IMG/VR virus record: IMGVR_UViG_3300036790_000032
Location: 1 to 39,967 of that record
Source: a virus
Strand: one strand, 5' to 3'
Length of the DNA stretch: 39,967 nucleotides
The position numbers and the translations under genes are program-made. This document shows, piece by piece, positions 1-39,967 of the stretch; within the stretch, counting starts at the first letter, position 1, and every line of letters begins with the position of its first letter. Below the pieces are notes generated by a model that made no database searches, was not told the DNA's origin, and saw only the letters and a program-made list of their open reading frames with translations.

Positions 1-1898
1 ACGTTTCCATCCGCAAGGCGCCCCAAGTCGATGATGAGGGCACGCAGCAGATGGAGGATTTCGCCAAGACGAGCGAGCTGGTAGTCTCGCGTCTGTGGCT
101 CATGGGCAAACTCAAGAAGCAGATGCGCCGCACGATTCGCAGCGTGCTGTCAGTCGGGCAGGGCTGGCTCAAGCTGGTATTCATCACCGACAAGATCCCG
201 CGCCCCGAGCTGAACGCCGAGCTGAGTGATCTTCAGTCAAAGCTGGCGAATCTGACTGCCGCGCGCGAGCAGGCCGCGGACCCCGACTCGCCGATGTCCG
301 ATGATGAAATGGCCGTCGAGCAGGGCCGCATCCAAGCCTTGATCGACGACATCCGCAAGCGGCTGGAGCGCAACGTGTGCACCGGCCTGAAGATTGACTT
401 CGTGCGCTCCGAGGATATGCAGGTATCACTCGACGTTGCCACGATCGAGGACTACGAAGAGGCAGGCTGGTGCGCCAACGCCATCTACATTCTCAAGGAC
501 ACCGCACGAGCGCGTTTCCCGCAACTTTCAGACGATGATCTGAAAGAGGCGCGCGAGTACTACCAGAAGATGCAGTCGGATCACGACAAGGATACGACCC
601 CTGATCTGATCACGCCGCTTGGCGATATCACCGCGGATGCCGCGGAAATGTTCACCACGAGCAATCAAGCCGAGGATACACCGAAATTCGTCAAGGTCGT
701 CGAGCAGTGGGACCGGACCGATGGCAACGTGTACACGATGATCGAAGGCGTGAAGGTGTGGGCGAAAGATCCGTTCGTGCCCGAGTATGCCAGCTCGCGC
801 TTTTTCCCGTATTTCTACTTCGCGTTCTTCGAGGTCGATGATCTGCGCCATCCGCAGTCGCTGAGCTGGCGCCTGCATAAATTGCAGGACGAGTACGCGT
901 GCTCGCGCAGCAACTTCCGTCTGACTCGGGAGCGCTCGATTCCCGGCATCGTGGTCAACGCCACGCAGATGTCGGACGTCGAAGTGCAGAAGCTGTCGGT
1001 CGCGAAGATGCAGGAAATCATTCCGATCAAGCTGACCGATCCGGCGCAACCGTTCTCCAACGTGTTCGCCGCCAAGCCGATCGGCCAGTACGATCCGCGC
1101 ATCTATGACAATCAGCCGATTCTTGGCGACATGGAGCGCGTCAGTGGCGTGCAGGAAGCATTGCAGGCCGCCACTCAGGTGCCCAAGACCGCTACCGAAG
1201 CAAGCATTCAGCAGACCGGTTTCATGGCGCGCACCGGCGCGGACCGTGACAGTATGGAAACCACGATGGTCGATATGGCGCAGTACACGCTCGAACAGGC
1301 GTTGCAGTGCATGGAGATCGCCGAGGTACAGCGCATTTGCGGCTCCAAAGCATTCTGGCCTGCGCACATGGACATCGCTGATCTTCTCACGATGGTTCAG
1401 GTATCAATTTTCGCCGGCACCACTGGCAAGCCGAAGTCGGAAGCCGACCGGCAGGCGTGGAGCGTGGTGCTGCCGCTGCTGCGCGAGTTGCTGGTGCAGA
1501 TCCAAGCCGCATCCGGCTCGGGTAACACTCCGCTCGCCAAGGCGCTGACCGAATTGCTGAAGGAAACCTTCACGCGGATGGGTGATGACATCGACGTCGA
1601 TCGCTTCATCCCGCAGGGCCTTGGCGATCCACAGCCACCGCCGAAGAATCCGCCGCCGGAAGTGAAGATCACATTGACGGGCGCGCTGCCCCCGAATCAA
1701 GAAGCGCAGATCGCGCAAATTGCGATCGCTGAACTCACACCCCCACCCCCGCCGCCGGTAACTCCGGGCGGTGGCGCCGCCGGCTCGCCCGGCGCCCCTG
1801 GTCCAATGCCGCCCGCCGGGGGTCTTCCGGCCCTGGCTTCACCCCCCGGCGGCTCGCCGGCAGCCCCTAGCGGCGCGGCTCCCCCTTCCGGTCCGTAA
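1..1898 (+). CDS. Portal protein, 5' end outside the window
   Basis: Forms the dodecameric portal ring at the capsid vertex through which DNA is packaged and ejected. The frame is open from base 3 without a stop, so the ATG at 51 is probably internal and the N-terminus lies outside the window; about 631 codons are visible. The sequence has the mixed helical and clip/stem organisation of phage portals, including a long central helix region (SWRLHKLQDEYACSRSNFR, about 1.7 kb before the stop in protein terms near base 880) and a GVQEALQAATQ segment. The last 60 residues are an extreme Pro/Gly/Ala tail, probably disordered. The position directly before scaffold and capsid genes supports the call. 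The assignment rests on recognised family resemblance and gene order, not on a catalytic motif. Confidence 0.85.
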   Translation, partial: VSIRKAPQVDDEGTQQMEDFAKTSELVVSRLWLMGKLKKQMRRTIRSVLSVGQGWLKLVFITDKIPRPELNAELSDLQSKLANLTAAREQAADPDSPMSDDEMAVEQGRIQALIDDIRKRLERNVCTGLKIDFVRSEDMQVSLDVATIEDYEEAGWCANAIYILKDTARARFPQLSDDDLKEAREYYQKMQSDHDKDTTPDLITPLGDITADAAEMFTTSNQAEDTPKFVKVVEQWDRTDGNVYTMIEGVKVWAKDPFVPEYASSRFFPYFYFAFFEVDDLRHPQSLSWRLHKLQDEYACSRSNFRLTRERSIPGIVVNATQMSDVEVQKLSVAKMQEIIPIKLTDPAQPFSNVFAAKPIGQYDPRIYDNQPILGDMERVSGVQEALQAATQVPKTATEASIQQTGFMARTGADRDSMETTMVDMAQYTLEQALQCMEIAEVQRICGSKAFWPAHMDIADLLTMVQVSIFAGTTGKPKSEADRQAWSVVLPLLRELLVQIQAASGSGNTPLAKALTELLKETFTRMGDDIDVDRFIPQGLGDPQPPPKNPPPEVKITLTGALPPNQEAQIAQIAIAELTPPPPPPVTPGGGAAGSPGAPGPMPPAGGLPALASPPGGSPAAPSGAAPPSGP

Positions 1899-1913
1899 AC
1901 AAAGGTACATGAT

Positions 1914-3092
1914 ATGTCAGACGCCGATTTGATGGCCGCAATCACTGCTGGAATCGAGGAAGGTTCTTCGCTTCCGGCCGCCGTCACCCATAACGAGCCC
2001 GTCGAAGAGACTACGGATGATGAAACCGTAACTACCGAGGGCGAGGGTGAAGGCACGGAGCCTGAGACCACGGAAGTCGAAGCCGAGGCGCAGACCGATG
2101 ACAAGGGTCAGCCGGTGCGCGACGAAAAAGGCCGCTTCATCAAGAAGCAGCCGGACGCGGAGACTCCCGAGGCAAAAACTGCGCGCGAGACCGCCGAGGC
2201 CGCCGCGCTGGCCGAGAAGAACAAGGGCAAGACGCCCGAGCAGATCGAAGCTGCGAAGAAAGCTGTGGCCGATATTGCTGCGGCGAAGAAAGATCCGGTA
2301 AATGCGCCGATCCCGAAGGATCTGAAAGTCGAAACGGCGGACCGGATGCGCTCGCTGGTGAAGATCGCCAAGGAACAGACCGCTGCGGCAACGCAGGCGA
2401 CTGAAAATCTCGGCGTCATCATGAAGGGCATCACCGATTCGCGCTGCACTCCTGAGCAGTACGGCACGACAATGAACATCATTGCGCTGATCAACTCGGG
2501 CGATCGCGCGAAGCAGGAACAAGCACTGACGATGTTGCATACCGAGTACTCAACATTGGCGAAGATCCTCGGCAAGCCGGTAGCCGGCGTCGATATGCTC
2601 GCCGATCACGCGGATCTGCGGGCCGAAATTCAGGCCGGCAAGCTCACGCAGGAGCGTGCGCAGGAAATCGCCGCGCTGCGCGAGTCTGGAAAGATTCGCA
2701 CCGACATGCAGGCGCGCTCAAGCGCTGCGACCGCCGAACAGACGGCCGCGGCTACCGAAGAACGCGACGCAAAGACCGCGCTGACTGCCTTTGAGGGCAT
2801 TGTGGCGGCTACCGACCCGCAATGGACCGAGAAAAAGGCGTTTTTAGTGAAGTCGTTGCGCAACACGTTTGCCGCGATCCCGCCGAAATTGTGGAAAAAC
2901 ACGTTCGAAGCCGCGTACCATGCGCTGCCGAAGGATTTTGGCAAGAAGCCGCTGCCGGCTGGCAGTAAGGCGGCCGTCCCGGGTTCGCGCACTCCGCTCC
3001 GCGCGATAAATCCGGCTGGTGGACAAGCGACCGGCCCCAAGGATATGCTCGAAGCTGTGACCGCCGGCATTGCGCAAGCCAGTCAAAGGTAA
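1914..3092 (+). CDS. Putative scaffolding protein
   Basis: A 392-residue, highly charged, Ala/Glu/Lys-rich, largely helical protein without membrane segments, placed between portal and capsid where tailed phages encode the internal scaffold. The N-terminal 70 residues are strongly acidic (runs of Glu with Thr), followed by Lys/Ala/Glu-rich probable coiled coil and a more ordered C-terminal section ending in a second ITAGI-type motif: DLMAAITAGIEEG occurs near the N-terminus and MLEAVTAGIAQA at the C-terminus. That repeated helix could be the capsid-binding element. The start follows a weak AAAGG 13 bases upstream, 15 bases after the portal stop. Function is inferred from position and composition; a head protease is unlikely because no catalytic motif is visible. 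Confidence 0.7.
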   Translation: MSDADLMAAITAGIEEGSSLPAAVTHNEPVEETTDDETVTTEGEGEGTEPETTEVEAEAQTDDKGQPVRDEKGRFIKKQPDAETPEAKTARETAEAAALAEKNKGKTPEQIEAAKKAVADIAAAKKDPVNAPIPKDLKVETADRMRSLVKIAKEQTAAATQATENLGVIMKGITDSRCTPEQYGTTMNIIALINSGDRAKQEQALTMLHTEYSTLAKILGKPVAGVDMLADHADLRAEIQAGKLTQERAQEIAALRESGKIRTDMQARSSAATAEQTAAATEERDAKTALTAFEGIVAATDPQWTEKKAFLVKSLRNTFAAIPPKLWKNTFEAAYHALPKDFGKKPLPAGSKAAVPGSRTPLRAINPAGGQATGPKDMLEAVTAGIAQASQR

Positions 3093-3098
3093 TTCGTC

Positions 3099-3440
3099 AT
3101 GAAAATGGTAAATATGGCAAACACTGCTTCCGAATTGAAGGCGCAGGACAAGCCGCTTGAGGCCGGTGCCAGTCCGCAGTATCCATACGGTCTGCAAATC
3201 TCGTTGCGCCATCATGATCTGGCGAAACTCGGCGTTGGACAACTCCCGAAGGTCGGTTCTAAGGTTCACATTCACGGCCACGGCGTCGTAACGCAGGTTT
3301 CGCATGAGGAACGCCAGTCTGGGCCGCCGAATCGCCATGTGCAGATTCAATTGCACAAGATGGGCATGGAGCAAGGCGGCGGCGAGCCCGGATCGGCGAG
3401 GGAGGCCGTTGACAATGCCCTGGATAGCGCGGATGCTTAA
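3099..3440 (+). CDS. Capsid staple / head-stabilising protein
   Basis: A 113-residue protein with the segment YPYGLQISLRHHDLAKLGV followed by LPKVGSKVHIHGHGVVTQVS. I recognise this pattern (Y-P-x-G-L-x-I-x-L, then a small beta-barrel core) as the phage capsid staple family, which clamps neighbouring capsomers on the head surface. The N-terminal 25 residues and C-terminal 25 residues look disordered. It sits immediately before the capsid transcription unit, which fits. A Shine-Dalgarno-like AAAGGT lies inside the end of the scaffold gene. A second in-frame ATG three codons in, or a third at codon 6, could also start it. Confidence 0.75.
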   Translation: MKMVNMANTASELKAQDKPLEAGASPQYPYGLQISLRHHDLAKLGVGQLPKVGSKVHIHGHGVVTQVSHEERQSGPPNRHVQIQLHKMGMEQGGGEPGSAREAVDNALDSADA

Positions 3441-3443
3441 GGT

Positions 3444-3809
3444 ATGAGCATTTTCGTACTGATTTTCTGGCTGCATTTCACCGGCCCGCATCAGGGCACT
3501 GTTCAAACAATCGAAGTCGCCGCTATCGCGAAAACCCCGCAGGAATGCCGCGATGCAGACCCGGATACGACTGCCAAGCATCTAGACGATTACGCACAGC
3601 ACAAGGCTGCCGGCGATACGCCGGAAATCGTGTGCGGAATCGCGCCGCCAGATCACGCGCAGGCATCACCGCCGAGTGATGCACCCAAATCGCCGGACGA
3701 CAACCACGGCGCGCCGAAAAGCAGCGACCCGGATCAGGACGAACACCCGTACCTTGAGCATCCGAGTAACGAATTCCAAGATCCGCACATCGGTGACGCG
3801 ACGACCTAG
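3444..3809 (+). CDS. Small exported or membrane-anchored protein, unknown
   Basis: Not recognised. The 121 residues begin with a short hydrophobic stretch (MSIFVLIFWLHF) that could be a signal anchor, followed by a compact segment with two cysteines (QECRD and EIVCGI) and a Pro/Asp/His-rich, probably disordered tail. The two-Cys pattern would allow a disulfide if the protein is exported to the periplasm. It starts four bases after the staple gene stop with AAGG immediately upstream and closes the first virion gene cluster before the capsid leader. It resembles in layout the exported 149-residue protein at 37394-37843, but I see no convincing sequence homology. Confidence 0.6.
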   Translation: MSIFVLIFWLHFTGPHQGTVQTIEVAAIAKTPQECRDADPDTTAKHLDDYAQHKAAGDTPEIVCGIAPPDHAQASPPSDAPKSPDDNHGAPKSSDPDQDEHPYLEHPSNEFQDPHIGDATT

Positions 3810-3839
3810 TTGACAGCGCCTACGGTCTCAGCGTAGTCT
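3810..3839 (+). promoter_or_regulatory. Weak sigma70-like promoter candidate before the capsid gene
   Basis: A perfect TTGACA lies at 3810-3815, overlapping the preceding stop codon, with TAGTCT at 3834-3839 (18-base spacer) as the only nearby -10 candidate; that hexamer matches the consensus poorly. The spacer contains a CTACG/CGTAG inverted repeat (3820-3824 and 3832-3836). The site opens the 160-base noncoding leader of the capsid gene, the longest gap in the virion region, so a promoter here is plausible but unproven. Confidence 0.3.
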
Positions 3840-3885
3840 GAAATCCAAGATTTGCCTTTCGACTGTACCCGGTTTCGTCATCCGG

Positions 3886-3900
3886 CCCGCAAAATGCGGG
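3886..3900 (+). repeat. Small hairpin in the capsid leader
   Basis: CCCGC (3886-3890) and GCGGG (3896-3900) are complementary around an AAAAT loop. No T-tract follows, so it is not a standard intrinsic terminator. It forms part of a structured 5' leader together with the larger nested inverted repeat that overlaps the ribosome-binding site. Confidence 0.5.
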
Positions 3901-3919
3901 GCGTATTCGGGCTCGCGAC

Positions 3920-3961
3920 CCAAAAGGCCAACGAGATTTTTCGTTCGCAACCCTTTTGGAG
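3920..3961 (+). promoter_or_regulatory. Nested inverted repeat overlapping the capsid ribosome-binding site
   Basis: Outer arms CCAAAAGG (3920-3927) and CCTTTTGG (3952-3959) are perfect complements; inner arms AACGA (3930-3934) and TCGTT (3941-3945) form a second stem inside. The outer 3' arm runs into GGAG (3958-3961), the Shine-Dalgarno of the major capsid gene whose ATG is at 3970. Folding would partly occupy the ribosome-binding site or stabilise the 5' end of the capsid message. Confidence 0.6.
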
Positions 3962-3969
3962 CACGCACC

Positions 3970-5049
3970 ATGCCTTTCAATGCAGAACAGCTGGCCTACG
4001 CTGGCAACGCGGCCATCAATTATTTTCTGAAGAACGATCCGGTTGATCAGATCAATACGGAGCGTCCGCTAATCGAATTCCTGATGGCCGGCAAACAGCA
4101 GTACGCTGGTGGCCTTCAGTACGTTGTCGAGCAGTTACGCTACTCGAACGACAGCAATTTCCAGTCCTACTTCGGTGACGGTCAGGTGACCTACAACCGC
4201 AAGCGGACCCTCAAGCAGGCCAAGTTTACGTGGGGAAGTTTCCACGACGGCTTCGGTCTGAACGAGGACGAGCTGACTCAGAACGGTATCACCATGACGG
4301 ACGACAAGAACAGCGTCCCGACCGATGCCGAAAAAGTGCAGCTCACGAATCTTCTGAAAGAGAATACCGAGACTCTGAAGCTCGGCTTTCAGGAAAATTT
4401 CGACATCATGCTGCACCGGAACGGCACGCAGAGCGCGACCGACATTCCGGGGTTGGATAACCTGATCTCTACCACGCCGACGACTTCGATGGTTGTGGGC
4501 GGTCTGGATCAGAGCATCTACACTTGGTGGCAGAATTGGGCTGCGACCGGGATCGACGGCACCACTTCCGCGCTTGTTGACGCGATGGAAGTGCAGTGGC
4601 GTAATTGCACCCGGTACGGCGGCAAGGCCCCTGACAAGATTCTCGTGGGTAGCGATTTCCTCGACGCGTACCGCACGGTCGCGAAGCTGGAAGTCAACCG
4701 CTTCATCACCGCGGGCGGGTTGGAGAAGGGCGGCGTCGGCATCGACGCGGGCGTCGGAGCCAACGGTTCGGGCGTGAAGTCCGGCGTGTTCTTCAAGGGC
4801 GTGGAACTGATCTGGGACCCCGTCTTCGAAGTCATGGACGATCTGGACGCCCCGAGCATCGCCTGGGAAAAGCGCTGTTACATGATCAACAGCAAGCGAA
4901 TCATGCTGCGGCCGATCAGCGGCCATTGGATGATCTCGCGCAAACCCCCGCGCGTGTACGACCGATACGTCCATTATTGGGCGCTGACGTCGAAGGCCGC
5001 ATTGACGACTGGCAAGCGCAACGCGCACGCCGTGTTGGCAATCGCGTAA
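3970..5049 (+). CDS. Major capsid protein
   Basis: A 359-residue protein expected to build the icosahedral shell with the HK97 fold. Supporting features are the position after portal, scaffold and staple, the usual length, its own long structured leader with a good GGAG, and the family-like organisation: an N-terminal helical arm, an early YSNDSNFQSYFGD...TLKQAKFTWGSFHDGFGL segment typical of an E-loop region, a spine-helix region around LKENTETLKLGFQENFD, and a C-terminal A/P-domain with DKILVGSDFLDAYR and KGVELIWDPVFE. There is no N-terminal protease-cleavage domain, in line with a scaffold encoded separately. The start at 3970 is set by GGAG eight bases upstream. Confidence 0.88.
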   Translation: MPFNAEQLAYAGNAAINYFLKNDPVDQINTERPLIEFLMAGKQQYAGGLQYVVEQLRYSNDSNFQSYFGDGQVTYNRKRTLKQAKFTWGSFHDGFGLNEDELTQNGITMTDDKNSVPTDAEKVQLTNLLKENTETLKLGFQENFDIMLHRNGTQSATDIPGLDNLISTTPTTSMVVGGLDQSIYTWWQNWAATGIDGTTSALVDAMEVQWRNCTRYGGKAPDKILVGSDFLDAYRTVAKLEVNRFITAGGLEKGGVGIDAGVGANGSGVKSGVFFKGVELIWDPVFEVMDDLDAPSIAWEKRCYMINSKRIMLRPISGHWMISRKPPRVYDRYVHYWALTSKAALTTGKRNAHAVLAIA

Positions 5050-5062
5050 GGCAAATCGACAA

Positions 5063-5085
5063 CGCCGAGGTTGTGAGCCTCGGCG
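5063..5085 (+). repeat. Strong hairpin after the capsid gene
   Basis: CGCCGAGG (5063-5070) and CCTCGGCG (5078-5085) form a perfect eight-base stem with a seven-base loop, 14 bases after the capsid stop. No T-run follows, so it more likely protects the 3' end of the capsid message or attenuates read-through than acts as a full terminator. The next gene's AGGAG lies nine bases downstream. Confidence 0.6.
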
Positions 5086-5106
5086 CGGTCATCAGGAGCA
5101 ATTTCG

Positions 5107-6063
5107 ATGCGCGCACTGACTCTTGCAAATGCCCTGTCGCTGGCCAACGCCGGCACACTCGGTCCGTTCGATACGACCGCGACCAATGGCGGCGGCTCCG
5201 CGCCGGCCGTATTCACGACTGTCGGCTACACAGCCACCGTGAACGACATCGTAAAACTTGGTGGTACGCCGCCGACCGGCTTTACCGCCGGCACTTCGTA
5301 CCACGTTGTCAGTCCCTCGACCGACACCTACGAACTTTCGGCGACGCAGGGCGGCTCGGCCATCAACGGCACCGGCACCGGCACCAGCATTACCGCTACG
5401 ATCTATCCGGCCGCGGGCGGCACTGGTTCGAGCACTCCGGTCGATCTGCTCGATAGCGACAGCGTCACGACCGACCCGTACATTCAGGAATTTGTCAGCG
5501 GCGGCGGTACGTATACCGAAGCCAGCCCGGCCGTCTTCACATGGGGCGCCGGTGCAGGATTTATCTTCGCGGATGGCGACCCGGCCGTCATCGTGGACGG
5601 TACCGTCTCGACCGATTTCACGCTCGACACGCTGTACTATGTCATCAATTCGAACAGCGGCGCCGGCACTTTCGAGCTGGCCGCGACTTCTGGTGGCGAT
5701 CCCATCGATGCAGGCGCGGGCACTGGCTCGAATCTGCTGATCTTCGTGACCCACAACAGCGGCGGCGACGGCGTGACCAATTCGCCCGGCGCCCCGTTCC
5801 TGCCCGACTACAGCGGCGCTCTGGCCGTGTACCTGTCGTCGGATATCGCCAACGTGACCGTGTATGTCGAGGGCGCTGACGCCCTGGCCGACGGTTCCGC
5901 CGGCAGCTATGACTATGCGCTGAATGGCGCCGGTGGTCAGACTGTCGCTGGCTCAACTCTCTTCGCCGTCCTTTCGTGGCCGCAGTGGATTCGCGTGCGA
6001 TACGTGAATGCTGGCGGCGTCGGCGTCGGTACGGCGCAGGTTTCTGCGCTCGGCGTCGGTTAA
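5107..6063 (+). CDS. Virion protein with two copies of a beta-type repeat domain
   Basis: A 318-residue Gly/Thr/Ser-rich protein, probably all beta. Two copies of one domain are visible: residues about 32-100 (PPTGFTAGTSYHVV then YELSATQGGSAI) and about 139-215 (TLDTLYYVI then FELAATSGGDPI). The same motif occurs in the next gene and again in the gene at 7051. The C-terminal 90 residues form a separate cap domain ending in WIRVRYVN, also echoed in the next gene. This motif is common in phage head and tail surface proteins; location after the capsid suggests a head decoration or neck fibre. Clear AGGAG precedes the ATG. The exact role is not known. Confidence 0.65.
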   Translation: MRALTLANALSLANAGTLGPFDTTATNGGGSAPAVFTTVGYTATVNDIVKLGGTPPTGFTAGTSYHVVSPSTDTYELSATQGGSAINGTGTGTSITATIYPAAGGTGSSTPVDLLDSDSVTTDPYIQEFVSGGGTYTEASPAVFTWGAGAGFIFADGDPAVIVDGTVSTDFTLDTLYYVINSNSGAGTFELAATSGGDPIDAGAGTGSNLLIFVTHNSGGDGVTNSPGAPFLPDYSGALAVYLSSDIANVTVYVEGADALADGSAGSYDYALNGAGGQTVAGSTLFAVLSWPQWIRVRYVNAGGVGVGTAQVSALGVG

Positions 6064-6086
6064 CGGTCTTTTTTAGGAGCACTTCA

Positions 6087-6614
6087 ATGCGCGTACTTCC
6101 AGTCACCAATTTGCCGATCCAGCTCAGCGCTGACTCCGGCTTCACCCCGTTCGGCGACCCGTATAGCGCGGTAGTCACCAGCTCGTCCGGTGCGCTGTTC
6201 ACAGCCCCCGGCACCGCGCTTGTGAATACCGATCGCGTGATGGTCACGGGCACAGTGGTCCCGACCGGCTTTGCCGCCGGCACAACCTACTTCGTCGTGT
6301 CCGCCTCGGGCGACACCTTCAAACTGTCCGCCACCAGTGGCGGCAGCGCGATCGCTTACACGGACGCCGGCACCGCTGTCGTGGTGCACATTCTGTCGGA
6401 AGACGTCGTGGACATCACCATCCCGTTCAAGGCCGACTACACCGTCGTCGTGGCGAACACGACCAGCGGCTCGTTGGTTCTTCAGCAGTCGGATGACGCC
6501 TCGACATGGACTACCCTGGCGACCGTCGCCGCGGGTGCCTTCGTGGAAGTCCTGCTCGGCGGTGACTGGATTCGCGTCTCAACCTCAGCTACGCTGTATC
6601 TGCTCGGCAATTAA
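6087..6614 (+). CDS. Virion protein, shorter paralogue of the preceding gene
   Basis: 175 residues starting at the ATG after TTAGGAG; a longer upstream extension in the same frame overlaps the preceding gene and is rejected. It holds one copy of the repeat domain (VVPTGFAAGTTYFVVS, then FKLSATSGGSAIAY, residues about 50-90) and a C-terminal domain with DYTVVVANTTSGSLVL and GGDWIRVS. The order of one repeat domain plus a WIRV-containing cap matches the protein just upstream, so the two genes probably arose by duplication and loss of a repeat. Probable head or neck surface protein. Function unproven. Confidence 0.6.
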   Translation: MRVLPVTNLPIQLSADSGFTPFGDPYSAVVTSSSGALFTAPGTALVNTDRVMVTGTVVPTGFAAGTTYFVVSASGDTFKLSATSGGSAIAYTDAGTAVVVHILSEDVVDITIPFKADYTVVVANTTSGSLVLQQSDDASTWTTLATVAAGAFVEVLLGGDWIRVSTSATLYLLGN

Positions 6615-6637
6615 GCTGGGCGCTACAGGAGCTGCTG

Positions 6638-6973
6638 ATGCGATACGCACAAGTGCGAGTGCTGCGGACCGAACTGTCAAGTCACGTTCAGGCCGTCGCA
6701 CCGTGGGAGCTGCCGGTTCTTCGGGTCGTATACCCGGAAGAGGCAGTCGTAGAGATTGGGTCCGAGGACGTGGCCGGCGAGCTGCCGGAGACGAACGTCG
6801 AAATGGACCGGCTCGTTCGCAAGTATGGCATGGACAACGAAACGGGCGTTCCGTTCGCGGTTCAGGCTTACGGGCTCGGGCAAATGGGACTGCGCGCCTT
6901 GGAGCGCGAGATCAAGGCGTCGCAAACGGCGCCGACAATGAAACAGCTGGGCGTCGCTGATTTGACGGCGTAA
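6638..6973 (+). CDS. Hypothetical protein in the virion operon
   Basis: Not recognised. The 111 residues have no membrane segment and look mixed alpha/beta: a hydrophobic N-terminal strand region (YAQVRVLRTELSSHVQAV), a VPEE-like acidic middle and a C-terminal helix with LGQMGLRALEREIKASQ. The gene starts with a good AGGAG and precedes an intrinsic terminator-like hairpin, so it is the last gene of the capsid-proximal group. Size and position would suit a head-completion or tail-completion protein, but nothing in the sequence proves that. Confidence 0.5.
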   Translation: MRYAQVRVLRTELSSHVQAVAPWELPVLRVVYPEEAVVEIGSEDVAGELPETNVEMDRLVRKYGMDNETGVPFAVQAYGLGQMGLRALEREIKASQTAPTMKQLGVADLTA

Positions 6974-7012
6974 TTGCCGGCTGCCGTCAGTCACGCATTC
7001 GTGTCGATGGTT

Positions 7013-7040
7013 AGGCCCGGCCAGTCCGGGCCTTTCTTTT
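7013..7040 (+). terminator. Intrinsic terminator-like hairpin abutting the next ribosome-binding site
   Basis: AGGCCCGG (7013-7020) and CCGGGCCT (7026-7033) form a perfect eight-base GC-rich stem with a five-base loop, followed by TTCTTTT (7034-7040). This is a good Rho-independent terminator for rightward transcription. The Shine-Dalgarno GGAG of the next gene begins at 7041 directly after the T-tract, so partial read-through would be needed unless a promoter is present downstream. Confidence 0.75.
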
Positions 7041-7050
7041 GGAGAAGTCG

Positions 7051-8589
7051 ATGGGAATTCTGCTGCAACCGACATGGTGGACTGACGGCTCGGTATCGCC
7101 GCCCGCCGCGTGGCAGGATGATACTGTCGGGGGCGCCACGCGCCCGCCGTTCGCGTGGGAGACATTGCAGGGCGACCGCCGCTTCTACTTCAAGTCCATC
7201 GGTAGCGGCGGCATTGCGGCCAACCCGGCGAACACGTATATCGGTAACTGCGTCTACGGCGTCACTTGTATGCCGGGCACGCCGGCCGTATTCCAGATCC
7301 AATTCTCGACCGCAGTCCCGATGCCGGTCGCGCTTGCCAATGGCGTGACCGTTGTGCTAGAAGCCAGCGCGGGCGGCTCGATCCCGGACGGTTTCAGCGC
7401 GAACACTGTGTACTACATGGTCAATGTGGACACCGGCACCAACCTATTCGAACTGTCCGCCTCCCCTGGCGGCTCCGCGATTGACGCGACGACAGCCGGC
7501 GCCGGACTTTCCGGCCGTGTGCCGCCGTCGAACGCCGGCCGCAATAACGAGGGCGAACTTTTCGGCACCGTGCGCTTCGCCTATCAGATCATCGCCGCGA
7601 CAGACGATTCTTCGACTCTGCAATTCTGGTATCGCACCGGATCAGGTTTGCAGTCATTGTCGTATGGCGATGGCACGACGCAGACTGTCAACCTGACATC
7701 CACAGTCGGCGCCACGGGCGTCGTGTCCGTGCCGATTGGGCTCGCCACCGAACTTGTCTGGGGCATCACGGCCACCAACGACATCGGGCACGGCGCGGAA
7801 GTCGCCATCGGCGAAGGTCTGACCGACTCGACCTACGGCAACGTGATCTACAACGGCACCGGGCCGGACCCCGAGGATTATCCGACGCTCGCGCAGCTTC
7901 GCACGCGGTTACTGATCCGCACCGGCTTTGCGACCACGGCGAGCAATCCACCGCCGGGCGTGGCGCTGCTGTTCAACGATTTCCTGTTCAACGCGCAGAA
8001 GCGAATTTACCTGCGCTACCCGACGCTCCCGACTCGACACTTCTTCAAGTGGGACATGTCAACCGGCCAGCGCATGTACGGTCTGAAGGACAATACTGAC
8101 GACATTTACAAGGCATACACACTGATGTTCCGCAAGGGCGTCCAGTGGGCCGGCATCCGCGATGACCGCGGCACATGGACCCCCATCGTCAACGGCATCG
8201 ATCCGTCGCTCTACACGATGGTCACGCAGTACGGCCGTCCGGTGAAGTACGAAGTGCGCGACGTGATCGAAGTTTTTCCGGCGCCGGACGATCACTACGA
8301 GCTGTGGCTGTTGGGCCAGCGCAATCTCGAACCCTTCATCGCGGACAGTGATCAGACGACCATCGACGGCGAATTGGTATTCATGACGGCGCTCGGCGTC
8401 GCAAAAACCCACTACGGCCAGCCGGACGCGCAATCGTGCGTGCAGGCTGCGGATCTGTACCTCGGCGAGCTAGTGGCCGCAACCCACTTAAGTAAGCGCT
8501 ACATTCCGGGCTCCGTGCCGATTCTGCCGGTCGTGAAGCCGCAGCTCATTCAATTCCTCGGCGGCAGCGGCAATCCGGGGGGCCAGTAA
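7051..8589 (+). CDS. Putative head-tail adaptor / neck protein
   Basis: 512 residues from the ATG at 7051, six bases after GGAG; an in-frame TTG at 7039 lies inside that site and is rejected. The N-terminal 190 residues carry another copy of the repeat domain found in the two upstream proteins (PDGFSANTVYYMVN, FELSASPGGSAI). The C-terminal 240 residues (LRTRLLIRTGF, LFNAQKRIYLRYPTLPTRHFFKW, then a long helix ending in a VKPQLIQFL tail) resemble the phage adaptor proteins that sit below the portal. The order portal, capsid, adaptor, hub fits this. Adaptor function is from partial family resemblance; the fusion to a surface-type repeat is unusual. Confidence 0.6.
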   Translation: MGILLQPTWWTDGSVSPPAAWQDDTVGGATRPPFAWETLQGDRRFYFKSIGSGGIAANPANTYIGNCVYGVTCMPGTPAVFQIQFSTAVPMPVALANGVTVVLEASAGGSIPDGFSANTVYYMVNVDTGTNLFELSASPGGSAIDATTAGAGLSGRVPPSNAGRNNEGELFGTVRFAYQIIAATDDSSTLQFWYRTGSGLQSLSYGDGTTQTVNLTSTVGATGVVSVPIGLATELVWGITATNDIGHGAEVAIGEGLTDSTYGNVIYNGTGPDPEDYPTLAQLRTRLLIRTGFATTASNPPPGVALLFNDFLFNAQKRIYLRYPTLPTRHFFKWDMSTGQRMYGLKDNTDDIYKAYTLMFRKGVQWAGIRDDRGTWTPIVNGIDPSLYTMVTQYGRPVKYEVRDVIEVFPAPDDHYELWLLGQRNLEPFIADSDQTTIDGELVFMTALGVAKTHYGQPDAQSCVQAADLYLGELVAATHLSKRYIPGSVPILPVVKPQLIQFLGGSGNPGGQ

Positions 8590-9353
8590 TGCGCGCTGCT
8601 CCGCTGACCGTTATCAATAGCGGCATCAATCGGCTGCGCATCAAGGGCGGCGCGCGCGCCGATACGCTGTACGATCTACTCAACGGCTATGTCACGCAGG
8701 CCAAGACGGTCAAGGTGCGCGCTGGCACGACCCGCTACGCGGATCTGTCCGGGCTAGATACTGCCGGTCTTGCCACGGTTAAGGGGCAACTCGCGGTCTT
8801 CTCGATTTCGGTACAGGCAGTACCAACCGGCTTCGTGAACTATGTCCTGCAAGACCCGAACGATCCGACGCAGGACATCGTGAAGATCCACTTTGCCAAG
8901 CCGTTCCTCGGATTTCCCTACGTGGTGGCGGAATTCGCAAACGGCGACATATTCCATTATTGGCTGCGCGACAGCGGCGTGTGGACTGCGGACACCGATT
9001 ACCTGATCGGTGATATCGTCACGCCGGCTACGAATAATCAGGGCATCGCGTTCGAGGCAGTGCGCATCAGCTCGCCCAATCCGACGTGGCAGGCGAATTC
9101 ACAAATCACCGAAGGTCAGATCGTTGAACCGAGCGTGTACGATGGCTTCTTCTTCACCGCGACCGAGACCGACGGCGACAACCCGCACACTGGCGCAACC
9201 GAGCCGGCGTGGAACGCCGCCGATGGTGCAACCACTATCGAGCAGGCGGATGCCACGTTGACCAGCGCGCCGACCGTCACGCCCAATCCGACCAATACAC
9301 TTCCGGCTGCTATCGCCGAACGCTATAGCAACCCGGCGCAGCCACAGCCATGA
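8589..9353 (+). CDS. Tail hub protein, N-terminal component (P22 gp10-like propeller part)
   Basis: 254 residues, start overlapping the previous stop as TAATG. The first 120 residues (LYDLLNGYVTQAKTVKVRAGTTRYADL, then VKGQLAVFS) look like the opening blade of the P22 gp10 beta-propeller family: a line of product strands and a sequence listing the source and strength of the fit. The C-terminal half holds carbohydrate-binding-like strands of the type W-x5-Y-x2-GD (WTADTDYLIGD) and TEPAWNAADG. The downstream gene begins with the same TEP-W strands and contains the remaining propeller, overlapping this gene by four bases, so the two products probably form one hub. Function inferred from those similarities. 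Confidence 0.55.
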   Translation: MRAAPLTVINSGINRLRIKGGARADTLYDLLNGYVTQAKTVKVRAGTTRYADLSGLDTAGLATVKGQLAVFSISVQAVPTGFVNYVLQDPNDPTQDIVKIHFAKPFLGFPYVVAEFANGDIFHYWLRDSGVWTADTDYLIGDIVTPATNNQGIAFEAVRISSPNPTWQANSQITEGQIVEPSVYDGFFFTATETDGDNPHTGATEPAWNAADGATTIEQADATLTSAPTVTPNPTNTLPAAIAERYSNPAQPQP

Positions 9354-11932
9354 GTACGCCAGTTTGGAGTCCCGGAACTCTTTACCAGCCCGGCGCGCTG
9401 GTGATCCCGCGCTCCCAGCCGGCACCCCAAACTGGCACCATCGCGAATGCGAATTTCGCGGACGGTGATACCGGCTGGACGCTAGGCAGCGGCTTCAGCA
9501 TCGTCGCCGGAACGCCGTTTTTGCCGGGCTCATCGTACATCCTGAAATGTGTCGGAGCCGCTAGCACTACGGTGAACACCGCGCAGTACGCGGTTGCGCC
9601 GGGGCAGCTTATCAACGGCCAGTGCTATGGCTGGGTCTCGACGGATAACTCGAATTCGATGGAAGTGCGGATTGCGTTCTACGACAATACCCACACTTTC
9701 TTGGAGTGGGGCGTGGGCGGCACGGTGCAGGGCACCGGCAACCATTGGATTCAGATGAAAGTCGCCGCCGTCGCCCCCGATGGCGCGGCGTTCGCGGCCA
9801 TCGGTTGCGCGGCCACCAGTGTCGGCAGCAATGCGGTGCTATTCTCGAATTTCACATGGGATTACACCTACGCCGCGCCGGCCGATGCGCTGACCTATGA
9901 AGCAGTGCAGGCCGATGCGGCCACCAGCGCGGCTACCGAACCGTCCTGGCCGCTCGTGGCGGGCGAAGAAGTTGACGACGGCGGCGTGGTGTGGGAAGCG
10001 GTGACGTTCTCGCAGATCGTCTGGACCGCCAGCCCGATCATGACATCCGGCGGCACCGAGCCCACATGGCCGACCCTCATTGGCGCCGCGGTCGCTGACA
10101 ATACGATCTCGTGGGTCGCCACATCGCGCCAGATCACTGATCCGAATTGCCCGAACACAACGGCTGTGCTGATCGGATCGAGCAAAGTATTCGCGGTGGA
10201 CGATGACATCGTTGATTTTTGCGCTACGACCAATCCGCTTGACTGGACGACGCAGGGCGATGCCGGATTTTTGCCGACCGGGTTGCAGCAGAATGGCGAC
10301 AATCCGAACGCTGCGCTCGGCCTTTACCGCGGCAATCTCGTGGCGTTCAATTCAGGCGGCTACCAAATGTGGCAGATCGACCCGGACCCGGAGAACATGG
10401 CGATTTTGGACGCCGAGCCGATCGGTTCGACCTATTCGAAAGCGATTCAACCCGTCGTGAATGATCTGCTATTCCTGACGCCGCTCGGCGTGCGCAGTGT
10501 TGGTATCAGCGGCGCGAGTGCGAACTTGCAAGCCGGTAACGTAGGCAATCAGATCGACGATCTCGTGGTCGCCGCGCTCAAGACACTAGATGCCGGCCCG
10601 GAGCCGCGCGGCCTGTATTATCCGGCGCGCGGCCAGTATTGGCTGTTCTTCGGCGCCGAGGCATTCGTGCTGACGGTCTATAGCGTCTCGTCGGCGCAGA
10701 TGACCGCTTATAACACCGTCACACAGAGCTGGTCGCGCTACGTGTTCCCGGCCGAAATCACCGATTGGACGCTGCTCGGAAACGATCTGTATTTGCGCAC
10801 GCAAAGCGGCTTCGTGTGGAAGGTCGATGAAACTGCGTTGCTGGACGACGTTCACCAGACCGACCCCAACTGCTTGTTCCTGTGCCACTTCGACGGCGCG
10901 AATGGCAGCACGGACATTATCGACGAGACCGGATTTAGCATACCGGTGGCAAATGGCAGTATGACCTATGGCGATGCGGCGATTACGACTTCCACGTCGC
11001 AGTTCGGTTCCGGCTCACTCGGTACGAATGTGGCGTCCGGCTTCTACACACCATCAGCAGGGCAGACTGCGCTCACGCCTTCTGTGACGGTGCCTATCGA
11101 TGCTGACAATAATATTTTCAGCGGCGTAAATGCTAATTGGACTATTGAATGTTGGGTCAATGGAAGCGCTGCGGCGTTCGGTTCTGGAGTTCCGATGATC
11201 GCCTTCGACTATGGCAATAGTGATGCGAGCGGTACAACCGGCTTTTTCCTGCGCGTCGGACCGTCGCAAACCAATCTGACGTCGGGCGTTTCGGGTTGGG
11301 CATCCGGTCATTACAACGTATCAATACCCGAAGCCACATGGCACCACGTCGCCGTGGTTAGTGTCGCGGGCGAAGTCACGTTCTATCTCGATGGCGTCGC
11401 GCAGACCAACACGTCCGGCGGCGGTACGACACTCAATTGGAATACCGCCGGCCCGGTGCCTGCCGGCTTCACCATCGGCTATTCACCGTTGTGGGGCGGC
11501 GCAGGCAACACAATCGGTGTCGGTTGGATAGACGAATTTCGCGTTTCGAACATCGCACGGTATACCGCCAACTTTACGCCGCCGACACAGCCGTTCACTG
11601 ACACTGGCGATGGCGCATTTGTTGGGACGCCATTTAGCGGCATTATTCAATGGCCGTGGCTGGATATGAACTCACTCGGCATCGAAAAAGACATGATTGG
11701 TTTCGATCTGGCGATGGATGGCACCTGCTCCGCCGCTGTCGGATACGACCAGACCAATGTCGCGAACTACACCGACGAGTACATCATTGCTGGCGATACG
11801 CTGACCGGCAACCCGATTCCGTTCCCGGTGCGCGCGCCGTCCTTCAGTTTGCGGCTCACCTTCGCCGCCAATCAGGCATGGGAGTGGGAAGCGGCCAATC
11901 TCTACATCCAAGACGATCAGGGGATGCGATGA
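9350..11932 (+). CDS. Tail hub / needle protein with propeller and LamG-like domain
   Basis: 860 residues, start overlapping the preceding stop as ATGA. From N to C: a jelly-roll-like segment about 24-180 (GDTGWTLGSGFS, WIQMKVAAVAPDG); TEPSWP and TEPTWP strand repeats about 185-260; a gp10-like beta-propeller region about 265-500 (LYRGNLVAFNSGGYQMWQID, LLFLTPLGVRSVGISG); a LamG/concanavalin-like lectin domain about 505-755 (CLFLCHFDGANGSTD, WHHVAVVSVAGEVTFYLDG, WIDEFRVSNIARY); and a 100-residue C-terminal domain. The propeller is known from P22 to plug the portal channel; the lectin domain suggests contact with surface glycans. Domain boundaries are estimates. An unusually elaborate hub for its family. 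Confidence 0.65.
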   Translation: MSTPVWSPGTLYQPGALVIPRSQPAPQTGTIANANFADGDTGWTLGSGFSIVAGTPFLPGSSYILKCVGAASTTVNTAQYAVAPGQLINGQCYGWVSTDNSNSMEVRIAFYDNTHTFLEWGVGGTVQGTGNHWIQMKVAAVAPDGAAFAAIGCAATSVGSNAVLFSNFTWDYTYAAPADALTYEAVQADAATSAATEPSWPLVAGEEVDDGGVVWEAVTFSQIVWTASPIMTSGGTEPTWPTLIGAAVADNTISWVATSRQITDPNCPNTTAVLIGSSKVFAVDDDIVDFCATTNPLDWTTQGDAGFLPTGLQQNGDNPNAALGLYRGNLVAFNSGGYQMWQIDPDPENMAILDAEPIGSTYSKAIQPVVNDLLFLTPLGVRSVGISGASANLQAGNVGNQIDDLVVAALKTLDAGPEPRGLYYPARGQYWLFFGAEAFVLTVYSVSSAQMTAYNTVTQSWSRYVFPAEITDWTLLGNDLYLRTQSGFVWKVDETALLDDVHQTDPNCLFLCHFDGANGSTDIIDETGFSIPVANGSMTYGDAAITTSTSQFGSGSLGTNVASGFYTPSAGQTALTPSVTVPIDADNNIFSGVNANWTIECWVNGSAAAFGSGVPMIAFDYGNSDASGTTGFFLRVGPSQTNLTSGVSGWASGHYNVSIPEATWHHVAVVSVAGEVTFYLDGVAQTNTSGGGTTLNWNTAGPVPAGFTIGYSPLWGGAGNTIGVGWIDEFRVSNIARYTANFTPPTQPFTDTGDGAFVGTPFSGIIQWPWLDMNSLGIEKDMIGFDLAMDGTCSAAVGYDQTNVANYTDEYIIAGDTLTGNPIPFPVRAPSFSLRLTFAANQAWEWEAANLYIQDDQGMR

Positions 11933-12405
11933 AGCTGTTTCACAATCCTGATCTGCCGACGTTCCTGTATTGCGCTCGCAACCTGAAGGCGGACGAGCTA
12001 CGCCAGATTGAGGCGTTGACCGGAAGCCAATACGACCCCGATCCGTGGGCGGCATCCGTATTCATGTCGCCGTGGTTGAAATGGTCGGTATTCGGCGACG
12101 ACATGCCGGTTTGCGTCGGCGGCTATCAGCCTATCCGCCCTGGCGTCTGGTCCGTTTGGATGCTCTCTACCCCAGAAGCGTGGGGAAAACATCGGTTTGC
12201 AGTCACGCGCGCCGCCAAGACCACACTCGCCGGGCTGTTCGATAACGGTGCGCACCGGATCGAGTGTGTCTCACTGGCGGATCGCCTGGACGCCCACAAG
12301 TGGTATACCCGTTGTCTCGGGTTCCACTTGGAGGGTATTATTGTAGGATGGGGGGCTAAAGGCGAAGATGCGTTCATGTTCGCCCGCACGAGGGAAAAAA
12401 CATGA
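11929..12405 (+). CDS. GNAT-like / T7 gp13-type (DUF2833) protein
   Basis: 158 residues starting at the ATGA overlap with the hub gene; an upstream in-frame extension reading through the hub gene is rejected. The order of elements fits the small GNAT-like phage family that includes T7 gp13: an N-terminal strand-helix, MPVCVGGYQPI, VWSVWMLSTPEAWGKHRF, then IECVSLADRLDAHKWYTRCLGFHLEG, where the A-HKWY--LGF segment matches acetyltransferase motif B. The acetyl-CoA P-loop (Q/RxxGxG/A) is not clearly present, so enzymatic activity is doubtful. T7 gp13 is needed for virion morphogenesis, and this gene directly precedes ejection-type proteins. Confidence 0.6.
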   Translation: MKLFHNPDLPTFLYCARNLKADELRQIEALTGSQYDPDPWAASVFMSPWLKWSVFGDDMPVCVGGYQPIRPGVWSVWMLSTPEAWGKHRFAVTRAAKTTLAGLFDNGAHRIECVSLADRLDAHKWYTRCLGFHLEGIIVGWGAKGEDAFMFARTREKT

Positions 12406-13019
12406 GCATGGGCGGCGGCAGCGGTGATTCCGCTAAACTAGCTGCGCAGCAGACGCAGCAACAGCAAGAACAAACTAACGCCACGGTTGCGCAGATCAAT
12501 GCTGCCTACGGCTCGAACGCGCGCCAGCAGCAGTACACCGATTTCGCCAATAATTTACAGAAGTACTACCAGACGCAGATCAACAATCAGCAGACGGTCG
12601 CCAATCAGGCGTTGAAATTCTCGCTCGCGCGCTCCGGCCTCACTGGCGGCTCGGCCGCATCGTATGCCGGCGGCGTCGAGGCGAAGGATTACCAGACTGC
12701 GTTGCTCAATGCGCAAAACCAGACGCAGACCGCCGTTGGCAACCTGAAGCAGTCCGATGTCACGGCCAAGAACAATTTAACGAGCCTTGCAGAGCAGGGT
12801 TTGAGCACCGGGGATGCGGCGAGCAACGCGGCATCGGCCATGAGTGCAAATTTGCAGAATGCCAGCTCGGCGGAAACCCCGAACGCGCTCGGCACTCTCT
12901 TTAATAACACAGGCAGCATTTATCAGGCGCAGCAGACGGCTGCTGCCAACCGCAAAGCGGCTCAAGCCGGCGTCGGTGGCGTATACGCTCCAGTCTCCGG
13001 TCAGCCGGTTGTCAATTGA
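12402..13019 (+). CDS. Putative internal virion / DNA ejection protein
   Basis: 205 residues, ATGA overlap with the preceding gene. Gln/Ala/Asn-rich low-complexity helix (AAQQTQQQQEQTNATVAQINA), then a region with ARSGLTGGSAASYAGG and long amphipathic helix segments. This composition, lack of disulfides or membrane helices and position between hub and fibre are typical of the podovirus proteins released into the envelope during DNA ejection (T7 gp14 or P22 gp7 type). Direct family membership is not certain. C-terminus includes a GVYAP-type turn close to the stop. Confidence 0.6.
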   Translation: MSMGGGSGDSAKLAAQQTQQQQEQTNATVAQINAAYGSNARQQQYTDFANNLQKYYQTQINNQQTVANQALKFSLARSGLTGGSAASYAGGVEAKDYQTALLNAQNQTQTAVGNLKQSDVTAKNNLTSLAEQGLSTGDAASNAASAMSANLQNASSAETPNALGTLFNNTGSIYQAQQTAAANRKAAQAGVGGVYAPVSGQPVVN

Positions 13020-13029
13020 GGGTAACACT

Positions 13030-13716
13030 ATGGCCGTAGCAGCAATTCCGTTAGCACTCGCCGCCGCCAGCGAAGGGCTGAATTACTACAATCAGAGCAA
13101 CACGAATAATAAGCAGCAGGACGCTGAGAAGAATGCATTGCTGGATCAGCAAGCGAAGCAGAAGCAGGCCGCTGGCATCGTGCAGAATCAGGTGAATAAC
13201 GTCGCCAAATCTACTCCACAAGCCGAGCAGGCGGCTGCGACCCAGGGCTTCATCAATACGCTGCGATCCAATGCCGGCACGAGCGCGGCAATGAACCCCG
13301 CTGTGACAGGCGCGAACAAGCGCTATAATACGGATACGGCCGCAGCCACAAGTGGGGCGAACGATTATTCAACCGGACTTGCGAACAGCATGGCCGGCAT
13401 CGTGGCGCCACAGCGGCAGCGCATGGATGAAGGTCAAGGATTTCAGGATACGGCTACTCAGGTTGGCGGTGTGCAGCAGCAAGCACAGCAGCAAGCGTTT
13501 ATCGATCAGCTCAAGGCAAAATCGATTCAAGAGAATCCGTGGATGACACTCGGATCGAAAGTACTCGGATTGGCGGCAGGTGCGACGACCGGCCTCGGGG
13601 GCGCAGGCAGCGGGTTATTCAACAGCGGCAATCTCGGACTGAGTACTGGCACCGCCGCGGCGCCGCAAGTCGGGAACTATGCACGATACGCCGTAAATCT
13701 TCCGGGAGGTATTTGA
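13030..13716 (+). CDS. Putative internal virion / DNA ejection protein
   Basis: 228 residues from the ATG at 13030, preceded by GAGGGT; a longer frame starting inside the upstream gene is rejected. A short hydrophobic N-terminus (VAAIPLALAAASEGLNYY) is followed by Gln-rich helix, a glycine-rich hydrophobic patch near residue 185 (LGLAAGATTGLGGAGSG) and a small polar tail. The glycine-rich hydrophobic segment could insert in membranes, as expected for a trans-envelope ejection conduit. It lies in a run of four such genes. No enzymatic motif seen. Confidence 0.55.
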   Translation: MAVAAIPLALAAASEGLNYYNQSNTNNKQQDAEKNALLDQQAKQKQAAGIVQNQVNNVAKSTPQAEQAAATQGFINTLRSNAGTSAAMNPAVTGANKRYNTDTAAATSGANDYSTGLANSMAGIVAPQRQRMDEGQGFQDTATQVGGVQQQAQQQAFIDQLKAKSIQENPWMTLGSKVLGLAAGATTGLGGAGSGLFNSGNLGLSTGTAAAPQVGNYARYAVNLPGGI

Positions 13717-13717
13717 C

Positions 13718-15289
13718 ATGGCACTTGGCGACGACGTTTCATCCGCCGTACAGACGCTCGATCCGGGCGCGAACTCCAATGGGCAGGGCATTGGCGATTT
13801 CCTGTCATCCCTCGCCACCGGACGCCCGATCAATCGGCGCGCACTAAACATGCTGCCGGTGCAGGCCGCTATTCAGGCGAACGACACGCAAGCGCAGGCG
13901 CAGTTGCGCGGCGCACAGACGCAGCAAGCACTAGCCGCCGCTGCCAATGCGCAGACCGAGGCGCTTGCCGGTCAGCAGAAAGATGAAGCGCGCGAGAATT
14001 TCAAGCAATCGCTCGTCAACAATGGCCATAGCGCGGATGAAGCCGATCTACTGAGCAATCTGGCGGTCGGCGGTTTGGGCGATGCGTTCCACGCCGGGAC
14101 GCAGGGTATTGGCGATTTGCAGTCGCAGAAGTGGAAAGCGATTCTCGCCGACCCGAGTTCATCGCAACAAGATAAATTCAATGCGTCTCAGGCGCTCAAG
14201 GGCGAAGTGCAAAATCCGCTCATGGCAGCTCCGACCGAAGGCGTCAACGTCAGTGGCGCACCGGTCGCCGTCTCGACGACCCCGATGGGCGCGGCCGACA
14301 TCAACGCGAAGAACGCCGCGGCGGCCGAGTCGTTGGCGAAAGCCAACGCGGCCAACGCGGCACAGAGCACGCTGACACCGACTGATCTATCATACTACGG
14401 TCATATTTTCCGGCTGACCGGCCAAATGCCGTCACTCGGCATGGGCGGGTCTTCGACCCGGCAGGCGATCATGCACGCCGCTTCGCTTGAAGCGCAGGGT
14501 GTGACGAATGCGCCTGATGCCGGTTATAAACCGCAACTCGCCGCTCCGCTGGTGCCATTCACCGGGACAAATGATCAGGCTCCGGGTGCCGGTGCGACGC
14601 CGGCTGCGGGCGCTCCGCCGGCTGCGGGCGCATCGCCGACCACGGCTGGCGATCAGAGCATCCAGAATGCGCAGAACAATAAGGTGACGCAGCAAACGCT
14701 GTCCGAATTCGGCCCGCGCGGCGTGTCTGGCAAACAGGTGCGCGCGATCAACAACCTGTCGGGCCACTTGCATACCGTGGACGATCTGATCACGGCGTTG
14801 AACAACAATGATCCGCAGGCGGTCAACAAAGTCGCGAATACGTGGCAACAGCAGTTCGGCACCAGCGCGGCGCCGACCAACCTCGAACTGGCCGGCCCAT
14901 TGATCGGTCGCGAAGTGGTCAAGATGCTGGTGCAGAACGGCGTGGGCACCGGGCAGGAAGCGCAGGACATCGCCAACGCATTCGACAATGCACATACTAC
15001 AGTCGCACTGCGCGGCGCGGCACAGACACTGCGTCAGTTCCGCGACCGTCAGGTGCTCGGTCTCGAACAAAGCTACAAATCCGGCACGATGGACGGCATC
15101 AACCCGAACGGACGCACCGATTTCCGGCAAAAGTACTTGATGCCGGACGTACAAGCCGAAGTCGGTCAGAATAGTCCTGACTCGCATATCACGATGACGC
15201 CGGGCGAGCCGCAGGCTGTTAGCGCCGCCGGCACTGTCATGGTCGTTCGCAATGGCGCGTGGGTTGATACCGGCACGAAGGCACAATAA
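13718..15289 (+). CDS. Putative internal virion / DNA ejection protein
   Basis: 523 residues with GGGAGG seven bases before the ATG, overlapping the end of the upstream gene. The N-terminal half is Ala/Gln-rich helix (QAQAQLRGAQTQQALAAAAN), a Pro/Ala-rich linker lies near residues 285-310 (GATPAAGAPPAAGASPT), and the C-terminal part (FGPRGVSGKQVRAINNLSGHL, FGTSAAPTNLELAGPLIGREV) is more globular and helical. The C-terminal module resembles a recurring helical segment of phage virion proteins I cannot name. Its stop overlaps the following start as TAATG, so synthesis of both is coupled. Ejection role inferred from gene order and composition. Confidence 0.55.
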   Translation: MALGDDVSSAVQTLDPGANSNGQGIGDFLSSLATGRPINRRALNMLPVQAAIQANDTQAQAQLRGAQTQQALAAAANAQTEALAGQQKDEARENFKQSLVNNGHSADEADLLSNLAVGGLGDAFHAGTQGIGDLQSQKWKAILADPSSSQQDKFNASQALKGEVQNPLMAAPTEGVNVSGAPVAVSTTPMGAADINAKNAAAAESLAKANAANAAQSTLTPTDLSYYGHIFRLTGQMPSLGMGGSSTRQAIMHAASLEAQGVTNAPDAGYKPQLAAPLVPFTGTNDQAPGAGATPAAGAPPAAGASPTTAGDQSIQNAQNNKVTQQTLSEFGPRGVSGKQVRAINNLSGHLHTVDDLITALNNNDPQAVNKVANTWQQQFGTSAAPTNLELAGPLIGREVVKMLVQNGVGTGQEAQDIANAFDNAHTTVALRGAAQTLRQFRDRQVLGLEQSYKSGTMDGINPNGRTDFRQKYLMPDVQAEVGQNSPDSHITMTPGEPQAVSAAGTVMVVRNGAWVDTGTKAQ

Positions 15290-17733
15290 TGGACCCGCTG
15301 CCGCCGCTTCCCGATGGCGCGAAGATGCTGACGCAAGCGCCAGCTCTACCGCCGTTGCCGACTGGCGCGACCATGCTGACGGATCATACGCCGCCCAAGG
15401 CCACCACTCCGATTGACACCGGCCCGGACATGGCGCCCCCGAGCGCGACTGAGCAGGCGGTGCGCGGCGCATACGGGCCAGTCGATGCATTGCTGACGCT
15501 GGTCGAGCACGGCCTTGGCGGCGTTGCGGCCAGTGGTGCGCGGCTCGCAACGCAAGCAGCTGGTGATGTCATCGATCCGGCCATCAGCGCACACGCTGAT
15601 CAAGTTCATGATGCAGTCGCCAATCTCTTCAATCGCAAGCCGGTAACGTCCGAGGGTCAGACCGATGTATCTGCGATCCCGGGCGCCATCAGCGCGGGCG
15701 CCAATGCGATCAATACTTCGTCCGCCGGCCAAGCCGGCAATGCGCTGATCGACAAGCTTACGGCGCAGTACCCGAAGACTGCCGCGTTCTTGAAGCAGGC
15801 CGCGCAGAGCACGGGCGACGTGATGAATACCGTCGGTGCAGTCACTGGTGGCGAAGGTGCGACCGCCGATTCGCTCGCCGCGGCTCGCGCGCAGGAATTG
15901 CCGGCGCCCCCGATCCATGATCCCGTCGAACAGCTAAAAGCCGCAGGGTACAAGATTCCCGAGACGGCCGGCGATGTCGATGCGGCGCGCGCCGTCGCGC
16001 CGGATGTGACGGCCGAACTGGCAAAGCGCGCCGCCGGCTTGTCGTCGGATCAGCAGATCACGTCTGCGACACTCAAGGACGCCAAGGCTCCGCACAATGC
16101 GGTTTACAATCAGGCTTACGCATCATTGCCGGATGCGGTGCCCGCAGCGAGCGATCCGAAATTCGCCGCCGCCGTGGACGCCGCAGGCGCCACTCCCGGC
16201 ACGCTCACGCCGAAGAGTCCGGCGGTCGATGCGCTTAAAGCGAAAGCAATGGCAAATGACACGCTGACTCCCGCGCAGATCCAAGCCAACATCGGCAATA
16301 TGCGCGAGGACGGCTATACCAACATCAACAGTGGCGACACGGACAAGACCGCGCTTGGCCGCACGCAGCTCGACTTGGCGAAAGCGCATGAGGATCTAGT
16401 CGAGCGCAATCTACCCGCCGACGGCCCGGTGGACATCAACGATCTGAAGAATGCGCGCGTCGCGCTCGCCAAAATCAACATGGTTCAGCGCAATCTCGTC
16501 GGCGAGGACGTGAACCCCGCCGGCATCGCGCGCGAGGCGCGCGACAATCCGGGAATGGTAAATGGCGAGTTGCAACTGATCGCCAACCTACACGACTTCG
16601 CACCCAAGATCGCCGGGCTTCCGCAGCGCGCCGCACTCCCAGGCAGCGGCGTATTGAAAAGCCTTGCGACTGCGGGCACTGGCGCTGCGATCGGCCACGT
16701 AGTCGGCGGCGTGCCGGGTGCGCTAATCGGTGGCGCGCTCAACTCACATGAATTGATACCATCGGTCATCGATGCGTTTAAACGCGCTATGCGTTCCGGC
16801 GCCAACGTGCCCGAGGATCTATCGAAGGCCGGGCTTGGGGATATGTTCACCCGCGGCAATGGGCTACCCCCGAATTGGGGCCGCGAGCTCCCGGCCGACC
16901 TTTCGACCCCCGAGGCGCCGCTCGCCCTGGCATCCGGCCAGCCGGCTGCTGCGCCGTCCGGGCCAGCCGACCAGATCCCGTTGCATGAACTGCTGTCTGG
17001 CGGGGTCGAGCAGCCGCCGGCCGCCGGGATGACGCTCCAGACGCCTGCGCAGGCCGTGGCGGGCCGCGCGCCGCCGGCCGCGAACTTCGTACCGTCTGAG
17101 GCCGAGCGCTTGTCTGGTGGCCTGTCCTTGGCCGATCAGGTGGCTGCTGCGGCGCACCCGAACAATTCTGATCTCGCGCCGGTCATGTCGCAGGGTGTAC
17201 CGGAAGATATTATGTCACGTACCCCGCGCGCGGGCGGCGAGCCCCTGTCGCTCGAACCCTCGCAGGCGCGCGGCGAAGGTTTCGCCATGAACCCGATCGG
17301 CTCGGAGCCGACGCTACACGAGCTGTTGAGCGGCACGCGCGGTACGGCCGAGGGCCACACATTGCCGACGGATCTGCCCGAGGGCAAAGCGTTGACGGCG
17401 GACGTCTTCCGCGGCGTGCCGAAAGGCGCGGACGCAGCTGATACCACGAATACCATTGGCGGCGCGCTATCATATTCGCCCGATCATGCAACCGCGATGA
17501 AATACGCTGGTGCTGACGGCAGCATTGCCGCAAAGACGGTCAAATTCAAGAACGCGCTCGACGTCGGCTCATTGCCGCAGACCATCGCGCAGCTCGGCTT
17601 GCCGCGCACTGCAAACATGGTTGATGTCGTCAAGGCCGCGCAGGACGCCGGCTACGACGGACTGCGCTATTCGCTCGGCGGCACGAACAACGATGTCGAG
17701 ATTGTGGATCTGAAGCCGAAGAAGGGGAAGTAA
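15289..17733 (+). CDS. Large ejection-type virion protein with ADP-ribosyltransferase-like C-terminus
   Basis: 814 residues. The N-terminus is Pro-rich (LPPLPTGATML repeated twice within 30 residues), followed by long Ala-rich helical sections, a small hydrophobic glycine-rich patch near 465-485 (GTGAAIGHVVGGVPGALIGG) and a Pro/Ala linker. The final 110 residues (from about 705) read DVFRGVPKG, then GGALSYSPDHATAMKYA, KFKNALDV, a helix with AAQDAGYDGLRY and a final DVEIVDL. An RG, an aromatic-S-P-D strand and a late D-x-E form the R-S-E order of ADP-ribosyltransferase folds found in polyvalent phage proteins. Enzymatic activity is inferred only. The protein may be injected with the DNA. Confidence 0.6.
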   Translation: MDPLPPLPDGAKMLTQAPALPPLPTGATMLTDHTPPKATTPIDTGPDMAPPSATEQAVRGAYGPVDALLTLVEHGLGGVAASGARLATQAAGDVIDPAISAHADQVHDAVANLFNRKPVTSEGQTDVSAIPGAISAGANAINTSSAGQAGNALIDKLTAQYPKTAAFLKQAAQSTGDVMNTVGAVTGGEGATADSLAAARAQELPAPPIHDPVEQLKAAGYKIPETAGDVDAARAVAPDVTAELAKRAAGLSSDQQITSATLKDAKAPHNAVYNQAYASLPDAVPAASDPKFAAAVDAAGATPGTLTPKSPAVDALKAKAMANDTLTPAQIQANIGNMREDGYTNINSGDTDKTALGRTQLDLAKAHEDLVERNLPADGPVDINDLKNARVALAKINMVQRNLVGEDVNPAGIAREARDNPGMVNGELQLIANLHDFAPKIAGLPQRAALPGSGVLKSLATAGTGAAIGHVVGGVPGALIGGALNSHELIPSVIDAFKRAMRSGANVPEDLSKAGLGDMFTRGNGLPPNWGRELPADLSTPEAPLALASGQPAAAPSGPADQIPLHELLSGGVEQPPAAGMTLQTPAQAVAGRAPPAANFVPSEAERLSGGLSLADQVAAAAHPNNSDLAPVMSQGVPEDIMSRTPRAGGEPLSLEPSQARGEGFAMNPIGSEPTLHELLSGTRGTAEGHTLPTDLPEGKALTADVFRGVPKGADAADTTNTIGGALSYSPDHATAMKYAGADGSIAAKTVKFKNALDVGSLPQTIAQLGLPRTANMVDVVKAAQDAGYDGLRYSLGGTNNDVEIVDLKPKKGK

Positions 17734-17734
17734 C

Positions 17735-20137
17735 ATGGCGGGCGGTCCCGGTCTAATTCGGGTTCCGGTCGTCGGTGCACCGCTCAAGTCGGTGCAGCTC
17801 AATACGCGCGCCACCGAGGGCGCGACGTTTCCCGGCAATCTGCTCGACGCGAAAGGCAAACCGTATACGCTAGCAACCCTGGCCGCGGCTCTGAACAGCA
17901 CCGCGGCATCGGTTCAGCAAACTCTTGCCGGCTTTCCGCACCGGCTGCTCGCCGGGCTCACACTTGGCGATGATCATCCGCAGTACACGCGCCGCGATAC
18001 GCTGACCGCAATCGGCGATCTCTATTACGCAAGCGCGATCTCCGTCCCATCTCGTCTCGGAATCGGCACTGATGGGCAAGTGCTGCTCGTGCAAGCCGGT
18101 ATCCCGACGTGGGTCGATCAGGGCACGCCGCCATTCTCGCCGACGTTTGCCGATCCGACCGCCGTTATCGGCCTTACTGTAATCGATGGCACCGCGACCA
18201 CGGCGATGCGCTCGGATGCCGCGCCCCCACTCAATCAGGGTATCAACCCAACGTGGACCGGCACGCACATTTTCGACAACATGATTACCGTAGCCGGCGA
18301 GGCTGTCGTGCTAGTCACGCGGGCTGTAGATACCACGGCGCCCCTGACGGGGGGCGGCGCGCTGTCCAGCGATTTGATGCTCGGTATCGATCAGACCGCG
18401 CTGTCGATCGCGTGGATCCAGATCACGGCGACACCCACGACGCTCGCCGGCTATGGCATCACGGATGCGGCTGGCAACACGCCGACATTCGTCACGGAAG
18501 CAAATGAGACTGGCACACTGCCCAATTCGTTCCAGCTAATCGCCGGGACCAATGTCACATTTGACACCAGCACACCGAACCAACTGAAGATCAGCGCGAG
18601 CGGCGGGGGCGGCGGCGGGACGGTCGATAGCGTGGTCGGTACGACCAATCAGATCGATGTGGACTCCACCGATCCGGCCAACCCAATTGTGAGCCTTGAT
18701 GCTGTCGTGCTCGCCGAGCTGGCACTGGCCGCGTCCGCACTGCAATCGGTCACCGGCACTGCGAATCGCATCACCGTAACGGGCGGCTCGACTATCGACA
18801 TTGCCTCGACGTATGTCGGACAGACCAGTCTCACGACGCTCGGCACGATTACGACCGGCGCGTGGAATGGCACTAAGATCGGACTAGCCTATGGTGGCAC
18901 GAATGCGGATTTGTCGGCCACGGGCGGCACGTCCCAAGTCCTGAAACAGACTTCCACTGGCGCCGCGATCACGGTGGCGCAGCTCGCGTACTCCGACATC
19001 AGCGGCACGCCTACGGGCGCCGCGCTGACAAAGACGAACGATACCAATGTCACGCTGACGCTCGGCGGTTCGCCGACGACTGCGCTACTCAATGCCGCAT
19101 CGATCACGCTTGGCTGGACCGGATTACTCGGGCTCGCGCGCGGTGGCGTGAACGCCGATCTGAGCGCGACTGGCGGCACGCATCAAGTATTGAAGCAAGT
19201 CAGCGCGGGCGCCGCGATCACTGTCGGACAGCTCGCGTACTCCGATATCAGTGGCACGCCTACGGGCGCGGCATTGACAAATACGAACGATACCAATGTC
19301 ACGCTGACGCTCGGCGGTTCGCCGACGACTGCGCTACTCAATGCCGCATCGATCACTGTTGGCTGGTCCGGGACACTCGCCATTGCGCGCGGCGGCACGG
19401 GGCAGGCGACTGCCGCGGCGGCTTTCGGCGCGTTCTCCCCGCTCACCACGAAGGGCGACGTGCTCGGCTTCAGCACATTGAACGCGCGCATCCCGGTCGG
19501 CTCGAACAATCAGGTGCTCACCGCTGACTCGACGCAGACTCTTGGCCTGAAGTGGGCTGCGGCCACCGGGGGGACCGCCGCCAATCCTAGCGCCAGTATC
19601 GGCCTGACCGCGGTCAATGGTTCAGCCACTACTTACATGCGCAGCGATGGCGCTCCGGCATTGTCGCAGGCCATCGCGCCGACGTGGACCGGTAATCATA
19701 CATTCTCGCCGGCCTCGGGCGATGCACTCGTTATCAACGGCTTGGCCGGCTCCTACGCCATAAAAATTTCAGGGGATCAAGGACTATTCGGAGTTGTTAA
19801 CACGGCCGGCGCTGGCGTTTTGCAGATGGGCACTGTGAAGGCGTGGATCGGATCAGGCGCCAACGTCGCCGACGCTGCTTTAGGAGCATTCAAGAACCTA
19901 GCTGTCTATACGAATGGCGCAATCACGGCTGCGGCTACGTTTGGCACCGATGGGTCATTAGCCATCGCCGGGGCGACGACGCCGCTATACATCACAACTG
20001 GTGGCACCACTGGTGCCAAAACAGCAACATTTACAGCTACTAACAAACCCGGAACGAATAACCAGACGACTCCGGCTATATGGGTACCAATTTCTGTAGG
20101 TGGAACGATTTACTACTTCCCTGGATTTGCTGCTTAA
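17735..20137 (+). CDS. Tail fibre / appendage protein with tandem repeats
   Basis: 800 residues, Thr/Ser/Gly/Ala-rich beta structure. It begins with a probable virion-attachment segment, followed near residue 75 by GLTLGDDHPQYTRRDT, a motif I recognise from many phage fibres. The central shaft contains GGTGxxx-type strands (ARGGTGQATAAAAFGAF) and a duplicated 83-residue unit. A WTG-T/NHTF strand occurs twice (about 165-180 and 645-660). The C-terminal 150 residues, expected to carry receptor contacts, differ from the shaft in base composition and have no recognisable enzyme domain or chaperone motif. AAGGGGAA precedes the start. Confidence 0.78.
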   Translation: MAGGPGLIRVPVVGAPLKSVQLNTRATEGATFPGNLLDAKGKPYTLATLAAALNSTAASVQQTLAGFPHRLLAGLTLGDDHPQYTRRDTLTAIGDLYYASAISVPSRLGIGTDGQVLLVQAGIPTWVDQGTPPFSPTFADPTAVIGLTVIDGTATTAMRSDAAPPLNQGINPTWTGTHIFDNMITVAGEAVVLVTRAVDTTAPLTGGGALSSDLMLGIDQTALSIAWIQITATPTTLAGYGITDAAGNTPTFVTEANETGTLPNSFQLIAGTNVTFDTSTPNQLKISASGGGGGGTVDSVVGTTNQIDVDSTDPANPIVSLDAVVLAELALAASALQSVTGTANRITVTGGSTIDIASTYVGQTSLTTLGTITTGAWNGTKIGLAYGGTNADLSATGGTSQVLKQTSTGAAITVAQLAYSDISGTPTGAALTKTNDTNVTLTLGGSPTTALLNAASITLGWTGLLGLARGGVNADLSATGGTHQVLKQVSAGAAITVGQLAYSDISGTPTGAALTNTNDTNVTLTLGGSPTTALLNAASITVGWSGTLAIARGGTGQATAAAAFGAFSPLTTKGDVLGFSTLNARIPVGSNNQVLTADSTQTLGLKWAAATGGTAANPSASIGLTAVNGSATTYMRSDGAPALSQAIAPTWTGNHTFSPASGDALVINGLAGSYAIKISGDQGLFGVVNTAGAGVLQMGTVKAWIGSGANVADAALGAFKNLAVYTNGAITAAATFGTDGSLAIAGATTPLYITTGGTTGAKTATFTATNKPGTNNQTTPAIWVPISVGGTIYYFPGFAA
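18885..19380 (+). repeat. Tandem 249-base duplication inside the fibre gene
   Basis: Two consecutive units with an exact 249-base (83-codon) period. Bases 19034-19107 are identical to 19283-19356 over 74 bases, while the outer parts of the units differ by scattered substitutions. Each unit encodes NADLSATGGT, QLAYSDISGTPTGAAL and TLGGSPTTALLNAASIT. The identical core next to diverged flanks suggests recent gene conversion or duplication and a site for length change. Confidence 0.85.
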
Positions 20138-20164
20138 TACTGTGTACGCGGCCTAGAGGTTCAG

Positions 20165-20350
20165 ATGAATGACGCGCGCGATTGGTTTGTAATGCTACTT
20201 GTTACCGCGGCTTGGATCGCCGGCACGGTGTGGGTATTCATCCATCCCGATGCCGAAGCCTTTGCCGCGTGGTGTGGGTTGTGCGCCACTATGGGCGGGG
20301 TGTATCATTGGCTAACTATTCGCGACTCCAAAGTCAAGGACGCCGACTGA
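20165..20350 (+). CDS. Holin-like two-helix membrane protein
   Basis: 61 residues with two probable membrane helices (WFVMLLVTAAWIAGTVWVFI and about residues 32-52, AFAAWCGLCATMGGVYHWLT) and a charged C-terminus (RDSKVKDAD). The size and topology match class II phage holins, and it opens the lysis cassette just after the tail fibre. Another holin-like gene occurs at 21169, so one may be an antiholin or pinholin. The stop overlaps the next start as TGATG. A holin role is inferred; there is no sequence family I can name. Confidence 0.6.
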   Translation: MNDARDWFVMLLVTAAWIAGTVWVFIHPDAEAFAAWCGLCATMGGVYHWLTIRDSKVKDAD

Positions 20351-20841
20351 TGCCAACTCTGCCGCTGAAAGACTACTTGTACCTCGGGATCATCCTAGCG
20401 CTTATTGCAGGCTTTGGCTGGTACACGTATCATGAACGCTCGATAGGTCGAGCGCAGATCGAGGCGTCCGACGCCAAACTCGCTGCGGCGAACAAAGAGC
20501 GTAACGATGCGCTCACGACTACCGCGGCGCTCGCCAACTCAGTCTCTCAAAAGGACTATGACCATGTGGTTTCAGTACCTGTCATTAACGCTCCTGTGCC
20601 TAACCGCCTGTGCAAGCCGGCCAGTGCCAACCTCATGCCCGCTACCCCCGGCGCGGCAGGCAGTGGAAACGCTCAAGCCGCAGGCGCAGCAGAAGATGCG
20701 GGATCTACTTCAGAACTACAGCGATTCGCCGACAGCGCCGTCCAAATAGCGCGCGACGCCGACGCTCAAGTCCAAGCACTACAGACCATCATCAACAACT
20801 TACGCAACACAATGGAGCAAGCTGCAAATGCCCCCGGTTAA
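20350..20841 (+). CDS. Rz: Inner-membrane spanin (i-spanin, Rz-like)
   Basis: 163 residues from the ATG that overlaps the preceding stop; a longer frame that starts earlier is rejected. An N-terminal membrane anchor (YLYLGIILALIAGFGWYTY) is followed by a coiled coil rich in Ala/Lys/Glu (IGRAQIEASDAKLAAANKER), the periplasmic form of Rz-type i-spanins, and a second helical section near the C-terminus. It joins with the o-spanin, encoded within it in another frame, to fuse inner and outer membranes at lysis. A Pro/Ala-rich stretch (about 95-115) corresponds to the segment overlapped by the o-spanin. Confidence 0.8.
   Translation: MPTLPLKDYLYLGIILALIAGFGWYTYHERSIGRAQIEASDAKLAAANKERNDALTTTAALANSVSQKDYDHVVSVPVINAPVPNRLCKPASANLMPATPGAAGSGNAQAAGAAEDAGSTSELQRFADSAVQIARDADAQVQALQTIINNLRNTMEQAANAPG
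20558..20749 (+). CDS. Rz1: Outer-membrane lipoprotein spanin (o-spanin, Rz1-like) embedded in the i-spanin gene
   Basis: 63 residues read in a different frame fully inside the i-spanin gene. The N-terminal signal (MWFQYLSLTLLCLTAC) ends in a lipobox L-T-A-C, so the cysteine would be lipid-modified and the protein sent to the outer membrane; the mature part starts with the Pro-rich SRPVPTSCPLPPARQ expected for Rz1. Two starts compete: ATG at 20558 (two bases after AAGGA) and ATG at 20564 (better spacing). The frame continues upstream to 20507 but that would put charged residues before the signal. An embedded arrangement like that of lambda. Confidence 0.85.
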   Translation: MTMWFQYLSLTLLCLTACASRPVPTSCPLPPARQAVETLKPQAQQKMRDLLQNYSDSPTAPSK

Positions 20842-21172
20842 CTTCACCCGTGATGATGCACAGCGCATCGTCAATCTGGCACAGAATTCCCCGCTGAAGA
20901 ATCTCGCCGACGCTGCCGACACGGCCAATTTACTTCAGCGCTTCGCCGATTGGGCGAATCCGCAGTTCCCGGGGCCGGTATCCCCGCTCAGCGCTACCCC
21001 GGCTCCGATACCGCCGGCAACCGCTAACTCGGCGGCTCCGTCCACTGTGGCTCGCGCCGTGCGTGCCGCAATCAACCAATCCGCGAAAATGGCGCCGGCC
21101 ACGCCCAAATCGACGCCGCGCATAGCGGTCCCGCGCGCCGGGCAGCGCGTGGTGGCGAAGAAAGAGTCATGA
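20828..21172 (+). CDS. Hypothetical protein in the lysis cassette
   Basis: Not recognised. 114 residues, starting 14 bases before the i-spanin stop. The N-terminal 45 residues (FTRDDAQRIVNLAQNSPL, then NLLQRFADWANPQ) look helical; the rest is Pro/Ala/Thr-rich and basic (RAVRAAINQSAKMA), probably disordered. No membrane helix. It overlaps the following membrane gene as ATGA and so is translated with the lysis proteins, but a direct part in lysis is unproven. Confidence 0.5.
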   Translation: MPPVNFTRDDAQRIVNLAQNSPLKNLADAADTANLLQRFADWANPQFPGPVSPLSATPAPIPPATANSAAPSTVARAVRAAINQSAKMAPATPKSTPRIAVPRAGQRVVAKKES

Positions 21173-21354
21173 CTCCCGCAGACAAATTTGCTGCTGTCGG
21201 CGTAGCTACTGCATGCGGTGCGGGCGCCGATTGGGCTGATAAGCTGAGGGATATCAACGTATTCCTTCACACCACAACGCTTGTCGTTGGCATCATCGCC
21301 GGTATCGCATCCGTGGTCTATTACTGGACGAACCGAAAAAGCCGCCACGTATGA
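21169..21354 (+). CDS. Single-helix membrane protein, holin or antiholin candidate
   Basis: 61 residues joined to its upstream neighbour by ATGA and to the lysozyme gene downstream by another ATGA. The N-terminal half is Ala/Gly-rich and amphipathic (FAAVGVATACGAGADWADKL); one strong membrane helix follows (TTTLVVGIIAGIASVVYYW) with a basic tail NRKSRHV. A single helix with a positive C-terminus and position directly before the endolysin is typical for class III holins. With the two-helix protein at 20165 the cassette has two holin-like proteins. Confidence 0.6.
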   Translation: MTPADKFAAVGVATACGAGADWADKLRDINVFLHTTTLVVGIIAGIASVVYYWTNRKSRHV

Positions 21355-21785
21355 AGACCAGCCCGGACGGTATCGCGCTTGTGAAGAAGCACGAGGCATG
21401 CAAACTCGTCGCTTATCCGGATTCCCGGAGCATACCGACCATAGGCTACGGGCACACGGCCGGCGTCAAGCTGGGCGATACTTGCACGCAGGACCAAGCC
21501 GACGCGTGGTTAGCCGATGACCTAATCGAAGCGGAGACCGATGTCAACAAATTGGTCACAGTTCCGCTCTCGCAACACGAATTCGACGCGCTCGTGGACT
21601 TCACCTACAATGTGGGCTATGGCAATCTGCGCAGCTCGACCTTGCTGACTTTACTCAATCAGCGCAAGTATGCTTCGGCCGGCAGTCAGTTCCTAGTGTG
21701 GAACAAGGCCGGTGGCGTTATCATTCAAGGATTGGTCAACCGGCGCCGCGACGAATTGGCGCTGTTCACTCTACCCGACGCGTGA
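21351..21785 (+). CDS. Endolysin, T4-type lysozyme (GH24)
   Basis: 144 residues that cleave the MurNAc-GlcNAc bond in peptidoglycan. The catalytic triad is visible: Glu15 (VKKHEAC), Asp24 (YPDSRS) and Thr30 (IPTIGYGHT), with the E-x8-D-x5-T spacing of T4 lysozyme (E11, D20, T26). GYGHT and the later FTYNVGYGNLRSSTLL and NRRRDELALF motifs are family hallmarks. There is no signal peptide or signal-anchor helix, so it needs a holin to reach the cell wall. ATGA overlap with the preceding holin-like gene. Confidence 0.93.
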   Translation: MKTSPDGIALVKKHEACKLVAYPDSRSIPTIGYGHTAGVKLGDTCTQDQADAWLADDLIEAETDVNKLVTVPLSQHEFDALVDFTYNVGYGNLRSSTLLTLLNQRKYASAGSQFLVWNKAGGVIIQGLVNRRRDELALFTLPDA

Positions 21786-21791
21786 GGGGTT

Positions 21792-22091
21792 ATGCGCTTC
21801 AAAATTCCGGCGTCCTTTATGCTGATGGCGCGGACTATTACGGTCAGCCTGCACGACGGTTTACGCTCGGATGACGAACAGAACGAAGAAGTCCAAGGGC
21901 TCGGGAATTGGGAAAAAGGTTTCATCAAACTAGACCGCAATCAGGAACCAACGGCCCTGATGCACACGTTTTTCCACGAGGTAACGCACTTGGTATTCGA
22001 AGCATCAGGCAGAGAAGATTTGAGCATCAATGAAGCGCTAGTTGATTTGGTCGGCGGGATGTGGCATCAGGCCATCGTGAGCGCCAAATGA
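21792..22091 (+). CDS. Small HExxH metallopeptidase-like protein
   Basis: 99 residues. HEVTH at 62-66 within FFHEVTHLVFEA is the zinc-binding helix of gluzincin-type peptidases (His62, Glu63, His66), and Glu81 in INEALVDLVGG is the likely third metal ligand. The small size, the beta hairpin before it (GLGNWEKGFIKLD) and the order resemble minimal ImmA/IrrE-like or SprT-like phage proteins. The substrate is unknown; a role in cleaving a host regulator is possible but not shown. It is followed by an A1-like protein through an ATGA overlap, so the two are likely made together. Confidence 0.65.
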   Translation: MRFKIPASFMLMARTITVSLHDGLRSDDEQNEEVQGLGNWEKGFIKLDRNQEPTALMHTFFHEVTHLVFEASGREDLSINEALVDLVGGMWHQAIVSAK

Positions 22092-23653
22092 ACCGAATCT
22101 GTCCTAAGTGCGGCGGCACCACGCTTGCGACGAATGGCAAGACGCCGGCCGGCAAGACGCGCTGGCGCTGCTTTGGCTCAACCGGCGATCGCGCCCACTG
22201 CTATTCGACTACCAACCCGGACGCCCCGGCCCGCGATCAGAAAGGCGCGCGCAGGGCCGAACGTAAAGCGTTCCGCCGCGCGCTACCTGCGTGTACGCGC
22301 TATATCATCACGGCCGCGCAGAATGCGACGCCGGTCCATGAAGGATTCTTCGCCGCGCTCAAGGTGGCCGCCAAGCACCTGAAAGCCGAGCTGGTCGTGA
22401 TCCCGCTGCGCTACAAGAATGCGACGTCGGCATGGACCGAAAGCCAGGAAAATGAAGAGTACTGGCATGTGCCCGAGACGCTGCTGTTCGATCAGCGCAA
22501 GAAGCTGAACGACAATCTGGTGCTCGTGGGCGACGTCAAGGTGCAGCCCACTGCGGTGCGCCCGTTGTCGGGCTTCGAGGGCTTGACACACGGCGAGTCA
22601 TGCATCATGGGGCACCCCAAGATTCAGCTTAAGGTCGTGCCGGTTGCCGCGGGCAAGCACCCGAAGATCCTGACGACCACTGGCGTATGCACGGTGCGCA
22701 ACTACACCGACAGCAAGGCCGGCAAACTCGGCGAATTCCACCATTCTTTGGGCGCTACGATGGTAGAGATTGTGGGCAAGGAATTTCATCTGCGCCAGAT
22801 CATCGCCGCCAAAGACGGCTCGTTTACCGATCTGGTCAACACTTATGATAAGGGCGGCGTCTATGGCGCTTCGGCCGCGCTCGGACTTGTGCTAGGCGAT
22901 ACGCATTACCGCTTTCAAACGCCAGGCGTGCGCCGCGCGACCTTCGAGGGGCCGCGCAGCATGTGCGCGCTACTGAATCCGACCACTCTCGTGTGGCACG
23001 ACGTGGACGACGGTTACAGCCACAACCCACATCACGAGGGCAACCCGTTTATCGTCAAGGCCAAGCGCGACGCCGGGTTCCATCTTGTGCGCCGCGAGGT
23101 CGAAGATACCATCGCGTTTGTCGATTCGGTGACCGAGGACTGCAACAGCGTCATCGTCCCGAGCAACCACGACGACTTCCTGCGTCGATGGATCATCAAG
23201 ACCGACTGGCGCGAGGACGTGGACAACGCCGACTTCTACTTCAAGACCGCGCTGGCCATGTGGGAGTCCGCTCGGATGGGCAAGGGCGGTAGCGAGTACC
23301 TATCGCCGTTCGCCTATTGGGTCGGACAGCTCGCGAAGAACCCCGGCGTGCGCGCGCTCGGTAAGGACGAGTCGTTCAAGCTAGCCCGGTTCGAGTGTGG
23401 CATGCACGGGCACGAGGGGCCGAATGGCGCCCGCGGCTCGATCCTGAACCTGTCCCGGCTCGGCTCACTTGTCATAAGCGGGCACGGGCATACGCCAGGA
23501 TGGGAAGAGGGGCACCGCCGGGTCGGCACCAGCGCCGAGCGCCAGGAGTATGAGGGAGGCCCAAGTAGTCATCTGCACACGCATTGCGTGGTCTACGCGA
23601 GCGGCGCGAGCTGCCTTTTGACGGTTATTGGAGATACCTGGATGGCGGGGTAG
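22088..23653 (+). CDS. Zinc-ribbon metallophosphoesterase resembling T5 A1
   Basis: 521 residues from the ATGA overlap (an earlier in-frame start would overlap the previous gene by 31 bases). A zinc ribbon opens the protein (ICPKCGG, later WRCFGST). The main domain has calcineurin-like metallophosphoesterase motifs: GDTH near 270, WHDVDDGYSHNPHH near 300, SNHDDFLRRW near 359, and ISGHGHTPG near 464 followed by SSHLHTHCVV. The middle HDV---HNPHH pattern and GMHGHEGPNGARGS resemble the T5 A1 family, known to be needed for host DNA breakdown and second-step transfer in T5. A1 family membership is from memory of motifs, enzymatic class from the motifs themselves. Confidence 0.7.
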   Translation: MNRICPKCGGTTLATNGKTPAGKTRWRCFGSTGDRAHCYSTTNPDAPARDQKGARRAERKAFRRALPACTRYIITAAQNATPVHEGFFAALKVAAKHLKAELVVIPLRYKNATSAWTESQENEEYWHVPETLLFDQRKKLNDNLVLVGDVKVQPTAVRPLSGFEGLTHGESCIMGHPKIQLKVVPVAAGKHPKILTTTGVCTVRNYTDSKAGKLGEFHHSLGATMVEIVGKEFHLRQIIAAKDGSFTDLVNTYDKGGVYGASAALGLVLGDTHYRFQTPGVRRATFEGPRSMCALLNPTTLVWHDVDDGYSHNPHHEGNPFIVKAKRDAGFHLVRREVEDTIAFVDSVTEDCNSVIVPSNHDDFLRRWIIKTDWREDVDNADFYFKTALAMWESARMGKGGSEYLSPFAYWVGQLAKNPGVRALGKDESFKLARFECGMHGHEGPNGARGSILNLSRLGSLVISGHGHTPGWEEGHRRVGTSAERQEYEGGPSSHLHTHCVVYASGASCLLTVIGDTWMAG

Positions 23654-23675
23654 GCCCGCGCCGCGCTACGGGCCT
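23652..23675 (+). repeat. Hairpin directly at the end of the A1-like gene
   Basis: AGGCCCG (23652-23658) and CGGGCCT (23669-23675) pair around a ten-base loop. The stem begins inside the TAG stop codon. No T-tract follows, so it is probably an mRNA 3'-end protector or a Rho-assisted stop for rightward transcription. Confidence 0.5.
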
Positions 23676-23695
23676 GAGAATCGGTTATAGAGAGG

Positions 23696-23729
23696 GGTCT
23701 TGACCATACACGAATAGAGGGTCAAGACC
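23696..23729. repeat. Perfect 10-base inverted repeat in the convergent junction
   Basis: GGTCTTGACC (23696-23705) and GGTCAAGACC (23720-23729) are perfect complements with a 14-base spacer. Each arm is also nearly self-complementary (GGTC-TT-GACC), so it could be a paired protein-binding site or a cruciform/hairpin. It lies between the ends of the two opposing transcription units. Confidence 0.65.
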
Positions 23730-23732
23730 GCC

Positions 23733-23866
23733 TAGCGCCCTTCACGAGTCGCCTGTTTTGACGACTTACGCGCCTTTAACGGTCATATTTCGCCTCTTCA
23801 GGCGATTTCCCAATATCCGCCCCAAAGAATGAATGAAACGTTGTCGGCCGTAGCGCCCTTCACGAG
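23733..23866. repeat. 16-base direct repeat in the convergent junction
   Basis: TAGCGCCCTTCACGAG is present at 23733-23748 and again, 16 of 16 identical, at 23851-23866. The second copy contains the TGA stop (minus strand, 23860-23862) of the histidine-phosphatase-like gene, so the first copy looks like a second copy of that gene's 3' end. A shorter TAGCGCCC occurs at 23953-23960. Confidence 0.7.
23790..23805. terminator. Possible weak bidirectional terminator
   Basis: TCGCCT (23790-23795) and AGGCGA (23800-23805) form a six-base stem with a CTTC loop, followed by TTTCC on the plus strand and by AAATATG on the minus strand. The T-tract is short, so termination may be partial. Its place in the only convergent gap fits transcript ending. 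Confidence 0.35.
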
Positions 23867-24486
23867 ACGCGTTCGAAGCAGTCGCCCAGCTCCTTAGCGT
23901 TGTTGACCAGAATCTCGCAATGCCAAGTGCTGTTCGCATGGTGCAGACAGGCTAGCGCCCCTTCATCCAGATCGAGGGCGTCCGGGTTGTCGAGCAGCTT
24001 CTGCCCGATCAGGCGCATGTTGGAGCCCGAGCCGACGTACAGGATTGGTTTCGAGCGCGATGCGGTCTTAAGCTTTGCGGTGAACCACGGCCAGAAGCGA
24101 TCGCAGAAGTCCTCGAACGATTCCCCGCCGAGCGGTGTCTTCGTCGGATTGTCGATCAGCTTCTGGACTTCCGGGCGGCCGTAGCGCTTGCGGGTGCCGG
24201 CGAGCACGCCGAGATTCCAGGTGCGCGCGTTCTCCGATGTAACGATCTTCGGATCGGATGCCGTGCCCGACTTGATCAATTGAGCCGTTTCCAGTGTGCG
24301 CTTTAGATCCGCAGTGTATATCCGGTATATCGGAACGGTCTTGAGCAGTTGCTGCGCCGGCATCAGACCGAGGCGCCCGGTATCGGAAAGCGGCATGTCC
24401 AGCCAACCATCGGAGCGCTTCTCGACGTCCAGCACGGTGCTGCCGTGCCGCATCAAGTAAACCGATCCGATTCCGCTCACGTCCAT
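23860..24486 (-). CDS. Histidine-phosphatase-superfamily protein with altered active site
   Basis: 208 residues from ATG at 24486; a GTG at 24510 would add eight residues and overlap the upstream gene. The N-terminal RHG motif is present (VYLMRHGSTVLD, His14 is the nucleophile), as are PLSDTG, a RTLETAQ helix and GGESFEDFCDRF, the usual pattern of cobC/phosphoglycerate-mutase-like phosphatases. The place of the second catalytic histidine (normally V-S-H-G) reads YVGSGSNMR, with Ser for His, so catalysis is probably reduced or different. Last gene of the leftward block. Its substrate is unknown. Confidence 0.75.
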   Translation of the reverse strand: MDVSGIGSVYLMRHGSTVLDVEKRSDGWLDMPLSDTGRLGLMPAQQLLKTVPIYRIYTADLKRTLETAQLIKSGTASDPKIVTSENARTWNLGVLAGTRKRYGRPEVQKLIDNPTKTPLGGESFEDFCDRFWPWFTAKLKTASRSKPILYVGSGSNMRLIGQKLLDNPDALDLDEGALACLHHANSTWHCEILVNNAKELGDCFERVS

Positions 24487-24490
24487 GACC

Positions 24491-24673
24491 TCACCGCTTG
24501 AAGTGATCACCGAGCGGCTTGCCGCTCTTGACCCGCTGCGGCAATTTCTTCGGGCCGCGCGCTATGTCGGCTGCCGCGAAGTCTTTCCCGACTTTCTTCG
24601 GAATACCCAATGTGCTATGGCCGGCCGCAGCGGAGAACATGGCTTTTTGCTGTTGCCGGCTGACAGACGGCAT
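24491..24673 (-). CDS. Small basic phage protein
   Basis: 60 residues ([20 protein letters not shown], then [14 protein letters not shown]), a pattern I have seen repeatedly in phages of Proteobacteria, without a known function. Strongly basic and helical, no membrane segment. The C-terminus ends in KPLGDHFKR; the next gene upstream ends in AKLGDHFNKG, so two otherwise different tiny proteins share a C-terminal GDHF tail. It might bind nucleic acid. Confidence 0.65.
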
Positions 24674-24676
24674 GGA

Positions 24677-24874
24677 TCAACCCTTGTTGAAATGATCGCC
24701 GAGCTTGGCGTGAGCGCGAGCCCGGATCTTCGGTCGCGCGCTGGCGGGCGCATGGCGGATTTCGGCGAGGGCAGCCCGAGCGTGATTCGCGTCAGGGATA
24801 GGAAATGAGCGCCCCGGCCCGGCGAATGTCGAAGCCGGGAGCGCTTTACGTTGAGATGCTGTTAGCCGTGCCAT
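24677..24874 (-). CDS. Small basic phage protein
   Basis: 65 residues, MARLTASQRKALPASTFAGP then GRSFPIPDANHARAAL, a widespread phage family (short proteins with T-xx-R-xALP-xx-F-AGP-RS-PIPD), function unknown. Ends in AKLGDHFNKG like its neighbour. It sits three bases before the other tiny basic gene and nine after the diphosphohydrolase-like gene, so it is in the same transcript. Confidence 0.7.
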   Translation of the reverse strand: MARLTASQRKALPASTFAGPGRSFPIPDANHARAALAEIRHAPASARPKIRARAHAKLGDHFNKG

Positions 24875-24883
24875 CCCACTAGA

Positions 24884-25552
24884 TTAGCTGCGCAGTCGCA
24901 AATCGTCAAGTGACATGGTTGGACCTTCAGGACACGGACCAATATGGTGCGGATGAAGAAAACAGTGCTCGGAATGAATATCGGACACGGGGAGCGGTAG
25001 CAACGGCTGCGTCTCTTCGAGCGGGTCCGGATCGAACGGCCGGAATGTCATAGCTACCGGGTTGCGCCACGAGCGGCACGTTTCGCAATTGCAGTTGTCG
25101 CTCGGATTCCACTCGCCAAGCGAACCGCCAATGTGGCGCGATGCCGCTACGATATCAGAGATCGATTTTAATTCGGGCTTCGGTACCGTATTGTGCTGCG
25201 GGCAACGCACGGCGCGAGCTTCGGTCCAAGCGCCAACCGCGTCAATACCATCCTTCATTTCGAGATATATCTCGCACGCGGCGCAGATCCGCCACGCGGC
25301 AGCCACGAGGTTGTCGTATTCGCCGTCGGTCAGCACGCCCATCTTGTGGTCCATGATATGGCGCAGCGCCGTATTGAGCTGATCAGTGCTCTTGTGCCGA
25401 GCCCAATGCAAGGGCTCGCCGGGGTTGTGCTTGTCATTCGCCTTGAGACTATGCCGCGCGATGGCGGCAACGGTGCGCGGGAAGTACATCAGCATACCGT
25501 CTACGACGGGATAGCCTTTGCGCTCTGCGTCAGTCGATCCAAATATGCTCAT
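24884..25552 (-). CDS. dATP/dGTP diphosphohydrolase-like protein (DUF5664)
   Basis: 222 residues. The first 105 match the DUF5664 domain, described as an N-terminal dATP/dGTP diphosphohydrolase domain: LMYFPRTVAAIARHSLKAND, HNPGEPLHW, STDQLNTALRHIM and a DNLVAAAWRICAA helix. Such enzymes split dNTPs to dNMP and PPi and belong to the all-alpha MazG-like fold; in Z-genome phages a relative feeds the PurZ pathway. The C-terminal half has NCNCETCRSW and HCFLHPHHIGPC, which could bind zinc, and is not part of the known domain. Located among nucleotide and DNA genes. Activity is inferred. Confidence 0.75.
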   Translation of the reverse strand: MSIFGSTDAERKGYPVVDGMLMYFPRTVAAIARHSLKANDKHNPGEPLHWARHKSTDQLNTALRHIMDHKMGVLTDGEYDNLVAAAWRICAACEIYLEMKDGIDAVGAWTEARAVRCPQHNTVPKPELKSISDIVAASRHIGGSLGEWNPSDNCNCETCRSWRNPVAMTFRPFDPDPLEETQPLLPLPVSDIHSEHCFLHPHHIGPCPEGPTMSLDDLRLRS

Positions 25553-25555
25553 TGC

Positions 25556-25996
25556 TCAATCCTCGCCGCAACCGCGGCCGACAGTTGAAGAAGACCCGGG
25601 CGCGCTGTAGTCGCGCTCGGCGGTGTATTGGCGCCACGGTCGCCATCCCTTCGGGCAACAAAAACCCCATTCCCGCCACGGCGGCCCGCGCAGCCACAAC
25701 GTCCAGATCGGGCGCGGGCTCAATAGCAGCACGCGATGTGGCGTGCTGGATCTGCGGAATACCGGAATGAGCGGGATGCGCAGCCGGCAGCGCAACGGCT
25801 CCCACGCGTGCGAAAAGACTTCCCAATAGCAGCCGGTCAGCAGCAACGATACGCTCCACGCACTGTGATCATGCAAGGCGCGATCATCGTCCGACTTGAT
25901 CCACTTGTGTAGCGCAAGCTGAAAGCCGCGCCACTGGATCAGGTGCCAGCGCAGGGTCTGCGGCGGGTTGCCGATGGTCAGATCCGGGGGCCTCAA
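25556..25996 (-). CDS. Cupin-like phage protein
   Basis: 146 residues, starting at TTG (25996) through a TTGA overlap with the helicase gene. The order of motifs is a common phage cupin-like family: LRWHLIQWRGFQLALHKW, DDDRALHDHSAWSVSLLLTG, RSSTPHRVLLL, then WTLWLRGPPWREWGFCCPKG. The two His-containing strands (HDH and HR) form the putative metal site of a small jelly-roll. Reaction and substrate are unknown. The other frame over this DNA gives a shorter, poorer protein and is rejected. Confidence 0.7.
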   Translation of the reverse strand: MRPPDLTIGNPPQTLRWHLIQWRGFQLALHKWIKSDDDRALHDHSAWSVSLLLTGCYWEVFSHAWEPLRCRLRIPLIPVFRRSSTPHRVLLLSPRPIWTLWLRGPPWREWGFCCPKGWRPWRQYTAERDYSAPGSSSTVGRGCGED

Positions 25997-27387
25997 TGCT
26001 TTCTCCGTTTAGCCGCATCCTTGAGGATTTCCTGCACAGTGCGCTTGTCCGAATGGGATTGTATCACAAGGTCATCTAAAGAATCATCCGCGATGATGTT
26101 GTACAACCACACCGGGCGATCATAGCCGCCCTGCAACTGGCGCATCGGCCCGATCCGTTCGATGACTTGGGTGCGCTGCTCGTGGTTCCAGTTATGTCCA
26201 TAATAGACCGCGATGTTGGTCACGTGCTGTAGCCCGTCCACGCCGTGCCCGAGACTGCCCGCGTGGGCTAGCCCCATGTCGGAGTCACCAGCCTTGAATG
26301 CGGCCATGCCGCGTTTCGTGTTCAGCTCGACCGCCCGCGGGAACGCGCGCTTTATCATGTCCACGTCGAGCGGGTTGAATTCGAAGACCACGAGCAGCGG
26401 CATGCCACCGGCTTCGGCGTGGATCGATTCCAACGCCTCGATCTTGGCCTGATGCAGCACCTTGTATACCGGGTTGTCGATGTAGATGCCGCCGTTGGCA
26501 ACCTGCAAGCACTTCTGCGTGAGGGCCGCGGCGTTGAAGATTTCCAGCTCGGTCGCATCCTCGAACTTGTGATACATGTCATCCGCGAGATTGTCGAATA
26601 TCTTGCGGGCATCCGGCGGCAACTTGACGCGCCGCTCGCGCACTAGAGGGTCTTTGATGTCGAAGTAATCCTTCGGGTCGAGCGTGAGCGATATGTCGCG
26701 CAACAGCTCGCCGATCTCGGCTTGCGCGTGCGGGAATGGCACTATGGTGCGCCCATCGTAGCTGCGACCGAACCAGCGCTCCATGAACGCGGTATGCGTG
26801 CGCCCGAGCCGCTTGCCCTTGTCCACGTACCAATTCTGACCCCATAGATCCTTCAAGCCATTGGGCGCTGGCGTGCCGGTCAGATTGATCCAGCGGTCCA
26901 CCAGCGAGTGCGCGACGCGACCGAGCTGATGCGCCCTCATGCCGCCCTGATTCATGCGGAAGTTCTTGAGCCGCGTAGATTCGTCCGCAATGACTTTCTT
27001 GAACGGCCAGCGTTCTTCGAAGTGCGCGACGAGCCAAGGGAGCTGTTCGTAGTTGGTCGTGAACAGCGGCGCATCCAGTTTCACCGCGGCGAGCCGATTG
27101 CGCTTGTTGCCTATGATGGGCACGCAGTTGATATGCTTGAAGCAATCCCATCGGCCGACTTCATCGATCCACGTGTCGCGCGCCACGGGCAGCGGCCCGA
27201 TTGCAAGCGTCGGGGAGCCATCATCGTCGATCAGAGCGATTGCGTCCAGCGCTAGCAGAGCGGCGATAGTCTTGCCGAGCCCCATGCCGGCCCACAGATT
27301 GCAGCGCTTGTTCTCGACCAGAAATGGTATGGCGGCACGCTGCGCCGCATTGGGCACGAGCACCCGACGCTCTGGGCTGGGGCTCAT
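25993..27387 (-). CDS. SNF2-family DNA helicase/translocase
   Basis: 464 residues from ATG at 27387, overlapping the nuclease gene as ATGA; upstream extension through that gene is rejected. Superfamily 2 motifs: Walker A GMGLGKT at 34-40, Walker B-like IADEST at 133-138, motif III TGTPAPNGLKDLWG at 170-183, and a C-terminal RecA lobe with LGHGVDGLQHV and QVIERIGPMRQL (motif VI arginines). It acts as a DNA-dependent ATPase. A VRR-NUC nuclease follows the same promoter in tight overlap, a common phage replication/recombination pair. Confidence 0.9.
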   Translation of the reverse strand: MSPSPERRVLVPNAAQRAAIPFLVENKRCNLWAGMGLGKTIAALLALDAIALIDDDGSPTLAIGPLPVARDTWIDEVGRWDCFKHINCVPIIGNKRNRLAAVKLDAPLFTTNYEQLPWLVAHFEERWPFKKVIADESTRLKNFRMNQGGMRAHQLGRVAHSLVDRWINLTGTPAPNGLKDLWGQNWYVDKGKRLGRTHTAFMERWFGRSYDGRTIVPFPHAQAEIGELLRDISLTLDPKDYFDIKDPLVRERRVKLPPDARKIFDNLADDMYHKFEDATELEIFNAAALTQKCLQVANGGIYIDNPVYKVLHQAKIEALESIHAEAGGMPLLVVFEFNPLDVDMIKRAFPRAVELNTKRGMAAFKAGDSDMGLAHAGSLGHGVDGLQHVTNIAVYYGHNWNHEQRTQVIERIGPMRQLQGGYDRPVWLYNIIADDSLDDLVIQSHSDKRTVQEILKDAAKRRKH

Positions 27388-27713
27388 TTGAATAGCGACC
27401 ACTGTGCAATGCGCTCCCGGTGCCAAATGAGATAGCGGTTTACCGCGTCGCGCGTGTTGAGCACCAACACATTGAACCCCATTTTGCGCCGCCGCTCGTG
27501 ATCGCGCTTCTGCCCCGAGTTGGCGCCCTTGCCGTTCGCCTTGCACTCGACGAATTCGACAAACGCCTCGTGTGTGCCGACCGCCGGCCAACACACGATG
27601 TCATCCGGTATATTCTTTTTATTCGGCGAGACGAACTTCTCAACGACGCCGCCGAGCGCCGCTACGCCTTCGACAAGGCGATTCTCGACTTGAGTGCGTT
27701 CAGGACGCGCCAC
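27384..27713 (-). CDS. VRR-NUC endonuclease
   Basis: 109 residues with a GTG start at 27713. PD-(D/E)xK fold of the VRR-NUC family: Glu10 in the first helix, GG at 21-22, PDD at 36-38, ECK at 56-58 and Q68 followed by a helix (SGQKRDHERRRKMG), with the usual VLVLNT strand. Related enzymes cut branched DNA, such as Holliday-type or flap structures. Its stop overlaps the SNF2 helicase start, so the two are made together and may act together during recombination-dependent replication. Confidence 0.88.
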   Translation of the reverse strand: MARPERTQVENRLVEGVAALGGVVEKFVSPNKKNIPDDIVCWPAVGTHEAFVEFVECKANGKGANSGQKRDHERRRKMGFNVLVLNTRDAVNRYLIWHRERIAQWSLFK

Positions 27714-27714
27714 G

Positions 27715-27972
27715 TTAGAGGCACACCACGTAGACGGGCGGGTCGATGTCGAAGTCCATCAGCGGCTGGCCACCGCGCATGATGCACGAGCTGGCGTTGT
27801 CGATCCGCGCGTGGATCTCTTGTGCGTTGCCGAGCGGGTCTACGCCGGTAACTGCTGGCAAATACGTGTCAGTGATGCCGGTCTGATGTTCCAGATTGTC
27901 GATCAGCAATGCGGCAGCCGCGACCGCCAGAATTGCGATTGTGACTGAAACGACCCAGAATAATTTGTCCAT
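27715..27972 (-). CDS. Small membrane-anchored protein, unknown
   Basis: Not recognised. 85 residues; residues 3-25 form a membrane anchor (LFWVVSVTIAILAVAAAALL), the remainder is soluble with two cysteines (SSCIMRGG and VVCL at the end) that could form a disulfide in the periplasm. It starts two bases after the polymerase stop and ends two bases before the nuclease start. Another example of a membrane protein tucked into the replication genes. Confidence 0.6.
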   Translation of the reverse strand: MDKLFWVVSVTIAILAVAAAALLIDNLEHQTGITDTYLPAVTGVDPLGNAQEIHARIDNASSCIMRGGQPLMDFDIDPPVYVVCL

Positions 27973-27974
27973 AT

Positions 27975-30035
27975 TTATTTCCTAAACCTATACGCTGTGT
28001 AGCCTTTGGCTGCGAGCGGCAGCCCCGCGTTCCAACTGCAATTTGTCGCTAGCATTTCAATAAGTCGCTCGTGGGAATATGCCGGATCGTCAGGGGGTTC
28101 GCAGATAACGGAGTCATGTACAGTAAGAAGTGGGTTGGACCCCGCATCATCAATTCCTGGCAGCTTTTCTGCCAACTGATCTCGGGAAATTCCTTCATCA
28201 GCGTTTTGTACAAGGCGTCCACTATACGTTCGCAGTCGGCAAAACTGGTGGTTGTAGGGATTGACTCCCTGATAGGATATTCCGAATTCATCGAAGCGCG
28301 GCCCGGGGTAGAGAATGAACCGGCCGCTCGGCAAATGCATCCGCAGCCAATTGCCGCGCCGGTCGAATTTCAGCGGCCCGGCTTCGAATAGTCTGTCGGG
28401 CCGCATGATAGCGTTCTCCGCTGCCGCTTGCACAGCGTGCCAGAATTTCACCGTGGCGGGATGGGCCGAACGCCACATCAACACGAGGGACTGACATACA
28501 ATGAACTCCTTTTCGCAAAGATCGTAGGTCCGCTTCTTCTCGACTGCCCTGATCCACTTCTCACGAGCCTGAATCCTAACAGACGCGGGTAAGGTAGGCC
28601 AAGCCTTTTCTGCCATCTTCGCCAGATCCGTGCGATAGATCGCGGCCATGTTGACGAAGGCGCCGACGCCGCCGTAGTAGCCGCAGGCTAATTCAACAAC
28701 CTTGCCTTGCTGGCGTTCTTCGCTTTCGTCGCCGACTTCTTCCGGGTCGGCGAGGTTGAACAGCCGCGCGTAAGCCACTTTATACATATCGCTGCCGGTG
28801 CCGGCGTCGTAATCGCGGAATGCGTCGAGTTTCCACTGCTCGCCGGCCATCCACGGTAGGCCGCGCCCTTCGATGTTCGATAGATCCGCCACACAAAGCT
28901 TTCGACCGGGGCGTGCAATAATGACGCCACGCATTGCCGAAGCCGCAACGGCCATAGGCTCATCTGTAAGAAGCTCGCCGTCATCGTGCTTAACTGCTTC
29001 AATGAAGGCGTCGATTTCAGTTTGCTTATGCTTCGGCCGCATCAAATTATGAGGTTGGAATATCTTGCCCGCCCATCGGCCGGGGCGCGCGCCGTAGTAA
29101 AGCAGCGTACCATACAGGCTCCCGTTGACGTGGCACGCGATGACGCGCTGGTACTTCGTGGTCGAGGACTTCGAGGCTTGGAGCCGCATTCGCAGCAGCT
29201 CTTTCACCAACTCGGGCAGTTCGGGATCGGCAAGCCGGCGCTCGATAGTGTCCGCCGTAAGATCCGGTAGCGGCACGCCATACTGTTCCAGAAACATCTT
29301 GAGCCGGTTGCGCTGCGTGGTGGATTCCACTTCGCCATCGGTCAGCGCCGTCGTGATGCTTTTCAGGCGCGCTTTGGCGCGGGTGCAGGTTTTGACCATG
29401 CCGAGCGCCATCGGCAGATCGATCCCGAAACCGCGCGCATTCATCACGGCGTCGAGCGTGCGCAGCTTAGTCTCGAATGGCGTCTGATTCCATTTCGGAA
29501 TCAGCCGTACGCATTCGCGCATCGCGACGATATCCTGCCCGGCGTACTGGACGAATTCGGCCCATTCACGCGGGTGCGAGTGTCGGTCGTTGAAGCGCGG
29601 CGGATCGGACTTTAGGATCGGTACACAGAATAGTTTTATGTGCTCTTTACCGGCATGCTTCGCTAGCGCGGGCGGCAGCCGCAGGATCGCGCACAGCTTG
29701 TCCAGTCCGCCAGGGAGCGACGCCATGCGCGCGTAGGCTTGCGAGCAGCGCCAGTTCTCAATGGGTGGCTGCGGTAGCTCCGGGCACAGCGCGAGCGCGC
29801 CGCGGTCGAATTCATCACCGTGGCTAGTGATTTGATTACCGGGCTTTTTCGCCTCATTCAGTGCGGCGATTAGGCCACGCGGGGGTACCGGATCGCGCGT
29901 CCGGTCCCACACGCACACGTCGTCTTCTTCGATTGCCCACTGCACCATCAACACAGTGGCGCCGGAAAAATATTTGAACGTACCGTGCTTAATCGCAACG
30001 GTCGAGCGCGTTTCCGTGTCGATCCAAAGGTTCAT
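27975..30035 (-). CDS. polA: Family A DNA polymerase with 3'-5' exonuclease
   Basis: 686 residues from the ATG at 30035; upstream extension is rejected because the ATGA overlap marks this start. Exonuclease motifs: LWIDTET (Asp6, Glu8), SHGDEFDRGAL near 71-81 and YAGQD near 164-168. Polymerase motifs: A VADLSNIEGR (Asp384, Glu389), B R441-QQGK445 with GYYGG, and C LTVHDS (His640, Asp641). No 5' nuclease domain. Motif B has Leu449 where E. coli Pol I has the Phe762, as in a phage clade with GKVxEL. This is the replicative polymerase of the phage. It lies beside single-strand-binding, nuclease and helicase genes. Confidence 0.95.
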   Translation of the reverse strand: MNLWIDTETRSTVAIKHGTFKYFSGATVLMVQWAIEEDDVCVWDRTRDPVPPRGLIAALNEAKKPGNQITSHGDEFDRGALALCPELPQPPIENWRCSQAYARMASLPGGLDKLCAILRLPPALAKHAGKEHIKLFCVPILKSDPPRFNDRHSHPREWAEFVQYAGQDIVAMRECVRLIPKWNQTPFETKLRTLDAVMNARGFGIDLPMALGMVKTCTRAKARLKSITTALTDGEVESTTQRNRLKMFLEQYGVPLPDLTADTIERRLADPELPELVKELLRMRLQASKSSTTKYQRVIACHVNGSLYGTLLYYGARPGRWAGKIFQPHNLMRPKHKQTEIDAFIEAVKHDDGELLTDEPMAVAASAMRGVIIARPGRKLCVADLSNIEGRGLPWMAGEQWKLDAFRDYDAGTGSDMYKVAYARLFNLADPEEVGDESEERQQGKVVELACGYYGGVGAFVNMAAIYRTDLAKMAEKAWPTLPASVRIQAREKWIRAVEKKRTYDLCEKEFIVCQSLVLMWRSAHPATVKFWHAVQAAAENAIMRPDRLFEAGPLKFDRRGNWLRMHLPSGRFILYPGPRFDEFGISYQGVNPYNHQFCRLRTYSGRLVQNADEGISRDQLAEKLPGIDDAGSNPLLTVHDSVICEPPDDPAYSHERLIEMLATNCSWNAGLPLAAKGYTAYRFRK

Positions 30036-30103
30036 CGGGACATGTTCCACACGGTGCCGGCGACGAAGCACAGCGAGCCGATCAGGTAGAGCCAATTGCT
30101 CAT
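30032..30103 (-). CDS. 23-residue membrane microprotein coupled to the polymerase gene
   Basis: Starts at ATG 30103, four-base overlap (ATGA) with the stop of the 66-residue gene upstream, and ends with TGA 30034-30032, four-base overlap (ATGA) with the polymerase start. The peptide is a single hydrophobic helix WLYLIGSLCFVAGTVW with a short MSN start and NMSR end. Both ends being exact start/stop overlaps argues for a real gene. I recall similar tiny phage peptides. Its role is not known; it may be a membrane tether or merely a coupling element. Confidence 0.6.
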   Translation of the reverse strand: MSNWLYLIGSLCFVAGTVWNMSR

Positions 30104-30300
30104 ACGAAGATCGCCACGCCGGGCCTGACCAATTCCGTCGAGACGACGGTGCATCCTTCGTATTCGGCGAGCACGTCTACCAATAGCTCGGCGCACAGTG
30201 CTCCGTACATCGACGGGTGTATGTGCAGCTCGGCGGGAACAGCGGCGCCTGCACCCAAGAACTGGCGCTTGGCATCGTGAAGCAATTTGACTAGCGTCAT
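30100..30300 (-). CDS. Hypothetical protein, small phage replication-region family
   Basis: 66 residues from ATG at 30300 (a longer in-frame start at 30396 exists and is discussed as uncertain). Reads MTLVKLLHDAKRQFLGAG, then LHIHPSMYGALCAELLVDVL, then GCTVVSTELVRPGVAIFV: a small alpha/beta protein. The layout (LL-helix, L-x-I-x-P-x-MY-x-L, PGVAI strand) also occurs in the 103-residue protein at 36234, suggesting a distant relation. It heads a run of ATGA overlaps into the polymerase. Function unknown. Confidence 0.6.
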   Translation of the reverse strand: MTLVKLLHDAKRQFLGAGAAVPAELHIHPSMYGALCAELLVDVLAEYEGCTVVSTELVRPGVAIFV

Positions 30301-30488
30301 TTGCAATCTCACTCCGCCCCCGGCCCGAGCACCGCACATGCGCTGCGGAACGCAAAGTGCCATAGCGGGCGCGGGCGGGGCCGGGTTTGGATTCATTGGC
30401 ACTTGGCGGGGTCGGCCGCGCGCTGCCCGGAGCCCATTACCGGGACGCAGTCACAGCTAGGCCGGTTATCCCCCGCCGCCTGCACTCG
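30301..30488 (-). other. Interval with only minor coding potential
   Basis: 188 bases between the DUF2815 stop and the start of the 66-residue gene. A 30-codon frame (GTG 30484-30486 region to a TGA that overlaps an ATG at about 30396) would give a Cys-containing peptide with SCDCVPVMGSGQRAADPAKC; there is no convincing ribosome-binding site. The ATG at about 30396 would extend the 66-residue gene by 32 residues (MNPNPAPPAPAMALCVPQRM). Which reading is real cannot be settled here. Confidence 0.3.
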
Positions 30489-31043
30489 TTACGCCGTCAG
30501 ATCGTCCTCGACCGGCGCGCTGATCTCGTCGTACTCTTCCGGGTCCGCTGCCGAGCTGCCGCCCGCGAAGGCGTCACCGTCACGCACGAACTGGACGCCG
30601 CGCAGATCGCAACCCACACCCTTGTTGCCCTTCGCATAGGCGAAGAACTCCACGAGCAGGTTTACATAGCAGCCGCCATAAGGCTTGCCGTCGGACTGCT
30701 CCAGCGGGGTGCGATCCGGGCCGACCACTGTCGGGCGGCGCTTGGCGCGCGAGCTGATAAACCAGTTGCCTTCGTAGCCTTCGACATCGGGCTTGGTCGC
30801 GCCATCGCGCAGCGGCACTTTGCCGAGCATCTTCGCAGCCTTGATGATCGCGGACCAGTCCTTCGGCCACTTCGCTTTCGCGACGGCATCGATGGTGGCA
30901 TTGATCGCGGCGAACTGTGAATGAGTAGGCGGCAGAATGCCGATCGCAGAGAAGTACGGAGTCGGGTCGTTGCCGCCCGGAAACGGCTCAGGCACCCATA
31001 GCTTGGGGAACGCCAGCCGCACGTTAGAAATGGTCATTTTCAT
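30489..31043 (-). CDS. DUF2815 single-strand DNA-binding protein
   Basis: 184 residues, AAGGA before the ATG. Matches the DUF2815 phage family, single-strand DNA-binding proteins of OB-fold type: MKMTISNVRLAFPKLWVPEP, PYFSAIGILPP, KDWSAIIKAAKMLGKVPLRDG, GYEGNWFISSRAK, GGCYVNLLVEFFAY. The last 25 residues are acidic (DPEEYDEISAPVEDDLTA), like the partner-binding tail of bacterial SSB. The final VEDDLTA is repeated as VEEDLTA at the end of the DUF2800 protein. Protects ssDNA at the fork, next to polymerase and primase-helicase genes. Confidence 0.88.
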   Translation of the reverse strand: MKMTISNVRLAFPKLWVPEPFPGGNDPTPYFSAIGILPPTHSQFAAINATIDAVAKAKWPKDWSAIIKAAKMLGKVPLRDGATKPDVEGYEGNWFISSRAKRRPTVVGPDRTPLEQSDGKPYGGCYVNLLVEFFAYAKGNKGVGCDLRGVQFVRDGDAFAGGSSAADPEEYDEISAPVEDDLTA

Positions 31044-31082
31044 GCGATAGTCCTTAAGTTACAGTGAAAGTAGCAGTTACAG

Positions 31083-31283
31083 CTATTGTCGCTCACCGAC
31101 ACGCCAGTCGTCAAGCGCATTTTCGGTACCGAACTGATATCCTTCCGCGGCCGTTTCGAATTCGAGCGCCTTCTTGCGGCTCGTGGTCGAAATCAGTTCA
31201 TTAGTCTCGCGGTCGCGCGTGACGTATACCGTCGGCGTCGCAGTGTTGGGATTTTTCGGCTCGCGGAATAGGACGTAAGGCAT
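31083..31283 (-). CDS. Hypothetical protein
   Basis: 66 residues, not recognised. It begins YVLFREPKNPNTATPTVYVT, then RDRETNELISTTSRKKALEFETAAEGYQFG: a mixed beta/alpha small domain without membrane segment. Its leader TAGGAGTAAAC fuses the stop codon (TAG) of the preceding gene with its Shine-Dalgarno, the same arrangement used for two genes at the right end of the window. Confidence 0.55.
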   Translation of the reverse strand: MPYVLFREPKNPNTATPTVYVTRDRETNELISTTSRKKALEFETAAEGYQFGTENALDDWRVGERQ

Positions 31284-31291
31284 GTTTACTC

Positions 31292-31555
31292 CTACAGCAG
31301 TTGGATCAGGCCGCGGCCCGATTCGGCGGCGTTGCGGTCCGCGTCAATCAATTGCTCGGCGGTCTTGAAGACCGCGAAGGCCAATCCGAGGCCGGCAGCG
31401 GGATCGGCCGGGTGCCCGCGGCGGATGTTGTTCACCACGCTTTCGAACTGGACGGCGACCGTCTTGGCGCGATGGCGCGATTCGGGCGGCAACCCGCGCA
31501 GCAGTTCGCCAATCTGATCGAGCGTAGTGCCGATGCTGTCGTTGAGTAGCGTCAT
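31292..31555 (-). CDS. Hypothetical helical protein
   Basis: 87 residues from the ATG that overlaps the 49-codon gene as ATGA; a longer upstream frame is rejected. Helical throughout (TTLDQIGELLRGLPPESRHR, VAVQFESVVNNIRRGHP, GLAFAVFKTAEQLIDADRNA) and ending in GLIQLL, an ending I have seen in several phage proteins. No motif for an enzyme or DNA binding. Next to replication genes. Confidence 0.55.
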   Translation of the reverse strand: MTLLNDSIGTTLDQIGELLRGLPPESRHRAKTVAVQFESVVNNIRRGHPADPAAGLGLAFAVFKTAEQLIDADRNAAESGRGLIQLL

Positions 31556-31701
31556 TTTCCGCGCTCCGCGATGACGGTAGCGATCAGCGCGCATCCGGCG
31601 AGCGCTACCAATAACCAGAATGGCCATGTTGCGGCAGGAACGTGCTGCGCCCAAATCACAATTGCGCCGGTAGAATAAACTTGCGCTGGATTGCATTTCA
31701 T
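31552..31701 (-). CDS. 49-residue membrane microprotein
   Basis: ATG 31701-31699 shares ATGA with the DUF2800 stop; TGA 31554-31552 shares ATGA with the next start. The 49 residues have a polar N-terminal part (MKCNPAQVYSTGAIVIWAQ) and one strong membrane helix (WPFWLLVALAGCALIATVIA) ending in ERGK. Too small for usual gene finders. Same design as the 23-residue gene before the polymerase and the 34-residue gene before DUF2800. Confidence 0.55.
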   Translation of the reverse strand: MKCNPAQVYSTGAIVIWAQHVPAATWPFWLLVALAGCALIATVIAERGK

Positions 31702-32972
31702 GCTGTCAGATCCTCTTCTACCTTGAATTCGTCTATGCTCGCCTCGCCGCTATACGCAGGCCGCGGATCGCTGCCAGGAACGACGCTGATTGAGCCCGGC
31801 TTCTGGCGGTAAAGCTGCACCAGCGGCGCCCACGCGGCCGCCTTCGTCTTCTTGCGGCCATTGATCTTCGTATCAGCCGCGGCCGGCGTCAGGATCTCGC
31901 GCGGCTTGAACGCGTTGTCGCCGAGCACTTCCGTCAGCGCGGTCTCGGCGATCTTCTCGTCGATCCACTCGCGGTTGCCGGCTTTGCCCTGCACCGTCTT
32001 GAACGGCAGCCCGTCGCTGCCGAGGATCGAAATCCCGCTGGTGACGCGCCGACGCAGTTCCGCGTCCACGGCCGCGCACCAGTCATAGATCAGACCGAGC
32101 GAGCTAGCCTTGCGGCCAAGCAATTCGTTGTCATCGGGAACTGTAGGGGCTGACATGGCCGGCGCGCTCCCATCATTGATTGCCTCAAACGCGAGCAGCA
32201 CTTCATTGCTGATGTGCCGTGACAGCTTGTTACAGCGCGCCTTGACCTTGCACCACTGGCACGTTTTTTCGGCCGGCGTGAGCTGCGTTTCGAGCTGTTC
32301 CTGATCCATTGTCCCGGCGCGCACGGCGTCGAGAATTTCCTTGGCGGCAGCCGCGGCATGCGCCGCGCCATACGCGAAGCCGGCTAGGGATTCGACTGAA
32401 ATCGTCCATTCGTCCAAGTGGTACAAGCGCGGCTGATCGATGACGATGGTTACGTTGTCGATCAGGCCGTCGAGCATGTAGGTCGCCATCGCGCCCGAGG
32501 CATAGCTCATGCCCTGCTCGTTCATTTCGGCGAAGACCTTGACGCCCTGCCCGTACTTCAGATCCTTGACCGTCAGGTGACGTTTGGGTAGGTCGATGAT
32601 GACCGCATCACCCGTGCCGAACTGTTTGGGTTGCCTGTAGACTTCGCTCATATCGAGCCGCTGCTCAACCAGCAGCGTACAGCCGGCGCCCATACGCATC
32701 AGCGTGTCGTCCACATAGGTTTGCACGTTGATGATCATTTCATCATCGACGGTGAAGACGCGTTCGCCGATCTGGATTTCCTCGCCGCGATAGAATTCGC
32801 ACGGCTTGCCATAGCGCAAGGCGCGATAACCGAGCTGGTGCGCGGCGTTGCCTTCGGCGCTGTACTCGCTATCCTCATTGGGTAGCCCATCTTCCATCGC
32901 GAGCGCACCGGCGCAATGCGCCCATCGGTGCATCGATGACGGACTGAAGAGTGCGTGTTCGCCGTCGCTCAT
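31698..32972 (-). CDS. DUF2800 nuclease, Cas4/RecB-like with Fe-S cysteines
   Basis: 424 residues. PD-(D/E)xK nuclease core: FGTGDAVIID (Asp122) and TVKDLKYGQG (Asp137, Lys139). Four cysteines are arranged as in AddB/Cas4 iron-sulfur staples: Cys20 in MHRWAHCAGA, and Cys238, Cys241, Cys247 in TCQWCKVKARC (C-x2-C-x5-C). Probably a single-strand-directed exonuclease working with the DUF2815 protein, the usual genomic partner. The C-terminus is acidic (KVEEDLTA) and matches the DUF2815 tip. Fe-S binding is inferred from spacing. Confidence 0.88.
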   Translation of the reverse strand: MSDGEHALFSPSSMHRWAHCAGALAMEDGLPNEDSEYSAEGNAAHQLGYRALRYGKPCEFYRGEEIQIGERVFTVDDEMIINVQTYVDDTLMRMGAGCTLLVEQRLDMSEVYRQPKQFGTGDAVIIDLPKRHLTVKDLKYGQGVKVFAEMNEQGMSYASGAMATYMLDGLIDNVTIVIDQPRLYHLDEWTISVESLAGFAYGAAHAAAAAKEILDAVRAGTMDQEQLETQLTPAEKTCQWCKVKARCNKLSRHISNEVLLAFEAINDGSAPAMSAPTVPDDNELLGRKASSLGLIYDWCAAVDAELRRRVTSGISILGSDGLPFKTVQGKAGNREWIDEKIAETALTEVLGDNAFKPREILTPAAADTKINGRKKTKAAAWAPLVQLYRQKPGSISVVPGSDPRPAYSGEASIDEFKVEEDLTA

Positions 32973-33073
32973 AGTTCACTCCATAGCTCGCAGCCGTAGT
33001 ACCACGCGAAGAACGGTATCATGACAATGACGATAATCATGACGAACGGGAAAATGATCAACTTGCGGATCAC
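32969..33073 (-). CDS. 34-residue membrane microprotein with GTG start
   Basis: GTG 33073-33071 overlaps the previous TGA (GTGA); its own TGA 32971-32969 overlaps the DUF2800 ATG (ATGA). The peptide has a basic start (IRKL) and one strongly hydrophobic helix (IIFPFVMIIVIVMIPFFAW), then YYGCELWSEL: inside-positive topology of a type II anchor. The only other reading of this DNA is a longer antisense-like frame that I reject. Unknown function. Confidence 0.6.
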   Translation of the reverse strand: MIRKLIIFPFVMIIVIVMIPFFAWYYGCELWSEL

Positions 33074-33402
33074 GCCAGTTCCTTGCACGCCTCGGCAATG
33101 GCCTCGGTCGTGGGTTCGATCAGTAGTGAGTCGCGGCGGCGTCGGCGGATCAGCTCCTGCGGCGACGCTGCATCGTAACTTTGCGGTCCTGTTACACGTC
33201 CGAGTCGTACAGTGCGATCCCTGCATCCGCGCTGTCGCGCGAATGGCGACCCGGCGGACATACCCTTGCGTCGTTTGCCAAGCAATTCGCTTGGCACTTC
33301 GATGTTAGGTAGTTTCGCCGGGTCCATTCCTTTCGAGCGGGCGACGGCGACTACTGCCGCCATCGCCGCTCGAATACCCCGGAGACTAAAATGTCGGTAC
33401 AT
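33070..33402 (-). CDS. Hypothetical basic protein
   Basis: 110 residues, not recognised. Basic and Arg-rich (SELLGKRRKGMSAGSPFARQ, IRRRRRDSLLIEP), with a helical N-terminus (LRGIRAAMAAVVAVARSKGM) and a C-terminal helix. Suggests nucleic-acid contact, not proven. Start overlaps the previous stop by one base (TAATG), and the stop is overlapped by the GTG of the 34-residue gene. Confidence 0.5.
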   Translation of the reverse strand: MYRHFSLRGIRAAMAAVVAVARSKGMDPAKLPNIEVPSELLGKRRKGMSAGSPFARQRGCRDRTVRLGRVTGPQSYDAASPQELIRRRRRDSLLIEPTTEAIAEACKELA

Positions 33403-33773
33403 TAGTCGGCGAACGCCAAGGCGTCCAGCTCCGCCTTGATCGCGGCGAAGTCTTCGGCTTTGCAGGTACTCACGTTCTTGCCGCCAAACTTGGCGAGAGT
33501 CGCGATAACCGCGTCACGCTGTCCGGCAGTGATGCCGGCAGTGACCGCAGTCTGTACCTCTTCCCGACTCGGCACCTTGGCAACCGCGGGAGCTGGCGGG
33601 CGCCGGTCAGCAGCGGCCGGCGCGGATGTCTGACTCAGATCAGGGGTTGAAGCAGCGGCCTTGCCGCTACCGGCCGGACGGCCCGGCCCTTTCTTCGTGA
33701 TCTCGACACCCTGCTTCGCAGCAACGGCGTCGAGCGTATCGGCGATACGTTCGAGGATTGATTCTATGGACAT
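33402..33773 (-). CDS. AT-hook-containing phage protein
   Basis: 123 residues from ATG 33773 with GGAG seven bases upstream. N-terminal helix (IESILERIADTLDAVAA), then KKGPGRPAGSGK, which has the GRP core of an AT-hook, a Pro/Ala linker (DRRPPAPAVAKVP) and a C-terminal helical domain (AGQRDAVIATLAKFGGKNVS then DFAAIKAELDALAFAD). I recall the C-terminal helix-turn from other phages without a known function. Probably a DNA-binding accessory factor of replication or recombination. Confidence 0.6.
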   Translation of the reverse strand: MSIESILERIADTLDAVAAKQGVEITKKGPGRPAGSGKAAASTPDLSQTSAPAAADRRPPAPAVAKVPSREEVQTAVTAGITAGQRDAVIATLAKFGGKNVSTCKAEDFAAIKAELDALAFAD

Positions 33774-33819
33774 GGGATCTCCGTATGAAAGTGAAGTGAC
33801 TTCGGAAACGAGCCTATCA

Positions 33820-36048
33820 TCAGGTACAGAGCGGGTCAACAATTATTTCACCGGCCGCATAAGCGGCCAAATCGGCCTCGCCGATCATCATCCAAAGGGA
33901 ATGATTTCGCATAACCCAAATCCGCTGTCTGCCGGCGCCGACGCGGATTTGGCGTTTCACGCCGCCGAGTTTCACTAATAGGCGGCCGATTGCGTGCTGA
34001 GTCGGTTTGAACCCGCCGCGCGTGCATAGATCCTGTACTTCGGCCACCGTGCAGACGTCTTTGATAAACGGCCCGCTGTGTTCTTCCCATGCGATATCGA
34101 TAGCTTCGATATCCGAGGTCTTGCTCGCCGCGATCATGTCGAGTTTGGCTGCGGTCTCCGGCGGTCGCGTGTCCGGGTTGAAGCCGGTCGTGCTCAGATT
34201 CATGAAGTAGTGCAGCAGCACGCCGCGGGCGCGCTCGCTCTTGACCAGAAAATCGATCACAACGTCTTGCGTCTCGGCGGCCGTCATCGGCGGCGCGGTC
34301 AGCTCATACACGCCCCAGCGGCGATCCTCGCGGTCGATGGGCGCGGAGTCGGCTTTATTCGATGTCGCAGTCATCACGAAGCGATTGGTCATGGTGTACG
34401 CATCGGTGCGCATTTCGCGCACCGTTACCGTGTCGTCGCTGATCCACGGCTTGAGTTTGTCGGCAATGGCTTCGCGATCCGCGCGCGTACCGGCGCGGAA
34501 TTCGGCCAGATAGACATGCCATGCGCCTAGCAGAAATCCGTTGAACTTCTCTTCAATCGAAGTCACATTCACGTCTTTCGAGTAGCGTGCTCCAAAAAGT
34601 AAAGTCGGGATTGTCTTCAGTAGAGTGCTTTTCCCGTTGCCGGTAATCTCGCTCCAAACGAGCGGACACGACCGAATCTTCACGCCCGGTCGTTGCACGG
34701 CGTGCGCCAAAAATTGTTTCAACCACGTGCGGAACGTAGTGTCGTCGATACGGTGGAATAGCCATTCGATCATATCCTTCTCGTGATCTGTCGGCACGAG
34801 CAATTGAGTAGGTATTGGACGGTAATTGTTGGCGAATTCCTCGCCGTGTTCGAAGAATAGCGGCCCCCGTCCCGGATGAAACGCCATGCCATCGACTGAC
34901 TTCTTTGTCGATGATTCGGCCAGCATCTTTGCCGGCTTGATCTTCTTCCCCATGAAATTTCCAAAGCGGTGCAGCAACGCGTGATCATTCGCTAGCAGAT
35001 CGCGGCGTTCGGTATCGTAGTAGCGATCCGCGTTCTTCACATAGATCAGCCGGCGTTCCAGCTCGCCGCGGCGCTGCTTGGCGATATCGACATCCGTACT
35101 GTCGCTGATCACTGCGGCAGCCGCGATGATTTCCGGTGTGACGATGGGGAATTCGTCAATGGCCGCAGGCTCGGCTTTGCGCAGACTCGCCGCGGTGACC
35201 GGGTCCGGGTGCGACAGGCTGAAGGAGCGCCAGCGGGTCTCGACATCCTCGGGGCCGATAAATTTGAGCCCGCCGGATGACCATGAGATTGCCAGGGCGA
35301 GCCCATCAGCTGACCCTTGCGTCTCCCAATGCAGGGCGGCGAGCACTTTTAGCCACGTGTCGCGGTCGCAGTCGGGGTCTTGCCCCGCCAGTAGCGCCTT
35401 GAGCGGATCGAGCCCGGCAGGGGCGCCGGGCGCCGTCGGAGGGCCGACCGGGATCTCATGACGGGTCAGCAGAGACCGCCAGACGGCCGCCAGCGGCTCG
35501 GGCAGCGCCGGTAGCATAGACCAGTGGGCTGCCAGCTCATCGCCATACAGCCACGCGTAGGGCCTGCCGGTGTCGGGATGGATGGTGCCGGGCAGCACAT
35601 CTTGGACCGATTTGCCGCCCCGCGCTGCACAACGAAAATCGATTATGTTTACCTTATTCCCGTCGATCTCTTGAATGATCTTAGTTGACATCATCGGCTC
35701 GGGTAGCCGGTAGATCAGCTTGCCATGTCCGACGCGGCCCGAGCTGATTTCGACGCTGTCGGGCGCGCGGAACAGCGCATCAAGGTCAATGTCCCGCGCC
35801 GCCAGCCACGTGCGGGCGGCGTCATAGTGATCCACGTCTATCGCACATGTCCCGGAATACGCATGAAGCAGTCCGGCACCGTCAAGGACGTCGCCTACTT
35901 CTGCGTCCACTATCGCGTTGGCGTGCTCATTCCAGCCCGCGTAAAGCGGACCTTTCGAGCCTTGCGCGATTGAGCACAGCGCCCAGCCGGCGCGCACATA
36001 GTCGCCGAATGCCACGTTATTTGCGGATCGGGCAGCGACGGCAAGCAT
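33820..36048 (-). CDS. Primase-helicase (PrimPol + SF3/D5-like helicase)
   Basis: 742 residues if the ATG at 36048 is used (31-base overlap with the regulator gene); a GTG at 36015 is an alternative. N-terminal bifunctional primase-polymerase domain: GWALCSIAQGSKGP, AIDVDHYD (Asp71, Asp73), SGRVGHGKLIYRL, VLPGTIHPDTGRPYAW. A PriCT-type linker follows (RDTWLKVLAALHWETQG). The C-terminal helicase has Walker A TGNGKS, Walker B VYLAEFRAG and sensor/Arg motif TATSNKADSAPIDREDRRWG (DUF5906 D5-like SF3). It synthesises primers and unwinds the fork. Largest replication gene here. Confidence 0.9.
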   Translation of the reverse strand: MLAVAARSANNVAFGDYVRAGWALCSIAQGSKGPLYAGWNEHANAIVDAEVGDVLDGAGLLHAYSGTCAIDVDHYDAARTWLAARDIDLDALFRAPDSVEISSGRVGHGKLIYRLPEPMMSTKIIQEIDGNKVNIIDFRCAARGGKSVQDVLPGTIHPDTGRPYAWLYGDELAAHWSMLPALPEPLAAVWRSLLTRHEIPVGPPTAPGAPAGLDPLKALLAGQDPDCDRDTWLKVLAALHWETQGSADGLALAISWSSGGLKFIGPEDVETRWRSFSLSHPDPVTAASLRKAEPAAIDEFPIVTPEIIAAAAVISDSTDVDIAKQRRGELERRLIYVKNADRYYDTERRDLLANDHALLHRFGNFMGKKIKPAKMLAESSTKKSVDGMAFHPGRGPLFFEHGEEFANNYRPIPTQLLVPTDHEKDMIEWLFHRIDDTTFRTWLKQFLAHAVQRPGVKIRSCPLVWSEITGNGKSTLLKTIPTLLFGARYSKDVNVTSIEEKFNGFLLGAWHVYLAEFRAGTRADREAIADKLKPWISDDTVTVREMRTDAYTMTNRFVMTATSNKADSAPIDREDRRWGVYELTAPPMTAAETQDVVIDFLVKSERARGVLLHYFMNLSTTGFNPDTRPPETAAKLDMIAASKTSDIEAIDIAWEEHSGPFIKDVCTVAEVQDLCTRGGFKPTQHAIGRLLVKLGGVKRQIRVGAGRQRIWVMRNHSLWMMIGEADLAAYAAGEIIVDPLCT

Positions 36049-36259
36049 CGCAAAGCGCGGTCTGGTGAATGTTTCCGTCGCTTGCATGCGCAAGGCGCTG
36101 CGCGAATTCCGCGCTGAAATGCCGACGTCCCTTAGCATAGTGCTGAAGAACTTCGACCGACGTTTTAGCCGCTTTGGCGAGGGCCTTCTTCTGCTCGGGC
36201 GACGCGATACGCAACCACGCGGTCAGGGCGCGGTTAGGCGTTAACGATGTCTTGGGCAT
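36017..36259 (-). CDS. Cro/YdaS-like helix-turn-helix regulator
   Basis: 80 residues. Helix-turn-helix of the YdaS/Cro kind: LAKAAKTSVEVLQHYAKGRR followed by FSAEFAQRLAHAS, the usual position for a short DNA-reading protein. The C-terminal CDACRRCPIRK has three cysteines that may bind zinc. It overlaps both the upstream gene (26 bases) and the primase (about 31 bases). Likely an early-gene transcription regulator; no lysogeny genes are seen. Promoter targets unknown. Confidence 0.7.
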   Translation of the reverse strand: MPKTSLTPNRALTAWLRIASPEQKKALAKAAKTSVEVLQHYAKGRRHFSAEFAQRLAHASDGNIHQTALCDACRRCPIRK

Positions 36260-36545
36260 AGGGTGCGCTCACAGTAGGGAATTGCTGTTCGAGGTCCGCA
36301 TCACTCAATGGCAACAGTGATGTTATCACACGTTCACCGAGTATGAAACGCGGATGAATCTTCATGCCGAGCACGGTCAGCTTGCGGATATCGGTGTGAT
36401 TTACCTCGCTTTGCGCTACGGCTGGCGGAAGCTTCTTAAGATCCTGCATCATGCGCGGGCCGACATACAGGTGCCGAGGATAGCTCCCGGACTGCTGATG
36501 GCAGGCCCGCGCAATGGTATCGATATGGTGCAATAGCTGGTGCAT
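36234..36545 (-). CDS. Hypothetical protein
   Basis: 103 residues from ATG 36545 (ATGA overlap; TTG three bases earlier is in frame and rejected). Reads MHQLLHHIDTIARACHQQSG, RHLYVGPRMMQDLKKLPP, IRKLTVLGMKIHPRFILGER. It resembles the small family at 30100 in overall layout. Probably alpha/beta, soluble. Function unknown. Confidence 0.55.
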   Translation of the reverse strand: MHQLLHHIDTIARACHQQSGSYPRHLYVGPRMMQDLKKLPPAVAQSEVNHTDIRKLTVLGMKIHPRFILGERVITSLLPLSDADLEQQFPTVSAPYAQDIVNA

Positions 36546-37126
36546 CAAAGATCGCTAGGCCACCAGCCGCAAGCACCGCTGTGTGCATAAGGCATAAAGC
36601 ATGATAGTCGATAGCGCACGTACACGCTCTTGTATGACCCCAAGCATCGAACGCCGGCATACAGATCGCCGTCCACTGCGACGCGCGGTCCCTCTTTTAG
36701 CACGGATTTTAAATCTTTTTGAGCCGTGAAGTAATCCGCGAAATACGAATTTGTTTCGCCCGGCCACTGAACGGTGGCGACCATCGCCGGCCTCGGCGCC
36801 CACTCGATAGTGTCGGCAATCGCGGGCGGAACGGCGCGTCGCGGGAGCACCGATTTCGGTTCGCAAAATTCCCCATATTTCTGCGGACAAACAGGGGCAT
36901 CCATAACATTGTTGCATGTTATCGAGATGAGCGGATTGTGTTCGAGCGCGGACATGTACATCGCCAGTTCGCCGCGAGCATGCGCTACGGCGTTGTCATC
37001 TACAGAGTAACTGCCGTCTCGGATTGCGGTCTGAATGGCGTAACGCAGATTTTGTAGCAGTCGCTTACCCTCTGACGATAGCGGTATGCTGCCATGGGTA
37101 AAGGATTTGTAAACAGAAGTACTCAT
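36545..37126 (-). CDS. Hypothetical protein
   Basis: 193 residues from ATG 37126 (ATGA overlap with the upstream gene); a longer frame is rejected. N-terminal helical (EGKRLLQNLRYAIQTAIRDG), middle with seven cysteines spread along the sequence (ITCNNVMDAPVCPQKYGEFC, then GVRCLG, LSCFMPY, GACGWW) and a beta-rich C-terminal half (GPRVAVDGDLYAGVRCLG, SVYVRYRLSC). Not recognised. The cysteine richness may mean metal binding. Confidence 0.5.
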   Translation of the reverse strand: MSTSVYKSFTHGSIPLSSEGKRLLQNLRYAIQTAIRDGSYSVDDNAVAHARGELAMYMSALEHNPLISITCNNVMDAPVCPQKYGEFCEPKSVLPRRAVPPAIADTIEWAPRPAMVATVQWPGETNSYFADYFTAQKDLKSVLKEGPRVAVDGDLYAGVRCLGSYKSVYVRYRLSCFMPYAHSGACGWWPSDL

Positions 37127-37329
37127 GAGTATTCGCGCTCCAATTTGGTAAGGTATGCCCCCAACTCGGCATCGGCTAGCTTCAGACGTAATTCGATTAC
37201 TTCGATATCTGACGGATCGCCGCCGCCTTTCCATGAATCATGAATGGCGGCATCGCTATAGGCGTCAATCAGATATCTAAGTTGCCGCCAGCGATTTTTC
37301 TTGAGCTGTTGTGAGCGGGATGTTTTCAT
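37123..37329 (-). CDS. Hypothetical helical protein
   Basis: 68 residues: a basic N-terminus (MKTSRSQQLKKNRWRQLRYL) and helices SDIEVIELRLKLADAELGA and YLTKLEREYS. Not recognised. ATGA overlap with both the gene before (23-codon microgene) and the gene after. Probably a small soluble accessory protein. Confidence 0.5.
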   Translation of the reverse strand: MKTSRSQQLKKNRWRQLRYLIDAYSDAAIHDSWKGGGDPSDIEVIELRLKLADAELGAYLTKLEREYS

Positions 37330-37397
37330 TTCTGCACCCCATATGGTGTCGGGCTGTCCGTGGTGGTATCGGAAAAGAAAGCCTTAACGTACTTCAT
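37326..37397 (-). CDS. 23-residue soluble microprotein
   Basis: ATG 37397-37395 overlaps the stop of the exported protein gene, and TGA 37328-37326 overlaps the ATG of the next gene, both as ATGA. The peptide begins MKYVKAFFSDTTTDSPTP and ends YGVQK; it has no hydrophobic helix. Exact double overlap and lack of any other use of this 72-base interval support translation. Function unknown; it may only couple translation of its neighbours. Confidence 0.45.
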   Translation of the reverse strand: MKYVKAFFSDTTTDSPTPYGVQK

Positions 37398-37843
37398 TTT
37401 TTGTCCCCGTAAACTGGAACCCGCGCGCAAACTGGATACATCAAACCGGGCGCGACCTTCGGTAAATAGGCAGCGCAAGCTGCGTAGTTGGTATAGGCTA
37501 CCGGGCCGACTATCATGCCGGCCGGAGGCCCGTCAGCAGCAGATGCGTTTGCATCACTCGTGGAAAGGATTGGAATATACAGGTTTGCACCCCCATCTGC
37601 ATCGGGGACATCCAAGCCGCCTACGGTAGAGACAGCCAACGACACGCACACGGAATGCACACGTGCAGAAAGCGGTAGGGTATCTCCGCGCGCTGCCTCC
37701 AATTCGCATCGCTCTTGTTCACCCGCCCACACTATTTCAGGTTGTCCGCCATAGACCGGCACTGCGAGGCTCGCACTCGCCCCCGCAAGCACACACCCCA
37801 TTACGGCTTTTGCGCAGCCTATCATCAGCCATATGTTGTTCAT
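37394..37843 (-). CDS. Exported protein, unknown
   Basis: 149 residues with a signal peptide (LMIGCAKAVMGCVLAGASAS, likely cut after SLA). The mature part has VYGGQPEIVWAGEQERCELE, then SVCVSLAVSTVGGLDVPDAD and AACAAYLPKVAPGLMYPVCA; four to five cysteines would allow disulfides in the periplasm. Not recognised. ATGA overlap with the upstream exported gene, so two exported proteins are made from one message. Confidence 0.6.
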   Translation of the reverse strand: MNNIWLMIGCAKAVMGCVLAGASASLAVPVYGGQPEIVWAGEQERCELEAARGDTLPLSARVHSVCVSLAVSTVGGLDVPDADGGANLYIPILSTSDANASAADGPPAGMIVGPVAYTNYAACAAYLPKVAPGLMYPVCARVPVYGDKK

Positions 37844-38577
37844 TTCTGCACCATCTTGCCGACTATGCGGCGCTCAGTCTCGCGGAGCTGGTCCTGCGTC
37901 ACGGCGTTCTCGGGCGCGTAGGTGCGCTCGTTCACCAGCGCTATGCAATCCGCGCCTAGCGCGGCCTTGACTTCCGTAATCTGGCAGTAGATCAGGTTGC
38001 CGGCGTTCACTTCGCCGCGCGCCCACAACTGCGTGGCCAGCGCCTGCCGAGCACAATCCGAGTCGCGCTTACCGCGGCCAAAGGATAGCCCGCCGATAAC
38101 TGCGCCGATGCCCGCGTGCTGGTCGCGCACGCAACTAGCCGTACTATTCGTCCCGGTGCTGTAGCCATCTACCGCTTGCCGCGGGACGTTGAGCGTGCTC
38201 GCGTAGCTGGTGCTTTGCGAGTTGCCCGCGTTGGTCGCAGTGCTCGCGCCCGAGATACCGCCAGCCGCGTAGGCGTTGCCGCCCTGCCCGCCGCTTCCGC
38301 CGTATCCGCTACCGCCAGCGCCACCAGTACCGCCATTTCCAATTCCGCCATTAGCAGTCTGCCCCTGGCCTTGTGTTTGCTCATTGCTCTGTTCCTGTCG
38401 GTTGATAGGCCGACCCGGTGTGCGCTGTGGCGTCGGGTCCGAGGGGGCAACATAGCACTCATTGCCCGGTACGTTCAACGTGCGATTGACCGGGTTGCTG
38501 CAATCCCACGCGTTAGCAGGCTGAATCGTCATGCACGCCACGACGATCAGGGCTAGTGGCCAAAGAACGTTACGCAT
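37840..38577 (-). CDS. Exported Gly-rich protein, unknown
   Basis: 245 residues from ATG 38577 with GGAG eight bases upstream; an upstream extension is rejected. Signal peptide (LWPLALIVVACMTIQPANA, likely cut before WDC). Then a Pro/Gln-rich section, a Gly-rich low-complexity segment (GGTGGAGGSGYGGSGGQGGN), and a globular C-terminal domain with about six cysteines (SCVRDQ, DSDCAR, IYCQIT, DCIALV). No known family. Could act in the periplasm during early infection, for example to block superinfection. Confidence 0.6.
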   Translation of the reverse strand: MRNVLWPLALIVVACMTIQPANAWDCSNPVNRTLNVPGNECYVAPSDPTPQRTPGRPINRQEQSNEQTQGQGQTANGGIGNGGTGGAGGSGYGGSGGQGGNAYAAGGISGASTATNAGNSQSTSYASTLNVPRQAVDGYSTGTNSTASCVRDQHAGIGAVIGGLSFGRGKRDSDCARQALATQLWARGEVNAGNLIYCQITEVKAALGADCIALVNERTYAPENAVTQDQLRETERRIVGKMVQK

Positions 38578-38617
38578 TGTCAAATCTCCAGTAGTGGTTA
38601 ACGAATGATAGGCGCGG

Positions 38618-38803
38618 TTAGGTGCACATTGCAAGAAACATCGTAATCGAGACGGCAGTCACGATTAGCTCAAACCATGCCGGCGTCCGCTGTTGCGCGC
38701 CGCGGCAATCGCGCGCGGAACGGCACGGCATGCTTTCCGATGGCACGATTGACTCACTGCGATCGCGGCTTATGCTCCAGTTTTCAAAGGAATTGCCGGT
38801 CAT
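38618..38803 (-). CDS. Small tail-anchored membrane protein
   Basis: 61 residues from ATG 38803, which overlaps the stop of the 58-codon gene as ATGA; a longer frame is rejected. N-terminal polar part (TGNSFENWSISRDRSESIVP), a middle with two cysteines, and a C-terminal membrane helix (WFELIVTAVSITMFLAMC). Unknown role. Confidence 0.5.
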   Translation of the reverse strand: MTGNSFENWSISRDRSESIVPSESMPCRSARDCRGAQQRTPAWFELIVTAVSITMFLAMCT

Positions 38804-38976
38804 GATGATACCCCGCAATTGGCAAGGAACAGTTCGCGATCGAATCGCGGATTTGCTGCGACCAAGGCGTCCGCCATTGCATCCACGGCCGACCGCCATC
38901 CGTCGCCGGGTTCGGTATGCGTCGGCCTGGCGAGTCGCAGCGCCGCGGCGATCAGCACGTAGTCGCGGCGAGTCAC
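38800..38976 (-). CDS. 58-residue phage protein with GTG start
   Basis: Reads TRRDYVLIAAALRLARP, then WRSAVDAMADALVAANPRFD and RELFLANCG. I recognise this as a very common small phage family (R-x-DY-x-IA-AL, later AD-L-ANPRFDR-x-FL-xCG), function unknown. GTG 38976-38974 is preceded by AAGG seven bases upstream and overlaps the stop of the 40-codon gene (GTGA). Its TGA at 38802-38800 overlaps the next ATG. The family match makes this the most certain of the tiny genes here. Confidence 0.75.
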   Translation of the reverse strand: MTRRDYVLIAAALRLARPTHTEPGDGWRSAVDAMADALVAANPRFDRELFLANCGVSS

Positions 38977-39095
38977 AGTTGCACCTTGGGGCGAAGATCG
39001 CCGGTATATCGAATAGCGAATCGGATGCGCACTACGCCATGAGCGTCACGGAAGAACCCGCGCAGCAGACCGCCTAGCGGCCAACGGCGGTTCAC
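38973..39095 (-). CDS. 40-residue basic microprotein with GTG start
   Basis: GTG 39095-39093 overlaps the stop of the hendecad-repeat gene and TGA 38975-38973 overlaps the GTG of the next gene (both GTGA). The peptide has NRRWPLGGLLRGFFRDAHG and VVRIRFAIRYTGDLRP: an Arg-rich, possibly amphipathic chain. I recall similar short GFFRD-containing phage peptides. Too short for routine annotation. Function unknown. Confidence 0.55.
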   Translation of the reverse strand: MNRRWPLGGLLRGFFRDAHGVVRIRFAIRYTGDLRPKVQL

Positions 39096-39580
39096 GCGCG
39101 CACCCAAGTAGTGATATCGCCTCGGTTAAACAGTTCACCGAAAGCCCGCGCCCTGACGCGCTCGTATTCGGCCCGGACCCGCGCCCTGACGCGCTCGTAC
39201 TTGATCCAAGCTGGCGCCCTGACGCGCTCGTATTCGGCCCGGACCCGCGCCGGGATGCGCTCGTACTTGATCCAAGCCGTCGCCGTGACGCGCTCGTATT
39301 CGGCCCGGGCCTGCACCCTGATGCGCTCGTATTCGGCCCGGGCCTGCACCCTGATGCGCTCGTACTTGATCCAAGCCGGCGCCCTGATGCGCTCGTATTC
39401 GGTCCAAGCCGGGCGCGTTAGCAGATGCAGTACAGCCCAAGTCCAGTCGAATTTGTCTGCGACGCTCACACACAATTCTGGCGTGACGTCCACGGATTCA
39501 CCGAAGTTTGAGCGGAATCGGTCTACCTGATCGGGACAGGCGTTCTTGTTGATCAGGGTTTGCACGTTGAGGATCGTCAT
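39092..39580 (-). CDS. Hendecad-repeat protein
   Basis: 162 residues; AGGAG before the ATG. Residues 1-58 are an ordinary small domain (ILNVQTLINKNACPDQVDRF, SVADKFDWTWAVLHLL), then eight consecutive 11-residue repeats (59-146) of the form (W/R)-(I/A)-(K/E)-Y-E-R-(I/V)-x4, for example AEYERVRAPA, and a 16-residue tail. This repeat is typical of a straight amphipathic helix and occurs in several phage and bacterial proteins of unknown function. It may form a rod or bind membrane or nucleic acid. Confidence 0.7.
   Translation of the reverse strand: MTILNVQTLINKNACPDQVDRFRSNFGESVDVTPELCVSVADKFDWTWAVLHLLTRPAWTEYERIRAPAWIKYERIRVQARAEYERIRVQARAEYERVTATAWIKYERIPARVRAEYERVRAPAWIKYERVRARVRAEYERVRARAFGELFNRGDITTWVRA
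39143..39406. repeat. Eight 33-base tandem repeats
   Basis: Eight units of exactly 33 bases encode the hendecads of the protein above. Two unit types alternate irregularly: those beginning with Trp-(Ile/Thr) and those beginning with Arg-Ala. The units are close enough in sequence to allow slippage or unequal recombination in multiples of 11 codons. Confidence 0.85.
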
Positions 39581-39605
39581 GGTTGCTTACTCCTATGCTT
39601 TGCGA

Positions 39606-39920
39606 TCATGACAGCACTATGCCGTCGAAGAAGGGTATTGGCTTGCCGTGCTCAGCAGTGCGCAGATCGCAGGTGCTGACATACCACTCGCCCTTACGCT
39701 GAATGACGCTGTAGCGGATATACCGACGCGCCCATTGGTACAGCGCCTGATTCATACGCATTTTGGTTGTGGCTGTGCGCCAGCCGCCGCTGTTTAGCTC
39801 GACGGCGCCATTCAGATAGCGCCGCGCCACTACCGTGTCGCGGTACTGGACGCATAGGTCATTACGCTGATCGGTGTAGACCCGCGTCTTACGGGTTCCA
39901 ATTTTGTCGATTTTGCTCAT
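39606..39920 (-). CDS. Conserved phage protein
   Basis: 104 residues. The middle LNSGGWRTATTKMRMNQAL is characteristic of a phage family I have met often, preceded by YRDTVVARRYLNG and followed by VIQRKGEWYV and a C-terminal DGIVLS. A small beta-rich domain with no known function. Leader TAGGAGTAAACAGCC overlaps the previous gene's stop (TAG), placing the Shine-Dalgarno nine bases before ATG. Confidence 0.7.
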   Translation of the reverse strand: MSKIDKIGTRKTRVYTDQRNDLCVQYRDTVVARRYLNGAVELNSGGWRTATTKMRMNQALYQWARRYIRYSVIQRKGEWYVSTCDLRTAEHGKPIPFFDGIVLS

Positions 39921-39932
39921 GGCTGTTTACTC

Positions 39933-39967
39933 CTATGCCAGTGCCGCTTCAAGCGCGGCGGTATCGA
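39933..39967 (-). CDS. C-terminal end of a gene cut by the right edge
   Basis: Only the last ten complete codons and the TAG stop are present (DTAALEAALA). The stop TAG forms the start of TAGGAG, the Shine-Dalgarno of the next gene, the same geometry as at 31292. The identity of the gene cannot be given. Confidence 0.5.
   Translation of the reverse strand, partial: DTAALEAALA

Follow-up and report, generated by a model that had tools for sequence, protein, structure and literature searches.

The window analysed here is a virus record of 39,967 bases in which a frame of 23 codons on the reverse strand (30032-30103, ATG to TGA) is enclosed by two larger genes. It encodes the peptide MSNWLYLIGSLCFVAGTVWNMSR, predicted to form a single membrane-spanning helix with a GSxCFxxGT core, and has homologous micro-ORFs elsewhere. 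Its ATG overlaps as ATGA with the stop codon of an upstream ORF of 66 amino acids (30100-30300, reverse strand), and its TGA overlaps likewise with the start of a family A DNA polymerase of the BPP-1/BcepC6B type (686 amino acids; 27975-30035, reverse strand). The reverse strand through this region reads GTATGAGCAATTGGCTC...TCCCGATGAACC. Both the frame and its ATGA overlaps had been reported in a first-pass annotation and are exactly confirmed by the sequence. Judged by hydrophobicity only, the best Kyte-Doolittle means of the peptide are 1.49 over 17 residues and 1.79 over 15 residues. The 66-amino-acid upstream protein matches no Pfam or PHROG family, and no relatives of it were found.

The same early block contains genes for an Enc34-type ssDNA-binding protein (SSB; 30489-31043; PF10991) and a DUF2800 exonuclease-like protein (31698-32972; PF10926), both on the reverse strand. 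The polymerase shares 45% identity with its counterpart in Bordetella phage BPP-1 and 40% with that in BcepC6B, and the replication modules of these two phages follow the same order as the window, i.e. DUF2800, Enc34-type SSB, a small gene, and family A polymerase. By contrast, the slot before the polymerase of BPP-1 is occupied by bbp41, which encodes a soluble, cysteine- and histidine-containing protein of 62 amino acids, and the microgene is absent from the BPP-1 and BcepC6B records. The first-pass annotation had counted six microgenes in the leftward block of the window. Under a strict rule, whereby a frame starts with ATG and each of its ends has a -4 or -1 overlap with a frame of 60 amino acids or more, three are found there (30032-30103, 31552-31701, and 37326-37397). 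The frame at 31552-31701 encodes a putative small membrane protein of 49 amino acids (MKCNPAQVYSTGAIVIWAQHVPAATWPFWLLVALAGCALIATVIAERGK) and is also locked at both ends, with ATGA at the DUF2800 end; that at 37326-37397 encodes a soluble-looking peptide of 23 amino acids (MKYVKAFFSDTTTDSPTPYGVQK) and has ATGA overlaps at both ends. Two other small genes are a very hydrophobic 34-amino-acid frame with a GTG start (32969-33073; VIRKLIIFPFVMIIVIVMIPFFAWYYGCELWSEL), which at its end overlaps DUF2800 by 4 nt, and a gene just downstream of the polymerase (27715-27972) for an 85-amino-acid protein with an N-terminal membrane helix. All four frames lie on the reverse strand.

In simulated spacers with the observed spacing and the base composition of the window, both ATGA overlaps together with an open frame occurred by chance at a rate of 1.8%. 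The geometry alone is therefore no proof of a gene, and the earlier statement that such positioning at both ends is improbable by chance was too strong as far as geometry is concerned. It is because of its conservation elsewhere that the microgene rises above chance, and the frame at 30032-30103 can with high probability be taken as a genuine gene, whose product is a membrane microprotein with one helix.

Scanning IMG/VR with patterns, and bacterial genomes with one profile, brought up 23 further distinct small frames that share the core of the window peptide without gaps; most are 23-32 codons long. The first degenerate DNA pattern (GSxCFxAGT) matched four stretches of IMG/VR, and three of these are micro-ORFs; with four more patterns, the family grew to some 20 distinct phage contigs. 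These five patterns caught the family only in part, and the IMG/VR contigs are unannotated. The pattern matches in L167, L206, L208, and L210 were judged to be due to chance and dropped, and that in L187 was omitted as ambiguous, since it reads inside a methylase frame. The family core is N-W-[LF]-Y-L-x-GS-x-C-F-x-x-GT-x-x-N-M; within its gapless alignment Y6, G9, F13, G16, and T17 do not vary, and S10 and C12 are almost constant. As a stand-alone frame in the range of 23-32 amino acids with the core Y-x2-GS-x-C-F-x2-GT-x2-N, the window frame falls within the definition of the family. Further examples are MANWFYLAGSLCFVAGTLWNIYHG (L166), MKNLSNWLYLAGSVCFFAGTVINMWRGQ (L169), and MANWFYLAGSVCFVLGTIINMVAR (L171), which start with GTG, and MSNWLYLVGSVCFLLGTIFNMVKR (L174) and MANYFYLAGSLCFLIGTIINMLAR (L184); the copy in L209 extends past the usual member length.

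With a profile built without the window, the window frame scored 51.7 bits (E = 2.6e-15, searched in the six frames of the window), compared with a maximum of 11.3 bits among 66,314 reversed decoy frames. Each left-out member scored 33-61 bits in leave-one-out profiles. As the DNA patterns had been drawn from the window's own motif, conservation of the core is partly circular, and pattern-free positions were therefore tested separately; independent evidence comes only from these positions and from the bacterial genome copy described below. Among the four matches to the first pattern, the pattern-free positions matched the window with p ~5e-6 in L166 and L169 and p = 1.7e-4 in L168, and at chance level only in L167. 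Across the phage contigs, the microprotein family shows protein-level conservation.

When 398 genomes of the phylum to which Caballeronia arvi belongs (Pseudomonadota) were searched with a profile, one strong match (MGSLANWLYLIGSLCFVLGTVINMLPV) was obtained. This copy was found by the profile, not by a DNA pattern, and 17 of its 19 core residues are identical; over the 19 codons, nine differences from the window are synonymous and two are non-synonymous. The microgene is present in one of 199 genomes of the carrier's family, and inspection by eye of 19.5 kb around the copy revealed no obvious prophage genes. Sampled genomes of Bacillota, Actinomycetota, and Bacteroidota (phyla taken from MAG titles) gave no strong match, and plasmids gave a single match at chance level. 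Named phages (50,697 records) contained no match to the window peptide or the family consensus in tblastn searches with E up to 10, a limit at which nearly all members were detectable in a local test and a 24-amino-acid positive control was recovered. No family in PHROGs or NCBIfam matches the microprotein, and the strings of the core motif that were looked for did not occur in the papers searched. The family is apparently previously undescribed.

The neighbourhood of 21 members, including the window, was examined with mechanically called ORFs. A -4 overlap with the preceding gene exists in nine of them (window, L168, L169, L174, L176, L177, L182, L185, and L188) and with the following gene in eight (window, L169, L171, L184, L185, L186, L188, and L189), both ends being locked in four (window, L169, L185, and L188). 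Neighbours with Pfam matches encode N6/N4 methylases (L171, L174, and L184), RuvC (L181), Mom (L189), DUF4406 (L185 and L186), and DUF1937 (L175), and in L169 a DNA polymerase A directly precedes the microgene, which has 4-nt overlaps at both ends. By eye only, the next gene appears RuvC-like in L188 and NinB-like in L182. On contig L166, the microgene is accompanied by DUF2800, an Enc34-type SSB, and a distantly related polymerase. The microgene belongs to early DNA-metabolism blocks and, given that its neighbours vary among members, is not tied to a single partner gene.

Each of the 20 aligned members has a match to the Pfam domain YrhK (PF14145), in its second transmembrane half; the best E value is 3.3e-5. 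Scores of the window protein (17.9 bits) and of three other members (18.2, 13.5, and 20.7 bits) are below the gathering cut-off of 26.1. In a single hhalign comparison, the microprotein and the second helix of YrhK aligned with 90% probability (E = 1.4e-6). The microprotein carries the second-helix motif in that xWLFxIGSxxFxxRPxIR of YrhK aligns with the core NWLYLIGSLCFVxGTxxN, with GT taking the place of the RP motif. Unlike the microprotein, YrhK is a two-helix domain of about 57 residues, each helix having a WxxxGSxxF-type motif. YrhK proteins from bacterial genomes are hairpins in which both helices are present, whereas the window protein covers only profile positions 36-54 of 58 and is not a two-helix protein. 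The function of YrhK is not known; in B. subtilis the gene is part of the lysozyme-responsive sigV operon (PMC8287880). Most likely, the microprotein is a detached YrhK-like helix that would pack against another membrane protein, and the family may in turn hint at the role of this uncharacterised domain.

The distribution of the microgene is accessory. On balance, we consider it probable that the gene specifies an accessory single-span membrane microprotein of a phage-shared family which is produced from an early operon and may alter a host membrane protein. It would be made by translation coupled to the upstream gene, and the basic C-terminal end of most members (K or R in 21 of 24) suggests membrane insertion in an N-out/C-in orientation. 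The GSxxFxxGT helix face may then pack against a membrane protein, either the microprotein itself or more likely one of the host, in a way resembling one helix of the YrhK hairpin. Because the conserved positions are not significantly clustered on one helix face (p = 0.13), this packing face is put forward as a suggestion. The gene would travel as an accessory early-operon gene outside the polymerase machinery, and its likeliest use would be to alter a host membrane protein during infection. More tentatively, the members may represent a family of stand-alone YrhK helices that slot into 4-nt early-operon overlaps across unrelated phages and target a conserved host membrane protein.

Alternatively, the microprotein might be a membrane-active toxin or a lysis or exclusion peptide that depolarises or blocks the membrane, e.g. 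against a superinfecting phage. Small toxins of this kind show only loosely conserved hydrophobicity, whereas specific residues of the microprotein (Y, GS, CF, GT, and N) are strongly conserved, and the microgene sits in replication or early blocks rather than next to lysis genes or an antitoxin RNA. The accessory distribution would suit such a function, as would the tiny size and the one hydrophobic span, in which the microprotein resembles DinQ and similar single-span toxic peptides of bacteria (PMC3567139); DinQ-type peptides, however, differ from it by their toxin/antisense-RNA arrangement. We regard this explanation as unlikely.

Very unlikely is the function suggested in the first-pass annotation, i.e. 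that the microprotein anchors the polymerase or replisome of the phage to the membrane or regulates it. It would agree with the position of the microgene directly before the polymerase in the window and directly after a family A polymerase in L169, and with its presence in the DUF2800/Enc34-SSB/polymerase module of L166. Yet a profile search detected the family in none of 44 whole records of polymerase relatives, and a replisome-anchor or polymerase-specific role is therefore not supported; moreover, most members adjoin other genes, i.e. those for methylases, RuvC, Mom, or DUF4406. A search for conserved tiny frames immediately upstream of related polymerases recovered none of this family, and no similar motif occurs near the polymerases of relatives fetched from viral and bacterial contigs. 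Of 155 relatives, 11 do have a short hydrophobic frame whose end coincides with the start of the polymerase, as compared with 0.9% of random points (a loose control, as random points are not gene starts), but these 11 frames are unrelated in sequence. In L122, an unrelated membrane frame of 30 amino acids (MNKHLLIEKIGFACCCVALTVLLALEIINK) overlaps the polymerase gene by 4 nt, so that various small membrane genes appear to occupy the position ahead of the polymerase. Within the 44 records, the microgene itself does not co-occur with the polymerase lineage, and it is probably not a polymerase accessory.

It is highly improbable that the microgene is only a translational-coupling leader, with the peptide as a by-product and the ATGA overlaps passing ribosomes on to the polymerase. 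The ATGA at both ends and the same arrangement of overlaps in L169, L185, and L188 are compatible with this model, but a leader does not need the same amino-acid core across unrelated contexts, and several members have no downstream overlap. Of the earlier proposal that coupled translation tunes polymerase synthesis, the coupling fits the overlaps, whereas the tuning finds no support in that the polymerase relatives examined do without the microgene. The probability of a chance open frame is negligible: despite the simulated rate of double overlaps and the polymerases of relatives that have no adjoining microgene, it is contradicted by the score with the window-free profile.

Frames of 23 codons are under the size limits of most gene callers, and the microprotein family, if genuine, would be among the smallest that are conserved at the sequence level. 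That so short a sequence is conserved in uncultivated phages with no relation to one another implies a common, specific target, and the core motif provides a direct handle for finding further members and the partner.

In contig L183, a close relative of L174 (92-97% identical DNA over aligned blocks), codon 4 of the microgene is a stop, which indicates that the protein can be lost and that, in this contig at least, the gene can be dispensed with. Another change, close to the end of the same copy, gives the impression of decay. The family-like peptide of L187 (35.5 bits; positions 5515-5549 of that contig, reverse strand) is read in another frame within the loop of a DNA methylase and may reflect either chance or overprinting.
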